Shown: one piece after another, positions 1 through 56,891 of the stretch
Numbering within the stretch: the stretch's first letter is position 1
How the letters are laid out: each line of letters begins with the position of its first letter
From: Clostridia bacterium
GTDB lineage: Bacteria; Bacillota; Clostridia; Christensenellales; Aristaeellaceae
Assembly (NCBI GenBank): GCA_017396845.1
Contig: JAFQKQ010000042.1
Location: forward strand, 1-56,891
Direction: 5' to 3'
Length of the DNA stretch: 56,891 bases
Program-made: the position numbers and the translations under genes
Notes under the pieces: generated by a model
Told to the model about the DNA's origin: nothing
The model's database searches: none
What the model saw: only the letters and a program-made list of their open reading frames with translations

Positions 1-2
1 AA

Positions 3-308
3 ATTATGAAAGCATACGCAGGCACAGGATTGGAGCCTAAAATTGAAGTAACAAACAACGCTTTCAAAATCACACTCCCCAATAGAAATGCCGCTAAGGC
101 AACGGATAACGTGGTCAACAGACGCAAATCCAATGAAGAAAAGATTCTGGATTTGATCACTCAAAACGGTCATGTAGTACGCAGCGATGTGGATCAACTT
201 TTGGATGTCAGCCAAACAACGGCCAGCCGTATTCTAAAACGCATGGTTGCAGACGGCCTGATCTATCTGGACGGAAGCGGCAGAAAAACAAAGTATAAGA
301 AAAGATAG
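3..308 (+). CDS. C-terminal part of an AlbA_2/AAA_4-type ATP-binding regulator (partial)
   Basis: The reading frame is open to the left edge of the window, so this is the C-terminal end of a longer gene. About 100 residues are visible. The GLEPKIEV...FKITLPN stretch resembles the segment that ends the ATP-binding core in Schlafen AlbA_2 / AAA_4 family regulators. It is followed by a winged-helix domain (NEEKILDLITQNGHVVRSDV, then a TTASRILKRM recognition helix) and a basic tail, KTKYKKR. Such proteins are thought to act as DNA-binding regulators, often near mobile or defence genes. Family assignment rests only on this tail. The ATG at 6 is probably internal. Confidence 0.6.
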   Translation: MMKAYAGTGLEPKIEVTNNAFKITLPNRNAAKATDNVVNRRKSNEEKILDLITQNGHVVRSDVDQLLDVSQTTASRILKRMVADGLIYLDGSGRKTKYKKR

Positions 309-694
309 AACTCACGCCTAATGCAGATGATAAGATAAATCTGTCCTTGTATGGCGGTCAATTTGTTCACCATGCGTACTTTGCTTGTCAGTTCCATCGC
401 CGGTTTCTCCGGCTATGCGCATGAGAAATTTGCCTGCAGTATTCGAAATGGAGATGTTTGACAGGATCCAACGCAGCGGCCGGCTCCGGCGGAGCAGATA
501 CCGCGGCGGTGATCTGCCGGCCGGGTTGACCGGAGACGTCGATTTAAAGCCGTTTTTCATCACAACGGGCTTGTCGGTCGTACGTCAGCCTCGATTTGAA
601 AAAAATTTGGATTTTATTCGGTACAGGCGGCCACAGTGAGGGATCCGTTCGTATAAACAATCAGTATAGCCAATATTTCTAAGGAGATATTCTC
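309..694. other. Intergenic region with a nested inverted repeat
   Basis: No gene is supported here. An 8-bp inverted repeat, CGGCCGGC at 477-484 with GCCGGCCG at 516-523, encloses a second pair, GCAGAT at 494-499 and ATCTGC at 512-517. It could fold into a GC-rich hairpin. Short open frames on both strands lack ribosome sites and family likeness. A ribosome site (TAAGGAGAT) sits just before the ATG at 695. No convincing -35/-10 pair was found. Confidence 0.4.
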
Positions 695-1186
695 ATGAAG
701 AAAACAAAGAAACTGCTCTTCGTCGTCCTGATGCTTGCCATGGTGCTGTCCGTGTTCACTGCCTGCGCAGACACCGTTGCTCAGAATTCCGAGGAAGTCC
801 CCCAGCAGCCCCCTGCCGCCGAGTATGTTCAGGGCGATAAGATGGAGGATTTCACTGTAATCACCCATGACGGCAAAGAAGTTTCCCTTTACGATATTCT
901 GGAGCAGAAGGATATGGTTCTGCTGAACTTCTGGGCCACCTGGTGCGGTCCCTGCGGCATGGAATTCCCTGCCATGGAGGAAGCATACCGGCAGTACAAG
1001 GACAGATTGAGATCCTGGCCATTTCCACTGACCCTTCCGATACCGCCGAGGACATCGCAGACTATGCTGGAGATATGGGTCTCACCTTCCTCATGGCGCC
1101 GGATACCATCGGCATTTCCGATCGTTTTCCCACTGCAAGTATCCCTGTCTCCGTTGTCATTGATCGGTTCGGCACGGTATGCCTGA
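695..1186 (+). CDS. TlpA-like thioredoxin lipoprotein, N-terminal part (frameshifted)
   Basis: Residues 1-23 form a lipoprotein-like signal (MKKTKKLLFVVLMLAMVLS, then FTAC with Cys24 as likely lipidation site). A TlpA/AhpC-type thioredoxin domain follows, with WATWCGPC as the redox CXXC motif. After YRQYKD, at about 1001-1005, the sense continues in another frame (QIEILAIS, see the next entry). One base appears to be missing, so residues after about 103 of this frame are not real protein. An unbroken gene would run 695-2445 and encode roughly 583 residues. The role would be extracytoplasmic thiol-disulfide exchange. It may be a pseudogene or a sequencing/assembly slip. Start chosen from the TAAGGAGAT site. 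Confidence 0.7.
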   Translation: MKKTKKLLFVVLMLAMVLSVFTACADTVAQNSEEVPQQPPAAEYVQGDKMEDFTVITHDGKEVSLYDILEQKDMVLLNFWATWCGPCGMEFPAMEEAYRQYKDRLRSWPFPLTLPIPPRTSQTMLEIWVSPSSWRRIPSAFPIVFPLQVSLSPLSLIGSARYA

Positions 1187-2445
1187 TTGAGGGCAGCGCA
1201 AAAACTGACAGCGAAACCTTTACCAGACTGTTTGATATCTTTATCGGTGATGACTACACCGAATCCATCCTTCTGCCCATAATGAATGCTGAACTGCCCA
1301 GCGTGGAGCCCGCCTCCTCCGAGGAGCTTTCCGGGGCGCTGGACAGCGATCTGATCTTTACCAACAGCACGAATCCCTACAACTGGCCCATGACTGTAGC
1401 CGAAAAGGAAGGCAGAACCGTTCTGGTATCCGAAAACTACACCTGCCCGGGCAGTGTCAGCGCGCTGAACACCACTGTGGAAGCAAAAGCCGGCGACGCC
1501 CTCGTGATCTCCTTCAAGATGGGTGCAGAGGCTCCCATGGACCGGATGACCCTGTTCGTAAACGGCGAAGCGGTGAAATATTTTGGCAGCACCCGGGACT
1601 GGGGTACCTACGCCCACACCTTCGGCCGGGACGGCGCCTATGATGTAAGAATTTGCTACAGCAAGGAAATTTACTCCCGCGACAAAAATGCTTACCTGTG
1701 GATCGACAGCATTCAGCTGCTGTCCGGCGACGAAGCTGCCGCTGCCCTGGAGCAGAATCCCCGGTACATCGTCAGTCCCGAGACCAGCATTCAGCTGCTG
1801 AACGAAGATGCCAGGCTTGTCGTCGTCTATCTTGAGGCAGACCCCGATATAATGAGTTATTACTACATTCTCGATGGCGTTTGGAATGTTAAAGCCACTT
1901 TGGACGAAACCGTTGATCCTGAGCTGACTTACTTCCGGGACAGCCAATTAAGGAATTACAGCCTCCTGGAATACCAGAAGGAAGACGGCTATTATATCGA
2001 CTTTACGCCGCCGGAAAGCGAAATCTCCTTCTTCCTGGACGTTGTCATGGGCAATGACTACATCTCCCTGTCCGGTTTTGTCGACGAAGAGGCTGCTGAC
2101 GAGCTGTGCGCCCTGTTTAAATACTACAGCGGTCGTACGTACTGCTGGAAGTATGCAGATGAAACCGTCGATGCTGCAGCTGTTGCCGGTGACGCGACCT
2201 ACACCATCACCTATACCGACCAGAACGGCAATCCCGTCCAGGGCGTTATGTGCCAGGTCTGCGATGAATCCACCTGTCAGGTCTTTGTTTCCGGTTCCGA
2301 CGGCGTTTGCACCATCACCCTGCCCGCCGGCGTCTATGAAATCCATACCCTGAAGGTTCCCGAGGGATACGAGGGCGACACCGCCACAGTTACCGAAACG
2401 CCTGTCGGCGGCGGCGAATTGAGTTTCGTGCTGACCAAGAAATAA
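1003..2445 (+). CDS. TlpA-like thioredoxin lipoprotein, C-terminal part (frameshifted)
   Basis: This continues the preceding gene in a shifted frame and has no start of its own. It begins with the second half of the thioredoxin fold (QIEILAISTDPSDTAEDIA, then IPVSVVIDRFGTV with the expected cis-Pro loop). A long middle region with a beta-sandwich look follows (VSALNTTVEAKAGDALVISF, LFVNGEAVKYF). The last ~80 residues (ITYTDQNGNPVQGVMCQV ... GVYEIHTLKVPEGYEG) resemble a prealbumin-like Cna-B/SpaA domain, common on Gram-positive surface proteins. The protein would be membrane-anchored and exposed. The two additional redox genes downstream suggest they share a thiol-redox task. The coordinate given is where the restored frame begins. 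Confidence 0.65.
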   Translation, partial: QIEILAISTDPSDTAEDIADYAGDMGLTFLMAPDTIGISDRFPTASIPVSVVIDRFGTVCLIEGSAKTDSETFTRLFDIFIGDDYTESILLPIMNAELPSVEPASSEELSGALDSDLIFTNSTNPYNWPMTVAEKEGRTVLVSENYTCPGSVSALNTTVEAKAGDALVISFKMGAEAPMDRMTLFVNGEAVKYFGSTRDWGTYAHTFGRDGAYDVRICYSKEIYSRDKNAYLWIDSIQLLSGDEAAAALEQNPRYIVSPETSIQLLNEDARLVVVYLEADPDIMSYYYILDGVWNVKATLDETVDPELTYFRDSQLRNYSLLEYQKEDGYYIDFTPPESEISFFLDVVMGNDYISLSGFVDEEAADELCALFKYYSGRTYCWKYADETVDAAAVAGDATYTITYTDQNGNPVQGVMCQVCDESTCQVFVSGSDGVCTITLPAGVYEIHTLKVPEGYEGDTATVTETPVGGGELSFVLTKK

Positions 2446-2456
2446 CCCGGTTCCGT

Positions 2457-2490
2457 CCCGGCTGATCCTGTCTGGATCAGCCGGGATTTG
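2457..2490 (+). terminator. Rho-independent terminator after the TlpA-like gene
   Basis: A perfect 12-bp stem, CCCGGCTGATCC at 2457-2468 and its complement at 2474-2485, closes a 5-nt loop. The following ATTTGTTG is only moderately T-rich. Confidence 0.75.
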
Positions 2491-2503
2491 TTGATTCACA
2501 GTG

Positions 2504-2532
2504 TTGTTTTTCAGGGAAAGCCGTGCTATAAT
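2504..2532 (+). promoter_or_regulatory. Promoter for the membrane redox genes
   Basis: TTGTTT at 2504-2509, a 17-bp spacer and TATAAT at 2527-2532, with an extended -10 TG at 2524-2525. It lies 22 bp before the ATG at 2554, so the two-gene redox operon has its own start after the terminator. Confidence 0.7.
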
Positions 2533-2553
2533 CACCCCATTAGGAGGGATTCT

Positions 2554-3312
2554 ATGGCCAAAAAAGGATCTGTGCTGCGGTATCTGATCTCCGCGGCAAC
2601 TGTCTTGCTTCTGCTTCTGCTTGCGTGGCAGTGTCTGGACGTTTATATAACCGGCAACCGTCCCGCCAATCTGGACGGCTACGGTCTGCACATTGAAAAC
2701 GTCTACCGGGCGGAGGATGTGGGCCTGCGTCTGAGGAGCATCGGCATCTGGGCGATTGTGTATGTGCTGCTCCTCGCGGCCGGGGCTCTCTGGCTTTCGG
2801 ACCGGAAACCGGATTTGCCCGGCATGGAGCCTGACAACCGGCTGCGGCTGATGAAAAAAAGGCTCCGCGCCCTTCCGAAGGAAGCCCAAAGTCAGGAGAA
2901 CTGCCGGAAAAGGGTTCGTCTCTGTGCTTTGGCGGCAGTCCTGCTCTGCGCAGCCATGGGCCTTTCCTACCTTCTGAACCGGGAGCATTTCATGTCCTGG
3001 GATCTGGAAACGGTGATGGGAGATATGCTGATGCACACCGTGCCCTGGGTGGCTGCCGCCTTTGCTGTCCTCGTGGGAGCCGCCTTCCTCTGCAGACGCA
3101 GTATGGAGAAGGAAATTGCGCTGCTGAAGGGGCTGGCTGCCGACGCTGCACCGGAAGTCCCAAAGGAAACAGAATCCCTGCTCCCTATAATCCGTGTCTG
3201 TCTTTTCGCCGGGGCTGTTGTACTGGTCGTGCTGGGCATCCGAAACGGAGGCATGCGGGATGTGCTTGTCAAAGCCATTAATATTTGTACGGAGTGTATC
3301 GGCCTTGGATAA
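2554..3312 (+). CDS. Membrane protein with C-terminal CD1871A-type CXXC tail
   Basis: The product has 252 residues and starts at the ATG after TAGGAGG. A first membrane segment (YLISAATVLLLLLLAW) precedes an extracytoplasmic-looking stretch. Further segments lie near IWAIVYVLLLAAGALWL, LCALAAVLLCAAMGLSYLL and VAAAFAVLVGAAFLC, with a final one ending in GGMRDVLVKAINICTECIGLG. That tail matches the small CD1871A family of clostridial CXXC proteins, here fused to a larger body. The gene overlaps the next by 8 bp, which points to translational coupling. I infer a partner role in electron or thiol transfer with the polyferredoxin-thioredoxin encoded next. The body of the protein is not recognised. 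Confidence 0.7.
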   Translation: MAKKGSVLRYLISAATVLLLLLLAWQCLDVYITGNRPANLDGYGLHIENVYRAEDVGLRLRSIGIWAIVYVLLLAAGALWLSDRKPDLPGMEPDNRLRLMKKRLRALPKEAQSQENCRKRVRLCALAAVLLCAAMGLSYLLNREHFMSWDLETVMGDMLMHTVPWVAAAFAVLVGAAFLCRRSMEKEIALLKGLAADAAPEVPKETESLLPIIRVCLFAGAVVLVVLGIRNGGMRDVLVKAINICTECIGLG

Positions 3313-4834
3313 GATAAAAAACTGGATCAAATCCCATATTCCCACTCAGCGCAGACTTGTCCAGCTGTATGCTGCGCTGCTGTACAACGCCCATCTGAAG
3401 GGCTATATCACCGGCAATATTTACACCGGAGCCGTGAAGAATCTATGCGTTCCTGGCTTCAACTGCTACTCCTGTCCCGGTGCCGTGGGCGCCTGCCCTC
3501 TGGGCGCCCTGCAGAATGCGGTGGCCGCTTCCGGAAGCAGAGCCCCGACCTATGTGCTGGGCGTCCTGCTGCTGTACGGACTGATCTTCGGCCGTACCGT
3601 CTGCGGCTGGCTGTGTCCCGTAGGCCTGATGCAGGAACTGCTGCACAAGATCCCCACAGTGAAGATCCGGAAGAACTTCGTCACCCGGATCTTAAGCTGG
3701 CTGAAGTATGTGATTCTGGCGGTTTTTGTGATCATCATCCCATTCCTGTATTCCCCGCAGAGCTACCCTGTGCCCGCCTTCTGCAAGTACATCTGCCCGG
3801 AGGGCACCTTCGGCGGCGCCATCGGTCTGCTGGCCAACCCGGTGAACTTCGACAAATTCTCCATGCTGGGGATTCTCTTCACCCGGAAATTTGTGATCAT
3901 GCTGATTATCATCGGCCTGTGCATATTCATTTACCGAGCCTTCTGCCGCTTTATCTGCCCTCTGGGCGCCATTTACGGCCTGTTTGCCAAGGTCTGCGTT
4001 CTCGGTGTGAAGGTGGAAGCGCCTAAATGCACCGACTGCGGCCGCTGTGTCCGGGAATGCCCCATGGATATCCGCCGGGCAGGCGATCATGAGTGTATTC
4101 ACTGCGGAAAGTGCATCGATGTCTGTCCCACCAAGGCCATCTCCTTCAAGGCAGGCAGGATCATCCTCCGCGGACCCCAGATCGACGCCGTGCCCGAGAA
4201 GAAGCGGCGCGTGCGGAAGCTGCGCCTGGGAGCATGGGCTGCCGCACTGGTCCTTCTGGTGTTCGCCCTGTGGTTCTTCAACAAGCCCGCAGCCGCACCG
4301 GAAAAGCCGGAGCCTGCTCCCGCAGAGACTGTGGCTGTCAGCGAGACCCAGGCCGAGACCACCCCTGAAACGGAAGCTGCAGTCGAACCCGCTGTCCCCG
4401 TGGGCTTCGAGGCGGGCATGCGGGCGCCGGACTTTGCGGTGCCGCTGTACCCGGAGCTTCAGGAAACCTTCCGGCTTTCCGATCACCGGGGCAAGACCGT
4501 CGTCATCAACTTCTGGGCGACCTGGTGTACGCCCTGCTGCAATGAACTGCCCCACTTTGACGAGCTGTATCGCAAGTACCCAGAGGACATCGCCATGATC
4601 GCCATCCATTCTTCTCTGGTCACCGAGGATGTTCCCGGTTATCTGGGCAAGCTCGATTACCGGATGCCCTTTGGGTTGGATGAGTCCGGCGACGTGATCG
4701 CCGCCTTCAACGGCTCCACCATGCTTCCCCAGACCGTTGTGGTGGACGCAAACGGCATCATCACCTACAATGCTGTCGGCTCCGTCACCTACGAAAAGCT
4801 GGAAAAGCTGGCGGCAGAGGCAGCTGTGGACTGA
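3305..4834 (+). CDS. Membrane polyferredoxin (NapH/CcoG-like) fused to a C-terminal TlpA-like thioredoxin
   Basis: With the TTG start at 3305 the product has about 509 residues. The TTG overlaps the preceding stop; a longer frame exists upstream but lies inside the preceding gene. The first ~240 residues are a membrane domain with Cys-rich loops (CYSCPGAVGACPLGALQ, CGWLCPVG, CKYICPEG, CRFICPLG), as in NapH/NosR/CcoG electron-transfer proteins. Two [4Fe-4S] motifs follow at about 241-275 (CTDCGRCVRECP and CIHCGKCIDVCP). Then come a membrane helix at about 307-327, a Pro/Glu/Thr-rich linker, and a thioredoxin domain with WATWCTPCC at about 405. The layout suggests ferredoxin clusters inside and thioredoxin outside, so it could carry electrons across the membrane to extracytoplasmic disulfides. 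The electron donor is unknown. Confidence 0.8.
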   Translation: MDKIKNWIKSHIPTQRRLVQLYAALLYNAHLKGYITGNIYTGAVKNLCVPGFNCYSCPGAVGACPLGALQNAVAASGSRAPTYVLGVLLLYGLIFGRTVCGWLCPVGLMQELLHKIPTVKIRKNFVTRILSWLKYVILAVFVIIIPFLYSPQSYPVPAFCKYICPEGTFGGAIGLLANPVNFDKFSMLGILFTRKFVIMLIIIGLCIFIYRAFCRFICPLGAIYGLFAKVCVLGVKVEAPKCTDCGRCVRECPMDIRRAGDHECIHCGKCIDVCPTKAISFKAGRIILRGPQIDAVPEKKRRVRKLRLGAWAAALVLLVFALWFFNKPAAAPEKPEPAPAETVAVSETQAETTPETEAAVEPAVPVGFEAGMRAPDFAVPLYPELQETFRLSDHRGKTVVINFWATWCTPCCNELPHFDELYRKYPEDIAMIAIHSSLVTEDVPGYLGKLDYRMPFGLDESGDVIAAFNGSTMLPQTVVVDANGIITYNAVGSVTYEKLEKLAAEAAVD

Positions 4835-4885
4835 TCTTATTAGGACATAACAAAGTAGCTGCTGAACAACAGCCCCGGAACAAAA

Positions 4886-4930
4886 CAGAGCTTTCAACCG
4901 CCGGAAAGGTGGAAGAAAGCTCTGTTTTTT
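4886..4930 (+). terminator. Rho-independent terminator of the redox operon
   Basis: CAGAGCTTTC at 4886-4895 pairs perfectly with GAAAGCTCTG at 4915-4924 and is followed at once by six Ts at 4925-4930. This ends the redox locus before the minus-strand GH20 gene. Confidence 0.85.
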
Positions 4931-5119
4931 GCAAAATGAAATTGCAATGAACAAAATACAACAAGCATTCAAAGATATTCCTGATACGCATTCTTTTCTG
5001 ATTCTTTATGTCCCTTATCGAAACATGCGTCCATACGGCGCACAATCGCATCTTCCCTGTTCGTTTTTTTTCTGCGCCTGTATTTAATGAACGGGAGCAG
5101 GAAATTCGATAATCGTGCT

Positions 5120-6898
5120 CTATTTTGTAAGCGCCAGAAGCTCTGATTTTCTTTTATTGAGCTGATCGATAAACAGTTCGATGCCTGTTTCGAAATTGCG
5201 GAATTGCCAGAGCTCTGTATATTCGGGCAGAATTTCGTCAATCAGGGCGGTCAGAGCGGGTACATCGCCGGCGCTCTCCTTCGGATGAAGCTTCACCTTG
5301 CATACCTCGCTGCCAAGCGTTATGAGCTTTGCCGTCAAGCGGATTTCCCGCTTGAGCCTTTCGTCTAAGGAAATTTTTTCGATATCCTCCATTATGCGGC
5401 GCACGTAGGCGGTTACGTTGTCAAAATAGAAATCGTCGCCGCTGTCCTTAAGGTCGAACAGATGCGCATAGCGCGTCTGCGAGATGGGCAGGCTGAGCTG
5501 CTTGGCGCACATCGTGCATACATGCACGCGTTCAGGCTCGAGCAGATAATAGTTTGCCATGCGGTACATGTGCCGGGAAACCTTTGCGCCTGCGAAGAAG
5601 GCTTCGTCGACAAAGTCTTCCGCGCTTCTGATAAAATCCGCTTTGAAGGTTTCTCCGTCCTGCTTTGCGCCGGTGTTCCAGGCGTATTGTCCGGCCAGCG
5701 CGGCGGGCGTAAGGCACCAGATCCAGCTGTACGGATGGCCGACCTCGCCCCACTCGGTGAGCAGCATGCCTTCTGCGCCGTATTCTGCGGCAAGCTCGGC
5801 GCAGGTTCGGATGTTGAAGGTTGTTACATCCATGCGGCTGGTGAAGCTGCCGTGCGTATTGACGGACGGGCAGACGTAATACTTAACGCCGGCGTTTTGG
5901 TAGTCAATGCAATGCGCGGTCATTCGCTGGGATTGGATCAGTTCATAGCCCCATTCCAGCGCGATGGCGTCTTTGGGCACCATATGATAGCTCTCGGGGT
6001 AGTTGTAAATCATATCCGCCCAGAACATGACGGACTTGCCGTGCGCCTCTTCGATGTGGCTGCTTAGCTTATTGAGCCATTCCATAAACACAACGTCATT
6101 GCCTTTTTCCTTGCAATATGATTCGATCTGATATTTTCCAAGGCCGTATGCCTCGTCAAGACCGATGTTTACGTATTTGCTGGAATAATTGGGCAGAAGA
6201 GAAGCATAAAGATTGCGCATGAAATCAAAGCTTTCCGGAAGCAGGGGATTCAGCGTATTGGGCACTTCATTATCGCTTCCGAAAAGACCGAGATGCCGGA
6301 AGTGCGGTTTTTGCAGCCATTTGCGCATGTGTCCGAAGGAGTTCTGGTTGGGAACAAAGTCAATAAAGCGCTCGGCGCAGTAAGCGTCCAGCTCGCGTAT
6401 ATTTTCCGGCGTCAGGCAGTCAATATCCGCCGTTTCTTCGGGATAGGCGGAATATTTGAAGCAGCCGCCTTCCATGTACAATTGGAATTCGTTGTATTTG
6501 AGCGACGCAAGAAAATCAATCATGGATTTGAGGGTTTCCATCTTGGGAATTCTTCCGCAGTTGACGTCCATCATATAGCCGCGTTTCTTTAATTCCGGCG
6601 CGTCTTCGATATGCATATGCGGAAGCTGTCCCTGAAAGCGCACGATCATCTGACGCAATGAAGTGGCGGCGCGAAACAGGCCTTCTTCCGACGAATAACT
6701 TATGCGGACGCCGCTTGCATCGATCAAGATGCGGTAGGCTTCTTGCGGAAGCACCGAATCACAGGAAAGAGAAACGCCTTGCGTGCCGGCTTGCAGCGCG
6801 CGGAAAAACGCTACAAGGGAATCACCGGCGCTTTGGCGCGGCATACAGTATGTACCGTCGAAAAGCTGGAGGCGGCGCGGCTGCGGAAACAGGATCAT
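5120..6898 (-). CDS. Family 20 glycoside hydrolase (beta-N-acetylhexosaminidase-like)
   Basis: The product has 592 residues and no signal peptide, so it is likely cytoplasmic. An N-terminal GH20b-like domain leads into the TIM-barrel domain from about residue 105 (KKRGYMMDVNCGRIPKMETL). The GH20 catalytic Asp-Glu pair is in NIGLDEAYG, Asp248-Glu249. GH20 enzymes release terminal GlcNAc or GalNAc by substrate-assisted catalysis. The ATG at 6898 is preceded by AGGAGGAAATAC on the minus strand. The gene stands alone with its own promoter and an operator-like repeat. With the sialate O-acetylesterase nearby it suggests use of host or mucin-type glycans. The exact sugar is not readable from sequence. 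Confidence 0.85.
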   Translation of the reverse strand: MILFPQPRRLQLFDGTYCMPRQSAGDSLVAFFRALQAGTQGVSLSCDSVLPQEAYRILIDASGVRISYSSEEGLFRAATSLRQMIVRFQGQLPHMHIEDAPELKKRGYMMDVNCGRIPKMETLKSMIDFLASLKYNEFQLYMEGGCFKYSAYPEETADIDCLTPENIRELDAYCAERFIDFVPNQNSFGHMRKWLQKPHFRHLGLFGSDNEVPNTLNPLLPESFDFMRNLYASLLPNYSSKYVNIGLDEAYGLGKYQIESYCKEKGNDVVFMEWLNKLSSHIEEAHGKSVMFWADMIYNYPESYHMVPKDAIALEWGYELIQSQRMTAHCIDYQNAGVKYYVCPSVNTHGSFTSRMDVTTFNIRTCAELAAEYGAEGMLLTEWGEVGHPYSWIWCLTPAALAGQYAWNTGAKQDGETFKADFIRSAEDFVDEAFFAGAKVSRHMYRMANYYLLEPERVHVCTMCAKQLSLPISQTRYAHLFDLKDSGDDFYFDNVTAYVRRIMEDIEKISLDERLKREIRLTAKLITLGSEVCKVKLHPKESAGDVPALTALIDEILPEYTELWQFRNFETGIELFIDQLNKRKSELLALTK

Positions 6899-6948
6899 AT
6901 GTATTTCCTCCTACTGTAAAAAATAGTGCTTTGCGGAATGCTTTTGAT

Positions 6949-6981
6949 TCAGGCATGGTTTATTTCTATTGTAATGCCTGA
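6949..6981. promoter_or_regulatory. Inverted repeat, likely operator of the GH20 gene
   Basis: TCAGGCAT at 6949-6956 and ATGCCTGA at 6974-6981 are perfect inverted arms with 17 bp between. They bracket the -10 box of the minus-strand promoter, so a bound repressor would block initiation. The regulator is not in this window. Confidence 0.5.
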
Positions 6982-6996
6982 GAAATAAAAACACAA
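6968..6996 (-). promoter_or_regulatory. Promoter of the GH20 gene
   Basis: Read on the minus strand: TTGTGT (6996-6991), 17-bp spacer, TACAAT (6973-6968). It lies about 70 bp before the ATG at 6898. Confidence 0.6.
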
Positions 6997-7056
6997 GATG
7001 AAGCCGAAAAAATCAGGAGAACAACTGCATTTCTGCGCAACGGATGCGCCCGGCTT

Positions 7057-7176
7057 TCATGCGCAGATGAGTGCGATATGATCGCCATGATATCCAAGGG
7101 CATGTTTGATGAATTTATCGTACCGGAACTGACGGCGCAGTCCCGCGGATTTTTCCCTGCAGAGCTGCGCCTTTGA
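7057..7176 (+). pseudogene. Remnant of a uroporphyrinogen decarboxylase (URO-D) family gene
   Basis: One frame reads CDMIAMISKGMFDEFIVPEL (from 7072) and stops at 7174-7176. This resembles the ISPEMFDEFVLPEL segment of URO-D family methyltransferase-like proteins. There is no start, no ribosome site and no continuation, so I read it as a fossil of a lost gene. A full-length URO-D family gene occurs at 24479-25489. The match is short and from memory of the family. Confidence 0.35.
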
Positions 7177-7380
7177 TCAATGGGAAGCGCTTAACAGAAA
7201 GTCCTGTGCGCGCATGGTGAGAACGCCTTCATAATTTCCTCCGGCAGATTCATCTGTGCGAAGTGCGTATTCGGGGGAATTATTGCGGATTTCGAGCAAA
7301 CGAATGAATGGTTTTGCGATTTATAAAAGCAAAACTATTGATATAAGCATAATCAAACCGGCGGCAAGCAAAGAGAACTA

Positions 7381-7409
7381 TTGATTTTTCTTTGGCTTCG
7401 GGTTATAAT
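7381..7409 (+). promoter_or_regulatory. Promoter of the small membrane protein gene
   Basis: TTGATT at 7381-7386, a 17-bp spacer and TATAAT at 7404-7409, 47 bp before the ATG at 7456. Confidence 0.7.
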
Positions 7410-7455
7410 TTATCCGGCTTTATTGATCCGAAAAAAACAAATGCGGGGGTCGTAT

Positions 7456-7989
7456 ATGAATAAAACCAAGAATATACTGTCAATAATCTCAATCGCCCTT
7501 GCGGCTGCGGCAATACTGCTTTCTGCCTGTGTTCTGCAATTCTTATGGGAGCCGATTTGTTTCTATTATATGAACGGAAGCACAGAAGCGATCGAGGCAG
7601 GACCGATGATCCCGATCGGGAGTGCGGTACACATGGCGTGCGTGCTGATTTTTGCGCTAATGCTCCGCGTATGCTTCCGGTCGGTAAAAAACATAGCCCC
7701 TGAGATTGTGACCATTGCCGTATTGTTTGCGGCGCTTCCGGCTTTGTCGTGGGGGCTGCAGACCTTCCAGATGCTTTGGCTAGGGCAGAAAATGGGAGTC
7801 GCCGAATTAAGCGCTTTAGCGATGTCGTCAAATGTATTCAGTATCTTTGGCAAATTAACGGAAGCAAGTTCTGTAATATGCATAGTAATCTGCATTTTTA
7901 GAATTTCAGATAAGGTCAGTTTGAAAAAGATCGGGATTAACGAAGTGAATCCAGAGGAAAAAACCGTAATCGGCGATATAAATAAATAA
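7456..7989 (+). CDS. Hypothetical four-helix membrane protein
   Basis: The product has 177 residues; I do not recognise the family. Four hydrophobic segments are visible: ILSIISIALAAAAILLSACV, AVHMACVLIFALMLRVCF, EIVTIAVLFAALPALSW and ASSVICIVICIFRI. The extracytoplasmic loop after the first is about 30 residues, and the short tail is charged and likely cytosolic. The start at 7456 follows a GGGGG site and fits the promoter at 7381-7409; an in-frame TTG at 7381 is the -35 box itself and is ruled out. The gene is monocistronic and converges on the next one, sharing a palindromic terminator. Confidence 0.65.
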   Translation: MNKTKNILSIISIALAAAAILLSACVLQFLWEPICFYYMNGSTEAIEAGPMIPIGSAVHMACVLIFALMLRVCFRSVKNIAPEIVTIAVLFAALPALSWGLQTFQMLWLGQKMGVAELSALAMSSNVFSIFGKLTEASSVICIVICIFRISDKVSLKKIGINEVNPEEKTVIGDINK

Positions 7990-8011
7990 TGATTTCCGCT
8001 TAAAATAAATG

Positions 8012-8049
8012 GGGTGCTTAAGAATACGTATTCTTAAGCGCCCTGTTTA
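8012..8049. terminator. Bidirectional palindromic terminator
   Basis: A perfect 24-bp palindrome spans 8016-8039 and is extended outside by GGG (8012-8014) and CCC (8041-8043). It sits between convergent genes ending at 7989 (+) and 8083 (-). TGTTTATT follows on the plus strand and an A/T-rich run on the other. Confidence 0.7.
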
Positions 8050-8082
8050 TTGGTGATCGAAGATACAATCGGATATATCCAA

Positions 8083-9261
8083 TCAAGGTTTTTCGATGAT
8101 CATGCCGTTTGCGCGGAGGGTATCCTGAAGCTTTTTGACGGGCAGATCTTTCATGGCGACGCCGGTCTTTGCGCAAATCGCCGCGCCGGTACCGGCGGCC
8201 TGACCGGTGAGAGCCGCAGGGGGAATGACCCTTGTGATGTCCCACATGTCTGTAGTTACCGATATGATGCGCCCGGCGGCCGCCAGATTTGCGTTGTTTA
8301 CGCCTGCGATTGTGCGCCACGGAAGCGCGAATACCGGACCGGGCTTGCGCCAGTCGCCCGTCAGGCCGATGCTGTCCTCAAAATCCCGGAAGACTTCCTT
8401 TTCATCCAGCGTGTACGCGCCGGATAAGCGGCGCGTCATGCGCATGCCGTCGTAAAAGGGAATGAGCGCCGGGTATGCGCCGGGATCCGATTCGTTTTTG
8501 AGCGCCTGAACATGCTTGAGGATCATTTTACGCCCGTCGATGGCGTGCTGCGTAACGTCCTCGTGCTTATCGCCCGCATAGAGGCGCGAATCCTTCGGGA
8601 TTTCTGTGTAGATGGGATCGGTAAGGCCGTGGCGGACGAGCCCGTCTTTGCCCATGGAAAAATACCAGCCGGTTCGCCTGTTGGTGTTCAGGGAAACGGT
8701 TTTTTCGCCTGCCGTAAAGCATATGTCCGCGTCGCCCGATGCGTCTACAAACGCCTTTGCGGCGATGCCGATTCGCCCGGATTTGTTTTCTGCGATTACG
8801 CCGTGTATAATGCCGTTTTCTCTGTGTACGCTGCAAAAGCGCGTGTCGTACATGATAGTAACGCCGGCTTCAAGCAGAAGCTCTTCAAGGGCGATGATCA
8901 TGGGCGCGGCATGATAATCGGTCAGGTAGCGCTTTGTCTTGCGCTCTTCGATATTTCCGCCCTCTTTCCAGCAGTCGGGAAGGCTGCCCGGGCCGTATTT
9001 GAGCGAAACCTTTAACAGCTCTTCGCTGATGCCGGAGATTACCTGTCTGCCGTGTCCGTCGCAAAGCGGAAGATATATCACGATCAGCCCGAGCGTCGCA
9101 AGGCCGCCCAGGCAGTATTCCTTCTCAATCAGACAGGTTTTTGCGCCCTCTCGCGCGGCTGCAAGCGCCGCCGAAACGCCGGCTACGCCGCCGCCGACAA
9201 CACATACGTCGTACTCGGCTTCTACTGCAACAGTATTTACTTCGTTCCAAACATGCGCCAT
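8083..9261 (-). CDS. FAD-dependent oxidoreductase
   Basis: The product has 392 residues and is cytosolic. The dinucleotide-binding motif lies at residues 19-40 (VCVVGGGVAGVSAALAAARE), with the acidic residue of the Rossmann fold in TCLIEKEY. The sequence follows the FAD_oxidored (PF12831) family, with GGLATLGLI and FVDASGDADICF as later FAD-contact blocks. The substrate is unknown; members often act on sugars or related acids. It lies 23 bp downstream of the sialate O-acetylesterase gene on the same strand, so the two are probably co-transcribed. The start follows AAGGAG. Confidence 0.8.
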   Translation of the reverse strand: MAHVWNEVNTVAVEAEYDVCVVGGGVAGVSAALAAAREGAKTCLIEKEYCLGGLATLGLIVIYLPLCDGHGRQVISGISEELLKVSLKYGPGSLPDCWKEGGNIEERKTKRYLTDYHAAPMIIALEELLLEAGVTIMYDTRFCSVHRENGIIHGVIAENKSGRIGIAAKAFVDASGDADICFTAGEKTVSLNTNRRTGWYFSMGKDGLVRHGLTDPIYTEIPKDSRLYAGDKHEDVTQHAIDGRKMILKHVQALKNESDPGAYPALIPFYDGMRMTRRLSGAYTLDEKEVFRDFEDSIGLTGDWRKPGPVFALPWRTIAGVNNANLAAAGRIISVTTDMWDITRVIPPAALTGQAAGTGAAICAKTGVAMKDLPVKKLQDTLRANGMIIEKP

Positions 9262-9284
9262 ACGCTTACTCCTTTTTATCCGGT

Positions 9285-10739
9285 TTATTCTGCCTCTTCG
9301 GCAACATTCATGGAAAATGCGGGCACGGGCAGGCCCGATTGATTTTTGACGGATGCGTGCTCGGGCGCTGCGCGGATGGAGAAGGCGTAGTTCACATGCG
9401 ATGCGTCCGCATTTTCCGGAATCTTGACGCGGATGATATTTTCGCCCGCAATCTCAGCTTCGGCGGGCACGCGGTTTTCATATCCGCCTACGGAAAAGCC
9501 GGGGAGGGGATTGATATCGGAAACCAGAGGATAGGCGGTTTTAAAGGTAATTTCTATCTCGTTTCCCTTTTTTACCGCGCTTACCGGCATGGGCGACGTG
9601 ACGGCGAATTCATTTCCTATGCCGTATTCCCTTGAGAGCGCGAGCGCGGCCAGCCGTTTGGAAAGCGCCTTTTTCTTCGGCGAATGCGCCCAGTCCGGAT
9701 GCTCGGATTCCGAGCCGAGATCCATGGATACGGTCATCGCGGCATTCGGGATGATGGAGAGCGCATCAAACTGCTTTACGCGCACAATGTCCATCCACGG
9801 GAAAAACGTAAAGCAGTTGTCCAGGTAATCGGATACCTGTACATAGTAAAACGGGAAATCGCGCATAAAGATTTTTCTTTCGTCTTCTACGAACAGCTTA
9901 AGATCCTTATCGTATGCGTCGGCAAAGCTTTTGCCGCAGCCTTCGCTTTCGCCCTGGAAATACAGCATTCCCTTAAAGCGCAGGGGAACGATCGGATGAA
10001 TCAGGGAGTTGTAATAGCCCGCCGCGCAGATATTGCCGGGGCCGTAATGAAGCTTTTCGGCGAGCGACGGGGTCATGAGCTCTCTTAAGCATGCGCCGCC
10101 GGCGGCAATCATCACCATGCCGACGGGAATATCAATGCTTTCGGAAAGCTCCTTCGCAAAATAATATCCCATTGCGGAAAACTCCAAGGATGCTTCCTCA
10201 TCCGGCCTTTTCCACTTCCAATCGGGGCAGATGACGTCGCAGCTCGGATATTCGCAGGTTTCCTGATGCTGATAGGGATAGAGCTGATTCTGCGCAAACA
10301 GGCGGATGGGCGCGTTTTCGTCAAAGGCAATATCCTTATCCAGTATCAGACAGGGCTTCAGCGTAAGCTCGGCGTTGGACTGGCCGCCAACAAGCCACAC
10401 GTCTCCGATCAGGATATCGGAAAGCTCCGCTTTGTGTCCGCATGCATCCGAAAGTGTCATCGTCTGCGGCGTTTTTTCAATTGCATGCGCGGAAAATTCA
10501 ATATGCCAGCGCCCGTCTTCGTTTACGGTGCATTCGCGTTTTTCACCCATGAATTTACCGGTAACAATCGTTCCCGGCGCGTTTGAAAAGCCCCAGATCA
10601 GAGCGGGCTCGTCCCTTTGGAGAACCATATGCGATGAAAATATACCGGCGACCTTAAAGACCGGGATCTCACGCTCGGGGCGAAGGCTTTTGGAAACATA
10701 TTCGTTTGTGATGTTCGGAAGCGCAACCGATGACTCCAT
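9285..10739 (-). CDS. Sialate O-acetylesterase-like SGNH hydrolase
   Basis: The product has 484 residues from the ATG at 10739, which sits 8 nt after GGAGG; an ATG at 10754 lacks such a site. VLQRDEPALIWGFS near the N-terminus is typical of the family. GDVWLVGGQSNAE carries the catalytic serine (about Ser121), LYFQGESEG forms a further SGNH block, and DWAHSPKKK supplies the late Asp-x-x-His motif. Family members remove O-acetyl groups from sialic acids or other acetylated sugars. No signal peptide is seen, so the substrate may be imported first. The FAD oxidoreductase follows after 23 bp and the GH20 gene lies further on. Confidence 0.8.
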   Translation of the reverse strand: MESSVALPNITNEYVSKSLRPEREIPVFKVAGIFSSHMVLQRDEPALIWGFSNAPGTIVTGKFMGEKRECTVNEDGRWHIEFSAHAIEKTPQTMTLSDACGHKAELSDILIGDVWLVGGQSNAELTLKPCLILDKDIAFDENAPIRLFAQNQLYPYQHQETCEYPSCDVICPDWKWKRPDEEASLEFSAMGYYFAKELSESIDIPVGMVMIAAGGACLRELMTPSLAEKLHYGPGNICAAGYYNSLIHPIVPLRFKGMLYFQGESEGCGKSFADAYDKDLKLFVEDERKIFMRDFPFYYVQVSDYLDNCFTFFPWMDIVRVKQFDALSIIPNAAMTVSMDLGSESEHPDWAHSPKKKALSKRLAALALSREYGIGNEFAVTSPMPVSAVKKGNEIEITFKTAYPLVSDINPLPGFSVGGYENRVPAEAEIAGENIIRVKIPENADASHVNYAFSIRAAPEHASVKNQSGLPVPAFSMNVAEEAE

Positions 10740-10772
10740 ATTTCTTTCCTCCATATGCGTGTCTCTATCGTC

Positions 10773-10801
10773 ATTGTACGCGTCTGTAAATCAATTGTCA
10801 A
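10773..10801 (-). promoter_or_regulatory. Promoter of the esterase-oxidoreductase operon
   Basis: Minus strand: TTGACA (10801-10796), 17-bp spacer, TACAAT (10778-10773), 34 bp before the ATG at 10739. Both hexamers are close to consensus. Confidence 0.75.
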
Positions 10802-11213
10802 TCGGTTTTATCCGCCTGTCTCGCAGGTGTTTATAAGTATTTATTATTTCATCCGCCGGAAATCCCGAGGAGCCGACGGCAGGCCCTATGAAGCACAGGG
10901 AAGGGAAAAACGATATGCGGCTTTCTATTCGTAAGCGGATGAAATCATACGGAACAGCATTCTGAAATCCTTTTCAGGCGATATCAAATATGCCTAAGCT
11001 CATTTTCATGGCTTTGAGCTACCGAACTTCCGTCGGCATGATCTGAAAGTATTCGAATCTTTAACCGATAAATTTGAAGCGGCATGAGCAGCCGACTGGG
11101 CGACGCTGCCGCGCATACGGTCGCTGCAAGGAGCGAGGGCTTGACGGATGCGGACGTTTACAGGAAAAAACGTTATGTGCGGTGATGAAATCATACTGCG
11201 AACGTGGATTTTA
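10802..11213. other. Intergenic region with degenerate repeats and possible gene remnants
   Basis: No intact gene is supported. ATTTCATCCGC near 10847 is inverted as GCGGATGAAAT near 10934. A related block (AGGGAAAAACGATATGCGG, then GATGAAATCATAC) at about 10900-10952 recurs as AGGAAAAAACGTTATGTGCGG with TGATGAAATCATAC at about 11162-11196. A 33-codon frame at 11084-11185 ends in LTDADVYRKKRYVR but has no ribosome site. I read these as decayed 3' gene ends; the parent family is not recognised. Confidence 0.3.
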
Positions 11214-11242
11214 TTGATTCGCATGCGGATTTGTGTTAGAAT
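11214..11242 (+). promoter_or_regulatory. Promoter of the cyclic-nucleotide module
   Basis: TTGATT at 11214-11219, a 17-bp spacer and TAGAAT at 11237-11242, 76 bp before the ATG at 11319. Confidence 0.65.
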
Positions 11243-11318
11243 ACAGGTATATATGAGAATGTATTTCTGGCGAGGCCTAACGGCTGACGGCGGTGCTATT
11301 GAAAGGATGGAATAGGCA

Positions 11319-11796
11319 TGGCAAACGAAAAAACAAAGGTATTCAAAAAGGAGAAATCATCTTCCGCCAGGGCGATGCAGAATTCTGGATGTATGATATT
11401 CTCTCCGGCGGCGTAGCGATCTATGCGGAGCACGGGACAGAGGATGAAAAGCTGCTTGTGGAACTCGGTGCGGCCCGCCATTTTGGCGAATTGGGTCTGA
11501 TCGAGTGCTATCCCCGCTCGGCGACGGCGGTTTCGCTTGAAAAGGATACGCAGCTGAAGATGATTACGGTTGCGGATTTCTCGGAGTATCTTAAGAATAA
11601 GCCCGCCAAGGTGCTTATAATGATGCAGTAGATGAGCGCTCGCCTCCGCGCGCTCACCAAGAAATACCTCGACGCCTGCAAGAGCATTAAAGAGGCTACC
11701 GAGGCGGAGAATGAAAAGGACGATTGCAGCGTATGGACGGCGGAGCATATTAATGCCCATGCGGAGGAGTTCTATTACTTCAATACGTATCTCTGA
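11319..11796 (+). pseudogene. Cyclic-nucleotide-binding domain protein, broken by a frameshift and a stop
   Basis: The natural start is the ATG at 11319 (MANEKTKVFKK). At the A-run near 11347-11351 the sense moves to another frame, continuing KGEIIFRQGDAEFWMYDI; one A appears to be missing. The cNMP fold follows, including FGELGLIECYPRSATAV, the phosphate-binding cassette region. A TAG at 11629-11631 then interrupts the same frame, which goes on as MSARLRALTKKYLDACKSI to a natural stop at 11794-11796. A single C-to-T change (CAG to TAG) would explain it. Two independent lesions favour a pseudogene. In an intact state it would be a cNMP sensor, upstream of a cyclase. Confidence 0.65.
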
Positions 11797-11952
11797 TTTT
11801 GCGTGTCCGCATCATAAAGGGTACGAACGGGCTTTATGAATGCCCGTCTATCGTTAGGGGGCAACTCTTTCCGCCGGGGAAGGGCTGCCCTTTGAAATAT
11901 CTGCTTATGAAAAGTTTTTGGCTGATTTCCATCCATATAAAGGAGAACGAGC

Positions 11953-13287
11953 ATGAACGGTACCAACCTATTTCAGGAGAGCATTATCCGCGACATGTCC
12001 GAAGGCGTTTTGACGATCGCCTTTGACGGCGTGATCGGCTATGTAAATCCCGCTGCGGAGGAGATTCTGAACATGCGCGCAGATATGCTGGTCGGAAAAC
12101 GCTTTGCGCTGTGCTTTTTTGAATATGCCGAAAACGATCGGTTTACGCAGGCGGTGCTGGACGCGGTATACGACAGAGATTCCGCCCACAGAAGCATTGT
12201 TCCTTATTTTGATGGGAATATCACGCGTCAATTGCAGGTAACGTCCTCCTTCCTTATGAACGGTTCGGAAAAGGCCGGTCTGATCGTTGTGTTCAACGAT
12301 ATCAGTGAATTGAGCGAACTCAGGGACGCTGTAAAGGCTATGGAGCGCATTCGCACGCTCAACAGCCGGCTCGATAAGCGCTACCGTCTCTTAAGCGAAA
12401 CCTTCGGCAGATTCCTGTCCGATGATATCGTGCGCGAGCTGCTGGAAACGCCGGATGGGCTTGCGCTCGGCGGAAGAAAAAGAAAGATCACCATTATGAT
12501 GAGCGATCTTCGCGGCTTTACTGCGATGAGCGAAAGGATGGAACCCGGAAAGCTGCTTTCCATGCTCAATCATTACCTTGGAGAAATGACGGAGATCATT
12601 CAGAAGCACGGAGGCACGATCATTGAATTCATCGGCGACGGCATCATGGCCATATTCGGCGCGCCCGCCTATTTTGATGATCATGCCGAGAAAGCGGTTG
12701 CGGCGGGCGTTGAAATGCAGAGCCGCATGGTTGAGGTCAATCGCTGGAATGAAGAAAACGGTTGCCCGGCGCTTGAAATGGGCATCGGCATTAATACGGG
12801 CGATGTGATTGTCGGAAACATCGGCTCTGAAAAGAGAACCAAATACGGCGTTGTCGGAAGCCAGGTGAATCTCACTGGGCGCATCGAAAGCTACACGGTG
12901 GGCGGACAGGTGCTGATTTCTCCAACCACTCGAAGCCTTATCAAAGCGCCTATGGAAATCGGAAGCGAACTGGAAGTGTCGCCCAAGGGCGTGAACGAGA
13001 AAATCGTGCTTTCGCAGGTTGTGGGACTGGGTGCGCCCTATCATGTGCATGCATCGGTTCATTCGTCCGCGCCGAACGCACTTGCAAGGCCTATAGACGT
13101 CAAGTTTTCTGTAATCGATGGAAAGCACTGCTCCGACGCCGATGCAAAAGGCGTGTTTACTGCCGTCTCGGATTCACAGGCGGTTCTTTTCACAAACAGC
13201 GCACTGCGTCCGCTTGACACATCAAAATCTCCGTCGGCGGAGATGTGTTTGCAAAAGTGCTTCGCGAATTTGAGGGCGGCTGGCTGA
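11953..13287 (+). CDS. PAS domain-class III adenylate/guanylate cyclase (C-terminus frameshifted)
   Basis: Residues 1-115 form a PAS sensor (VLTIAFDGVIGYVNPAAEEI) and 120-165 a helical linker. Residues 175-340 hold the class III cyclase domain with metal-binding Asp185 (SDLRGFT) and Asp229 (FIGDGIMAIFG) and the NLTGR motif with Asn306 and Arg310. The base-specifying position is Ser303 (VVGSQVN), where adenylate cyclases usually have Asp and guanylate cyclases Cys. The C-terminal domain has a PilZ-like look. At about 13215 one base seems lost: another frame continues IKISVGGDVFAKVLREFEGG to TAA at 13368-13370, while this frame ends at 13285-13287. The ribosome site is AAGGAGAACGAGC. Output: a cyclic nucleotide, base uncertain. 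Confidence 0.75.
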   Translation: MNGTNLFQESIIRDMSEGVLTIAFDGVIGYVNPAAEEILNMRADMLVGKRFALCFFEYAENDRFTQAVLDAVYDRDSAHRSIVPYFDGNITRQLQVTSSFLMNGSEKAGLIVVFNDISELSELRDAVKAMERIRTLNSRLDKRYRLLSETFGRFLSDDIVRELLETPDGLALGGRKRKITIMMSDLRGFTAMSERMEPGKLLSMLNHYLGEMTEIIQKHGGTIIEFIGDGIMAIFGAPAYFDDHAEKAVAAGVEMQSRMVEVNRWNEENGCPALEMGIGINTGDVIVGNIGSEKRTKYGVVGSQVNLTGRIESYTVGGQVLISPTTRSLIKAPMEIGSELEVSPKGVNEKIVLSQVVGLGAPYHVHASVHSSAPNALARPIDVKFSVIDGKHCSDADAKGVFTAVSDSQAVLFTNSALRPLDTSKSPSAEMCLQKCFANLRAAG

Positions 13288-13386
13288 TCCGATTTACTTC
13301 CGTATACGCCGGATTCATAAAATGGATTGCCGATCGGCAGAATATGCAGATGAGTGCAAATGATGAATAAGAATTAACAAAAAAGC

Positions 13387-13417
13387 TTGCGTAACGATCG
13401 AGTTTGAATGATATAAT
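13387..13417 (+). promoter_or_regulatory. Probable promoter of glnS
   Basis: TTGCGT at 13387-13392 and TATAAT at 13412-13417 with a 19-bp spacer, 33 bp before the glnS ATG. The spacer is longer than ideal. No T-box leader is visible in the short gap. Confidence 0.5.
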
Positions 13418-13450
13418 TGATGCTACATTTTAAGAAGGAGGAGTCCGGCT

Positions 13451-15163
13451 ATGGAAAACATCGAAAAGCGCGCCAGCAATTTCATTGAAGAATTTATCGA
13501 GGAGGACCTTCGGCAGGGACGTTTTGACCATGTGAAAACACGTTTTCCGCCGGAGCCGAACGGATATCTGCATATCGGCCATGTAAAGGCGCTTTGCATT
13601 GACTTCGGCATCGCCAATAAATACGGCGGCTCCTGCAATCTCCGCTTTGACGACACCAACCCCGCCAAAGAGGATACCGTATTTGTCGATGGCATTCAGA
13701 GGGATATCGAATGGCTGGGATTCAAGTGGGACAAACTGTTCTTTGCCAGCGACTTTTTCCCGCGCCTTTATGAGATCGCCTGCGATATGATTAAAAAGGG
13801 CCTTGCCTATGTGGACGATCAGACCCCCGAAGAGATGCGCAAAAACCGCGGCACCCTCACGCAGCCGGGCGTAAACAGCCCGTACCGCGACAGAAGCGCA
13901 GAGGAAAACCTGGATCTTTTCGAACGCATGAAAAACGGCGAATTTGCCGACGGAAGCCGCGTATTGAGAGCGAAGATCGACATGGCGTCGCCCAACGTGC
14001 TCATGCGCGACCCCACCATTTACCGCATTAAGAGATGCCATCATCACCGCACGGGCGACGATTGGTGCATCTATCCGATGTATGATTTCCAGCATCCCAT
14101 TCAGGACGCAATCGAGGGCGTAACGCACTCTTTGTGCTCTCTGGAATACGAAATCCATCGTCCGCTGTACGACTGGATGGTCAGCCATGCCGGATTTGAA
14201 ATGCCGCCCAGACAGATTGAGTTTGCGCGCCTGAACATCACGCGCACGGTGATGAGCAAGCGCTATCTGAGAAGGCTGGTCGAAGAGGGCTATGTAGCCG
14301 GATGGGACGATCCCCGCATGCCCACGCTCGTCGGCATGAGAAGGCGCGGCTATCCCGTAGAAGCCATTCACGATTTCCTCGCCCGCGTAGGCGTAGCCAA
14401 GGCCGATTCCACGGTCGACGGCGCATTGCTTGAAGCCTGCGTGCGCGACGCGCTGGGCGCATCCGCACCCCGCGCAATGGCGGTTCTGAATCCCATCAAG
14501 GTCACTCTTTCCAATTGGGAAGAGGGCAAAATTGAAAAAATCACCCTTGAAAATCATCCGGATCATCCGGAAATGGGCGAAAGAGAAGTATCGTTCGGCC
14601 GCAGGCTGTATATCGAAAGCGAAGACTTCATGCTGGATCCCCCGAAGAAGTTCTTCCGCCTTGCGCCGGGCCGCGAAGTGCGCTTAAAGGGCGCGTATAT
14701 CATCAAGTGCGAAGAAGCCAAGCTTGATGAAAACGGAAACGTAATCGAACTGATCTGCACCGTCGATCACGACAGCAAGTCCGGAAGCGAAGGCGCAAAC
14801 CGCAAGGTGAAGGGCACGCTGCACTGGGTGAGCGAAGCAGACGCTGTCGACGCAGAGGTTCGCCTGTACGAGCCGATCATGATGGATGAGGACGCGGTGG
14901 AAGAGGAAAGCGCCGACGAAGAAAACGACGCGGCGGAGAACGCGCCCAAGGATTTCATCGACCGCTTGAATTCCGATTCCATCAAGGTGCTCACCGGCTG
15001 CAAGGTGGAGCCCATCATTGCCGAAAGCGATATCGGAAGCCGCTTCCAGTTCTTAAGAATGGGCTACTTTGCCAAGGATCCCGATTCGAAGGACGGAAAG
15101 GTCGTATTCAACCGCGTGGTTCCGCTCAAGGACAGCTGGGCCAAGGCGGCGAAAAACGGATAA
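13451..15163 (+). CDS. glnS: Glutamine-tRNA ligase
   Basis: The product has 570 residues, close to the usual ~555. It charges tRNA-Gln with glutamine using ATP in the cytosol. Class I motifs are present: PPEPNGYLHIGH (HIGH at 41-44) and VMSKR (KMSKS variant, about residue 266). DDWCIYPMYDF and THSLCSLEYE are typical of GlnRS rather than GluRS. The anticodon-binding beta-barrels follow, and an acidic insertion (EDAVEEESADEENDAAEN) lies near residue 480. AAGGAGGAG precedes the start. Many Clostridia instead make Gln-tRNA by GatCAB transamidation, so a direct GlnRS is a useful lineage trait. Confidence 0.95.
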   Translation: MENIEKRASNFIEEFIEEDLRQGRFDHVKTRFPPEPNGYLHIGHVKALCIDFGIANKYGGSCNLRFDDTNPAKEDTVFVDGIQRDIEWLGFKWDKLFFASDFFPRLYEIACDMIKKGLAYVDDQTPEEMRKNRGTLTQPGVNSPYRDRSAEENLDLFERMKNGEFADGSRVLRAKIDMASPNVLMRDPTIYRIKRCHHHRTGDDWCIYPMYDFQHPIQDAIEGVTHSLCSLEYEIHRPLYDWMVSHAGFEMPPRQIEFARLNITRTVMSKRYLRRLVEEGYVAGWDDPRMPTLVGMRRRGYPVEAIHDFLARVGVAKADSTVDGALLEACVRDALGASAPRAMAVLNPIKVTLSNWEEGKIEKITLENHPDHPEMGEREVSFGRRLYIESEDFMLDPPKKFFRLAPGREVRLKGAYIIKCEEAKLDENGNVIELICTVDHDSKSGSEGANRKVKGTLHWVSEADAVDAEVRLYEPIMMDEDAVEEESADEENDAAENAPKDFIDRLNSDSIKVLTGCKVEPIIAESDIGSRFQFLRMGYFAKDPDSKDGKVVFNRVVPLKDSWAKAAKNG

Positions 15164-15174
15164 TATTCACCGTA

Positions 15175-15220
15175 CAAAGCGCCCGAAGCGTAAAGTTACG
15201 CGCACGGGCGCTTTGTTTTA
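15175..15220 (+). terminator. Rho-independent terminator of glnS
   Basis: CAAAGCGCCCG at 15175-15185 pairs with CGGGCGCTTTG at 15205-15215, followed by TTTTA. An inner GCGTAA/TTACGC pair extends the hairpin. Confidence 0.9.
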
Positions 15221-15272
15221 TCATGCTCGTTTCCGGAGTGCCATATACTTTTAGCCTGACTGATTTTTAATC

Positions 15273-15301
15273 TTGTCATAGGAAAAGAAAAGTGCTATAA
15301 T
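15273..15301 (+). promoter_or_regulatory. Strong promoter of the large secreted protein gene
   Basis: TTGTCA at 15273-15278, 17-bp spacer, TATAAT at 15296-15301 with an extended -10 TG at 15293-15294. It lies 32 bp before the ATG at 15334. Confidence 0.8.
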
Positions 15302-15333
15302 AAAATCAGGAGAATATATGGAGGTAAACAAAC

Positions 15334-17553
15334 ATGAAAAAGAATATGGTTCGTATCTTTGCCGCGATACTCGCCATGGTTATGGCGCTGTGCTTCGGCG
15401 GCATGGCGGAGGATGCGGTTTTGGCAGGTCAGAAGCTCAAGCTGAACGCCGTTATTGAAGGCTTGGAAGAAGCATTTGATATTGATATTGACCTGACGAC
15501 GGACGGAGAATCCATCGCGCAAATCAAAGTCGATTCAAAGGCGCTGGATATCAACGAATTTTTCCTGCAGATCGCTATGGACGCTCTGGTAGTCGGCGAT
15601 GCAGAGAACGAGTATGAGCAGTTCAATTACGACGAAATCATTCGCTTTTTGCAGGCGCTGGAACTTGCAAACAATTTCGGCGTAGAATTCCGGAAGGGTC
15701 TCGACCTCTACGATTACATGAACAGCGAAGACTATGTAAACGATATGCAGATCATAGAGGAAATCGCATCCGTTGAAATCAACCGCCTTTCTCAGCTGGC
15801 GGTAGAGAAAGGCCTTCTCGTGATCAGCGAGACCGGCGAGATTACCATTCAGTCCGATATTTCTCAGGCGATTGGCCTTGTCAGCGATTATCTGAAGGCA
15901 TTCTCCGCGGAGACCGAATCCATCCGCAGACTGTGCGGCATGAAGGTTTTCGAAGTTATCGAGTTTGATATGATGAGCTATCTTGACAGAGTGCCCGGAA
16001 AGCTCGTATCCATTGCCAATGAAATTACGAAGGCCGATTTGGGCGGCGCAGCCGGAAGCGTATATTTCCATACGACTGCGGAAGGCGAGATCAAGGCGGA
16101 TATTAACTTCTCCATGGAAGGCGAAACGATCGCCCTGAGCGCAAACGGCAAGGACGAAATGGTTATCACCCTTTCCTATGCGGCCATGGATGAAGAGATT
16201 CTGAATGCGTCTGTTGTGCTCGGCGAAAAGATGACGCTTGCCCTCAAAGTTTCTGCCGAAGGCGAAAATGCCGAAGTGAAGGCCGAAATCAGCGAAAATG
16301 CAATCAGCGCCTCAATTCAGGCGGAAGGCGGCGATATACAGTTTGCCCTCGACATGCTGAATGAGACCATGAAGCTTTACTACGATGTACAGAGCGAATA
16401 CGACGGAAATACCGTTTCCGTCGAGTATGCGAACGGCTCCTTTACCGCCAGTGCTACCGAATCTATGTTCGGCGAAACGATCGGCACCTACAGCGCAAGC
16501 TGCACGCCGGAGGGCATCATCGTAAAAGGCGAATGGGAGGACTTCCTTTCCGATAAGTATCTTCTGAATGCCGCTGTCACCCCCGTCGAGACCGGCTGGA
16601 CCGCGATCATCGATTACACCACCACCGATATCTACGGAACCAATTACAAAGTAAACGCAGAGTACATCGAAGAAACCGGAAAGCTCGCGGGTGCTGCTTC
16701 CGTTATCAGCAACTTTGACAACACCGAAATGCCGATCGAATTCGTATACGAAAACGGCGAAGGCCATATCACCTTTGCGCAGAACGGCTTGGCGTATGAT
16801 CTCTATTTCGTTGTGAAAGTGACCGAAACCGAGACGGAAGCCGGCGCGGTTATTGATCTCGGCGTCAACCTTGCCGAGGAAGCGAATCCTGATGTGGTAA
16901 TTCCCGCGCTTACATATCACTATGAAGCCTTCATGAACAATGAAGGAGAAATGAACTTCAAGATGGACTATCTGTTCCTTGAAGATATAATCAGAGACGA
17001 AAACGGCAATCTGGTGTATACGCAGGAGATCCATGAGTCCTTCGACGGAAGCAAGCTGATTTACGATGCAGTGATTGGCGATGATCAGATCTCCTTTACC
17101 GCCATCTTAACCGAAACCGAGAATGAGTTTACTGTAACCCTCGACGGCGCGGTGAACGGCGAAGCCTTTACTGCGGTACTGGGCGCTGAGATTCTGGAAG
17201 AGACGGAGACCGGATTGAAGCTTCGCGGATATGCGGAAGCGAAGGCCGGCAGCAATGTAATCACAGCGGAATGCCCGATCACAATCACCGCCGTTTCCGA
17301 TGAGAACGGACAGAAACTCGCAGTAGCGGCTGAACTGACCGCTTCCGAAAACGGAGCAGCGATGAAGCCCATCACTGTAAATATCTCCATCGAACTGGCT
17401 GAAAACGTTGAAATCGTACCCGCCTCCGGAAAGATACTGACGGCGGAGGATATCTACAACGCGATCAACGAGGCTTTCGAAGATCATATGAACAGTGAAT
17501 ACTCCAACTACTATGGGGACGGATTTGCGCTGGATGACGCGTCCGCAGCGTAA
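15334..17553 (+). CDS. Large secreted acidic protein of unknown function
   Basis: The product has 739 residues. The signal peptide is residues 1-25 (NMVRIFAAILAMVMALCFGG, then MAEDA as a likely cleavage region). Residues 30-230 look mixed or helical. From about 240 the chain alternates short polar and hydrophobic strands (ITLSYAAMDEEILNASVVLG, AEVKAEISENAISASIQAEG), suggesting many beta strands, perhaps a repeated sandwich or barrel. It is rich in Glu and Asp, and I see no lipobox, LPXTG motif, terminal membrane helix or known catalytic motif. It has its own strong promoter and terminator, so it is monocistronic. A GGAGGT site lies before the ATG. I do not recognise the family. Confidence 0.7.
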   Translation: MKKNMVRIFAAILAMVMALCFGGMAEDAVLAGQKLKLNAVIEGLEEAFDIDIDLTTDGESIAQIKVDSKALDINEFFLQIAMDALVVGDAENEYEQFNYDEIIRFLQALELANNFGVEFRKGLDLYDYMNSEDYVNDMQIIEEIASVEINRLSQLAVEKGLLVISETGEITIQSDISQAIGLVSDYLKAFSAETESIRRLCGMKVFEVIEFDMMSYLDRVPGKLVSIANEITKADLGGAAGSVYFHTTAEGEIKADINFSMEGETIALSANGKDEMVITLSYAAMDEEILNASVVLGEKMTLALKVSAEGENAEVKAEISENAISASIQAEGGDIQFALDMLNETMKLYYDVQSEYDGNTVSVEYANGSFTASATESMFGETIGTYSASCTPEGIIVKGEWEDFLSDKYLLNAAVTPVETGWTAIIDYTTTDIYGTNYKVNAEYIEETGKLAGAASVISNFDNTEMPIEFVYENGEGHITFAQNGLAYDLYFVVKVTETETEAGAVIDLGVNLAEEANPDVVIPALTYHYEAFMNNEGEMNFKMDYLFLEDIIRDENGNLVYTQEIHESFDGSKLIYDAVIGDDQISFTAILTETENEFTVTLDGAVNGEAFTAVLGAEILEETETGLKLRGYAEAKAGSNVITAECPITITAVSDENGQKLAVAAELTASENGAAMKPITVNISIELAENVEIVPASGKILTAEDIYNAINEAFEDHMNSEYSNYYGDGFALDDASAA

Positions 17554-17584
17554 CGAATAAAAGCGGGAAAATACGTTTCCCTTA

Positions 17585-17628
17585 TAAAAAAGCGGCGCAT
17601 GCAGTAAAATACATGCGTCGCTTTTTTA
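17585..17628. terminator. Bidirectional terminator between convergent genes
   Basis: AAAAAAGCGGCGCATG (17586-17601) pairs with CATGCGTCGCTTTTTT (17612-17627), giving a T-run on each strand. It serves the secreted protein gene (+) and the DUF4965 gene (-). Confidence 0.85.
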
Positions 17629-17662
17629 TGGCTGCTTTTGCGGCTGTTTTTTTTGAAATGCG

Positions 17663-19666
17663 TTATTTTCCCCATTCCTTTTTCAGCATCGGCATGAATA
17701 TGCCGCCCTGAACGGAGCGGGCGATAAAGTGGCAGTATGCGCCGGTCTTGGTCTCATACCAGTCACTGAAGGGCACGCGCGTGGGCGTTTCCTTAAGATA
17801 CTTTACCAGGGGCTTGGAGAAGGCTTCAATGTCCTCTTTGCTGTCCGCCATGGACGCCGCCCACAGGATCCAGTCGCTCTTGGTATAGCCGCGCCTGGAA
17901 TCGAGCGGAACGCCATATTCGTTCTGCTCTTCTTTGTATCTCTGTATTTCCGCTTTATAGAATTCCTCGTCAAACAGGCCGAAGGAGAACAGTTGATCCC
18001 AGATCGCATTGTATTTGAGGCTCCAGCCCTTGCCGTCCAGCGTCAGCGCGGTTCCGTTGTCCGTGCGGGCGCGGCTGTATACGTTTTTCGCCATCTTTTC
18101 AGCGGCGTTTTTGTAGTACACGGCTTCTTCGCTGTTTCCAAGTTCGCCCATAATCCAGCCGTACGCGGCAAGGCCGGAGACCGCCTTAAAGGCGAGGTTT
18201 ACATTGTGCGCAAGATGTCCGGCAAAGTCGTCCGTGCAGAGCTGTTCGCCCGGATCTTCGCCGTATTCTTCCAGATATCTCACCCATTTTTTAAGCGTAG
18301 GCAGATACTCCTTAATCAGCGCCTTTTCGCCGTCCGCTTTCATTGCCGCAGCCAGCATCAGTATCATATTTCCGCATTCCTCAACCGGCATCTGATAGCG
18401 GTTGTCGTAGAGATTCTCTTCGCCGTCATATACGAAAAGGGGCGGATATACGTCGCCGTTTCCGATGGGATCCACAGCTTCGGGAACCCATGCGGAAGCC
18501 TTTGCAGAGCCCCTGCGCCCGCGAAGGCCGTACACCTGACCGGTGGCCATGGGATAGCGGCCTACGTCGTGAGGCGCGAAATCGTCCTTCCAGATGGGCA
18601 AGGACGCGAATTTCAGGATCGGACGGCACATGCCGCGCACGAGCTCGGGCGCATAGATCAGATACAGCGGCATGGAGGGATAGCTTACGTCCACGGTTCC
18701 GATGCAGCCGTTGGAGTCGTTTTCCTTGGAGAGGAATATCGGGTTTCCTTCGCGGTCCGCAATCAGCTTGTGCGCGCAGATGGTATGGCGGTAGGATGCG
18801 TTTGCAAGGCGCGCATAGGCTTCGTTTCCGCATGCAAGCGCCTTCTGATAAAGGCTTTCATCGAGCGCATCCAGACGCGCCATGATTTCGTCTCTTCTGT
18901 CGTGCATTTCGTGTATGGCCTGCACGATGGTTTTTCCGTTTCTTGCATACCAAGCGCGGGCGGTGTACTCGAAATACTGTATGGAGGCTACATCGTCATA
19001 AGCCAGCATGAAGCGGATGGTCTCTTTATTTTCGGATACGGCTTTGCTGTCGCGAAGCACGAGCCCCCAATGGCCTTCGACGCGCTCAAAGGATGCGTTC
19101 TTATCCGCTGCAATGTATGCGTAGCCCCAATCGATCGTGATATGATCGCCCGAGTGACACAGAAGCGACTGGTGCTTTTTGCCCATCCAGGCAAGGGAAA
19201 GGCTTCCGCTCTTATATGCGTTTCCGATCATCGGCTGAAGGGCGGGGCCGTCTTTTACGATATCGTCATGCCAGATAAGGCAGGCGTCTGCTTTGTGCGT
19301 TTTTCCGTCGCCTGAGGCGAAGGCGATATCCACATAGGTTACAGGTGTTGATAGTATGTCAAAATCGTCGAGCAGAAGCGGTGCGCGGAAGGATACCGAA
19401 ATCTTTACGCCGTTTGCCTCAAAGCCGTACTGTGTTTTGGTTGCGGTAACGGTGCGCCTGGTCAGAGAAGCCTTTGCCGAATCCGGATGTCTTCCGATGA
19501 GCGCGAAATTTACGCCGTCAATCTGCGCCGTCAGTGTGATGCGCTTGCGTTCGCCCGCCCAGTGCATTGTATCGCTGTCTGCGGGATGATCGGTATTCGA
19601 CCAAACGGAAAGATAGGGGTCGGTGGAAATCAAAGGATATGCGGGAAGAAAGCTTTCAAAATTCAT
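17663..19666 (-). CDS. DUF4965/GtaA-type glutaminase-like family protein
   Basis: The product has 667 residues from the ATG at 19666, which follows AAAGGAGGAATTCCC; a longer frame to 19699 runs through this site. The N-terminal domain (FLPAYPLISTDPYLSVWSN, MHWAGERKRI) matches the DUF4964/DUF5127 start of glutaminase A-like proteins. The later alpha-toroid portion matches DUF4965/DUF1793 (SYRHTICAHKLIADREGNPI, STNDSNGCIGTVDVSYPSMP-like core, and YTKSDWILWAASMADS). Fungal GtaA relatives hydrolyse glutamine; many bacterial members are encoded beside glycan genes and are untested. No signal peptide is seen. Residues typical of the family are retained, but the reaction in this organism is not certain. 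Confidence 0.75.
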   Translation of the reverse strand: MNFESFLPAYPLISTDPYLSVWSNTDHPADSDTMHWAGERKRITLTAQIDGVNFALIGRHPDSAKASLTRRTVTATKTQYGFEANGVKISVSFRAPLLLDDFDILSTPVTYVDIAFASGDGKTHKADACLIWHDDIVKDGPALQPMIGNAYKSGSLSLAWMGKKHQSLLCHSGDHITIDWGYAYIAADKNASFERVEGHWGLVLRDSKAVSENKETIRFMLAYDDVASIQYFEYTARAWYARNGKTIVQAIHEMHDRRDEIMARLDALDESLYQKALACGNEAYARLANASYRHTICAHKLIADREGNPIFLSKENDSNGCIGTVDVSYPSMPLYLIYAPELVRGMCRPILKFASLPIWKDDFAPHDVGRYPMATGQVYGLRGRRGSAKASAWVPEAVDPIGNGDVYPPLFVYDGEENLYDNRYQMPVEECGNMILMLAAAMKADGEKALIKEYLPTLKKWVRYLEEYGEDPGEQLCTDDFAGHLAHNVNLAFKAVSGLAAYGWIMGELGNSEEAVYYKNAAEKMAKNVYSRARTDNGTALTLDGKGWSLKYNAIWDQLFSFGLFDEEFYKAEIQRYKEEQNEYGVPLDSRRGYTKSDWILWAASMADSKEDIEAFSKPLVKYLKETPTRVPFSDWYETKTGAYCHFIARSVQGGIFMPMLKKEWGK

Positions 19667-19703
19667 GGGAATTCCTCCTTTATCTGGAGCATTTTGCAAA
19701 GTC

Positions 19704-19733
19704 AGTATACCATATATTGATTATTGCCTGCAA
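19704..19733 (-). promoter_or_regulatory. Probable promoter of the DUF4965 gene
   Basis: Minus strand: TTGCAG (19733-19728), 18-bp spacer, TATACT (19709-19704). A small palindrome, ATTGCCTGCAAT at 19723-19734, covers the -35 box and may be an operator. Confidence 0.5.
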
Positions 19734-19823
19734 TAGATGTTATTGCGTTTTTTCACTGCTATCAGATATTGCCTTGCATGGTGGAGATGAAAAACACGCA
19801 GGATAGAAGCGGAGGTGAGGAAA

Positions 19824-20252
19824 ATGAATCAGAATGCAGAGCTTTTCAGATCCGTTCAGGGCGCAGCGCAGATGGGGATTGAGTCCATCGAGCTGCTGCT
19901 TGATAAAACGGAGCATGAGGGCATACGCACAGAAATGCTTCATCAGCTCTCGGAATACAAGAAGAGCGAACAGAAGGCGCTGGAGGGCCTGAAAGAGGCG
20001 GGAGAGAAGCCCAAAATGAGAAACCCGCTTACGCGCGCCGGCACATGGATGGGCATACAGATGGATACGCTCGTAGATCAGAGTCCGTCGCATCTGGCGG
20101 ATATGCTGATCCAGGGCTCTACGATGGGCGTAATCGAGTTGACCCGCGCCCGCGCGGCATGCCCGGATGCGGGAGAGAAGGCGCATAAGCTGGCTTCGGA
20201 TTTTCTGCAGAATGAAGATCAGGCGATTGACAGACTGAAAAATTTCCTGTAA
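19824..20252 (+). CDS. Conserved helical-bundle protein of unknown function
   Basis: The product has 142 residues, begins at the ATG 8 nt after GGAGG and is all-helical in appearance. MGIESIELLLDKTEHEGIR, a central KMRNPLTRAGTWMGIQMDTL and QSPSHLADMLIQGSTMGVIE are features I associate with an uncharacterised family widespread in Firmicutes. The pattern resembles a ferritin-like four-helix bundle, but the EXXH metal-ligand pairs of true ferritins are not evident. It precedes the yabP-yabQ-divIC cluster with a 65-bp gap. There is no membrane segment or signal peptide. Confidence 0.65.
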   Translation: MNQNAELFRSVQGAAQMGIESIELLLDKTEHEGIRTEMLHQLSEYKKSEQKALEGLKEAGEKPKMRNPLTRAGTWMGIQMDTLVDQSPSHLADMLIQGSTMGVIELTRARAACPDAGEKAHKLASDFLQNEDQAIDRLKNFL

Positions 20253-20317
20253 TATATTGCGCGCCGGGCATAGTTTCCCATCCCGTTGAATACGATTTTC
20301 CGTATGGAGGGATGAAG

Positions 20318-20599
20318 ATGAAGGAAATGCCGCCCGGCGTTCAAAAGCCGCATACGCTTATGGTCGACAATCGAATGCATACGGTGGTTACCGGCGTTGA
20401 GAAGGTGGAGCTGTTTAACGGCGAAATGATTTCGGCCTTCACAAGCTTCGGGTCGATTTCCCTTCAGGGACAGGGGCTGCATGTGGAAAGCCTGGATCTT
20501 GCGGAAGGAAGGCTGATCGTTACCGGGAAAATCGAACGCGTGGAATACGACGAAAGTGCCCGGAAGGCCAAGGGCGTTATCGCCCGCATATTCAAATAG
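20318..20599 (+). CDS. yabP: Sporulation protein YabP
   Basis: The product has 93 residues. The ATG at 20318 is 7 nt from GGAGG, whereas the ATG at 20312 is too close. The sequence follows the YabP/YqfC family: HTLMVDNRMHTVVTGVEKVE, then VELFNGEMISAFTSFGSISL and GQGLHVESLDLAEGRLIVTG. In Bacillus subtilis yabP is induced in the mother cell during sporulation and is thought to act in spore coat or cortex formation. yabQ and divIC follow, in the order seen in Bacillus. Upstream yabO, usual in Bacillus, is absent here. Confidence 0.9.
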   Translation: MKEMPPGVQKPHTLMVDNRMHTVVTGVEKVELFNGEMISAFTSFGSISLQGQGLHVESLDLAEGRLIVTGKIERVEYDESARKAKGVIARIFK

Positions 20600-20602
20600 C
20601 CT

Positions 20603-20971
20603 ATGCTGTATTATACCGTCGGCCAGATCGATACGTTTCTTGCGATGTTTTTGTCAGGGCTCGCGCTTGGCGCGTGGACGGATATCGCCTTTCGTCTGTC
20701 CGCGCTTTTAAAGCCCGGCAGAATTCTTACGTTTTTTCTGGACGCAGTATGCGTAGCCGGATTGTTCTTTATACTGCTTTTTGCGCTGTTTCGTTCGTCG
20801 CGTCTGGAGCTTCGGCTGTTTTCGCTGCTCTCTTCCTTTGGCGCAATGGCATTGTATCTGCTGATTGTTCCGCCGGTTATAGATGCGCAAGTGAATTTTA
20901 TCAAAAAAATAGCATGTCGATTGTATGGATTTCATAATCTTAAGAAAATATTTCAATTTCTTTGCAGGTGA
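20603..20971 (+). CDS. yabQ: Spore cortex biosynthesis protein YabQ
   Basis: The product has 122 residues with three or four membrane helices (TFLAMFLSGLALGAWTDIAF, ILTFFLDAVCVAGLFFILLF, SFGAMALYLLIVPPVI). YabQ is a mother-cell membrane protein needed for the spore cortex in Bacillus subtilis. It begins 3 bp after the yabP stop with no separate ribosome site, so translation is probably coupled. The basic C-terminus (GFHNLKKIFQFLCR) ends 60 bp before divIC. Confidence 0.85.
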   Translation: MLYYTVGQIDTFLAMFLSGLALGAWTDIAFRLSALLKPGRILTFFLDAVCVAGLFFILLFALFRSSRLELRLFSLLSSFGAMALYLLIVPPVIDAQVNFIKKIACRLYGFHNLKKIFQFLCR

Positions 20972-21031
20972 GGCAGGAAAAAAGCGACTTTGGTCGAATC
21001 TTAAAGGTACATATTCGAGAGGGTGAGTCAT

Positions 21032-21328
21032 ATGCCGCGTAAATCCAACAAAATTTCTGTCCGCCCGCGCTTCTGGCTGATATTGATGATGCTGATATTG
21101 GTGCTTTCGATGCCGCTGTATATAAAGCTTCACAATCAGCAGAAAAAGCTGAACGATGCATATGCAGAGCAGGTTGCTTACAGGGATCAACTCAAAGAAC
21201 AGGTGCTCGATCTTCAGAAGGATATTTCTTATCTGAAAAGCGAGGAGGGCATTGAACGCTATGCCCGCGCTGCGGGTATGGTAATGCCGGGCGAGATACA
21301 GTTTGTAGCAGGCGGTGCGAATAAATAA
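21032..21328 (+). CDS. divIC: Septum formation initiator DivIC/FtsB family
   Basis: The product has 98 residues with a basic cytosolic start (MPRKSNKISVRPRF), one membrane helix (WLILMMLILVLSMPLYI) and a coiled coil (LHNQQKKLNDAYAEQVAYRD ... LKEQVLDLQKDI). IERYARAAGMVMPGEIQFV is the typical C-terminal FtsB/DivIC motif. It acts in the divisome with FtsL and DivIB. The ATG at 21032 follows AGAGGGTGAG; a GTG at 21023 is possible. Its place after yabQ matches the Bacillus order. Confidence 0.9.
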   Translation: MPRKSNKISVRPRFWLILMMLILVLSMPLYIKLHNQQKKLNDAYAEQVAYRDQLKEQVLDLQKDISYLKSEEGIERYARAAGMVMPGEIQFVAGGANK

Positions 21329-21344
21329 AACCCATTAATAGTAT

Positions 21345-21390
21345 GAGCCGCTCCGAAGGGAAAATACCCTTGGAGCGGCTCTGTTTTTTT
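21345..21390 (+). terminator. Rho-independent terminator of the yabP-divIC cluster
   Basis: GAGCCGCTCC at 21345-21354 pairs with GGAGCGGCTC at 21372-21381, with inner AGGG/CCCT, and is followed by TGTTTTTTT. Confidence 0.9.
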
Positions 21391-21401
21391 GCGTGTCAGT
21401 G

Positions 21402-22034
21402 TTATTCTTCCATGTTCTCAAGATTGATCTGATCGGCGTTTTTAAATTCGTCGCTCTTTCTCTCGCGCTTGTATTCCTCGGTGAAGGTCTTCATATCCTT
21501 ATTGAGGTCGCGCTTATTAAGCTCTTCCTTTACGGCGTCTTTGATTTCGCTTTCGGACATGGTTTCAACGTTCTTTCCCCTGCTGACCATGGCGCTGAGC
21601 GCTTTTCCGTAGGCGATGGCCGCGATCATCACGGTGGCATAGCCTACGCCGCCCATTACGATTGTGGAGGCCGCGCTTCCGAGTACGGGGATGAAGGAGA
21701 GTACGGTGGAAGCGATTACGCTGCCGACGAAGGTGATTACGTTGGAGGCGATGTTGGCGATGACGGCGGAGGCGATGGACTTTACTACGTTTCCGCTAAG
21801 AGAAATGCCGAGCGCCTTGTTCATGCGGACGTACATCGAATATACGACAGCGGTCTGACACACAACGCAAGCGGTTGCGCCTGCGCCGGGAACGGCGGCC
21901 GCCAGAGAAACTGCGGTAGAAGCGATCGCGTGCTGGCGTACGATTCGGGCGACGTTATCATCAAACATATCCTGGATGGTGGAATTGGACATTCTATCGA
22001 TACCCATAAGAGCGATTGTAGCCTGAATTGACAT
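21402..22034 (-). CDS. Membrane protein with glycine-rich helices (DUF697-like)
   Basis: The product has 210 residues. A cytosolic-looking start (MSIQATIALMGIDRMSNSTI) leads to several alanine/glycine-rich hydrophobic helices: TAVSLAAAVPGAGATACVVC, SIASAVIANIASNVITFVGS, and ASTVLSFIPVLGSAASTIVM. A charged tail follows (ESEIKDAVKEELNKRDLNKD). The pattern recalls the DUF697/YcjF group, but that is only a suggestion. A GGAGGG site precedes the ATG. The gene converges on divIC and sits apart from the DUF368 gene behind a terminator, so it is monocistronic. Confidence 0.6.
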   Translation of the reverse strand: MSIQATIALMGIDRMSNSTIQDMFDDNVARIVRQHAIASTAVSLAAAVPGAGATACVVCQTAVVYSMYVRMNKALGISLSGNVVKSIASAVIANIASNVITFVGSVIASTVLSFIPVLGSAASTIVMGGVGYATVMIAAIAYGKALSAMVSRGKNVETMSESEIKDAVKEELNKRDLNKDMKTFTEEYKRERKSDEFKNADQINLENMEE

Positions 22035-22139
22035 TGTGTTTCCCTCCGTTTTTTTGTTTTTTGCTTTATGGGTACATTATATACAGGCCGATCCCTTCGG
22101 ATTGAAATGCGTTTCCGAAGGCGATGAATGCTAAATTAC

Positions 22140-22182
22140 ACAAAAACGGACGCCGCGGAAAACTTGTTTCTGCAGCGTCCGT
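22140..22182 (-). terminator. Terminator of the DUF368 operon
   Basis: Read on the minus strand, ACGGACGCTGC pairs with GCGGCGTCCGT around a 13-nt loop (arms about 22146-22156 and 22172-22182) and is followed by TTTTG. Confidence 0.8.
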
Positions 22183-22207
22183 ATAGTGCTGTATGCGCGT
22201 ATCCGAA

Positions 22208-23071
22208 TCAGGAGAACTTCTTTGCCAGACGCTCGCAGGCTACGATTGCAGCGGCGCCGACGGAGAAGGCGATGACCGGGGCGATATACGACCAGCCGGG
22301 GAAGATGGCAAATACCGAGCCCACGACGAAACCGAGGATGGCGGAGTAGGTTTCGCGGGAGAAGCGGTTCAAAAGGAACTTGATCAGCTTTGCGCAGAAC
22401 ACCATGCCCAGCAGCATGCCGATTCCGAAGGGAATGAGCTGCGCGATATTGAATGTGTGAAGCGCCGCCATGATTTGTCCGTAGCAGCCGAGCATGACCA
22501 TGACGAGCGAACCGGAAATGCCGGGGATGATCATGGTTGCGCAGGCAATCGCGCCGTAGATGATCATTTTTACAGATACGATGATCCAGCTGCCGGTCGC
22601 CGCGATTTCTTCGCCTTCTACCTTTTCAACGGTAGACATCCAGATCATGAGGGCGAGAATTACGGCGAAAATCAGCACGCATACGATATCCTTTGTAAGA
22701 TTTCGCTTGCCGGAAAGGCTTCCCGCCGCTTTCTTTGCGATCATCGGAACCGAGAAAGCGATGACGCCGATAAAGAAGGTCTGCATAATCGCTTCGTTAT
22801 TGGTGAGCATTACGTCCATCAGGCTTCCGAACAGGAATACCGCAATGCCCATACCCGCAAGAATCGGGAGGAAGAACTTCCATTCCGTCTTGATGCGGCT
22901 TCTGAAGTCGGTAATGATGAGTATGATTCTTTCGTATACGCCGAACACAACCATGGCGGTTCCGCCGCTTACGCCGGGAATGATGTTGGCAAGGCCGAAT
23001 ACCATGCCCACCATTACGCGGTACAGAATCTGGAAAAGGCTCATTTCGTTTTTAGTGGTTTTACTAGCCAT
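22208..23071 (-). CDS. DUF368 family polyprenyl-phosphate transporter (PopT-like)
   Basis: The product has 287 residues and about eight membrane helices. The two internally repeated family motifs are present: MVFGLANIIPGVSGGTAMVV and ACATMIIPGISGSLVMVMLG. DUF368 proteins have been shown to recycle undecaprenyl phosphate across the membrane and were named PopT. The gene is last in a three-gene minus-strand operon, 26 bp after the transglutaminase-like gene. The role in lipid-carrier recycling is a family inference. Confidence 0.85.
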   Translation of the reverse strand: MASKTTKNEMSLFQILYRVMVGMVFGLANIIPGVSGGTAMVVFGVYERIILIITDFRSRIKTEWKFFLPILAGMGIAVFLFGSLMDVMLTNNEAIMQTFFIGVIAFSVPMIAKKAAGSLSGKRNLTKDIVCVLIFAVILALMIWMSTVEKVEGEEIAATGSWIIVSVKMIIYGAIACATMIIPGISGSLVMVMLGCYGQIMAALHTFNIAQLIPFGIGMLLGMVFCAKLIKFLLNRFSRETYSAILGFVVGSVFAIFPGWSYIAPVIAFSVGAAAIVACERLAKKFS

Positions 23072-23097
23072 GAATCGGAGTGCTCCCTTCCTGGGTT

Positions 23098-24474
23098 TTA
23101 GTCGATTTTCTCAAACAGCATTGTTTCGCTGTCGGAATCATATTCGTAGCTGTCAAAACCGCGAAGGCCGCATTCGATTTCGCCGTCCTGATTGTCGTAC
23201 GGATCGTAGCGCTCGAATTTCTTTTCGGGATTCAAGCGCGTGAAGTAGCGGTCGTTTGCGATCATGCGGAACGGATCGAGGTTTCCGAAATAGAAATCCC
23301 ACTTTTCCTTGTTGCCGCTTCTGTAGGCGCTTCCGCCGAAGGAGGGATCCGCGAACAGCCAGCCGAATTCTTCGGTATAGAACTGCGCCCAGTCGTGATT
23401 TCCGGTGCTCTTGGGATCGGTGGTCAGGCCGCTCTGCCAGCGGGCGGGAATGCCCAGTATGCGAAGGAGCGTGATCAGCAGTATTGCCTGAATGCCGCAG
23501 TCGCCCTTGTGGTTCAGCGCCGGATATTCCGCGTGGCGCTCGACCAGAATGTAGGAGCGCATGAAGGAATAGCGCACGTTCATCGTTACGTAATCGTATA
23601 CCTTGCGGGCGAGCTTCAGCTTATCGGTTTCATCCCCCGCGATTTCCTTTGCCAGCTTTTTCAGATACGGCGTGAAGGCGATGTGGGGAAGAAGCTCGCT
23701 CAGGTCGTCCTCGGTGGGCGCGGGTACGTTTTCGTATGCGATAAACGGTTTATCTTCGAAGGGGCGCACGTATTTTACGCGGTTTTCGAATGTGAAAGTG
23801 ACGGAGAAGGCTTCGTTCTTTTCAAGCGTGCGCTTGTAGGAAACGGTTCTGTGGTGTTCGTTCGCCGGGGTGATAAAGCCGTCTGCGTCGGCTTCGATGA
23901 TGATTTTATCCTCCGCCTGCTGAGCGCTCTTTGCGGGAATGGGCAGGTGGCACAGATAGGTTTCTCCGGGAATGAACTTATCGTCGTCGATTTTCAGGGT
24001 CTTTTTGATTTTATAGCGGTAAGCGAGCTCGCCCTTTTCGCGCATCTCGTTCAGCGCGTCCTTCAGGCGCAGGTTTTCTTCCTTCTCGTCGTCTTCATAT
24101 TGACGATCCCAAAGGTTCTGATCCATGCGCACGAGCGTACCGGCAAAGGAGCGGACATAGCGCTTTTCGCCGTCGATATAGTAGAAATCCATGCAGCCGT
24201 CAAGCTCCATTTTATCGAATTCCTCTTCCGTAAAATCGCGTACGCGCGCTTTCATGATCTCAAGCGCCTGCTGGCGGTTATAGGGGAAGCGCTTGGGAAG
24301 CATTTCGATCAGATGACGCTCGACCAGAAGGCGTTCTCTCATCATAGAAGAGATGTTTTCTTTATTCAGGCGATGGTTGATGAGCTGAAGGGCGCCCTTC
24401 AAATCGCCGCTGAGCTTGGTTTTTAAAATATCCTCCGGAAGATCGTACATCAGGCTTTCAAGAGGCAGTCGCAT
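23098..24474 (-). CDS. Transglutaminase-like domain protein
   Basis: The product has 458 residues from the ATG at 24474 (MRLPLESLMYDLPEDILKTK), which follows AAAGGGGATAACACT; a longer frame starts inside the upstream gene. The first ~200 residues are helical and charged. The transglutaminase-like core is in the C-terminal third: catalytic Cys in NHKGDCGIQAILLITLLRIL (about Cys326), His in NHDWAQFYTEEFGWLFADPS, and the Asp in the same block. Members act as proteases or cross-linkers, or have unknown roles. No signal peptide is seen. It lies 5 bp after the URO-D family gene. Confidence 0.8.
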   Translation of the reverse strand: MRLPLESLMYDLPEDILKTKLSGDLKGALQLINHRLNKENISSMMRERLLVERHLIEMLPKRFPYNRQQALEIMKARVRDFTEEEFDKMELDGCMDFYYIDGEKRYVRSFAGTLVRMDQNLWDRQYEDDEKEENLRLKDALNEMREKGELAYRYKIKKTLKIDDDKFIPGETYLCHLPIPAKSAQQAEDKIIIEADADGFITPANEHHRTVSYKRTLEKNEAFSVTFTFENRVKYVRPFEDKPFIAYENVPAPTEDDLSELLPHIAFTPYLKKLAKEIAGDETDKLKLARKVYDYVTMNVRYSFMRSYILVERHAEYPALNHKGDCGIQAILLITLLRILGIPARWQSGLTTDPKSTGNHDWAQFYTEEFGWLFADPSFGGSAYRSGNKEKWDFYFGNLDPFRMIANDRYFTRLNPEKKFERYDPYDNQDGEIECGLRGFDSYEYDSDSETMLFEKID

Positions 24475-24478
24475 AGTG

Positions 24479-25489
24479 TTATCCCCTTTCGTTGTAATCG
24501 GAAATGGCTTTATAGAATGCATGTATGTTTTCCCACGGCGTTTTCGGCGGTATATCGCAGCCGGAGGAGATTACGAAATTCGGGTGCTTTTCGCACGCGT
24601 CCTGCATAAGACGGGTGGTTTCCGTATAAATGCTGTCGGGCGTTCCGTTCAGGAACTGTCCGGCGGGATCGATGTTTCCCATAATGACGACGTCCTTGGG
24701 CGCGATTTCCAGAAGCTTTCTGATATCGGTGGAATTGCCTACGTGATAGGCGGCCGCGCCGATTTTGAGTATGTCGTCAAACTGCTTAAACACATTGTCG
24801 CCGCAGTTGTGATAGATCAGAATGAAGTCGTCCGTCTGCACGGCGGAAACGATTCTGCGTATGTAATCGCAGCTGAATTCGCCTGCGAGCCTCGGCGATA
24901 AAAGTCCGCCCAGGGGCTCGGCCATCACTACGCCGTCTGCGCCGGCGTCTTTGTAGGCATTGATATAGGAAATCAGGAACTCGGTGGTCTTTTCAAGCGC
25001 TGCGTGAACAAAATCGGGGTCGTCGTAGCAGTTAACCAGCGCCTCCGATACGTCCATCAGCCTTCCGGCCAGAGAGAACGGACCGATTACGCCGGCAAAT
25101 ACGGGCCGGTCGGTGATCAGGGATTTCGCCTTCTGAATGGCTTTGATATATCTGCCCGTGCGTCCCGCGCCGATTGCGGGAACCGCAAGAGAAGCCGCCT
25201 CCTCCTCCGAGGATATGATCGCACCGGTTACGGTAGGCACTTCGTCGTCCGAAATATGTACGGCGGAACCGAATGCCTCCGCCTCAACGGACAAATCCAT
25301 CATCGACACGGAAGCAAGGCTGTCTGTCAAATCGGCGATTCTTTTCATGCCCTCCGCCTGTTTATCGGGGGACTCGATCAGCTCGCGGACGGTAATGTTC
25401 ATCAGTGAAATCGAAGGAAACGAGAGAACCGGCATGCCGCGCCTGGGCGTTCGTCCGATCAGGGATTGTACCCATTGATTCATGTGCAT
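24479..25489 (-). CDS. Uroporphyrinogen decarboxylase (URO-D) family protein
   Basis: The product has 336 residues. It begins at the ATG after GGAGGAGTAAAA. FAGVIGPFSLAGRLMDVSEA, GADGVVMAEPLGGLLSPRLA, ILIYHNCGDNVFKQFDDI and VVIMGNIDPAGQFLNGTPDS follow the URO-D TIM-barrel of the MtaA/MtbA-like methyltransferase branch more than heme-making HemE. Such proteins usually move methyl groups to corrinoid or coenzyme thiols. It is first in the operon with the transglutaminase-like and DUF368 genes. No corrinoid protein is present nearby, so the substrate is open. Confidence 0.8.
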   Translation of the reverse strand: MHMNQWVQSLIGRTPRRGMPVLSFPSISLMNITVRELIESPDKQAEGMKRIADLTDSLASVSMMDLSVEAEAFGSAVHISDDEVPTVTGAIISSEEEAASLAVPAIGAGRTGRYIKAIQKAKSLITDRPVFAGVIGPFSLAGRLMDVSEALVNCYDDPDFVHAALEKTTEFLISYINAYKDAGADGVVMAEPLGGLLSPRLAGEFSCDYIRRIVSAVQTDDFILIYHNCGDNVFKQFDDILKIGAAAYHVGNSTDIRKLLEIAPKDVVIMGNIDPAGQFLNGTPDSIYTETTRLMQDACEKHPNFVISSGCDIPPKTPWENIHAFYKAISDYNERG

Positions 25490-25590
25490 TTTTACTCCTC
25501 CGTCTGCATAATTTCACGTCTATACTATACTACATTTTCCGTAAAAGTGAAAGCGGATTTTCAAATCAAATCAAAAATTCATAAGCGGGA

Positions 25591-26445
25591 TTACAATGCA
25601 GGCTTGTCTGCATTGTCGGCTTTTTCGATATGGGCGGACCTGTTTGCGTAGCAGTATGCGCAGCTGTTTGTACAGGTTCCGTAGCGTCCGATATCGACGG
25701 AGGATATGCAAAGGCATCGGTTCCTTTGGTTTTTGTCGCGTTCTGCGGAAATGGTTTTATGAAGCGCCCTTGAAATATCGTCTGCGTCCAGGCAGCCTTT
25801 AACCAAAAGGCCGTCCTTTGAGAAATCTTCCGCCTCCGCGCATGCGGAGAGGGTGATGCCGAATGCTCGTCCGATATCGGAAAGCACTTTTGCAAGCGCG
25901 TGCATGTCTTTCTGATCCGGCGGGTATAGCCCCGCTGTTTCCATGCGCTTTTTGAGATTCGGATAAACGTCCAGAAAGCTTATCACGCATCTTTCGCATG
26001 CGCCGGATACCGCCCTTGCGATCCGATAAAACTTTTCCGCATGCGCTTCAAACCCGATTTCGGGCGTGTATGCGATGGGGTCATAGCGCCATATCACGCG
26101 GGAGGGGCCGATAAGCTCGGAAAAACGAAGCAGCGTTTCGATGCGCTCGCCGAGCGGCGGAAGATGCGGTTCAACCGATTTGGGCATATCGTTTATGGTG
26201 TATTCCAGCATATACGGGTACGCCGAAAGAAACTCTTTATAGGGAAGAAGCGGAGAGGGATTCTTGCTCCACAGTATTAGCGCGTCCATATCCCCGGGAA
26301 GAAGGCTTACGCGGCGAACCATCCGGGCATTGTACGGATTTGATACCTCGCAGAAGCCCTCTGTAAGCCGCTTGATCAGCCACTCGGGATAGCAGCAGGG
26401 TATGTCTGTTCTGCGGCTTGCGGAAATTATCCGGCTTATCCCCAT
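25591..26445 (-). CDS. DUF1848 family protein with C-terminal cysteine cluster
   Basis: The product has 284 residues from the ATG at 26445 (MGISRIISASRRTDIPCCYP), which overlaps the stop of the preceding gene by 10 bp. The family start ISASRRTDIP and LILWSKNPSPLLPY are diagnostic. The C-terminal CLCISSVDIGRYGTC plus NSCAYCYAN holds a Cys cluster like that of radical SAM enzymes, probably an Fe-S site. Function of the family is unknown. It is last in the spoIIID-mreB-M48 operon. Confidence 0.85.
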   Translation of the reverse strand: MGISRIISASRRTDIPCCYPEWLIKRLTEGFCEVSNPYNARMVRRVSLLPGDMDALILWSKNPSPLLPYKEFLSAYPYMLEYTINDMPKSVEPHLPPLGERIETLLRFSELIGPSRVIWRYDPIAYTPEIGFEAHAEKFYRIARAVSGACERCVISFLDVYPNLKKRMETAGLYPPDQKDMHALAKVLSDIGRAFGITLSACAEAEDFSKDGLLVKGCLDADDISRALHKTISAERDKNQRNRCLCISSVDIGRYGTCTNSCAYCYANRSAHIEKADNADKPAL

Positions 26446-27140
26446 AAGGTGAGTTCCTTTCCGTGATCCTTCAGCCACTTTTTCCATATTTCGTAATCCG
26501 GCATCCGCGCCTTCACCAGCGCCCAGAAGCGGTCGGAATGGTTGAAGTGCACAAGGTGGCAGATTTCGTGTATGACAACATAGGTAAGCGCTTCTTTGGG
26601 CGCGAGGATCAGCTTCCAGTTGAAATTCAGATTGTTTTTCGATGAGCATGAGCCCCAGCGGGTTTTCTGTTCGCGGATCGTAATCCGTCCGTAGGGCTTC
26701 GCGATTGTGGGCGCATAGATATCAAGCGCTTCTCTGATGCGCTTAAGCGCCCGCTCGCACAGCCACTTTTTCACCTGCGCCTCGATTTGTGCGTCTTCCT
26801 CCGAGCGCGTTTTTATGATGAGCGTACCGCCTGTAAGCATGATTTCGTTTTTTACGCTTTTTTGAATCATTACATTCACGCGCCGCCCCTCCAGAGGGAT
26901 GGAGCTGATTTCAGAAAACGCCTGTTTTTTTGTGAGTTCATCCTGCCTTTGATGCACCTCGTCGATCCACTTGAGTCTTTCGATTACGAGCGCATCCATT
27001 TCTCGAAGGCGCGCGCTTTTGGGCGCGTACACGCGTATTTTTCTGTTTGGAAGCGCCTGAATCAGCACGTCCGTCCGGTTTGGCGTTGCAATCAGCGTAT
27101 ATTCCACCGTGCGCCCGCCCGTTTTCACCTGACGCTTCAT
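26436..27140 (-). CDS. M48/YgjP-type (DUF45) metallopeptidase
   Basis: The product has 234 residues. KTRWGSCSS (about 159-167) and the zinc-binding HEICHLVHFNHSDRFW (His191, Glu192, His195, and His201 as further ligand) define the family. Members are cytosolic zinc-dependent proteins of uncertain substrate, near SprT. Its ATG overlaps the mreB-like stop by 4 bp (ATGA), and its end overlaps DUF1848, so all are translated together. Confidence 0.9.
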   Translation of the reverse strand: MKRQVKTGGRTVEYTLIATPNRTDVLIQALPNRKIRVYAPKSARLREMDALVIERLKWIDEVHQRQDELTKKQAFSEISSIPLEGRRVNVMIQKSVKNEIMLTGGTLIIKTRSEEDAQIEAQVKKWLCERALKRIREALDIYAPTIAKPYGRITIREQKTRWGSCSSKNNLNFNWKLILAPKEALTYVVIHEICHLVHFNHSDRFWALVKARMPDYEIWKKWLKDHGKELTLWG

Positions 27141-28153
27141 GGCCGAAGAGATTCCTCCATTTCGTCCTCGATCAGATGGGTGAACGCCTTCTGGTTTTTA
27201 AGAATCACCTGAAGACCCTTGCTTATGCAAAGGTCGCTTTCCTTCGCCAGCTTTGCCGGAATTCCCAGCGCGTTTTCAAGGTGCATGGCAAGGCCGAAAA
27301 TCTGCGCGCCGCCGCCTGCAAGCGTAAGCCCGCTCTTCATAAGATCCGCTGCGATTTCGGGGGGCAGGAAAAGGAGCATTCTTTCAAGCATCTCCGCAAG
27401 CGCCTGAACGATTTCAAACACATAAGGGTATACGGCCTTTGCGGGAATCTCGCGCATGCGCGGCATGAAGCATTCGTAATCGAACACCGGCTTGAGCGTT
27501 TTTACATCATCGCTCATACCGGAGATCGCGCCGAGCTCATGCCGGATTTCCTTTGTTGTATGAGGCCCCACGGCATAGCCGTATTGAGCGCGGAGGGAGG
27601 ACTGTATGCGCTCATCCGCCCTCTGCATTCCGAAGGGCAGGCAGTCGCTTGCGATCAAACGTCCTGCGGAAATGATGGATGCGGAAATCTTTTCCGCGCC
27701 CACGTCCACGATCATCTTTGCTTCGCTTTCCAGTATTTCAAGCCCTGCGCCGATGGCACAGGCAAAATCGGACCGTATGAGACCTACGACCGGAATTCCC
27801 GCGTCGATGATGCGCCGTTCAAGCTCATCCCTTCTGTCCTCGCGCATGGCGGAGGACACGCTGATCAGCACGCCCGGGTGCGAAAGCCGGCGCTTGTCGG
27901 GCGAATCGGTTAACGTATAAATGCGCTTTGCAAGCAGCCTCGTATCCTGTACGACGCCGCCGCTGACGAGCTTTTTAACGACAACGCCCTCCGGTTCTCT
28001 TCCGTATATCGCGCGTGCCTTCTCGCCCCAGGCGAACACGCCGCGCTTCTGATCGGAAGCCGCCAGCGCCGCCTCGCGGATGATTTCATTCTGCGTTCGG
28101 GTCACAAGGCGAATCTCTTCGCTGCCTGCGTCGATTGCGTATTCCCACTGCAT
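27137..28153 (-). CDS. mreB: Divergent MreB/Mbl-family actin homologue
   Basis: The product has 338 residues. Family likeness is clear in PGVLISVSSAMREDRRDELE, SDFACAIGAGLEILESEAKM, VGPHTTKEIRHELGAI and LTLAGGGAQIFGLAMHLENA. It lies after spoIIID as mbl does in Bacillus. The nucleotide-binding loops are unusual. The usual D-L-G-T phosphate-1 motif reads IDAGSEE (residues 8-13), and the D-I-G-G-G-T-T-D phosphate-2 motif reads VDVGAEKIS (Asp150 region). It may bind nucleotide weakly or not at all. MreB proteins guide lateral wall synthesis at the inner membrane. The ATG at 28153 follows GGAGGT by 11 nt. Confidence 0.75.
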   Translation of the reverse strand: MQWEYAIDAGSEEIRLVTRTQNEIIREAALAASDQKRGVFAWGEKARAIYGREPEGVVVKKLVSGGVVQDTRLLAKRIYTLTDSPDKRRLSHPGVLISVSSAMREDRRDELERRIIDAGIPVVGLIRSDFACAIGAGLEILESEAKMIVDVGAEKISASIISAGRLIASDCLPFGMQRADERIQSSLRAQYGYAVGPHTTKEIRHELGAISGMSDDVKTLKPVFDYECFMPRMREIPAKAVYPYVFEIVQALAEMLERMLLFLPPEIAADLMKSGLTLAGGGAQIFGLAMHLENALGIPAKLAKESDLCISKGLQVILKNQKAFTHLIEDEMEESLRP

Positions 28154-28421
28154 CCTCTTTTTGTACCTCCAATGCGCGCATTCGGTATTTTTCCCGCGTG
28201 GCCATGCCGCCGCGGATGTGCCTTTCCAGACGGTGTTTATCCAATATTTCGCCGACCTCTGCATACAGCGATGGGCTGATTTCGCGAAGTCTTACCCGCA
28301 TGTCCTTGTGTATGGTGGTTTTGCTTACGCCCATATGCGAAGCGCATGCGCGTACGGTAGCGCCTGTTGACAGTATGAACCTTGCGGCTTCTTCGCTCCT
28401 TTTTATTACGTCTTCTCTCAA
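28086..28421 (-). CDS. spoIIID: Sporulation transcriptional regulator SpoIIID
   Basis: The product has 111 residues from the TTG at 28421, 10 nt after GGAGG (the longer frame upstream lacks a site). It is a small helix-turn-helix protein: RSEEAARFILSTGATVRACA, HMGVSKTTIHKDMRVRLREI, then ERHIRGGMATREKYRMR, the basic family C-terminus that contacts DNA. SpoIIID switches mother-cell gene expression from sigma-E to sigma-K. The chain continues about 28 residues past the usual end, through RNRRRQRRDSPCDPNAE, overlapping the mreB-like start by 68 bp. Confidence 0.9.
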   Translation of the reverse strand: MREDVIKRSEEAARFILSTGATVRACASHMGVSKTTIHKDMRVRLREISPSLYAEVGEILDKHRLERHIRGGMATREKYRMRALEVQKEDAVGIRNRRRQRRDSPCDPNAE

Positions 28422-28558
28422 AAAAACATCGCCTCCGGCTACCCTGTTTTTCAAGGCTATGCCGGAGGGGCGCCCATTCATTCGGCGGATGATGCTTATG
28501 CGTAAAAGGGCGTGCGGCCCAAAGTGAAAGAAGCTTTCTCAAGGGCCGGAATATAATA

Positions 28559-30124
28559 CTATTTTACGATTTCATGGATGGCGTTTCTCACGGCGCCCTT
28601 GCCGCTGTTAAGCGCCTTGAAGGCTGCGATTACGCGGCCGGCAAGACCGGCTTTTACCAGGCTTACGCCGTAAATGCTTTCGTCGTCGAGGATCGGCAGC
28701 AGGATATCTTCAACGCCTTCGTTGTTTCCGAAGACGAGACCCTGAATGCGCGCCTTCATTTCGTCAAGGCGCGGATCGGGCGAAATCGCCATTTCGTTTC
28801 CTTCGTCGTCTATGCCCATCAGATAGCGGATCCAGCCGGCTTCGACCAGTACGATGCCTTCGAGAACGGAGGTATCCATGCCGCGCGCGATGTATTCCTT
28901 GATGGTTTCTCCGAAGCGGATGGACAGCTTCTGAGAGGTGTCGGTCGCGATGCGCTGGGGCGTATCGGGCAGGAAGCAGTTGGGCAGGCGGTCGTTCAGC
29001 ACTTCGCCCAGGAAGGTTTCGGGCTTCATGATGCCGGGATCGGTAACTACGGGGAGACCCTCTTTATAGCCGATTCTGTAAACCAGCTTTTTCAGATCCT
29101 CGTCGTTCATTTCCTGCCAGATGGTTTTGAAGTTCAGAAGGCAGCCGAAGATGGCGAGGCAGGTGTGCAGGGGATTTAAGCAGGTGGTTACCTTCATGCG
29201 CTCTACGCGCTCTACGGTTTCGCGGCTTGCGTAGTATACGCCCGCCTGATCAAGCGCAAGCTTTCCGTTCGGGAAATCATCCTCGATGACCAGATATTCC
29301 TTTTCCTCTGCGTTTACAAATGCGGAGGTATAGGTGTTTTTCGCGGTGATAATCAGATCGGCGTCTTCAAAGCCGTCGTCCTTCAAAAGCTGCATTACGT
29401 TTCCGTCCGGGCGGGGAGTGATCTTGTCGATCATCGTCCAGGGGAAGGATACTTTGTCGTTGAGGTATGCCATAAAGCCCGCGTCTGCATATCCGTTTTC
29501 AATCCACTTGCCTGCGACCATCTTTACTACGTTTTCAAGCTTTTCGCCGTTGTGGGAGCAGTTGTCCATACTGACGAGCGCGATGGGCTGCGCGTTTTTG
29601 AGGTAGCGCTTATACATAAGCTTCGTAAGATAGCCCATCAGTCCCTTTGCGTCCTCGGGCTTTCCCTCCGCGTCGCGTGCGGCGAAGGCAGGGGCATAGC
29701 CCTTTTCGGTGATGGTGAAGGAAGCCATCATGAGGGACGGATTTTCAAAGATTTCAACGGCGCGTGCATCGTCGTCGATGGTGAGGGATTCTACGATGGA
29801 AGCGAGCACTTCCTTTTTCACGCTGCCGGAGGAGATGAGCGTTACGTTTACGGAGAGGTTGTCAAAGGGGCGGTAGGCCTTTTCTATGATTTCCTTGTCG
29901 AAGCCTTCGAAAACGATGATGCCGGTATCCGCTTTTCCGTCATTGAGAAGGCGCTGCTGAACGCCGCCAAGGAAGGCGCGGAAGATGTTGCCTGCGCCGA
30001 AATGAATCCACTGAGGATTCTTTTTCGTGTTTTCGGATACCTTCTCTATGTCAAATGCATTCAGGGCGTAGCCCTTATCAAGCCATACCTGCCGATCGGC
30101 CAGCGCTTTTCTGTTGAGCTTCAT
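28559..30124 (-). CDS. Mannitol dehydrogenase family protein (D-mannonate oxidoreductase-like)
   Basis: The product has 521 residues, the length expected for UxuB/fructuronate reductases. WIHFGAGNIFRAFLGGVQQR carries the N-terminal NAD-binding glycine motif. VSMDNCSHNGEK and WTMIDKITPRP are the family's catalytic-side blocks, and TCLNPLHTCLAIFGCLL holds the conserved NPLHT. Family members oxidise or reduce mannonate, altronate or mannitol with NAD(H). The longer, 500-residue form and the N-terminal motif favour a hexuronate-pathway enzyme. It has its own promoter and runs divergently from addA. No uxuA or uxaC gene is in the window. Confidence 0.8.
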   Translation of the reverse strand: MKLNRKALADRQVWLDKGYALNAFDIEKVSENTKKNPQWIHFGAGNIFRAFLGGVQQRLLNDGKADTGIIVFEGFDKEIIEKAYRPFDNLSVNVTLISSGSVKKEVLASIVESLTIDDDARAVEIFENPSLMMASFTITEKGYAPAFAARDAEGKPEDAKGLMGYLTKLMYKRYLKNAQPIALVSMDNCSHNGEKLENVVKMVAGKWIENGYADAGFMAYLNDKVSFPWTMIDKITPRPDGNVMQLLKDDGFEDADLIITAKNTYTSAFVNAEEKEYLVIEDDFPNGKLALDQAGVYYASRETVERVERMKVTTCLNPLHTCLAIFGCLLNFKTIWQEMNDEDLKKLVYRIGYKEGLPVVTDPGIMKPETFLGEVLNDRLPNCFLPDTPQRIATDTSQKLSIRFGETIKEYIARGMDTSVLEGIVLVEAGWIRYLMGIDDEGNEMAISPDPRLDEMKARIQGLVFGNNEGVEDILLPILDDESIYGVSLVKAGLAGRVIAAFKALNSGKGAVRNAIHEIVK

Positions 30125-30156
30125 ATTCCCATACCTCCCTATAATATCATATTCCT

Positions 30157-30185
30157 ATCATACCACTTTTTACGCGTTTTCACAA
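30157..30185 (-). promoter_or_regulatory. Promoter of the mannonate-type oxidoreductase gene
   Basis: Minus strand: TTGTGA (30185-30180), 17-bp spacer, TATGAT (30162-30157), 33 bp before the ATG at 30124. Confidence 0.65.
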
Positions 30186-30285
30186 TCGTTCATTTCTACT
30201 TTTAACAGCCTTTCAGAAAGAAGGATTTCGCAAGGGCTCTATCGAAATACTTTTGTAACACTTATGATCTGCGGAGGATGAACGC

Positions 30286-33200
30286 ATGCCCTGGACGGAA
30301 GATCAGCAGCGCGCAATCGAGGCGCGGGGGAAAAATCTCCTGGTAGCGGCGGCGGCAGGCTCGGGAAAAACGAGCGTGCTGGTCGAGCGTGTTATGCGCC
30401 TGGTGGACGAGGGCGTGAATATCGATGAAATACTGGTAGTTACCTTTACAAGGGCGGCCAGCTCCGATATGCGCGAAAAGCTCACGCGCCGGTTTATGGA
30501 GCGGGCGAATGCGGGCGACCAACGGGCGAGGGAGCAGATGGAGCGGATTGAAGGCGCCGCCATATCGACGCTGCATTCCTTTTGTATAGATGTACTCAGA
30601 GCCAATTTTGAAACCGCGGGCGTTGATCCGATGTTTCGGATATTGGATGACGCGGAGTTTGGACAGCTGACCGACCGCGCGATGGACGAAGCGCTGGAGG
30701 AAGCGTATGTAAACGGCGGGGAGGATATCGAGGCGCTCGATTTTGCCAGAGGGCCGAAGAAGGTGCGGGAGCTTGTCATGGGCATGCATGCATTTCTCAT
30801 GGAAAGGCCCGATCCGGATGCATGGTTTCAAAACGCGCTCAGCCTGATCGGCGGAGACGGCGAAATATGGAAAAAAACGCTTGCGGATGCGGCGAAAATC
30901 CATATCAAAGAGGCGTATGCGCTGAATGATTATGGCATACAGCGCGCATTAACCCCGCTGGGGCCGCTTCACTATGCCGACGCCATGCGCGAAGACGCGG
31001 AAGTGATGCGCGCGCTTTTTTCTCTTTCTTATGACGAGCTCTCGGAAGCGGTGCCGGGCTTTAAGCAGATTACGCCGAAAAGGGTATCCCGGAAGAAGGA
31101 TGACGAAAATCAGGCGGATATCCAGGCGCTGACGGACGAAGTGATCGGCATCAGAAAAAATGCCAAAAGCGCAATGGAAAAGGCGGCAAAGCTTTTGTCC
31201 TTAAATTCCGAAGAATCAATGGAGGACATAAGACGCGATAAAAGACTGATTGAAATCATATTTACAATTGCAAAGGATATGGAGAAACGCCTTCAGACGA
31301 TGAAGGATGAAAAAACGGCGCTCACATTTTCGGATCTGGAACACAAGGCGCTCAAGGCCTTAAGCGATTCGGGCGTAGCCAAGGGCGTAAAAAGCAAGTA
31401 TAAATATATATTTATCGACGAATACCAGGACACCTCCGATGTTCAGGAGGCGATCATATCCAAAATTGCCGGGGACAGAAACCTTTTCATGGTGGGCGAT
31501 GTAAAGCAGTCCATATACCGTTTCCGCGAAGCGGAGCCCAGGCTGTTTCTGGAAAAATTCGAGGAATACAAGCTCGGCGGAGATAATGAACGGGTGGTGC
31601 TCAAAAAGAATTTCCGTTCGCGCCCAAGCATATTGGAATTTGTGAATTTCATATTCTCCCGTGTCATGCACGGAGACGCCAGTGAGATTGTGTACGACGA
31701 CGATCAGAAGCTCTATCCGGGCGCGGAATTTGAAGGCGAGGATCCGGTCGTCGAACTGCACATCATAGACAAAAAGGGCGAATGCGGGGAAATGGAGGAG
31801 ACGGAGGGAGCGGAAGCAGCGGAGGAAGAGGAGGAGCTGACCGACGCGTACCGCGAGGGTATATTGATCGCCGGGCGGATTAAGCGCCTGATGAAGGAGG
31901 ATCCTTCCATACGCTTAAGAGACATATGCATACTCACGCGCGTACGTGTAAATTCGCTGATGTTTTTGGCGGCGGCGCTTGCGGACGAGGGAATTGACGC
32001 ATATGCGGACGCGTCCGAAAGCTATTTCGACGCGCTGGAAGTAAAGCATCTTATGTCCGCGCTCAGATTGATTGTGAACCGTCGGCGCGACGTCGATCTG
32101 ATCTCCGTCATGCGTTCGCCCATGTTTTCCTTTACGACCAAGGAGCTTGCGCTGATACGCGCGACGACGAATACCGCCTCGTTTTATGATGCGCTGAGCG
32201 AGCTTGCAGAATCGAATCCGAAGATCTACGGCTTCTTGAATGCGCTGGATACATGGCGCACGCTTTCAAGGAGCATGCCCATATCGTCGCTGATCAGAAG
32301 GATTGCAGCCGATACGGGCTTTTACGCATCTGTCGGCGCGCTTGCGGGCGGGCGGCAGAGGCAGGCGAACATTGATCAATTGTGCAACAGGGCGGTTTCT
32401 TACGAAGCCTCGGTCGGCGGTTCGCTTTCTCAGTTTCTGGAGTACGCGCTTCTCATGCGCGCGAAGGGCGACGGCGACGGAGCGCACATACTGAGCGAGA
32501 ACGACGACGTTGTGCGCCTGATGACGGCGCATAAGAGCAAGGGACTGGAGTTTCCGATCGTGTTTGCATCCCTTCTTGGGCGCAGGTTCCATGTTTCCCG
32601 CGCGGAGGATCAGCTTTTGGCAAACAGGGATCTGGGCGCGGCGCTTCTGCATGCGGACGATGCGCTGGAAACCCTGCGCGATACCATTTCCCGCCGCGCG
32701 ATTGCGGTAAAAACGCATACGGAGGATCGGGCAGAGGAACTCAGAATACTCTATGTTACGCTCACGCGCGCAAAGAGCCGCTTGATACTGACGGGAACCG
32801 TATCCGATGTATCCAAAAGCATGGTAAAGTGGAGCATCGCAGGCGCAAACCCCGATATATATTCAAGCGCATTGGATATTGCCGCCGCCGCTGCGCTCGG
32901 ATGTCCGGGCAGCGAAGCGTTGGGCGGAAAACCGATGATGAATGCACCGACGGTGAAAACCTTTGTGCATGCCGGAAAATCAATTGTCCGCGGTTCTCAT
33001 GACGATACCGCCGCTTCCCAAAGGGCAAATGAGATACTGAAAGGCGCAATTGACGGAGAGTGCTATGACAGCAGGATGGATCAGGCGCTTTTGTGGGTGT
33101 ATCCCAACCGCGATAATGTGTATGCGCCCGTCAAGCTCACGGCTTCCGGTCTCGCAAGAGAAGCCGTCGGCGCATTTGAGATTCCCGATATCAATCAGAG

Positions 33201-33756
33201 ACCCGCGTTTTTAAGCGAAAACGGCCTTACCCCGATGGAACGGGGAAGCGCGATTCACGCATACTTACGCGCGCTTGATTATGATGACGTCAGAAAGACG
33301 GAGGAAGAGAAGCTGTTAAGCGAACTTTTCAGGCAGAGAGACAAAATGCTTCTGGACGGAAAGCTTTTAAAGGCCGAAGCGAATGCCGTCCGGCTGACTG
33401 CCGTACAGGCGTTTCTGCTTTCACCCATCGGAAAGAGAATCCTTGCCTCCGACGCAGTTCACAGAGAATGGCGCTTCAATCTTCGAATGAAGGCGGAGGA
33501 CGCCATGCCGGGCGAAGCACGGAAAGCAGAGGTAATCGTTCAGGGGAGCATAGATCTGTGCTTTATGGAAAAGGGAGAATGGGTGCTCGTCGATTACAAG
33601 ACTGACCGAAGCGCGGATCAGGAGGAATTAAAGGCGAGGTATTTGCCCCAGCTGAGGCTGTATAAGGCGGCGCTTGAAAGGATTACGGGAATAAGGGTGA
33701 AAGAGACCGTGATTCAGCTGGTGGCGCAGGGAGATTCTATCAAGCTGGATGTGTAG
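30286..33756 (+). CDS. addA: Helicase-nuclease AddAB, subunit AddA
   Basis: The product has 1156 residues, the usual AddA size. It is a UvrD/RecB-like superfamily 1 helicase with a RecB-type nuclease domain. Seen in order are AAAAGSGKTSVL (Walker A, about 21-32), VVTFTRAAS, STLHSFCIDVLRANFE, YIFIDEYQDTSD (Walker B region), KQSIYRFREAEP, NFRSRPSILEF, LMTAHKSKGLEFPIVF and the nuclease block QGSIDLCFMEKGEWVLVDYK. AddAB processes double-strand breaks for RecA loading. addB usually lies next to addA and is absent here. CGGAGGATGAACGC precedes the ATG. The gene reads divergently from the oxidoreductase. Confidence 0.95.
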   Translation: MPWTEDQQRAIEARGKNLLVAAAAGSGKTSVLVERVMRLVDEGVNIDEILVVTFTRAASSDMREKLTRRFMERANAGDQRAREQMERIEGAAISTLHSFCIDVLRANFETAGVDPMFRILDDAEFGQLTDRAMDEALEEAYVNGGEDIEALDFARGPKKVRELVMGMHAFLMERPDPDAWFQNALSLIGGDGEIWKKTLADAAKIHIKEAYALNDYGIQRALTPLGPLHYADAMREDAEVMRALFSLSYDELSEAVPGFKQITPKRVSRKKDDENQADIQALTDEVIGIRKNAKSAMEKAAKLLSLNSEESMEDIRRDKRLIEIIFTIAKDMEKRLQTMKDEKTALTFSDLEHKALKALSDSGVAKGVKSKYKYIFIDEYQDTSDVQEAIISKIAGDRNLFMVGDVKQSIYRFREAEPRLFLEKFEEYKLGGDNERVVLKKNFRSRPSILEFVNFIFSRVMHGDASEIVYDDDQKLYPGAEFEGEDPVVELHIIDKKGECGEMEETEGAEAAEEEEELTDAYREGILIAGRIKRLMKEDPSIRLRDICILTRVRVNSLMFLAAALADEGIDAYADASESYFDALEVKHLMSALRLIVNRRRDVDLISVMRSPMFSFTTKELALIRATTNTASFYDALSELAESNPKIYGFLNALDTWRTLSRSMPISSLIRRIAADTGFYASVGALAGGRQRQANIDQLCNRAVSYEASVGGSLSQFLEYALLMRAKGDGDGAHILSENDDVVRLMTAHKSKGLEFPIVFASLLGRRFHVSRAEDQLLANRDLGAALLHADDALETLRDTISRRAIAVKTHTEDRAEELRILYVTLTRAKSRLILTGTVSDVSKSMVKWSIAGANPDIYSSALDIAAAAALGCPGSEALGGKPMMNAPTVKTFVHAGKSIVRGSHDDTAASQRANEILKGAIDGECYDSRMDQALLWVYPNRDNVYAPVKLTASGLAREAVGAFEIPDINQRPAFLSENGLTPMERGSAIHAYLRALDYDDVRKTEEEKLLSELFRQRDKMLLDGKLLKAEANAVRLTAVQAFLLSPIGKRILASDAVHREWRFNLRMKAEDAMPGEARKAEVIVQGSIDLCFMEKGEWVLVDYKTDRSADQEELKARYLPQLRLYKAALERITGIRVKETVIQLVAQGDSIKLDV

Positions 33757-33773
33757 CACCATAAAAATTTTTT

Positions 33774-33821
33774 GCCCGGCGCGGTTGGATATTGATTTTC
33801 TGCGCCGGGCGTTGTAATATT
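33774..33821 (+). promoter_or_regulatory. GC-rich hairpin overlapping a promoter for the Gfo/Idh operon
   Basis: GCCCGGCGC at 33774-33782 and GCGCCGGGC at 33802-33810 are perfect inverted arms. No T-run follows on either strand, so a normal terminator is unlikely. A promoter-like pair, TTGATT at 33793-33798 and TAATAT at 33816-33821 (17-bp spacer), overlaps the second arm. This could be an operator or a weak terminator for addA. Confidence 0.45.
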
Positions 33822-33863
33822 CAGATAACAGTAAAATGCAACGCCGGATGGAGGAGTATTAAA

Positions 33864-35060
33864 ATGAAGCAGCTGAAGGTTCTCTTTGTGGCCGTCGGCG
33901 GACACGGCGGTACGAACGCCAGAGAAGTATTGGAACACGGAAAAGAACACAACATGATAATCGAAGGCGTTGTGGATCCGTTTATCGAAAAAGCGGCGCT
34001 TCGCGATAGGATTTATGAGGAAAATATACCCGTTTACAATACAGTTTCGGAGTTTTACAAGGAGCATTCGGCAGATCTTGCCATTATTTCAACGCCTATT
34101 CATATGCATGCGGACATGAGCATCGAGTGTATGGAAAACGGAAGCGACGTTTTGTGCGAAAAGCCCGTTGCGCCCACGCTTCAGGAAGCCGGGCGCATGC
34201 TGGAGGCGGAAAAACGCACGGGCAGGCGGCTTTCCATAGGCTATCAGCTTTCCTTTGCGGGCGCGACTTTGAAGCTTAAGGACGACATACAATCCGGCCT
34301 TTTCGGGAAGCCCGTATCCATGTACGCCGCGCTCTGGTGGCCCAGAAGCAGCGCCTACTATGCGCGTCCCTGGGCGGCGAAAAAGTATATGGACGGCAAA
34401 TATGTGCTGGATTCCATCGCGATGAACGCCTGTGCGCACTACCTTCACAACATGCTTTTCCTGCTTGGAGACAGCCGTCACGAAGCCGCGAAGCCGGATT
34501 CCATGGACGCTTTACTCTGCCGCGGAAACGATATCGAGATGTACGACACGGCATTTATGCGCGTAAGGGCGAAGGGAATTGATCTGAAATTCGCCGCGAC
34601 GCACGTTTCAAAGGTCAATAAAGGGCCTGTGTGCCGCTATATATTCGAAAAAGCGGTTGTTGAAATGAGCCATCTGAACAACGACGGCCTTGCAATTACG
34701 GCGCATTTTACCGACGGCACGGAAAAGAAATACGAGTCCACCAATATGGATACGCCCCGGAAGATTTGGCATGCCGCTGAGATGCTCAGAGGCGAAACGG
34801 GTCCTGTTTGCACGGCGGAAACGTCGATGAGCCATTTGATCTGTATAAACGCGGCAAGCGAGTTTGTACCCGTAAAGGTGCTGGATAAAGCCGTCCGCGA
34901 TGGCGATTTTATGGTGATGCCGGGTATTGACCGAGTGATGGAGGAAGCGTTTGAAAAGGATGTAATGCCTTGGGAGCTTTCGGATGAGTTCGGAAGTCCT
35001 GTACATGTTGATCTGACTGATTACCGCGCCTTTGGCGGCGTATACGATGAAAAGCAATAA
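33864..35060 (+). CDS. Gfo/Idh/MocA family oxidoreductase
   Basis: The product has 398 residues and begins at the ATG after GGAGGAGTATTAAA. The Rossmann motif is VLFVAVGGHGGTNAREVLEH, and the family signature is DVLCEKPVAPTLQEAGRMLE with the catalytic-side EKP. The C-terminal half includes HYLHNMLFLLG, with a conserved His. Such enzymes use NAD(P) to oxidise or reduce sugars and cyclitols. An MFS transporter follows after 22 bp and a ZIP transporter after another 22 bp, so uptake and catabolism of a sugar-like compound are plausible. The substrate is not readable. Confidence 0.85.
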   Translation: MKQLKVLFVAVGGHGGTNAREVLEHGKEHNMIIEGVVDPFIEKAALRDRIYEENIPVYNTVSEFYKEHSADLAIISTPIHMHADMSIECMENGSDVLCEKPVAPTLQEAGRMLEAEKRTGRRLSIGYQLSFAGATLKLKDDIQSGLFGKPVSMYAALWWPRSSAYYARPWAAKKYMDGKYVLDSIAMNACAHYLHNMLFLLGDSRHEAAKPDSMDALLCRGNDIEMYDTAFMRVRAKGIDLKFAATHVSKVNKGPVCRYIFEKAVVEMSHLNNDGLAITAHFTDGTEKKYESTNMDTPRKIWHAAEMLRGETGPVCTAETSMSHLICINAASEFVPVKVLDKAVRDGDFMVMPGIDRVMEEAFEKDVMPWELSDEFGSPVHVDLTDYRAFGGVYDEKQ

Positions 35061-35082
35061 AGATATGTACGGAGGAAATAAA

Positions 35083-36264
35083 ATGACAAACGGCAAGAGG
35101 CGGTGTCTTGCGCTTACGCTGATGGCGGGAATGATGTTTTTATCGTCGATTTTTTCCCTGCAGGGTATTTTGCTGACCAGCATCATTTCCCATTATTCGC
35201 TTACGGATTCCGCGCAGGGGCTTGCAAGCTCGGCGGCGTCCTTCGGCGGCGTAATCGCTCTTTTCAGTTCCATATTTTTGATCGGAAAGCTTCCGAAGCT
35301 CACTTTGATTCGGATTGCGTTTTTCGTCTGCTTTGCGTTTCTTGCGCTTTTGAGCGTGCTTCCGCATTTTGCGTTGTTTATCGCGCTTTGGCTGATGCTC
35401 GGAATCGGCATGGGATATGTGGATATGCTCCTGTCCTCCTGCATGGCGGATCTGTATAAGGGCCGTCAGGCGACCAAAATGATGTGTCTGCTTCACATGC
35501 TCTACGGCGTGTCTTCCATGATCTGTCCCGTAATATTCTCGCGTCTCATGAATAATGGCCTACGGTGGAACCATGTATATCTGATTGTATCCGCCGCAGG
35601 GCTTGCGCTTTTGCTGTTTTCAATTTTTGCCGTGCGCTTTGCCTACGGCTCGCATCTCAAGGAAACGGCCATGGAAAACAGAATGTCCTTTCGGGATATG
35701 TTTTCCGTTGTAAAAAAGGGCGCGCTTCCCGGGCTGATCATTGCGATGCTGTGCCACGGTTTTTTTCTGGGCGGCTTGAACACTTGGATCACCCGCTATA
35801 TTTCCGTGAATCTTTCAAGCGGTATCGGCGATATGGCGCTTTCGTTCCTGTTCACGGGCGTAATGATTTCAAGGCTTGTGATGCCGTTTTCAAAGCTTGA
35901 CCCGAAAAAGTATGTAAGAATTGCGGGCTTTCTGGCGGGCACATCGGTGCTTTTGGCGCTTCCGTTCCATTCCGGCGTCGTGATGAGCATAGCCGTGTTC
36001 TTCTGCGGCGTGATGTTCGGCGCGATGATACCGTGTATGCTGGATATCGGCTGCGCGTCCACGCCTGAGAGCACGATGCTCGCCACCACGCTCATGATGC
36101 TGGCCTTGTACCTTTCGCAGGCAATCGTGTCGCCGATTATCGGCGCGATTGAGTCCGCCGCCGGTCTTGACTTTGGAATCGTGCTGCTGGCGGTTTTTAT
36201 GCTGCTTACAAGCGTGTGCCTCATAAAAACGAGAATGAACGGCGATAAAACGAAATCAATGTAA
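35083..36264 (+). CDS. MFS transporter
   Basis: The product has 393 residues with 12 predicted membrane helices. It begins at the ATG after GGAGGAAATAAA. The helix 2-3 cytosolic loop (LIGKLPKLTLIRIAFFVCFA) holds a weakened family motif, and GLGIGMGYVDMLLSSCMADL-like helix 4-5 residues fit. Half-way breaks at residues ~195-215 (RMSFRDMFSVVKKG) separate the two six-helix halves. The substrate is probably the sugar-like compound handled by the Gfo/Idh enzyme upstream. That pairing is inferred from the 22-bp gap. Confidence 0.8.
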   Translation: MTNGKRRCLALTLMAGMMFLSSIFSLQGILLTSIISHYSLTDSAQGLASSAASFGGVIALFSSIFLIGKLPKLTLIRIAFFVCFAFLALLSVLPHFALFIALWLMLGIGMGYVDMLLSSCMADLYKGRQATKMMCLLHMLYGVSSMICPVIFSRLMNNGLRWNHVYLIVSAAGLALLLFSIFAVRFAYGSHLKETAMENRMSFRDMFSVVKKGALPGLIIAMLCHGFFLGGLNTWITRYISVNLSSGIGDMALSFLFTGVMISRLVMPFSKLDPKKYVRIAGFLAGTSVLLALPFHSGVVMSIAVFFCGVMFGAMIPCMLDIGCASTPESTMLATTLMMLALYLSQAIVSPIIGAIESAAGLDFGIVLLAVFMLLTSVCLIKTRMNGDKTKSM

Positions 36265-36286
36265 TTGTTGATATAAGGAGGAGAAT

Positions 36287-37069
36287 ATGAGAATCGAAAT
36301 GTTGAGAGAACTGCTTTTGCCGCTTCTGGGTACGACGCTTGGCGCGGCGTGCGTGTTTTTCGTAAGAAAATCGCTTCCCAGAGGCGTACAGCGGTCGTTT
36401 ACAGGATTTGCTGCAGGCGTCATGGTGGCGGCCAGCGTATGGAGCCTGCTGATTCCGTCGATGGAATACGCGTCGGGCATGGAAAACTTTTCGTTCCTCC
36501 CCGCCGCAGTCGGATTTGCCGTCGGCATGCTGTTTTTAATGATGCTCGATCGGTTGATCCCGCACCTTCATATGAACACCGACGAGCCGGAGGGCAGGAA
36601 ATCAAACCTCAAAAAATCGTCCATGATGGCGCTGGCTGTGGCGCTTCATAACCTTCCCGAAGGCATGGCGGTAGGCGTAGTTTTGGCGGGTATGATCGGC
36701 GAAGGCGGAGCCGTTTCCGCGCATGCGGCGCTCGCGCTTTCTTTGGGTATCGCCATTCAGAATTTTCCGGAGGGCGCGATTATTTCCGTGCCGCTCAAGC
36801 AGGAGGGCGTGAAAAAGGGAAAAGCCTTCTTTCTGGGCTTTTTGTCGGGCGCAGTCGAACCAATTGCGGCGCTCATTACCCTCCTCATCGCCGGCGCAGT
36901 CGCAAGCGCGCTTCCGTACGTTCTGGGCTTCGCCGCAGGCGCGATGCTGTACGTGGTTGTCGAAGAGCTGATCCCCGAAATGAGCGAAGGCGAACACTCC
37001 CACATCGGAACCGTTGCCTTCTCCGTGGGCTTTTTAGTCATGATGGCGCTGGACGTGATGCTCGGGTAA
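36287..37069 (+). CDS. ZIP family metal transporter
   Basis: The product has 260 residues and about eight helices. The two family metal-site motifs are intact: VALHNLPEGMAVGVVLAG in helix 4 and IAIQNFPEGAIISVPLKQ in helix 5. The loop between helices 3 and 4 has HLHMNTDEPEG, a short His-containing stretch. ZIP proteins import zinc, iron or manganese; this one resembles ZupT-like bacterial members. It begins after AAGGAGGAG, 22 bp after the MFS gene, and may be co-transcribed. Its link to sugar genes is not obvious. Confidence 0.9.
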   Translation: MRIEMLRELLLPLLGTTLGAACVFFVRKSLPRGVQRSFTGFAAGVMVAASVWSLLIPSMEYASGMENFSFLPAAVGFAVGMLFLMMLDRLIPHLHMNTDEPEGRKSNLKKSSMMALAVALHNLPEGMAVGVVLAGMIGEGGAVSAHAALALSLGIAIQNFPEGAIISVPLKQEGVKKGKAFFLGFLSGAVEPIAALITLLIAGAVASALPYVLGFAAGAMLYVVVEELIPEMSEGEHSHIGTVAFSVGFLVMMALDVMLG

Positions 37070-37163
37070 AGCGTCCTTCGGGTATCCGTGTCAGGTTATT
37101 ACGGTGTCGATGGCCCCGGCAGGAGATCTCAAATAAAAGATTAATAATGAGGGGAGGCAGCAC

Positions 37164-38579
37164 ATGCGTAAAACCAAAATCATATGTACCATCGGTCCGG
37201 CTTGCGAGAGAGAGGATATTCTCACCAGGATGTGTATAGAGGGAATGAATGTCGCCAGACTGAATTTTTCTCACGGCACGCACGAAGAACACAAAAAAAG
37301 GCTCGACCTCATTAAGAAAATACGGGAACAATTGGATCTTCCCATTGCGATTATGCTGGATACCAAGGGCCCTGAATACCGGATCGGCGTTTTTGAGAAC
37401 AAAAAGGTTACGCTGAATGAGGGCGATGTTTTTACCTTTACTACCGACGATATCGTTGGAGATGAAACGAAGGTATCCGTAAACTACAAGAATCTCACGA
37501 ATGAATTGACCGTGGGAGATGTTGTTACGGTCAATAACGGACTCGTGATTTTTACTGTGGAAAGCATTGAAGGCGCCAACGCGGTATGCCGCGTTAAGGT
37601 AGGCGGAGATCTGTCGGATAAAAAGAGCATGCATTTTCCCAACAAGGTCTTAAAGCACGCGTTCCTCAGCGAGCAGGACAAGGCGGATATTCTTTTCGGA
37701 ATTGAAAACGATATTGATTTTGTCGCCGCATCCTTTGTTTCGTCCGGGAACGATGTCGCCGAGCTGCGCGCGTTTTTAGACGGCAACGGCGGAGAGCAAA
37801 TCGATATCATTGCCAAGATTGAAAACCGAAACGGCGTAGATAATATCGATGAAATCTGCGGAATTGCGGACGGTATCATGGTGGCGCGCGGCGATTTGGG
37901 CGTGGAGATCCCCTTTGTCGAGGTGCCTTCCATCCAAAAATATCTGATTGAGAAATGCCGTATGCTGGGCAAGCGGGTCATCACCGCCACAGAGATGCTG
38001 GAGTCGATGATCTATAATCCCAGACCCACGCGCGCGGAGATTTCTGACGTTGCGAACGCCGTATACGACGGAGCTTCCGCCATCATGCTCTCCGGAGAAA
38101 CTGCCGCGGGCAAATATCCCGTGGAGGCGGTAAAGAATATGGCGGAAATCGCGCACTTTACCGAGCAGCGCATCGATTATAAGCGCTGGTTTGCCACTAC
38201 GGAATATCAGATTAAAACCAATCTGGACGCCATATCTCACGCAACCTGCGCGATGGCTATCGACGTCAAAGCGAGGTGCATCGTAGTAAACTCCATCTCG
38301 GGCAAAACGGTTCGCATGGTCAGCCGCTTCCGCTGCCCCGCAGATATTGTTGGCATTACCACGGATAAACGCGCCTGGCGTCAGTTAAACCTCAGCTGGG
38401 GCGTTACGCCGGTGATGAGCGAGGAATACAATTCGCTGGATATAGTTTTCTATCAAGCGCTCAACCACGCAAAGCGCATCTTCTCGCTGCAGAAGGACGA
38501 CAACGTAGTGCTTACCGGCGGCCTCATAAACGGCCGTTCCGGAAATACCAATACGATAAAGGTTGAATGCGTGAGATAG
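37164..38579 (+). CDS. pyk: Pyruvate kinase
   Basis: The product has 471 residues, typical length. It turns phosphoenolpyruvate and ADP into pyruvate and ATP. RKTKIICTIGPACER, MNVARLNFSHGTHEEH, IAMLDTKGPEYRIG-type block, IIAKIENRNGVDNIDEI, ARGDLGVEIPFVEVPSIQ, and VITATEMLESMIYNPRPTRA cover the active site including Lys, Glu and the K+/Mg2+ ligands. The DTKGPEYR form differs from the usual DTKGPEIR. The extra C-terminal PEP-transferase-like domain of some Firmicutes is absent. AGGGGAGGCAGC precedes the ATG. A strong terminator follows. Confidence 0.97.
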   Translation: MRKTKIICTIGPACEREDILTRMCIEGMNVARLNFSHGTHEEHKKRLDLIKKIREQLDLPIAIMLDTKGPEYRIGVFENKKVTLNEGDVFTFTTDDIVGDETKVSVNYKNLTNELTVGDVVTVNNGLVIFTVESIEGANAVCRVKVGGDLSDKKSMHFPNKVLKHAFLSEQDKADILFGIENDIDFVAASFVSSGNDVAELRAFLDGNGGEQIDIIAKIENRNGVDNIDEICGIADGIMVARGDLGVEIPFVEVPSIQKYLIEKCRMLGKRVITATEMLESMIYNPRPTRAEISDVANAVYDGASAIMLSGETAAGKYPVEAVKNMAEIAHFTEQRIDYKRWFATTEYQIKTNLDAISHATCAMAIDVKARCIVVNSISGKTVRMVSRFRCPADIVGITTDKRAWRQLNLSWGVTPVMSEEYNSLDIVFYQALNHAKRIFSLQKDDNVVLTGGLINGRSGNTNTIKVECVR

Positions 38580-38617
38580 TGTAAATGTGGAAGCATCCGA
38601 ACAGGAATGCATAGGAA

Positions 38618-38662
38618 AACAGGAAACGGCGCAGTCCGGTTGGCTGCGCCGTTTCCTGTTGT
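38618..38662 (+). terminator. Rho-independent terminator of pyk
   Basis: AACAGGAAACGGCGCAG at 38618-38634 pairs perfectly with its complement at 38644-38660. A short T-rich stretch (GTT) follows. It lies between the convergent pyk and rny genes and may serve both. Confidence 0.8.
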
Positions 38663-38718
38663 TCGGGCTGTCCTTAACCGCTTTGGGAAAATGCCTGACG
38701 GTTTGCGGGCAGTCTTTC

Positions 38719-40263
38719 TTATTTCGCCATTTCGATGGCGCGGGTTTCTCTGATTACGTTTACTTTGATCTGTCCGGGGTATTCCATTTCGCTCTCGATG
38801 CGCTTTACGATTTCCTTGGCGAGGATCAGGGTGCCCGCGTCGTTTACGTCTTCGGGGCGAACCATGATACGGACCTCGCGGCCGGACTGGATGGCGTAGG
38901 ACTTGTCTACGCCTTCGAAGGAGTTGGCGATTTCTTCGAGCTTCTGGAGGCGCTTGATGTAGTTCTCCAGGGACTCGCGCCTTGCGCCGGGGCGCGCGGC
39001 GGAGATGGCGTCGGCGGCCTGTACAAGGACGGCTTCAACGCTCTGGGGTTCTACGTCGTTGTGGTGCGCCATAATGCAGTTGATCACTGCGTCAGACTCG
39101 TGGTACTTCTTGGCAAGCTCTGCGCCGATGGTTACGTGCGTGCCCTCAACCTCGTGGTCGATGGCTTTGCCGATATCGTGCAGAAGACCTGCGCGCTTGG
39201 CCAGCTGTACGTCGGCTCCGAGCTCAGAGGCCATGATGCCGGCGAGGTGGGAAACCTCGATGGAGTGCTTGAGCACGTTCTGGCCGTAGCTGGTGCGGTA
39301 CTTCATGCGGCCGAGCAGGCGAACCAGCTCGTGGTGCAGCGAATGCTGATTGGTGTCGAATACTGCGGACTCTCCGGCCTCGCGGATCTGGTTGTCCACC
39401 TCGCGGTGGGCTTTATCTACCATTTCCTCAATGCGGGCGGGATGAATGCGGCCGTCCATGATCAGCTTTTCAAGGGCGATTCTCGCGACCTCGCGGCGAA
39501 CCGGGTCGAAACCGGAAATGATTACGGCTTCGGGCGTGTCGTCGATGATCAGATCTACGCCGGTAGCGGTTTCAAGTGTTCGAATGTTTCTGCCTTCGCG
39601 GCCGATGATGCGGCCCTTCATATCGTCGTTGGGAAGGGCGACTACGGAAACGGTGGTTTCCGCCACGTGATCGGCGGCGCACTTCTGAATGGCGAGAGAG
39701 ATAATGTTGCGGGCCTTCTTGTCGGCTTCTTCCTTGGCGCGGGATTCGATATCGCGTACCATGACGGCTGCGTCGTGGAAGGCGTCTTTTTGTATGCGGT
39801 TCATCAGGATCTGGCGGGCTTCCTCCATGGTCATGTTGGAAATCCGCTCCAATTCGCCCTGCTGACGATCGTGCAGCTGCTGGGCTTCCGCCTCCAGGCG
39901 TTCGGCTTCCTTATACTTTTCGTTCAGCGATTCTTCGCGAGCTTCCAGGTTGTCATATTTCTTGTCGAGCGCTTCTTCGCGCTGATTTACCCTTCGCTCC
40001 AGTCGCGTAACTTCTGCGCGGCGGTCGCGTACCTCTTTGTCTAAGTCGGATTTGAGGCTGATGATTTCTTCCTTTGCGGAAAGGATGGCTTCCTTCTTTT
40101 TATCCTCGGCTTTGCGCGTTGCGTCGTCCAGAAGATTCTGTGCGAATTCCTCCGTGCGTCCGATTTTGCGCTCCATGATATTTTTGCGATAAAGGAAACC
40201 GCCGAGTCCACCGGCTGCCAACGCAATCAGTACGACGATAATCGTAATGATTGTATTTTCCAA
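38719..40263 (-). CDS. rny: Ribonuclease Y
   Basis: The product has 514 residues. A single N-terminal membrane helix ([20 protein letters not shown]) precedes a long coiled coil to about residue 190. A KH domain follows ([20 protein letters not shown]), then the HD domain with [24 protein letters not shown], and [11 protein letters not shown]. RNase Y starts mRNA turnover at the membrane by endonucleolytic cleavage. The TTG at 40263 lies 10 nt after AGGAGG and no ATG fits better. Confidence 0.95.
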
Positions 40264-40359
40264 TGTGTCAATTCCTCCTTTTCAATCAATTTTCCGGAAT
40301 CGGCTTTGCCGTTTTTTCCATGATGCAATTTGCCTAAGTATAGACAGATTAACAGAACA

Positions 40360-40388
40360 ATTTTACCCTCTTTTCGTCGTAATGTCAA
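40360..40388 (-). promoter_or_regulatory. Promoter of rny
   Basis: Minus strand: TTGACA (40388-40383), 17-bp spacer, TAAAAT (40365-40360). It leaves a leader of about 90 nt before the TTG start. Confidence 0.75.
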
Positions 40389-40532
40389 TAAATGAAAGGT
40401 GCTGCGCGACAACTTAATATTAAGTGACGGTTTCATCCTTCTTTTTCAGAGTAAATATGCCTGAAATTTGCAAAATTGGAATATAATCATTCAAATATTT
40501 ACCTTGATGCATGCAGTTTCCGTTTTAAATAG

Positions 40533-41699
40533 TTATAAAAGATTAATGGCTTCGGGAAGGCGAATGCCGTGTTCTTTTTCCAGATGTATGATTGCGCGGC
40601 AGGCGTTATAGTCGTATGCTGTATGCTCCATCACGCGGAAGCATGCGCTCATGACGTCTGTAAGATCCTGCAATTGATCCTTGTCTGCCATATAGGAAAC
40701 GGCAAACAAGCGCAGAACCAGATATGTCGCTGTGAGCGCAGCGCTTTCGTCTATAAAATTGTCGCGTATGTCGGAATAGGGGAAATCCGTAAAAAAGATG
40801 TGGTTGACCAGTATGTTTTCAAAAAGCGTGTTCCAGTCAGGAAACAGCGCTTCAAAATGCGCTTTAGCCGAATAAAAACGTTCGCAGGCGGATTTAAGTG
40901 TGCTTTCATCGGGCTTGCTTCCGTTCGGGATCGGAAGCGAAAGATTTTTACAGCTCGATTCGAAAAACGGAGCAAAGCCTTCGGAGGAATCCATCAGGAT
41001 TCCGCTTACGCCGAGCGCGAAATTAAACGCCGCATCTTTGTCCGCCGGGGACGCTGAGTCCCATGCGCCGAGATATGCCTCAGAATCGCGGGCTTTGTGT
41101 TCGTCCATGTCGATCAGCGCCCTTGAAAGCGCGTTGATTCTTTCCGGTACGGAAAGGGCGCGGTCCTGAAGCAGCTGAACGGAAAAGAGGCGGACGAGCT
41201 TGTATACTTCCCTGGTTACATCCTGTCTGGTCGGCGGCATTTCCGCGCTTTCGGGGGATAAGCGCAGGGGAACGAACTTCAAAGGCTCTTTGCGGGCAAA
41301 AAGAAGCTCGATTACTCTTTCGCAGCTTCCGCTCATCGCGCCTTCCGGCATATATGTATTTCGAAACGCGCGGGGATACAGGCGGCATACGCTCGGAAGA
41401 GCGCTTTCGCCCAAATGCGACTGAAGGGAGCAAAGTCCGTCCTTTGCCTGAAGGGGACAAGAGAAATCCCACCCCGGACCGAGGCGCGCATAGCGCGCCT
41501 CGGAGGGGTGGTCTACTATGTGAAGCGAGGAATCAAGCTTGCGGCGCATATCCTTTGTGCATTCTGCGCCCAGCAGGCGGAAGTATTCCTTCATGCTGAC
41601 GGTAATGCCCCAGCCCTGACAGCAGCTGTTTCTGCACTCTCCGCATTTGCAGGAAAACTCGGTAAAATAATCCGGAACCAGATATTCGATTTTTTCCAT
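40533..41699 (-). CDS. FliB-like protein (flagellin lysine N-methylase family)
   Basis: The product has 388 residues. The N-terminal Cys cluster CKCGECRNSCCQGWGITVSM (about residues 18-37) and later CPLQAKDGLCSLQSHLG, with further Cys in SVCRLYP, match the FliB family, which probably holds an Fe-S site and methylates flagellin lysines. No flagellar gene is in the window. Here it sits 76 bp downstream of purB, on the same strand, perhaps in one operon. It could modify another surface protein; that is inference only. Confidence 0.8.
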   Translation of the reverse strand: MEKIEYLVPDYFTEFSCKCGECRNSCCQGWGITVSMKEYFRLLGAECTKDMRRKLDSSLHIVDHPSEARYARLGPGWDFSCPLQAKDGLCSLQSHLGESALPSVCRLYPRAFRNTYMPEGAMSGSCERVIELLFARKEPLKFVPLRLSPESAEMPPTRQDVTREVYKLVRLFSVQLLQDRALSVPERINALSRALIDMDEHKARDSEAYLGAWDSASPADKDAAFNFALGVSGILMDSSEGFAPFFESSCKNLSLPIPNGSKPDESTLKSACERFYSAKAHFEALFPDWNTLFENILVNHIFFTDFPYSDIRDNFIDESAALTATYLVLRLFAVSYMADKDQLQDLTDVMSACFRVMEHTAYDYNACRAIIHLEKEHGIRLPEAINLL

Positions 41700-41775
41700 A
41701 TATTCTGCAAGGTCGGTTTTTCCGATCCCTTTCTGTGCACAGCGAAAAATAGGGATTGCCTTATTCTTTGATTTT

Positions 41776-43218
41776 TTATACTCTGATTTCTTCGAGCGGG
41801 GAATTCTCCTCGTTATCGTATTCTTTGATGGCCTCGCGCGCGCATTCGTTTACGAACCAATGGGTCTGCTCCGGCGCGCAGCCGACAAATTTGCTTACGT
41901 CCAGAATCTCATTAAGCGTTTCTCTGGTAAGGTGGAAGGCGGGGTCGCCGAGAAGCTTATCAAGCAGGTCGTTTTCGCGGCCTTCGAGCTTGATGCGCTT
42001 TGCGGTTTCCACGCTGTAGACGCGGATTTTCTCGTGAAGCTCCTGGCGGTCGCCGCCCAGCTCTACCGCGCGCATGAGTATGTTCTCGGTAGCCATAAAG
42101 GGCATTTCCTCGTCCAGATGCTTTTTCATGACGCCCGGATAGATGCGTCCGCGCTCGATGAGATTTTTACAGAGCATGAGTATCGCGTCTGTGGCTAAAA
42201 ACGCCTCGGGAATGGCGATTCTGCGGTTTGCTGAGTCGTCCAGCGTGCGCTCGAGCCACTGCGTAGAGGCGGTGATCGCCGGGTTCAGGGAAGCGGTCTC
42301 AATGTAGCGGGCGAGGGAGCATACGCGCTCGCTTCTCATGGGATTGCGCTTGTACGCCATGGCGGAGGAGCCTACCTGATCCTCCTCGAAGGGCTCGTCG
42401 AATTCCTTCATATGCGAAAGCAAACGAAGATCGGTAGCCATTTTGGAGGCGGACTGCGCGATGCCCGAGAGCACGTTCAGTACGAAGGAATCCACCTTGC
42501 GCGAATAGGTCTGACCGGACACCGGGATGGCTGCGGAGAAGCCCATTTTGCGGGCGATGGCGTTTTCAAGGCTTCGGACCTTTTCGTCGTCGCCGTTTAA
42601 AAGCATTTTAAAGCTTGCGCAGGTGCCGGTAGTGCCCTTGCAGCCGAGGGGACGCAGGGCATTAAGCTCGAAGGAAAGCCTTTCAAGATCCATCATGAAA
42701 TCCTGCAGCCACAGACAGGCGCGCTTTCCGACGGTTGTGGGCTGCGCCGCCTGATAATGCGTGTAGGCGAGGGTGGGAACGGAGGCATGCTTTTCGGCAA
42801 AGCAGGCAAGCTCCTTAATCACGCTTACAAGCAGGGTACGGATCTGAAGAAGCGCGTCGCGCATCTGAACGACGTCGGTATTGTCGCATACATAGCAGCT
42901 CGTCGCGCCCAAATGCAGTATGGGACCCGCCTTCGGGCATTGATCGGCAAAGGCGCGAAGGTGCGCCATTACATCGTGGCGCAGACGCTTTTCATATGCG
43001 GCCGCCTCGTCGTAATGAATTTCGCCAATATGCGCGCGGATCTCGTCAAGCTGCTCGTCGGTGATGGAAAGACCCATTTCCTGTTCGGCTTCGGCAAGAT
43101 ACAGCCACATTTTATGCCACATCGTAAACTTATAATCGGGCGAAAAAATCCTCTGCATGGTTTTGGAGGCGTAGCGTTCGCACAGCGGGGATTCATAGCG
43201 CTCTCTCACGGGTATCAT
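41776..43218 (-). CDS. purB: Adenylosuccinate lyase
   Basis: The product has 480 residues. It cleaves adenylosuccinate and SAICAR in purine synthesis. The fumarase/aspartase signature is GSSAMAYKRNPMRSE (about 285-300), and HLGATSCYVCDNTDV and THYQAAQPTTVGKRA are the other active-site blocks. The length and sequence fit the longer purB type also found in eukaryotes and many anaerobes. ATG at 43218 follows AAAGGATG-type weak site. Strong divergent promoter upstream. Confidence 0.93.
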   Translation of the reverse strand: MIPVRERYESPLCERYASKTMQRIFSPDYKFTMWHKMWLYLAEAEQEMGLSITDEQLDEIRAHIGEIHYDEAAAYEKRLRHDVMAHLRAFADQCPKAGPILHLGATSCYVCDNTDVVQMRDALLQIRTLLVSVIKELACFAEKHASVPTLAYTHYQAAQPTTVGKRACLWLQDFMMDLERLSFELNALRPLGCKGTTGTCASFKMLLNGDDEKVRSLENAIARKMGFSAAIPVSGQTYSRKVDSFVLNVLSGIAQSASKMATDLRLLSHMKEFDEPFEEDQVGSSAMAYKRNPMRSERVCSLARYIETASLNPAITASTQWLERTLDDSANRRIAIPEAFLATDAILMLCKNLIERGRIYPGVMKKHLDEEMPFMATENILMRAVELGGDRQELHEKIRVYSVETAKRIKLEGRENDLLDKLLGDPAFHLTRETLNEILDVSKFVGCAPEQTHWFVNECAREAIKEYDNEENSPLEEIRV

Positions 43219-43289
43219 CCTTTCCGTATTCTATGCGCTTTTGCGGGTATTGAAGCGCCGGCGCGTGTGTTCGGTACAAATTCCTTCTG

Positions 43290-43318
43290 ATTATATTTTT
43301 TTCTTTCGAATATGTCAA
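43290..43318 (-). promoter_or_regulatory. Promoter of purB
   Basis: Minus strand: TTGACA (43318-43313), 17-bp spacer rich in A, TATAAT (43295-43290). Both hexamers are perfect consensus. Confidence 0.85.
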
Positions 43319-43367
43319 TCGGGTGCGTTTTACCATCGTGTTGATTTTTATACCGCTTAACGCGGAC

Positions 43368-43396
43368 TTGACAAATACGGGCGGATGCTTGATAAT
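43368..43396 (+). promoter_or_regulatory. Promoter of the small membrane protein and USP genes
   Basis: TTGACA at 43368-43373, 17-bp spacer, GATAAT at 43391-43396. It starts a leader of about 130 nt before 43535; nothing structured was recognised in it. Confidence 0.7.
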
Positions 43397-43534
43397 AGAA
43401 GGGGGAGTTTCAAAAGTGCCTTCAATAAGGCGATGATATTGAAAAATCGGTACGATTTGCTGAATACGCTTTACAGGCGGGAAAAAACGCGTTATTATGA
43501 TATGCGGACCTGAGCTGCAAAGGAGAGAATTTAT

Positions 43535-43993
43535 ATGTATACGGAGAATGATTTTTTATCTGTCAAGAAGAATTTCAGGGTGAGGCTCGCGCTTTTGATG
43601 CTGCTGAGCCTGGTGCTTTTTGCTGCAATGATCGTTATGAACAAGCTGCGCATTCAGGCAGCGTCTATGGCGATTGCGGGCGTAGGCTTTGCGGTCGTGT
43701 ATTTCCTGTGGTCTTTTAAGGTTTCGCCGTGGTATAAATACAACAGATATCTTCGCGATATGAAGGACGGCAGAACGCGTACAGCCGAATGCGACTTTGT
43801 GTGTTTTTCCGATGAAACCCGCATGCACGACGGCGTAGAGGTATATGAGCTGATTGTGAAGGTTGGCGAAGAGGAAGAGGATGAGCGGCTGTATTACTGG
43901 GATATTGATAAAGACAAGCCGGTCTTAAAGGAAGGCGACCGCCTGGAAGTGGAATCTTACGGAAATTTTGTTGTGAATTTTAAGGCGCTGTGA
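43535..43993 (+). CDS. Hypothetical two-helix membrane protein with soluble tail
   Basis: The product has 152 residues; family not recognised. After a short cytosolic start come two helices (ALLMLLSLVLFAAMIVMNKL and AASMAIAGVGFAVVYFLWSF). The rest (~85 residues) looks like a small beta domain facing the cytosol: RTRTAECDFVCFSDETRMHD, YYWDIDKDKPVLKEGDRLEV. AAAGGAGAG precedes the ATG. The USP-like gene follows 34 bp later, probably in one operon. Confidence 0.65.
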   Translation: MYTENDFLSVKKNFRVRLALLMLLSLVLFAAMIVMNKLRIQAASMAIAGVGFAVVYFLWSFKVSPWYKYNRYLRDMKDGRTRTAECDFVCFSDETRMHDGVEVYELIVKVGEEEEDERLYYWDIDKDKPVLKEGDRLEVESYGNFVVNFKAL

Positions 43994-44027
43994 TGCATTC
44001 TATTATGTAGGAAACGGAGGCGGACGG

Positions 44028-44402
44028 ATGGCGGGACATGTGCTGGTTTGCGTAACGGGTCAGAAGACCTGCGAAAAACTGATTGTCGAGGGCGCGCGCA
44101 TTGCCAAAGAGAACGAAGCGCTTTTATCCGTATTGCACGTGGTGAAGCCCGGCGCGTCGCTTCTGGGCAGCGCTACGGAGGGCGAGGCGTTGGAATATCT
44201 GTTTCGGATTGCCACGCAGCACGATGCCGATATGGCGATGATACGCTCTGACGATATTGCAGGAACCATCGCGGGGCAGGTGGAAAAGCTTGGTGCAGAC
44301 GTTTTGGTGCTTGGAAGAAGCAGGAATCAAAAGGAAAAGAGCGTAACTCAGCTTATGACGCAAAGGCTGCCGAACGTCTCCGTTCAGTTGGTGTATTCCT
44401 GA
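44028..44402 (+). CDS. Universal stress protein (UspA-like) domain protein
   Basis: The product has 124 residues, the size of one Usp domain. It begins VLVCVTGQKTCEKLIVEGAR with the helix after the first strand, then LLSVLHVVKPGA, and ends LGADVLVLGRSRNQKEK. The usual ATP-binding G-x2-G-x9-G-S/T pattern is only partly kept, and the sequence is closer to the Usp-like segment of KdpD. Nucleotide binding is doubtful. Function inferred only from fold. GGAGG precedes the ATG. Confidence 0.65.
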   Translation: MAGHVLVCVTGQKTCEKLIVEGARIAKENEALLSVLHVVKPGASLLGSATEGEALEYLFRIATQHDADMAMIRSDDIAGTIAGQVEKLGADVLVLGRSRNQKEKSVTQLMTQRLPNVSVQLVYS

Positions 44403-44495
44403 TAGATATTACCTTCGCCGAAAATCAAAATCCTTTGAACCGCATTAGGGGAATGCGCGTCAAAGAGATAACGATACACAAAAGGGGAATGAAAC

Positions 44496-45536
44496 ATGAA
44501 AAGATATATATCGGCGCTTATGGCTCTTGTCCTGCTTATGACCTGCATGCTTCCTTCGATTGCGGAATCCTCCGGCAGAAGGCGCGGCGAGGTTCAGATT
44601 GTCGATTCGCCCATGGAAGAAGAAATTGACGAGGCGTTTGACGAGGGTCTTGACGGCGGAGACGACGGAACCGGCGTGGTATATGATCCGATGGAAGAGA
44701 TACTGTATGAGGAAGAGTTGGTCACGGATGCGTTTGATAAGCTCGACGGCATGAAAAACATACTGCTTCTGGGCGTTGACGCGAGAGACAAGGGCTTTTC
44801 CGGGCGCACGGACACCATGATACTGCTCACTGTCGATATCGACGGTAATGTCATCAAGATGACGTCGTTCCTGCGCGATTTGTATGTGGAGATCCCGGGA
44901 TACAAAAATAACCGTCTGAACGCGGCGTATGTATTCGGCGGGTTTGAGCTTCTCAAAAAGACGTTTGAAAGGAATTTCGGCGTAAGCCCCGACGCATATG
45001 TTATTGTAAACTTAAGCGGCTTAACCGAAATCATCGATGAGCTCGGCGGCGTGTATGTGGATGTGGATCCCAAGAGGGTGGATCGCGTGAATGCGGTCAT
45101 CTATTGGTACAATAAGCAGGTGCTCGGGCTTAACAATCTGCGGGATGGATATCTGACGGAGGGCGGATATCAGCTGTTAAACGGCAAGCAGGCGGAAGCG
45201 TGGGCGAGATACCGCTACAGCGAAAGCGATATGCAGCGCGCTGCGAGGCAGAGACAGCTGATCATGATCATATTTGAAAAGATCAAGGAAATGAATCTTG
45301 CGGAATTGGTTGCCTTTGCCATGCATAATATTGATAAGGTAAAGACGAACCTCAGCATTATGGAAATCATCGAGCTTGCGCCGGCGGTTCTTGCGCTGGG
45401 TTCTGCGGAGATCAGGGAAATGAGAATTCCCGTAGACGGCACCTATAACAGCCAGACGGTATCCGGCATGGCTGTTCTGGTTCCCAACCGCCAGAAGAAT
45501 GCGCAGCTGCTTTCTGAGTTCCTGGCGGCGGAATAA
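44496..45536 (+). CDS. LytR-CpsA-Psr (LCP) family protein
   Basis: The product has 346 residues. An N-terminal export signal (ISALMALVLLMTCMLPSIAE) is followed by an acidic spacer of about 60 residues and then the LCP domain: ILLLGVDARDKGFSGRTDTM, TSFLRDLYVEIPGYKNNRLN, INLSGLTEIIDELGG-like block, and AWARYRYSESDMQRAARQRQ with the conserved Arg residues. LCP enzymes attach polymers such as teichoic acids or capsules from polyprenyl carriers to the wall. The helix may be cleaved or stay as an anchor. A GGGG site precedes the ATG. A YdcF gene follows after 27 bp, so both may serve the envelope. Confidence 0.9.
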   Translation: MKRYISALMALVLLMTCMLPSIAESSGRRRGEVQIVDSPMEEEIDEAFDEGLDGGDDGTGVVYDPMEEILYEEELVTDAFDKLDGMKNILLLGVDARDKGFSGRTDTMILLTVDIDGNVIKMTSFLRDLYVEIPGYKNNRLNAAYVFGGFELLKKTFERNFGVSPDAYVIVNLSGLTEIIDELGGVYVDVDPKRVDRVNAVIYWYNKQVLGLNNLRDGYLTEGGYQLLNGKQAEAWARYRYSESDMQRAARQRQLIMIIFEKIKEMNLAELVAFAMHNIDKVKTNLSIMEIIELAPAVLALGSAEIREMRIPVDGTYNSQTVSGMAVLVPNRQKNAQLLSEFLAAE

Positions 45537-45563
45537 ATGACCGAATGAGAAACGGGTGAAGAT

Positions 45564-46157
45564 ATGCGCGCGCTTTTATGGATTTTGATGACGATCGGAG
45601 CCATAGAAGCGTGCGTATTTTTATTTGTGTGCGTATCTGCCGTGAAAAAGCGCAGCGTGCGCCCGTGCGATGCGATTATCGTTCCCGGCTGCCGGGTGCT
45701 TGAAAACGGTCAGCCGTCCACGGCGCTTCTTTACCGCCTTCAGGCGGCGTATGACGCATGGCAAAGGGGAATCGCGCCTTCTGTCATCGTATGCGGCGCG
45801 AGGGGATCGGACGAGCCGATGCCGGAGGGCGAAGCGATGAAAAAGTGGCTTGTTCAAAAAGGCGTTCCGGGGAAAAGGGTGTTTGCGGATGTTCGTTCGC
45901 GCAACACAATTGAAAACATGAAATACGCCGCGCAGATTATGAAAGAAAACGGATTCCGGACGGCGGCGGTGGCGACCAGCGATTACCATCTTGCAAGAAC
46001 GCTGTTTCTTGCAAGGAAAAGGGGTATAGAGGCTTCCGGAATTCCCGTGCCGGGCGGCAGACGCGTATGTACCAGGCTTACGGGGCGCGTTCGGGAGACA
46101 ATCAGCCTTACGCTGCTGTTCTTCAGAATGATTTTCCGCCCGTCTTTGTTTCAATAA
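45564..46157 (+). CDS. YdcF/ElyC family (DUF218) membrane protein
   Basis: The product has 197 residues. An N-terminal helix (LLWILMTIGAIEACVFLFVC) anchors the DUF218 domain: DAIIVPGCRVLENGQPSTAL, VIVCGARGSDEPMPEGEAM, SRNTIENMKYAAQIMKENGF, TSDYHLARTLFLARKRGI. Family members such as ElyC and SanA affect envelope integrity; the reaction is unproved. It follows the LCP gene by 27 bp. The short hydrophobic C-terminus is LTLLFFRMIFRPSLF. Confidence 0.85.
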   Translation: MRALLWILMTIGAIEACVFLFVCVSAVKKRSVRPCDAIIVPGCRVLENGQPSTALLYRLQAAYDAWQRGIAPSVIVCGARGSDEPMPEGEAMKKWLVQKGVPGKRVFADVRSRNTIENMKYAAQIMKENGFRTAAVATSDYHLARTLFLARKRGIEASGIPVPGGRRVCTRLTGRVRETISLTLLFFRMIFRPSLFQ

Positions 46158-46215
46158 AGGAATTTTGCTGATGCATGAAGAATTATGAATCACACCTTTT
46201 AAGGAGGCGAATCAA

Positions 46216-46584
46216 ATGAAATTTACCTTTGCGCACAACAACATAAACGTAGTGAACCTCGATAAATCGCTTGCGTTCTATCGGGAAGCGCTCTCCCTCA
46301 CCGAGGCAAGGCGCATTGAAAACGAGAATTTCACCATCGTGTATCTCACGGACGGCGAGAGCAAGCATCTTTTGGAGCTTACATGGCTGAAGGACTGGCC
46401 GAAGGACGCTTATGATCTGGGCGACAACGAATTCCATCTGGCGTTTGTCGTAGACGACTACGAAGCCGCCCACAAAAAGCATGAGGAAATGGGCTGCATC
46501 TGCTTTGAGAATCCCGCAATGGGCATTTACTTTATAAACGATCCCGACGATTACTGGATTGAAGTTCTTCCGGCGAAGAGATAG
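46216..46584 (+). CDS. VOC family protein, glyoxalase I-like
   Basis: The product has 122 residues. The four metal ligands of glyoxalase I line up as His7, Glu54, His74 and Glu116. FAHNNINVVNLDKSLAFYRE is the typical start of a lactoylglutathione lyase-like fold. It could detoxify methylglyoxal, though the thiol cofactor in this organism is unknown. AAGGAGGCGA precedes the ATG. A terminator follows. Confidence 0.85.
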   Translation: MKFTFAHNNINVVNLDKSLAFYREALSLTEARRIENENFTIVYLTDGESKHLLELTWLKDWPKDAYDLGDNEFHLAFVVDDYEAAHKKHEEMGCICFENPAMGIYFINDPDDYWIEVLPAKR

Positions 46585-46619
46585 GCGGCGAACGGACAAT
46601 AAGCGCCCTGCGCGCGGCA

Positions 46620-46661
46620 AAAAGGCGGTACCCGGATTTGCGACCGGGCGCCGCTTTTTTT
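46620..46661 (+). terminator. Rho-independent terminator after the VOC gene
   Basis: GGCGG-TA-CCCGG (46624-46635) pairs with CCGGG-C-GCCGC (46643-46654), followed by seven Ts. The next ~200 bp up to the promoter at 46863 are AT-rich with nothing recognised. Confidence 0.8.
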
Positions 46662-46862
46662 CGGCTATTGTACGCAAGCGCGAACAGATTTCAGCAGACT
46701 TCCCGGGGAATTGTCGGCAATTTTGCATATTTACAGAATTATACGTCCAAAAATACATGGAATTTGGAAACGGGGCAGTATACAGTTGCCAATATATAGG
46801 TTTTATATCGATAAAAATGCGGGAAAATGAATATTTTAACATATGAAACATGCAAAATTGGC

Positions 46863-46891
46863 TTGACATTGGAGCCAAACAGTCGTATTAT
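46863..46891 (+). promoter_or_regulatory. Promoter of the DUF3798 transporter operon
   Basis: TTGACA at 46863-46868, 17-bp spacer, TATTAT at 46886-46891, 59 bp before the ATG at 46950. Near consensus, in an AT-rich stretch. Confidence 0.8.
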
Positions 46892-46949
46892 TTATACCAT
46901 CCTTTGTGGGAATTATCCCGCATTGCAATTTAAAGGAGGGTTCCATATT

Positions 46950-48089
46950 ATGAAGAAGCTGCTTTGCATGCTCCTGGCCGTACTGATGGTTCTCGCGATG
47001 GCTGCTTTCGCCGTTGCCGAAGACGCCCCGGCTTACAAGATCGCTTTCCTGACCGGCACCACCTCTCAGGGCGAAGAAGAGTACTATGCTGCCACCTCTC
47101 TGAAAGAGAAGTACGGCGACAAGGTTCTCCACGACACCTATCCGGACAACTTCTCTTCCGAAGTTGAGACCACCATCTCCAAGCTCATCGCTTTCGCGAA
47201 CGATCCCGCTGTAAAGGCGATCGTATTCGTACAGGGCGTTCAGGGCGCAACCGCTGCTTACACCCAGATCCTTGAGAGCCTGGGCCGCGATGACATCCTT
47301 CTCGTATGCGGCGTTCCCGCCGAGGATCCCGCTGACATCTCCGCTGCTGCTGACATCGTTCTCGCCGTTGACGAGATCGGCTGCGGCTACCAGGTAGCCG
47401 ACAAGTCCGCTGAGTGGGAGTGCGACGTTATCGTTCACTACTCCTTCGCCCGTCACCTCTCCTACGAGACCATCGTAGCCAAGAGAGACGCCATGAAGAT
47501 GACCGCTGAGACCTACGGCATCGAGTTCGTAGAGCGCGACTGCCCCGATCCCACCGGTGATGCAGGCGTATCCGGCGCTCAGGCTTACATCCTCGAAGAC
47601 ATCCCGAAGGTCATGAAGGAGTATGCCGGCAAGAAGGTTTGCTTCTACTGCACCAATTGCGGCATGCAGGTAGCTCTGCAGCAGGCCATCATCAATGAGC
47701 CCGATGCATACTACGCACTGCCCTGCTGCCCCTCCCCCTATCACGGCTATCAGGAGGCGTTCGGCCTGACCGCTACCTATGGCGATATCGAAGGAGCGAT
47801 CACCAACCTCGCCAACTTCCTCAATGAGAAGAACGCCGCTGGCCGCTTCTCTTCCTGGTCCATCCCGGTAAATATGTCCATGATCAACGCTTCCTTCGAG
47901 TATGCTTGCGCATGGGCTGAGGGCAAGCTCGAGAGCAAGGTTGACGAAGCGTTCCTCACCGAGTGCTTTGCCAAGGCTGCCGGCTCCGAAGTAACTCTGG
48001 GCAAGTACATCGACGCTGCTGGCGTTGAGTATGCCAACTACTACCTGATCTGCTTCGACGCGATCGACTTCGCAGATTACGTAGGATAA
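46950..48089 (+). CDS. DUF3798 family substrate-binding protein
   Basis: The product has 379 residues from the ATG after AAAGGAGGG. The signal peptide is residues 1-23 (KKLLCMLLAVLMVLAMAAFA) with cleavage after AVA and no lipobox, so the protein seems soluble. The mature part (YKIAFLTGTTSQGEEEYYAA, VKAIVFVQGVQGATAAY, DIVLAVDEIGCGYQVADKSA) resembles a periplasmic-binding fold of the sugar/BMP type. Cys-rich segments CFYCTNCGMQ and LPCCPSPYHG are striking in an exported protein and might form disulfides or bind metal. It leads an operon with an ATPase and two permeases of the ribose type. Ligand unknown. Codon use (C-ending, strongly biased) fits high expression. Confidence 0.85.
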   Translation: MKKLLCMLLAVLMVLAMAAFAVAEDAPAYKIAFLTGTTSQGEEEYYAATSLKEKYGDKVLHDTYPDNFSSEVETTISKLIAFANDPAVKAIVFVQGVQGATAAYTQILESLGRDDILLVCGVPAEDPADISAAADIVLAVDEIGCGYQVADKSAEWECDVIVHYSFARHLSYETIVAKRDAMKMTAETYGIEFVERDCPDPTGDAGVSGAQAYILEDIPKVMKEYAGKKVCFYCTNCGMQVALQQAIINEPDAYYALPCCPSPYHGYQEAFGLTATYGDIEGAITNLANFLNEKNAAGRFSSWSIPVNMSMINASFEYACAWAEGKLESKVDEAFLTECFAKAAGSEVTLGKYIDAAGVEYANYYLICFDAIDFADYVG

Positions 48090-48109
48090 GATTCTCAAAA
48101 CGCATTATG

Positions 48110-48135
48110 CCGGGTACCGCTTATGCGGTACCCGG
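48110..48135 (+). promoter_or_regulatory. Intercistronic hairpin after the binding-protein gene
   Basis: CCGGGTACCGC at 48110-48120 pairs perfectly with GCGGTACCCGG at 48125-48135 over a TTAT loop. No T-run follows, so it probably protects the upstream mRNA end or lowers read-through, giving more binding protein than transporter. Confidence 0.6.
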
Positions 48136-48324
48136 TAATCATGAAAACCAGCTTTCGAAACGGACGGCGCCGGCCGTCAGAATAAGCAGCGTCTCTGGAG
48201 GGCGTAATGCCTGAAAGGGATTTTCTTTCAATTATGGGGTTCGTTTTGAACGTCCGAAATTGTCCGTTGGGCCGATAAAGTCGGCGAAAAGAACGGAGAA
48301 AACACGTGTTGGGGGGCTACCCAG

Positions 48325-49914
48325 TTGGCTGAATATGTACTGGAAATGAACGGCATCACCAAGGAATACGGTCAGAATGCCGTGCTTAAGGATGTAACGC
48401 TTCGCGTTCGCCCCGGTGAAATTCACGCGCTGTTGGGCGAAAACGGCGCGGGAAAATCCACGCTTATGAATATACTCTTCGGCATGCCCGTCATCCACTC
48501 TACCGGCGGCTTCAAGGGCCAGGTGGTTATGGACGGCGCAAATGTAAAAATTACCTCGCCCATGGACGCCATGAGCAAGGGTATCGGTATGGTGCATCAG
48601 GAATTCATGCTGATTCCCGGTTTCTCCATCACCGAAAACATCAAGCTGAACCGTGAAATTTCCAAATCCTGGCTGGCGAGCAAAATGCTTGGCAGGGAGA
48701 TGGAGGTTCTGGATCAGAACAAAATGGCCGCGGACGCCAAAAAGGCGCTTTCCTCCGTCAGCATTGGCATAGATGAATACTCGCTGGTGGGCGGACTGCC
48801 CGTCGGCTATATGCAGTTTATCGAAATCGCCCGTGAAATCGACAAGGCGAATATGAAAGTAATGGTGTTTGACGAGCCGACTGCTGTTCTTACCGAGAGC
48901 GAGGCGCAGCAGCTGATCGGCGTTATGAAGAGCATCGCCGAGAGCGGAATAGCCATTATCTTTATTACGCACCGACTCGACGAGGTTATGCAGGCTGCCG
49001 ACAGAATTACTATTTTAAGAGACGGCAAGCTTGTTACCTCGGTTGACAAATCGCAGACCACCGCAGAAAAGCTCGCGGCGCTGATGATCGGCAGAGGCGA
49101 AGAGGGTATGATGCGCGTAAAGGCGCGTGAGAATGAAATTTCCGATGAAATCGCACTCAAGGTTCGCAACCTTTGGGTAGATATGCCCGGTGAAGCCGTT
49201 CGCGGCATTAACCTGGATGTACGAAAGGGCGAGATTATCGGTATCGGCGGTTTGGCCGGACAGGGCAAGATCGGCCTTCCCAACGGCGTTATGGGTCTGT
49301 ATCCCGCCGTGGGCGAAGCGGAGCTTTTCGGACAACCCATCAAGCTCAACGATCCCGCGTCCGCGCTTCGCGCCGGTATGGCGATGGTTTCCGAGGATCG
49401 CCGCGGCGTAGGTCTTCTGCTCGATCAGTCGATTGAGGAAAATATCGTGTTCAACGCAATGCAGGTTCACGGCGATTATCTGAACGGTTTCTTAAGGCTC
49501 AAAAACGGGCGCGCCATCAGAAAATATGCCGAGAAGATGATCAAAGAGCTCGATATCCGCTGTACGTCGCCGCTGCAGCCGACCGGAACGCTCTCCGGCG
49601 GCAATCAGCAGAAGGTGTGCGTTGCGCGTGCGCTTGCGCTGAATCCGAAGTTTATGTTCGTATCCGAGCCCACGCGCGGCATTGATATCGGCGCTAAGCA
49701 GCTGGTGCTGGATACGCTGGTGAAGCTGAACCGAGAACAGGGCATTACGATCGTTATGGTTTCTTCCGAGCTTCAGGAGCTCAGAAGCGTTTGCGACAGA
49801 ATTGCCATCGTTGTTGAAGGAAAAGTTTCCTGCATACTCAAGCCCGACAGCTCCGACGCGAGCTTCGGACTGGCAATGTCGGGATCCAAGTTGAGCGGAG
49901 GTGAGCAGGCATGA
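48325..49914 (+). CDS. ABC transporter ATP-binding protein, sugar/BMP type (double ATPase)
   Basis: The product has 529 residues from the TTG at 48325, 8 nt after GGGGGG; an ATG at residue 8 would cut the first beta strand. Two ABC domains are fused. The first has Walker A LLGENGAGKSTL (about 37-48), GLPVGYMQFIEIAREI in place of the usual signature, and FDEPTAVLTESE as Walker B. The second has a degenerate P-loop (IGGLAGQGKIGL) with a good signature, LSGGNQQKVCVARAL, and SEPTRGIDIGAKQ. This asymmetry is normal for RbsA/BMP-type importers. It overlaps the first permease by 4 bp. Confidence 0.9.
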   Translation: MAEYVLEMNGITKEYGQNAVLKDVTLRVRPGEIHALLGENGAGKSTLMNILFGMPVIHSTGGFKGQVVMDGANVKITSPMDAMSKGIGMVHQEFMLIPGFSITENIKLNREISKSWLASKMLGREMEVLDQNKMAADAKKALSSVSIGIDEYSLVGGLPVGYMQFIEIAREIDKANMKVMVFDEPTAVLTESEAQQLIGVMKSIAESGIAIIFITHRLDEVMQAADRITILRDGKLVTSVDKSQTTAEKLAALMIGRGEEGMMRVKARENEISDEIALKVRNLWVDMPGEAVRGINLDVRKGEIIGIGGLAGQGKIGLPNGVMGLYPAVGEAELFGQPIKLNDPASALRAGMAMVSEDRRGVGLLLDQSIEENIVFNAMQVHGDYLNGFLRLKNGRAIRKYAEKMIKELDIRCTSPLQPTGTLSGGNQQKVCVARALALNPKFMFVSEPTRGIDIGAKQLVLDTLVKLNREQGITIVMVSSELQELRSVCDRIAIVVEGKVSCILKPDSSDASFGLAMSGSKLSGGEQA

Positions 49915-52157
49915 GCAGAAAACAGAAGAAACCGGGAATGAAAAAGCGTATTTTCTGCGCTGTGGTGTTTGCTTTGTCCGCTGCTCTGATTCTCACATCT
50001 GTGCTGGGATTTACGCTGCGCACAACCAAGGGAACGCTTGGAAATTTGAATGAAATGCGCATCAACGCCGTTCTGCACGCGGCTTCTGACGGCCTTGTCG
50101 AGAGCATTGCCGCCGATGCAAAGGGCGCTAAGCTTAAGGAACTCAGAAAGCTTCCCAACTTCCGCCAGATGGGTATGAACGAAGTGGAAGGCCAGTGCCA
50201 GGAAGCGGAGGACGCCGCGCGTGCGGAAGCTGAGAGCAAGTACAGCGGCATCATGGACGGCGATACGACGAAGGTCATAGAAAAAATCGCGCCCCTCAAC
50301 AGCGCGCTGGAAGCATATGCGGCGAAGGAAGAAGCCGAGCAGAAGGTATATGCGGAAATTTCCGTAAAGCTGTATGAGTCCGTTGCCGATTGGACCGACT
50401 TTGCAGGTGAGAACGACGACCAGGTTCTTTCCGAAAAGATTATATCCATCGTACCCGAGGTCAAAGAGGCCGAACATCTGCTTGCCGGCATCATAAAGGA
50501 CGTTCGAAACATTGCTTCTGAAGAAAAAGAGAACGATGACGAACAGATGCTGAACCAGCTGATGGCGGCTGTCAAGGGCGCTCTGATCAATTATGAAGAG
50601 CTTCGCGCACTTGACGATGATCAGCTGTGGGGCGAAATGGTCAATAATGTTCCCGAGCTCGCCGAGCAGGAGGCGCTTAAGGATACTCTGATCACAGAAA
50701 CCCGCACCTATGTGGAAAACGGAGCCAACGGCGTTGCCGAAGAAACCGAGGAAGCGGTAGAGGAAATCAGCGTGGAGCGCGAAGTAAATTATGAGTACTT
50801 TGTCGCATCCTCCGAGCTTGACGCCCTCGATGATCAGGCGAAAGCCGCTTACAACGAACTGTTTGATGAACTGTGCGTTTTGATTCCCGATCTCAGCGGC
50901 CTTGATAAGAAGATGAAGAATTCCATCCAGGCCACCATTGAGAACGTGGTATATTCCGAGAATTTGAATTTCTCGGAACGCTACGGCATTTACACGGATC
51001 AGAAGGCGGATTCGATTCTGCAAGGCAGCAGCAAGACCACGATGTGGCTTGCGGCATACGCCACCCAGATACTGATTGCGGGCATTGCGCTTTTGCTGTT
51101 TGCACTTGTAAATATCTTCTGGCGCCAGCTCACGAAGCGCTTCGGCGTTCCGCGCACAATCATCACGCTGTTCTTCATTTATCTGTGCCTTGCAGCGGAG
51201 CTTTACAACATCTATGTTCCGCTCATGCTTTCCAACGTGCTCGTTCGCGTTGGTATGTACGGCGTGCTGGCGCTGGCGATGCTTCCGGGCATCCAGTGTG
51301 GCATCGGCCTTAATATGGGCATGACGCTTGGCTGCATTGCAGGTCTTCTTTCAACCGTTATCGCGCTGCAGTATGATATGACCGGCTTTACTGCGCTGTT
51401 CTTCTCCTGCATACTGGGCGCGCTGATCGCCATTCCGCTGGGCTGGGCATATTCCCTGCTTCTTAACCGCATGAAGGGCAACGAAATGACGATTTCGACG
51501 TATGTCGGATTCTCCTTTGTATCCCTCATGTGCATCGGCTGGATGCTGATCCCCTTCACCAATCCCAAGATCATCTGGCTGCTCTCCGGACGAGGACTTC
51601 GCGTAACGCACTCGCTTCTGGGAAGCTTTGCACACATACTGGATGAGTTCCTGGCATTCGAGATCTTCGGAATTGAGATTCCCACCGGACTTCTGCTGTT
51701 CTTCCTGGCTTGCTGCCTGATTATGTGGCTGTTCTCCCGCTCCAAGGTGGGTATCGCAATGACTGCGGCCGGTTCAAATCCGCGCTTTGCAGAAGCCAGC
51801 GGCATCAACGTAAACCGCATGCGCACGCTGGGCACGGTGCTCTCCACGATCATCGCGGCGGTCGGTATCGTAATCTACTCGCAGGCATTCGGCTATGCGC
51901 AGCTGTATACGGCTCCCCGTCAGATGGGCTTTATCGCAGCCTCTATCATACTGATCGGCGGCGCGACGGTTTCCAGAGCGAAGGTAAGCCATGTTATCGT
52001 CGGCGTATTCCTGTTCGAAGGCGTGCTTGCGCTGGGCCAGCAGATCGCAAACGCGGCGGTAGCCGGCGGCGGTCTGTCCGAGGTTATGCGCATCATGATT
52101 TCCAACGGCATTATCCTGTACGCGCTTACGCAGTCTGGAGGTGGATCGCGTGAATAA
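49911..52157 (+). CDS. ABC transporter permease with large extracytoplasmic helical domain
   Basis: The product has 748 residues, about twice the usual BPD_transp_2 size. Helix 1 (FCAVVFALSAALILTSVLGF, about 15-34) is followed by about 340 residues with little hydrophobicity and heavy charge (EEKENDDEQMLNQLMAAVKG, VEEISVEREVNYEYFVASSE), likely alpha-helical and outside the membrane. The permease core starts near residue 374 (TTMWLAAYATQILIAGIALL) with about nine more helices. KGNEMTISTYV and EASGINVNRMRTLG match the sugar/nucleoside-type permease blocks. The extra domain might catch the soluble DUF3798 binding protein. Its ATG overlaps the ATPase stop. Confidence 0.85.
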   Translation: MSRKQKKPGMKKRIFCAVVFALSAALILTSVLGFTLRTTKGTLGNLNEMRINAVLHAASDGLVESIAADAKGAKLKELRKLPNFRQMGMNEVEGQCQEAEDAARAEAESKYSGIMDGDTTKVIEKIAPLNSALEAYAAKEEAEQKVYAEISVKLYESVADWTDFAGENDDQVLSEKIISIVPEVKEAEHLLAGIIKDVRNIASEEKENDDEQMLNQLMAAVKGALINYEELRALDDDQLWGEMVNNVPELAEQEALKDTLITETRTYVENGANGVAEETEEAVEEISVEREVNYEYFVASSELDALDDQAKAAYNELFDELCVLIPDLSGLDKKMKNSIQATIENVVYSENLNFSERYGIYTDQKADSILQGSSKTTMWLAAYATQILIAGIALLLFALVNIFWRQLTKRFGVPRTIITLFFIYLCLAAELYNIYVPLMLSNVLVRVGMYGVLALAMLPGIQCGIGLNMGMTLGCIAGLLSTVIALQYDMTGFTALFFSCILGALIAIPLGWAYSLLLNRMKGNEMTISTYVGFSFVSLMCIGWMLIPFTNPKIIWLLSGRGLRVTHSLLGSFAHILDEFLAFEIFGIEIPTGLLLFFLACCLIMWLFSRSKVGIAMTAAGSNPRFAEASGINVNRMRTLGTVLSTIIAAVGIVIYSQAFGYAQLYTAPRQMGFIAASIILIGGATVSRAKVSHVIVGVFLFEGVLALGQQIANAAVAGGGLSEVMRIMISNGIILYALTQSGGGSRE

Positions 52158-53469
52158 GCTGAAGAAAGAAAACAGCTTCTCGATTTCTGAGCATCTGAAG
52201 AAATATGCGGTTACGTACATGTTCATCGCGATGAGCGTATTCTTCATCGTCGTTTCCGGCCTCGATATGAACTATGTTGCCAGCCAGCTTCTTCTGCGAC
52301 TGAACCGCAACGCGTTCATCGTGCTCGCACTGATCATCCCGATCATCGCAGGCATGGGAATCAACTTCGCCATCACCATCGGTGCAATGGCGGCGCAGAT
52401 CGGTCTTCTGCTTACCATCAACTGGAAAGTAACGGGCGTTCCCGGCATCCTGCTGGCGGCCGCCATCACCCTCCCTCTTGCCAGTTTCTTCGGCTTCATC
52501 ATCGGAAAGCTGCTCAATAAGATGAAGGGTCAGGAGACCATCGGCTCGATGATTCTGGGCTACTTTGCAAACGGTGCATATCAGCTTCTGTTCCTGTTTA
52601 TCTTCGGAAACATCATCCCGCTTAACGACAACGTGACCATCGTCGGCGCAACCGGCGTTCAGAACACGCTGAACCTGACGGGCGATGTCGGGCTGTACAT
52701 GGCGGTGGACGGAATCTGGCATCTGTCTTTTGAAATCACGCTGTATATTATACTGGCGCTGATCGCAGTGTATATGCTGGTTCGTTATTTCATAAAGAAG
52801 GGCTCCACCATCAAGCTTGCATGCGGCATTCTCGCGCTTGCGGTTGTCGGCGGCGTATTCCAGATTCCTGTCATCAACGACGTATTCACCGGCAGATATT
52901 CCGGCGGACGCGAAATCAATATTCCGGTAATCACCTGGGCGGTTGTGGGTATTCTGTGCCTGTTCAACGCGTTCATTATGAAAACGCGCCTCGGACAGAA
53001 ATTCCGCGCCGTTGGTCAGAACCGCGTGGTAGCCAATGCCGCCGGTATCGATGTAAACCGCACGCGCATCATCGCCATCATGATTTCGACGGTGCTCGCC
53101 GGCTGGGGCCAGATTATGTTCATGCAGTCAGACGGTATCGGTACCTTCCAGACCTATGCCGCGCATGAGCAGGTAGGTCTCTACGCGGGCGCTGCAATCC
53201 TCGTCGGCGGCGCGTCCATCGACCGCGCTACCAACTTCCAGGCGCTGATCGGTACGTTCCTGTTCCACTCCCTGTTCATCACCGCGCAGAGCGCCGCATC
53301 GAATCTCTTCGGCGATTCGGCGGTCGGCGAATACTTCCGCGCGTTCCTCTCCTACGGCGTTATCGCTGTCGCCCTCGTGATCTACGCATGGCGCGGCGCG
53401 CAGCAGAGCAAGCGCGGCGGGCTGAATCTTGAAGCCATCCGCGGCGAAAAAGCGATGAAAAAGCTTTGA
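52150..53469 (+). CDS. ABC transporter permease, second subunit
   Basis: The product has 439 residues from the GTG at 52150, 9 nt after GGAG and overlapping the first permease by 8 bp. It has about ten membrane helices of the BPD_transp_2 family: FIVLALIIPIIAGMGINFAI, IGSMILGYFANGAYQLLFLF, VVANAAGIDVNRTRIIAIMI and GAAILVGGASIDRATNFQAL. Together with the first permease it should form the heterodimeric channel. It lacks the large outer domain of its partner. A terminator follows. Confidence 0.9.
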   Translation: MNKLKKENSFSISEHLKKYAVTYMFIAMSVFFIVVSGLDMNYVASQLLLRLNRNAFIVLALIIPIIAGMGINFAITIGAMAAQIGLLLTINWKVTGVPGILLAAAITLPLASFFGFIIGKLLNKMKGQETIGSMILGYFANGAYQLLFLFIFGNIIPLNDNVTIVGATGVQNTLNLTGDVGLYMAVDGIWHLSFEITLYIILALIAVYMLVRYFIKKGSTIKLACGILALAVVGGVFQIPVINDVFTGRYSGGREINIPVITWAVVGILCLFNAFIMKTRLGQKFRAVGQNRVVANAAGIDVNRTRIIAIMISTVLAGWGQIMFMQSDGIGTFQTYAAHEQVGLYAGAAILVGGASIDRATNFQALIGTFLFHSLFITAQSAASNLFGDSAVGEYFRAFLSYGVIAVALVIYAWRGAQQSKRGGLNLEAIRGEKAMKKL

Positions 53470-53477
53470 TCTATGTA

Positions 53478-53516
53478 AAAGCATTCCGGCTGTATTATGC
53501 GGCCGGAATGCTTTTT
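53478..53516 (+). terminator. Rho-independent terminator of the transporter operon
   Basis: GCATTCCGGC at 53481-53490 pairs perfectly with GCCGGAATGC at 53502-53511, flanked by AAA and followed by TTTTT. Confidence 0.9.
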
Positions 53517-53579
53517 ATATGCTTATGACTGTATTCGAATATATTACGCGGATGATATAGCGAAATAATAGAAATGATA

Positions 53580-53608
53580 TTGTAAATTTGGCTTGATATT
53601 ATTATAAT
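53580..53608 (+). promoter_or_regulatory. Promoter of the Pro-Thr-rich secreted protein gene
   Basis: TTGTAA at 53580-53585, 17-bp spacer, TATAAT at 53603-53608, in a strongly AT-rich stretch. Confidence 0.65.
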
Positions 53609-53654
53609 AATGATATATATACGAATATATTTGTCAGCGAAAGCGGGGATTGAA

Positions 53655-55115
53655 GTGAAAAAGCGGTGGATCGCATTTGTACTGGCGTTTATGATGGCAA
53701 TTCTCAGTGTGCCTGCAGGCGCCGGTGAGGCGATAAGATCGAAAGAGGAAGTCCTACAGGAAATGGCGGAACTTTTATTATATGCGGATGATCCGGAGAT
53801 GTATGAAAGAGCGGATCAGCTCAATAAATCGTCGCATTTTCCGCAAGAGTGGAAATTTGCGTTCTTCTGCTATACCCAGATGTGGTACGGAATTCATGGC
53901 GGAAACTTTAAACTTACAACGCAGATGTACAGCGAATTGCTGAAACTGAATGAGCAGGAAGAGTTTCGCGCGCTTCTTGAGAAATATCATTTGATCGATA
54001 TTGACAGTATTAAGGCATACGCGGATGCAAAATACTTTGAAATAAGCGGAGATGCATACACCGCGGCTGTGAGGCTGGAAGATGTATATAAAAGACAGTA
54101 TGAGGCTGCCGGAGTCTATATGCAGATGGAAGAATATGAGAGCGCGCATGTAATCTACCGCATGCTTTCAAGAATTAATTATTCAAACAGCGAATATTTG
54201 GCAGCGCAAAGTGCGCAGAAGGCAGAGGAAAAGGCCAACGCTACGCCTACTCCTACAGCTGCGCCAACTCCTACAGCTACGCCGATCCCTACGCCTACGC
54301 TTCCTGTTCTGAAAGATATTTACGATATTACGTATGTTCAGGTAATTTCGCAGAAGACATATCTCTATGAACAGCCTGTTGTCGATCTGCGGAACTGTAC
54401 GGAAGCGAAGAAAGGCGATGTTTTCCGCCTGGTAGCCAAAGGCGGAGACTGGATGAAACTATATAATGAGACAAGCGGTATGGTTGGTTTTGCGCTTGCC
54501 GATGATTTTATCGGCTATGTAAAGCCGACGGCAACGCCTACGCCGACTCCGAAACCTACGCCGACTCCCAAGCCCACCCCAACGCCGACTCCGAAACCTA
54601 CGCCGACCCCGAAGCCTACGCCGACTCCAAAGCCTACGCCCACGCCTACGCCCAAGGCGCCGTCCGTATATCAGTACAATATAAAGTACGATTGGAATAT
54701 TTCCGCTTCGAGTGAGCGCGAGAATAACCGTCCTTCCGCTCTGGCTTCCAGCATGATTGACGGCAATACCGATACATCATGGGACAGCAAATCAGAGCCG
54801 TATGCTTCCTTCAAACTTTGGACAAAGAACGGGAAGAAGTATATGGTAGAAGGCTTCATGATTTTGAACGGCAAGCCCTACATCGATCCCAAAGCGGAAT
54901 GGGAATACTATTACAAGAATTGCCGCGTACGCACGGTCGATGTATACGCAGACGGAAAATTTGTACAAACCTGCGCCCTTTACGATACAGGCGATTGGCA
55001 GTATCTCTACTTCTACAAGCCGGTTGCCGCATCCGAATTCTATTTCGATATCACGGATGTATATTGGGGAGAAAAATATAGGGACGTATGTATTACCGAA
55101 TTAGAGCTCTTCTAA
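53655..55115 (+). CDS. Secreted multidomain protein with Pro-Thr linkers, SH3-like and glycan-binding-like domains
   Basis: The product has 486 residues from the GTG at 53655, after GGGGATTGAA; the ATG at 53610 sits on the -10 box. A signal peptide (VKKRWIAFVLAFMMAILSVP, then AGAGEA) is followed by a helical TPR-like region to about residue 190 (ISGDAYTAAVRLEDVYKRQY). A first Pro-Thr linker (residues ~196-215) leads to an SH3-like domain (VQVISQKTYLYEQP ... WMKLYNETSG). A second longer linker is near 290-335. The C-terminal ~150 residues (RPSALASSMIDGNTDTSWDS) resemble the NADase-type glycan-binding or discoidin-like fold. It is probably exported and wall- or glycan-associated; no LPXTG is seen. 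Confidence 0.8.
   Translation: MKKRWIAFVLAFMMAILSVPAGAGEAIRSKEEVLQEMAELLLYADDPEMYERADQLNKSSHFPQEWKFAFFCYTQMWYGIHGGNFKLTTQMYSELLKLNEQEEFRALLEKYHLIDIDSIKAYADAKYFEISGDAYTAAVRLEDVYKRQYEAAGVYMQMEEYESAHVIYRMLSRINYSNSEYLAAQSAQKAEEKANATPTPTAAPTPTATPIPTPTLPVLKDIYDITYVQVISQKTYLYEQPVVDLRNCTEAKKGDVFRLVAKGGDWMKLYNETSGMVGFALADDFIGYVKPTATPTPTPKPTPTPKPTPTPTPKPTPTPKPTPTPKPTPTPTPKAPSVYQYNIKYDWNISASSERENNRPSALASSMIDGNTDTSWDSKSEPYASFKLWTKNGKKYMVEGFMILNGKPYIDPKAEWEYYYKNCRVRTVDVYADGKFVQTCALYDTGDWQYLYFYKPVAASEFYFDITDVYWGEKYRDVCITELELF
54524..54658 (+). repeat. Tandem Pro-Thr-Lys coding repeat
   Basis: The DNA repeats units like CCGACTCCGAAACCTACG, coding for (PTPTPK)n. It is an in-frame low-complexity linker in the secreted protein. 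Units vary mainly at third positions (ACG, ACT, ACC), so the repeat is old or under selection. It may vary in length between strains. Confidence 0.85.
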
Positions 55116-55148
55116 CGCACGGGAATACAGCAGCATAACGCAATACGG

Positions 55149-55189
55149 CGCTCGGATTCGAAAATGTACATTCGGATTCGAGCGTTTTT
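55149..55189 (+). terminator. Rho-independent terminator of the secreted protein gene
   Basis: CGCTCGGATTCG at 55149-55160 pairs with CGGATTCGAGCG at 55173-55184 (two non-Watson-Crick positions) and is followed by TTTTTA. Confidence 0.8.
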
Positions 55190-55253
55190 ATCAGGTAATC
55201 AAACTTAGCAAAATCAACACAAATTCATAAAACCGAGCGGCCTTATGATATGC

Positions 55254-55433
55254 TATAATGTAGACATATTCCGAAAGGGGGATGCGCGTATGCGAAAAGG
55301 CAGGAAAGCGATGGTTTTGCCGTTTGTTTCGTGCGCATTTCTTCCCGCAGGCACAGCCTGCGCACATATCCGGGTGCGTGCATAAGCGCGCTTTCACCGC
55401 CTCTTTGTAATGTAAGGGGGCGGCGGTTTTTTT
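55254..55433 (+). promoter_or_regulatory. guaA leader: promoter -10, hairpin and terminator
   Basis: TATAAT at 55254-55259 with an extended -10 TG starts a ~200-nt leader; the -35 is poor. Inside, CGCAGGC at 55346-55352 and GCCTGCG at 55356-55362 form a 7-bp stem with a 3-nt loop. A terminator-like element lies at 55396-55433, before guaA. Two overlapping short frames begin near 55282 and 55290 behind GGGGGATG. The layout suits attenuation, but it does not match the purine riboswitch as I know it. Confidence 0.45.
55396..55433 (+). terminator. Terminator-like element in the guaA leader
   Basis: ACCGCC at 55396-55401 and GGCGGT at 55422-55427 can pair, followed by six more Ts. The stem is short with a 20-nt loop; a shifted register is also possible. 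It lies 40 bp before the guaA ATG, so read-through is needed for expression. Confidence 0.6.
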
Positions 55434-55472
55434 CGGAGGGGACTACCAAATCAAAAATATACGGAGGCAGTT

Positions 55473-56765
55473 ATGGCAAGAAGCATGATCGCAATTCTGG
55501 ATCTGGGAAGCACCGAAAACGCAGCCATCGCGCGTGAAATCCGCGCGCTGGGCATGTACAGCGAAATCTTTGCCCACGATATCGAGCCCGAAGCGCTCAA
55601 AAATCTCCCGGGCGTATGCGGCGTTATCGTAAACGGCGGCGAAAACAACGTGGTTGACGGCGAAAAGATCGACGTAAATCCCGGCATCTATAGCATCGGC
55701 CTCCCTGTGCTGACCGCATGCCATCAGGGCGCGCACGCAAATGATTACGATGTATGGCCCGAGAACCGCGAGAAGGCGCTGGATGCGTTTATTGAAAAGA
55801 CCGCTTCTCCCCGCGACTGGACCATCGAAAACTTTATTGAAGAGGAAGTTGCGCTTTTAAGAAAGCAGATCGGGAACAAAAAGGTGCTCCTCGCGCTGTC
55901 CGGCGGCGTGGACTCCTCCGTTGTAGCCGCCATGCTGATTAAGGCTGTCGGTGATCAGCTGACCTGCGTTCATGTAAACCACGGCCTGCTTCGTAAAGGC
56001 GAGCCCGAGCAGGTGGTAAACGTGTTCGGAAAAGAACTGGGCGCAAATTTAGTCTATGTGGATGCAGTAGACCGCTTCCTGGATAAGCTTGCGGGCGTTG
56101 CCGATCCGGAGCAGAAGCGCAAGATCATCGGCGCAGAGTTCATCCGCGTGTTCGAAGAAGAAGCCAGAAAGCTGGAAGGCATCGCATTCCTGGGTCAGGG
56201 CACCATCTATCCTGATATCATCGAGTCCGGCACCAAAACCGCCAAGATGGTCAAATCCCACCACAACGTGGGCGGCCTTCCCGAAGATCTTCAGTTTGAA
56301 CTGGTTGAGCCCCTTAAAATGCTGTTCAAGGACGAAGTCCGCGCCTGCGGCGAAGCCCTCGGCCTGCCCCACGATATGGTCTATCGCCAGCCCTTCCCCG
56401 GCCCCGGCCTCGGCGTAAGATGCCTGGGCGCGATCACCCGCGACCGCCTGGAAGCCGTGCGAGAGAGCGACGCCATCCTGCGCGAAGAATTCGCTAAAAA
56501 CGGTCTGCAGGGAAAAGTCTGGCAGTACTTCACCGCCATTCCCGACCTTAAGAGCGTAGGCGTACGCAATCACGCCCGCGCCGATGAATGGGCCGTCATC
56601 ATCCGCGCCGTAAACACCGTAGACGCCATGACCGCCACCGTAGAAGAACTGGACTGGAACCTCATTCATACCCTTACCAAGCGTATTACAAATGAAGTCA
56701 AGGGCGTAAACAGAGTATTGATCGACGTAACACCGAAACCTACCGGAACGATTGAGTGGGAATGA
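55473..56765 (+). CDS. guaA: GMP synthase with shortened glutamine amidotransferase domain
   Basis: The product has 430 residues against about 510-525 for usual GuaA. GMP synthase amidates XMP with ATP and ammonia made by its glutaminase domain. The ATP-pyrophosphatase half is complete: P-loop LALSGGVDSSVV (140-151), VHVNHGLLRKGEPEQV, QGTIYPDIIESG, FPGPGLGVRCLG and the C-terminal TPKPTGTIEWE. The amidotransferase half is only ~115 residues. It keeps LDLGSTENAAIAREIRALGM and a Cys at position 83 (TACHQGAH), but the segment that should hold the catalytic His-Glu pair is missing. It probably uses free ammonia or a separate glutaminase. ACGGAGGCAGTT precedes the ATG. Confidence 0.9.
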   Translation: MARSMIAILDLGSTENAAIAREIRALGMYSEIFAHDIEPEALKNLPGVCGVIVNGGENNVVDGEKIDVNPGIYSIGLPVLTACHQGAHANDYDVWPENREKALDAFIEKTASPRDWTIENFIEEEVALLRKQIGNKKVLLALSGGVDSSVVAAMLIKAVGDQLTCVHVNHGLLRKGEPEQVVNVFGKELGANLVYVDAVDRFLDKLAGVADPEQKRKIIGAEFIRVFEEEARKLEGIAFLGQGTIYPDIIESGTKTAKMVKSHHNVGGLPEDLQFELVEPLKMLFKDEVRACGEALGLPHDMVYRQPFPGPGLGVRCLGAITRDRLEAVRESDAILREEFAKNGLQGKVWQYFTAIPDLKSVGVRNHARADEWAVIIRAVNTVDAMTATVEELDWNLIHTLTKRITNEVKGVNRVLIDVTPKPTGTIEWE

Positions 56766-56776
56766 CCCACGGAATC

Positions 56777-56807
56777 CGAAAAAGCCTTGATATATAAGGG
56801 TTTTTCG
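56777..56807 (+). terminator. Probable terminator of guaA
   Basis: CGAAAAAGCCTT (56777-56788) pairs with AAGGGTTTTTCG (56796-56807) with one mismatch. The T-run is inside the 3' arm, as in a compact terminator. Confidence 0.6.
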
Positions 56808-56891
56808 CCTCTCCAAAGTCGTCCCGCGGACAAATTGAGGACACTAGCTTTTTTGCTAGAATAATATCAAGATGTCTCATCGCTCTCAAAT
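56808..56891. other. Window-end non-coding stretch with small hairpin
   Basis: No gene is supported. CTAGC at 56844-56848 and GCTAG at 56855-56859 enclose a T-run. The block GCGGACAAATTGAGGACAC just before has the look of a mobile-element end, but with no sequence beyond the edge this cannot be judged. Confidence 0.25.

Follow-up and report, generated by a model that had tools for sequence, protein, structure and literature searches.

A CD1871A-tailed membrane protein and a NapH-like polyferredoxin-thioredoxin fusion as a candidate relay for the export of thiol-reducing power in Clostridia

Exported thioredoxins are encoded by anaerobes that seemingly have no quinones and often no CcdA, which raises the question of how these proteins are reduced; a relay fed by ferredoxin would explain it. 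Two overlapping genes near one end of the window (the whole stretch of 56,891 nucleotides analysed here) bear on this question: gene A (2554..3312, + strand) and gene B (3305..4834, + strand). We put the probability at roughly 0.6 that their products assemble in the membrane and export reducing power, as an outward, ferredoxin-fed thiol-reduction relay.

Gene A runs from an ATG at 2554 to a TAA at 3312 and encodes a five-helix membrane protein of 252 residues, for which a Pfam scan (E up to 0.1) returned zero matches and whose AlphaFold2 model (pLDDT 86.2) gave no PDB match with E below 0.001 in a fold comparison. As a preliminary description of this DNA had claimed, the gene ends in a CD1871A-type tail, KAINICTECIGLG, which closes with CTECIGLG and carries a CXXC at Cys245/Cys248. 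Residues 216-252 (3199..3309, + strand) score 36.7 bits against CD1871A_fam (NF040920, cut-off 32), so that by score the tail is a member of this family. The other 26 members in our phylum sample lie in frames of 47-125 aa, whereas here the domain ends a 252-aa protein. To our knowledge CD1871A_fam is a named family only.

The longest open reading frame of gene B begins at a GTG at 3194, and the TTG at 3305 is the likely start, leaving an overlap of 8 nt with gene A; the same geometry is found in 48 of the 77 relatives examined. The 509-aa product joins a NapH-like membrane polyferredoxin, a transmembrane helix and a ResA/TlpA-type thioredoxin with a WCTPC active site in one chain, confirming the architecture first described. 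Fer4_5 matches two stretches (Pfam, 3.3e-18), and the two CX3CP motifs on the inner side (Cys100/104, 3602..3616, and Cys214/218, 3944..3958, both + strand) are common to NapH; for NosR, the excerpted text of PMC5928378 makes the case that such motifs are probably without a cluster. Fer4 motifs inside residues 235-283 (Pfam) correspond to two [4Fe-4S] motifs, Cys242/245/248/252 and 264/267/270/274 (4028..4126, + strand), which are invariant and predicted to be cytosolic. The helix that leads from the ferredoxin part to the thioredoxin (residues 309-325, 4229..4279, + strand) is present in 64/64 fused rows and in the AlphaFold2 model. The thioredoxin domain (about residues 370-495, 4412..4789, + strand) matches Redoxin (3.4e-19) and also AhpC-TSA, with WCTPC at 4523-4537 and Pro475 at the cis-Pro position in 63/64 fused rows. 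It is nearest in fold to ResA, TlpA and Etrx1/2 and also matches the C-terminal domain of DipZ, and its score for the ResA subfamily (NF002854) is 86.2 bits, under the cut-off of 170.

Six further cysteines distinguish gene B: Cys48, 54, 57 and 64 in an outer loop (CVPGFNCYSCPGAVGACP, 3446..3496, + strand) and a second outer pair, Cys160/164 (CKYICP, 3782..3796, + strand). These outer-face cysteines are a new observation and are family-specific, none of the six being found in E. coli NapH or YccM. The best 80 of at least 593 relatives were found via two peptide patterns, NCYSCP[GA]A and [AS]CP[IL]G[AS]LQ[AN][VAS], so conservation of Cys54/57/64 in this set is partly selection because the patterns contain them, and Cys48/54/57/64 are likewise present in 64/64 fused rows that were partly selected on NCYSCP. 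The selection-free counts come from relatives-sample rows found through the tail, where all six cysteines occur in 25/25 (the window's own included), and from type I phylum rows (19/19). In the divergent type II proteins Cys160 is missing in 4/10, and no cysteine aligns at position 48 but one lies 1-2 residues off. Altogether, 18 cysteines are conserved in the NapH-like part of the protein. The end of the tail is similarly constant: CXXC-x-G-x-G closes 78 of the 79 tails found by profile among the best 80 of at least 593 relatives, a count free of the selection that makes 56/56 true by construction in alignment A4, whose tail rows were chosen by a pattern demanding this end.

Charge patterns in the sequences predict that the six extra cysteines, the tail CXXC (Cys245/Cys248 of gene A) and the thioredoxin all lie on the outer face. 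K+R near the membrane across the main loops of B (1.0/6.8/3.7/8.3/1.5) is as expected for a thioredoxin outside, and in 62/64 fused rows more K+R precede the last helix than follow it. The AlphaFold2 model of gene B (pLDDT 83.2) has helices at 80-95, 133-152, 179-208 and 297-326, and its thioredoxin domain is confident; pLDDT falls below 50 in the outer Cys stretch 54-62. Both proteins were modelled as single chains, from 64 fused B rows (the window's included) and 56 A rows, some long or short rows being omitted. A hydropathy scan of B missed the first helix and added a candidate at 217-233 (score 1.41) adjoining 197-213, which, were it real, would place the ferredoxin outside; we set it aside because the helices modelled in this region are all short and K+R are abundant in the flank of the ferredoxin. 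Charge patterns and modelled helices together put the thioredoxin outside, the predicted topology that the preliminary description had assumed.

Relatives of gene B number at least 593 confirmed in one species-genome collection, and conservation on this scale excludes chance occurrence. In the best 80 of these at least 593, the CD1871A tail lies upstream of the NapH-like gene in 80/80: a profile finds it in 79, one of them with a broken frame (L118), and the contig start of the 80th (L066) retains its last 16 residues. The thioredoxin is fused to the NapH-like gene in 73/80 of this best 80 of at least 593, a share that is overstated because the relatives were ranked by likeness to the fused protein; it is the next gene in three (L071, L074, L085), and of the four others L079 and L069 stop at or close to the edge of a contig, and L094 and L114 are without a thioredoxin. 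Similarly, 27 of 28 CD1871A loci in the relatives sample (own included) adjoin a NapH-like gene, the exception lying at a contig end, and in the phylum sample (199 genomes) a NapH-like gene occurs in 27/27 genomes with CD1871A versus 5/172 others. The NapH-like profile, A2, was built on 12 tail-linked rows, and 29 NapH-like loci beyond the window's were analysed from the phylum search, G137, G173 (weak), G074 and G182 (second copies), for which no locus was available, being omitted. Conserved linkage, which had been proposed as a check on the relay, is found in relatives and in the phylum sample. The A-B pair is carried by many gut Clostridia. We rejected cargo of mobile elements as the main reading, the NapH-like gene being present in 1/72,556 plasmid records (E up to 1e-30) and in only 2/50,697 phage scaffolds, unverified (E up to 1e-20).

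The relay reading builds on the observed linkage, fusion, invariant cysteines and co-occurrence, on the predicted topology and on the rarity of quinone genes described below, and from these we infer its donor, its direction, the presence of clusters, the order of steps and the substrates. Reduced cytosolic ferredoxin or flavodoxin would pass single electrons to the pair of [4Fe-4S] clusters that B would hold on its cytosolic side, from where they would traverse the membrane via B, past the CX3CP motifs, to an outer redox site formed by the six family-specific cysteines. The CTEC tail of A, beside this site, would accept two electrons to become a dithiol and then reduce the fused thioredoxin of B, which in turn may reduce exported thioredoxin lipoproteins and, through them, their substrates.

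Just upstream, where a thioredoxin lipoprotein gene had been described, a gene with WCGPC and a C-terminal SpaA-like domain (695..2445, + strand) is indeed present, but it is not intact, its frame being broken in the assembly near 1003-1010 (by eye against relatives) and continuing as ORF 943-2445. A long thioredoxin protein occupies a similar position in some relatives (e.g. L062, L064, L067). Between the lipoprotein gene and A-B lies a terminator-like hairpin of 14 pairs (2455..2487, + strand), a pattern match only, of a kind with 9 sites in the window versus 4.7 expected. Separate thioredoxin partners elsewhere have starts that resemble signal peptides (by eye) and a lipobox-like pattern in 13/24 (a loose match), and they vary in length and added domains; in type II loci, 5/10 are without a thioredoxin within about 1.5 kb. 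At 11 of the 19 type I phylum loci the neighbour is a thioredoxin with a putative UXXC (selenocysteine) site, and SelB scores over its cut-off in 10/11 genomes with such a partner and also in 4/8 genomes with a CXXC partner.

We then asked how the pair relates to CcdA and to quinones. The preliminary description had looked to an absence of ccdA/dsbD, and as a rule this fails. DsbD_TM (PF02683) gave no match in the source genome (73% complete), an absence that carries little weight, as the domain accompanies the A-B pair in both congeners. Carriers and non-carriers differ in the phylum sample (11/26 versus 132/172, p=0.0007) and at family level (36 relatives-sample genomes; 5/23 versus 8/13, p=0.03) but not in the order sample (11/50 versus 15/100, p=0.36); these samples overlap in some genomes, the tests ignore ancestry, and marginal matches were counted in carriers (G116, 9e-4; G032, 4e-5; G311, 4e-4). 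With anticorrelation in the phylum sample and none in the order sample, we rejected A-B as a clean-rule replacement of CcdA, so that the relay first suggested is supported by topology and linkage and not by the absence of ccdA. A UbiA-type quinone prenyltransferase scores over cut-off in 1/27 carriers, with two more weak, a count of genes only in a set in which 11/27 drafts fall outside the 90%/5% quality class; this rarity fits a soluble low-potential donor better than quinol.

These data bear on the direction of electron flow. ResA, TlpA and Etrx thioredoxins are reductive, and ferredoxin is too negative in potential to take electrons from thiols. An inward path, in which exported proteins would be oxidised by the outer thioredoxin, with A-B passing the electrons to a cytosolic acceptor, making disulfides as with DsbB/VKOR, is therefore unlikely, given that the thioredoxin of B is nearest to the reductive kind, that the putative UXXC active site of partners in relatives suits reduction, that a quinone route is improbable in 26/27 carriers and that the potential of ferredoxin is unfavourable. 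Nonetheless, the parts are reversible in principle, and NapH-like modules serve both reductases and oxidases in the excerpted text of PMC8238504.

We consider it about equally improbable that the thioredoxin serves one dedicated client only, for instance in metal reduction or in uptake of selenium or metal. The differing lengths and added domains of the partner thioredoxins would suit such specialization, as would the CcoG score of B, which is weak (35.6 bits versus a cut-off of 316.7); CcoG itself is reportedly involved in metal reduction. However, no conserved client gene adjoins the pair: clustering of frames of at least 100 aa at E 1e-12 in 80 loci revealed no recurrent substrate or client gene, and once A, B, thioredoxin and overlapping frames are discounted (the last by eye, on examples), the next cluster, at 12/80 loci, is that of a generic ABC ATPase. 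At these settings, small or diverged clients would escape detection.

Still less probable is that B is a NapH-type quinol dehydrogenase for an extracytoplasmic reductase, the thioredoxin being merely a maturation helper. B resembles NapH in belonging to the Fer4_5 family and in having the two CX3CP and the two Fer4 motifs, but it falls far under the NapH cut-offs (TIGR02163, 71.3 versus 213.05 bits; NF007013, 64.3 versus 234 bits), UbiA exceeds its cut-off in that single carrier of 27, and no reductase gene recurs nearby (80 loci, frames of at least 100 aa). A redox sensor that signals extracytoplasmic oxidation to the cytosol, for which the CXXC tail and Fe-S motifs on predicted opposite sides of the membrane could be adduced, is very improbable, as neither A nor B has a signalling domain (Pfam) and 18 conserved cysteines together with a thioredoxin active site point to turnover.

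For the outward relay we tentatively propose a more specific chemistry, that of a transmembrane ferredoxin:thioredoxin reductase, in which an outer Fe-S or mixed Fe-S/thiol site of B, formed by the six extra cysteines, and the conserved CXEC-(I/V)-G-L-G end of A, as a mobile arm, might deliver electron pairs to thioredoxins, putative selenoproteins in many Bacillota. If this were true, a second chemistry for exporting thiol-reducing power would stand beside the cysteine relay of CcdA/DsbD. The outward relay, if correct, would also give CD1871A a role and point to a function for a gene with at least 593 occurrences in a single species-genome collection, and thioredoxin would join the published outputs of NapH-like modules.

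The components of this scheme have counterparts in known systems. In mammalian thioredoxin reductase a C-terminal -GCUG tail works as a redox arm, to which we liken the tail of A. FTR and the ferredoxin-dependent flavin thioredoxin reductase are cytosolic enzymes that likewise link ferredoxin, a one-electron carrier, to the two-electron reduction of thioredoxin, whereas A-B would act across the membrane; no FTR catalytic domain was found by Pfam in A or in B (21 matches), or among the NCBIfam matches listed (25/68 for B), and A, B and the upstream gene pieces have no FMN-binding domain (Pfam). DipZ is a fusion of a CcdA-type relay with a thioredoxin-like domain, and it is its C-terminal domain that matches the thioredoxin of B in fold. 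A literature search of titles and abstract openings returned nothing naming a CD1871A/NapH-like/thioredoxin module or NapH-like export with thioredoxin as output. NapH-like systems (NapH, NosR, PceC) share with B the Fer4_5 membrane module, in which two CX3CP motifs are combined with two [4Fe-4S] motifs, and excerpts of eLife 2021;10:e66878 (PMC8238504) propose that they carry electrons across the membrane to a modular outer carrier, the export described there using flavin carriers; compared with the systems in these excerpts, A-B has a thioredoxin as outer carrier, a CD1871A partner and, on the predicted outer face, six additional cysteines. The same excerpts include a DsbD-DUF3570-DUF4266 system, in which DsbD is paired with a flavinylated protein and the motif is CXC, whereas the tail of A ends in CXEC-x-G-x-G. 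CcdA, DsbD and DipZ would share with A-B the task of passing electrons to exported thioredoxin-like proteins, but they do so by a cysteine-pair relay, whereas A-B has Fe-S motifs and lacks homology to DsbD_TM (neither protein matches PF02683 at E up to 0.1). On our best reading, A-B would act like CcdA/DsbD by a different chemistry and is not a member of that family.

The preliminary description had made its reading depend on conserved gene linkage in relatives, and linkage was indeed found between a CD1871A-type CXXC tail (CD1871A_fam, NF040920), here the C-terminus of the membrane protein gene A, and the NapH-like membrane ferredoxin encoded by gene B. Among the 199 genomes of the phylum sample (completeness ≥90% except for the host genome), the tail was found in 27, and a NapH-like gene was present in 27/27 of these versus 5/172 of the genomes without a scored tail. 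Three of those five (G092, G132 and G165) carry a gene of the divergent type II group and two (G137 and G173) gave weak matches; in two of the three type II cases (loci L192 and L194) a tail missed by NF040920 was seen beside the NapH-like gene. CD1871A_fam occurred in 27 of the 60 genomes in the relatives sample (host included), with a NapH-like gene adjoining 27 of 28 loci and the one exception lying at a contig end. The tail also lies upstream in all of the 80 best named relatives, out of at least 593 confirmed (one cut, one frameshifted), 73 of which carry the thioredoxin fusion, the ranking being by likeness to the fused protein. In a FastTree tree of 122 sequences, the window protein grouped with the 80 named relatives at a support of 0.87, while the 10 type II proteins formed a separate clade with a support of 1.0. 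Among the matches listed, the closest named records are mostly metagenome-assembled genomes under the titles Clostridia, Clostridiales, Oscillospiraceae or Oscillibacter, and many of them were sampled from animal guts. Tail, NapH-like and thioredoxin genes also occur together on two faecal scaffolds labelled 'Bacteriophage sp.' (MT836098.1 and MT836032.1), which are unverified and of doubtful phage origin.

Gene A (2554-3312, plus strand) and gene B (3305-4834, plus strand; most likely start TTG at 3305) overlap by 8 nt, the start codon of B lying inside the GGC-CTT-GGA-TAA end of A. Because this geometry recurs in 48/77 relatives examined from the best named relatives listed, it speaks for translational coupling of the two genes. 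A terminator-like hairpin (2455-2487, plus strand, by pattern match) separates the pair from the second thioredoxin lipoprotein noted earlier, which is indeed present (695-2445, plus strand, with a C-terminal SpaA-like domain) but whose frame is broken near 1003-1010 in this assembly, which may reflect a mistake in assembly or a truly broken gene. In near relatives a gene for a long thioredoxin protein occupies a comparable position, in most cases on the other strand. A family 20 glycosyl hydrolase (5120-6898) and a protein with a sialic acid-specific acetylesterase domain (9285-10754), both on the minus strand near A-B, may hint at host-glycan use, and 11953-13287 joins a PAS domain to an adenylate/guanylate cyclase catalytic domain. 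In the host genome, a draft of 2.79 Mb with 73% completeness, another contig start (G000:C76:1-4068) encodes the C-terminal ferredoxin portion of a further NapH-like protein, which may belong to a second copy of the module.

Gene B matches Pfam Fer4_5, Fer4 and Redoxin/AhpC-TSA. Its AlphaFold2 model (pLDDT 83.2, pTM 0.74) shows helices of membrane length (80-95, 133-152, 179-208 and 297-326) together with a thioredoxin domain modelled with confidence; among the solved folds closest to this domain are ResA, TlpA, pneumococcal Etrx1/2, the DipZ C-terminal domain and thioredoxin-like proteins of Geobacter and Chlorobium. Mean positive charge near the membrane, averaged over the alignment, is high in loops 101-134 (6.8) and 234-308 (8.3). 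Lower values belong to the stretch of Cys48-64 (1.0), that of Cys160/164 (3.7) and the region following the last helix (1.5). By this pattern the predicted topology has the ferredoxin on the inner side and the six extra cysteines and the thioredoxin on the outer side, in keeping with the extracytoplasmic thioredoxin proposed earlier; in 62/64 rows the last helix is preceded by more K+R than follow it. The hydropathy scan missed the first hydrophobic stretch (about 15-36), so the side assigned to Cys48-64 depends on how the second helix is oriented. A further candidate, 217-233 (score 1.41), was discounted, as it abuts 197-213 and the model has only short helices there (212-217 and 219-225). 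Gene A has five helices with alternating charge (model pLDDT 86.2), and its CXXC tail is predicted to end outside. Its body shows little conservation (mean column identity 19%), with no Pfam match at E up to 0.1 (2554-3198) and no solved fold matching the model at E < 0.001. The tail is nearly fixed, with a CXXC-x-G-x-G end in 78/79 profile-found tails from the best 80 of at least 593 relatives, in most cases CTEC(I/V)GLG.

Cys48, 54, 57, 64, 160 and 164 and both CX3CP pairs are kept in 25/25 relatives-sample proteins (window included), found through the CD1871A tail and also retaining all eight ferredoxin cysteines, and in 19/19 type I phylum proteins. The 64 fused rows, partly selected on NCYSCP, keep the same cysteines and Cys408/411 of WCTPC. 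None of the six aligns with a cysteine in E. coli NapH or YccM, with which B shares the CX3CP cysteines, a motif whose function is unsettled in the available text of PMC5928378. All ten type II proteins (L188-L197) retain Cys54, 57, 64 and 164; the cysteine near position 48 is displaced by 1-2 residues and Cys160 is lost in 4/10. They read LNC(Y/H)AC, their tails (nine found) read C(L/T/F)SCIG(I/L/V)(Q/E/R), and no thioredoxin was seen within about 1.5 kb at 5/10 of the loci. The 19 more remote type I loci have the tail in a short frame (47-82 aa) and, in 19/19, a separate thioredoxin gene within about 1.5 kb. In 11 of these (L177-L187, Bacillota) the partner adjoining the pair has a UXXC active site through an in-frame TGA (FWTTTUGYC or FFSPGUSFC, for example). 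Several of these partners begin with a lipobox-like pattern, and they seem to form a selenoprotein group linked to the module. SelB scored above cut-off in 10/11 genomes with a UXXC partner (exception G212) and in 4/8 with a CXXC partner. Since a selenium-dependent partner sits at the same place, the thioredoxin is likely a redox partner of the pair rather than a chance neighbour.

We favour outward reduction through A-B, in which a cytosolic donor would reduce the two predicted [4Fe-4S] clusters of B and electrons would cross the membrane within B to a putative outer cysteine site, pass to the CTEC tail of A and reach exported substrates through the thioredoxin. NapH proper is a quinol dehydrogenase. 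On the basis that a UbiA-family prenyltransferase scored above cut-off in only 1/27 carriers of the pair (weak matches in 2 more), a quinol donor is unlikely, a quinol route is less likely than the favoured one, and soluble ferredoxin or flavodoxin is, we infer, the likely donor. Inward electron flow, service to a single dedicated client and a role as a sensor are likewise less likely than outward reduction.

Absence of CcdA from carriers, for which the preliminary description had suggested a survey, proved not to be a rule. DsbD_TM was rarer in phylum-sample carriers (11/26 versus 132/172, p=0.0007) and among family members of the relatives sample (5/23 versus 8/13, p=0.03), but did not differ in the order sample (11/50 versus 15/100, p=0.36), all with ancestry ignored. 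CcdA and the pair are thus not mutually exclusive, and 39/50 order-sample carriers have no detected CcdA to serve an exported thioredoxin.

The accessible part of PMC8238504 describes NapH-like modules that bear flavinylated outer domains (2465 gene clusters), proposes an Fe-S route across the membrane for them, and sorts thioredoxin-like, cytochrome and flavin carriers into three classes between which some interchange occurs; the links it draws for a thioredoxin-like protein are to DsbD and P19 iron clusters rather than to NapH-like modules. Peptoclostridium acidaminophilum has, close together, genes annotated as TlpA disulfide reductase family protein, CD1871A family CXXC motif-containing protein and 4Fe-4S binding protein; an MFS transporter gene separates the TlpA and CD1871A genes. 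The literature searched (subscription papers and preprints lay outside its scope) yielded no work joining a TlpA-type thioredoxin, CD1871A and a NapH-like protein. The inferred task and the membrane module are already known; the combination and its putative six-cysteine outer site are undescribed in that literature. The relay-thioredoxin fusion of B resembles the arrangement of DipZ, a CcdA-type relay bearing a thioredoxin-like domain.
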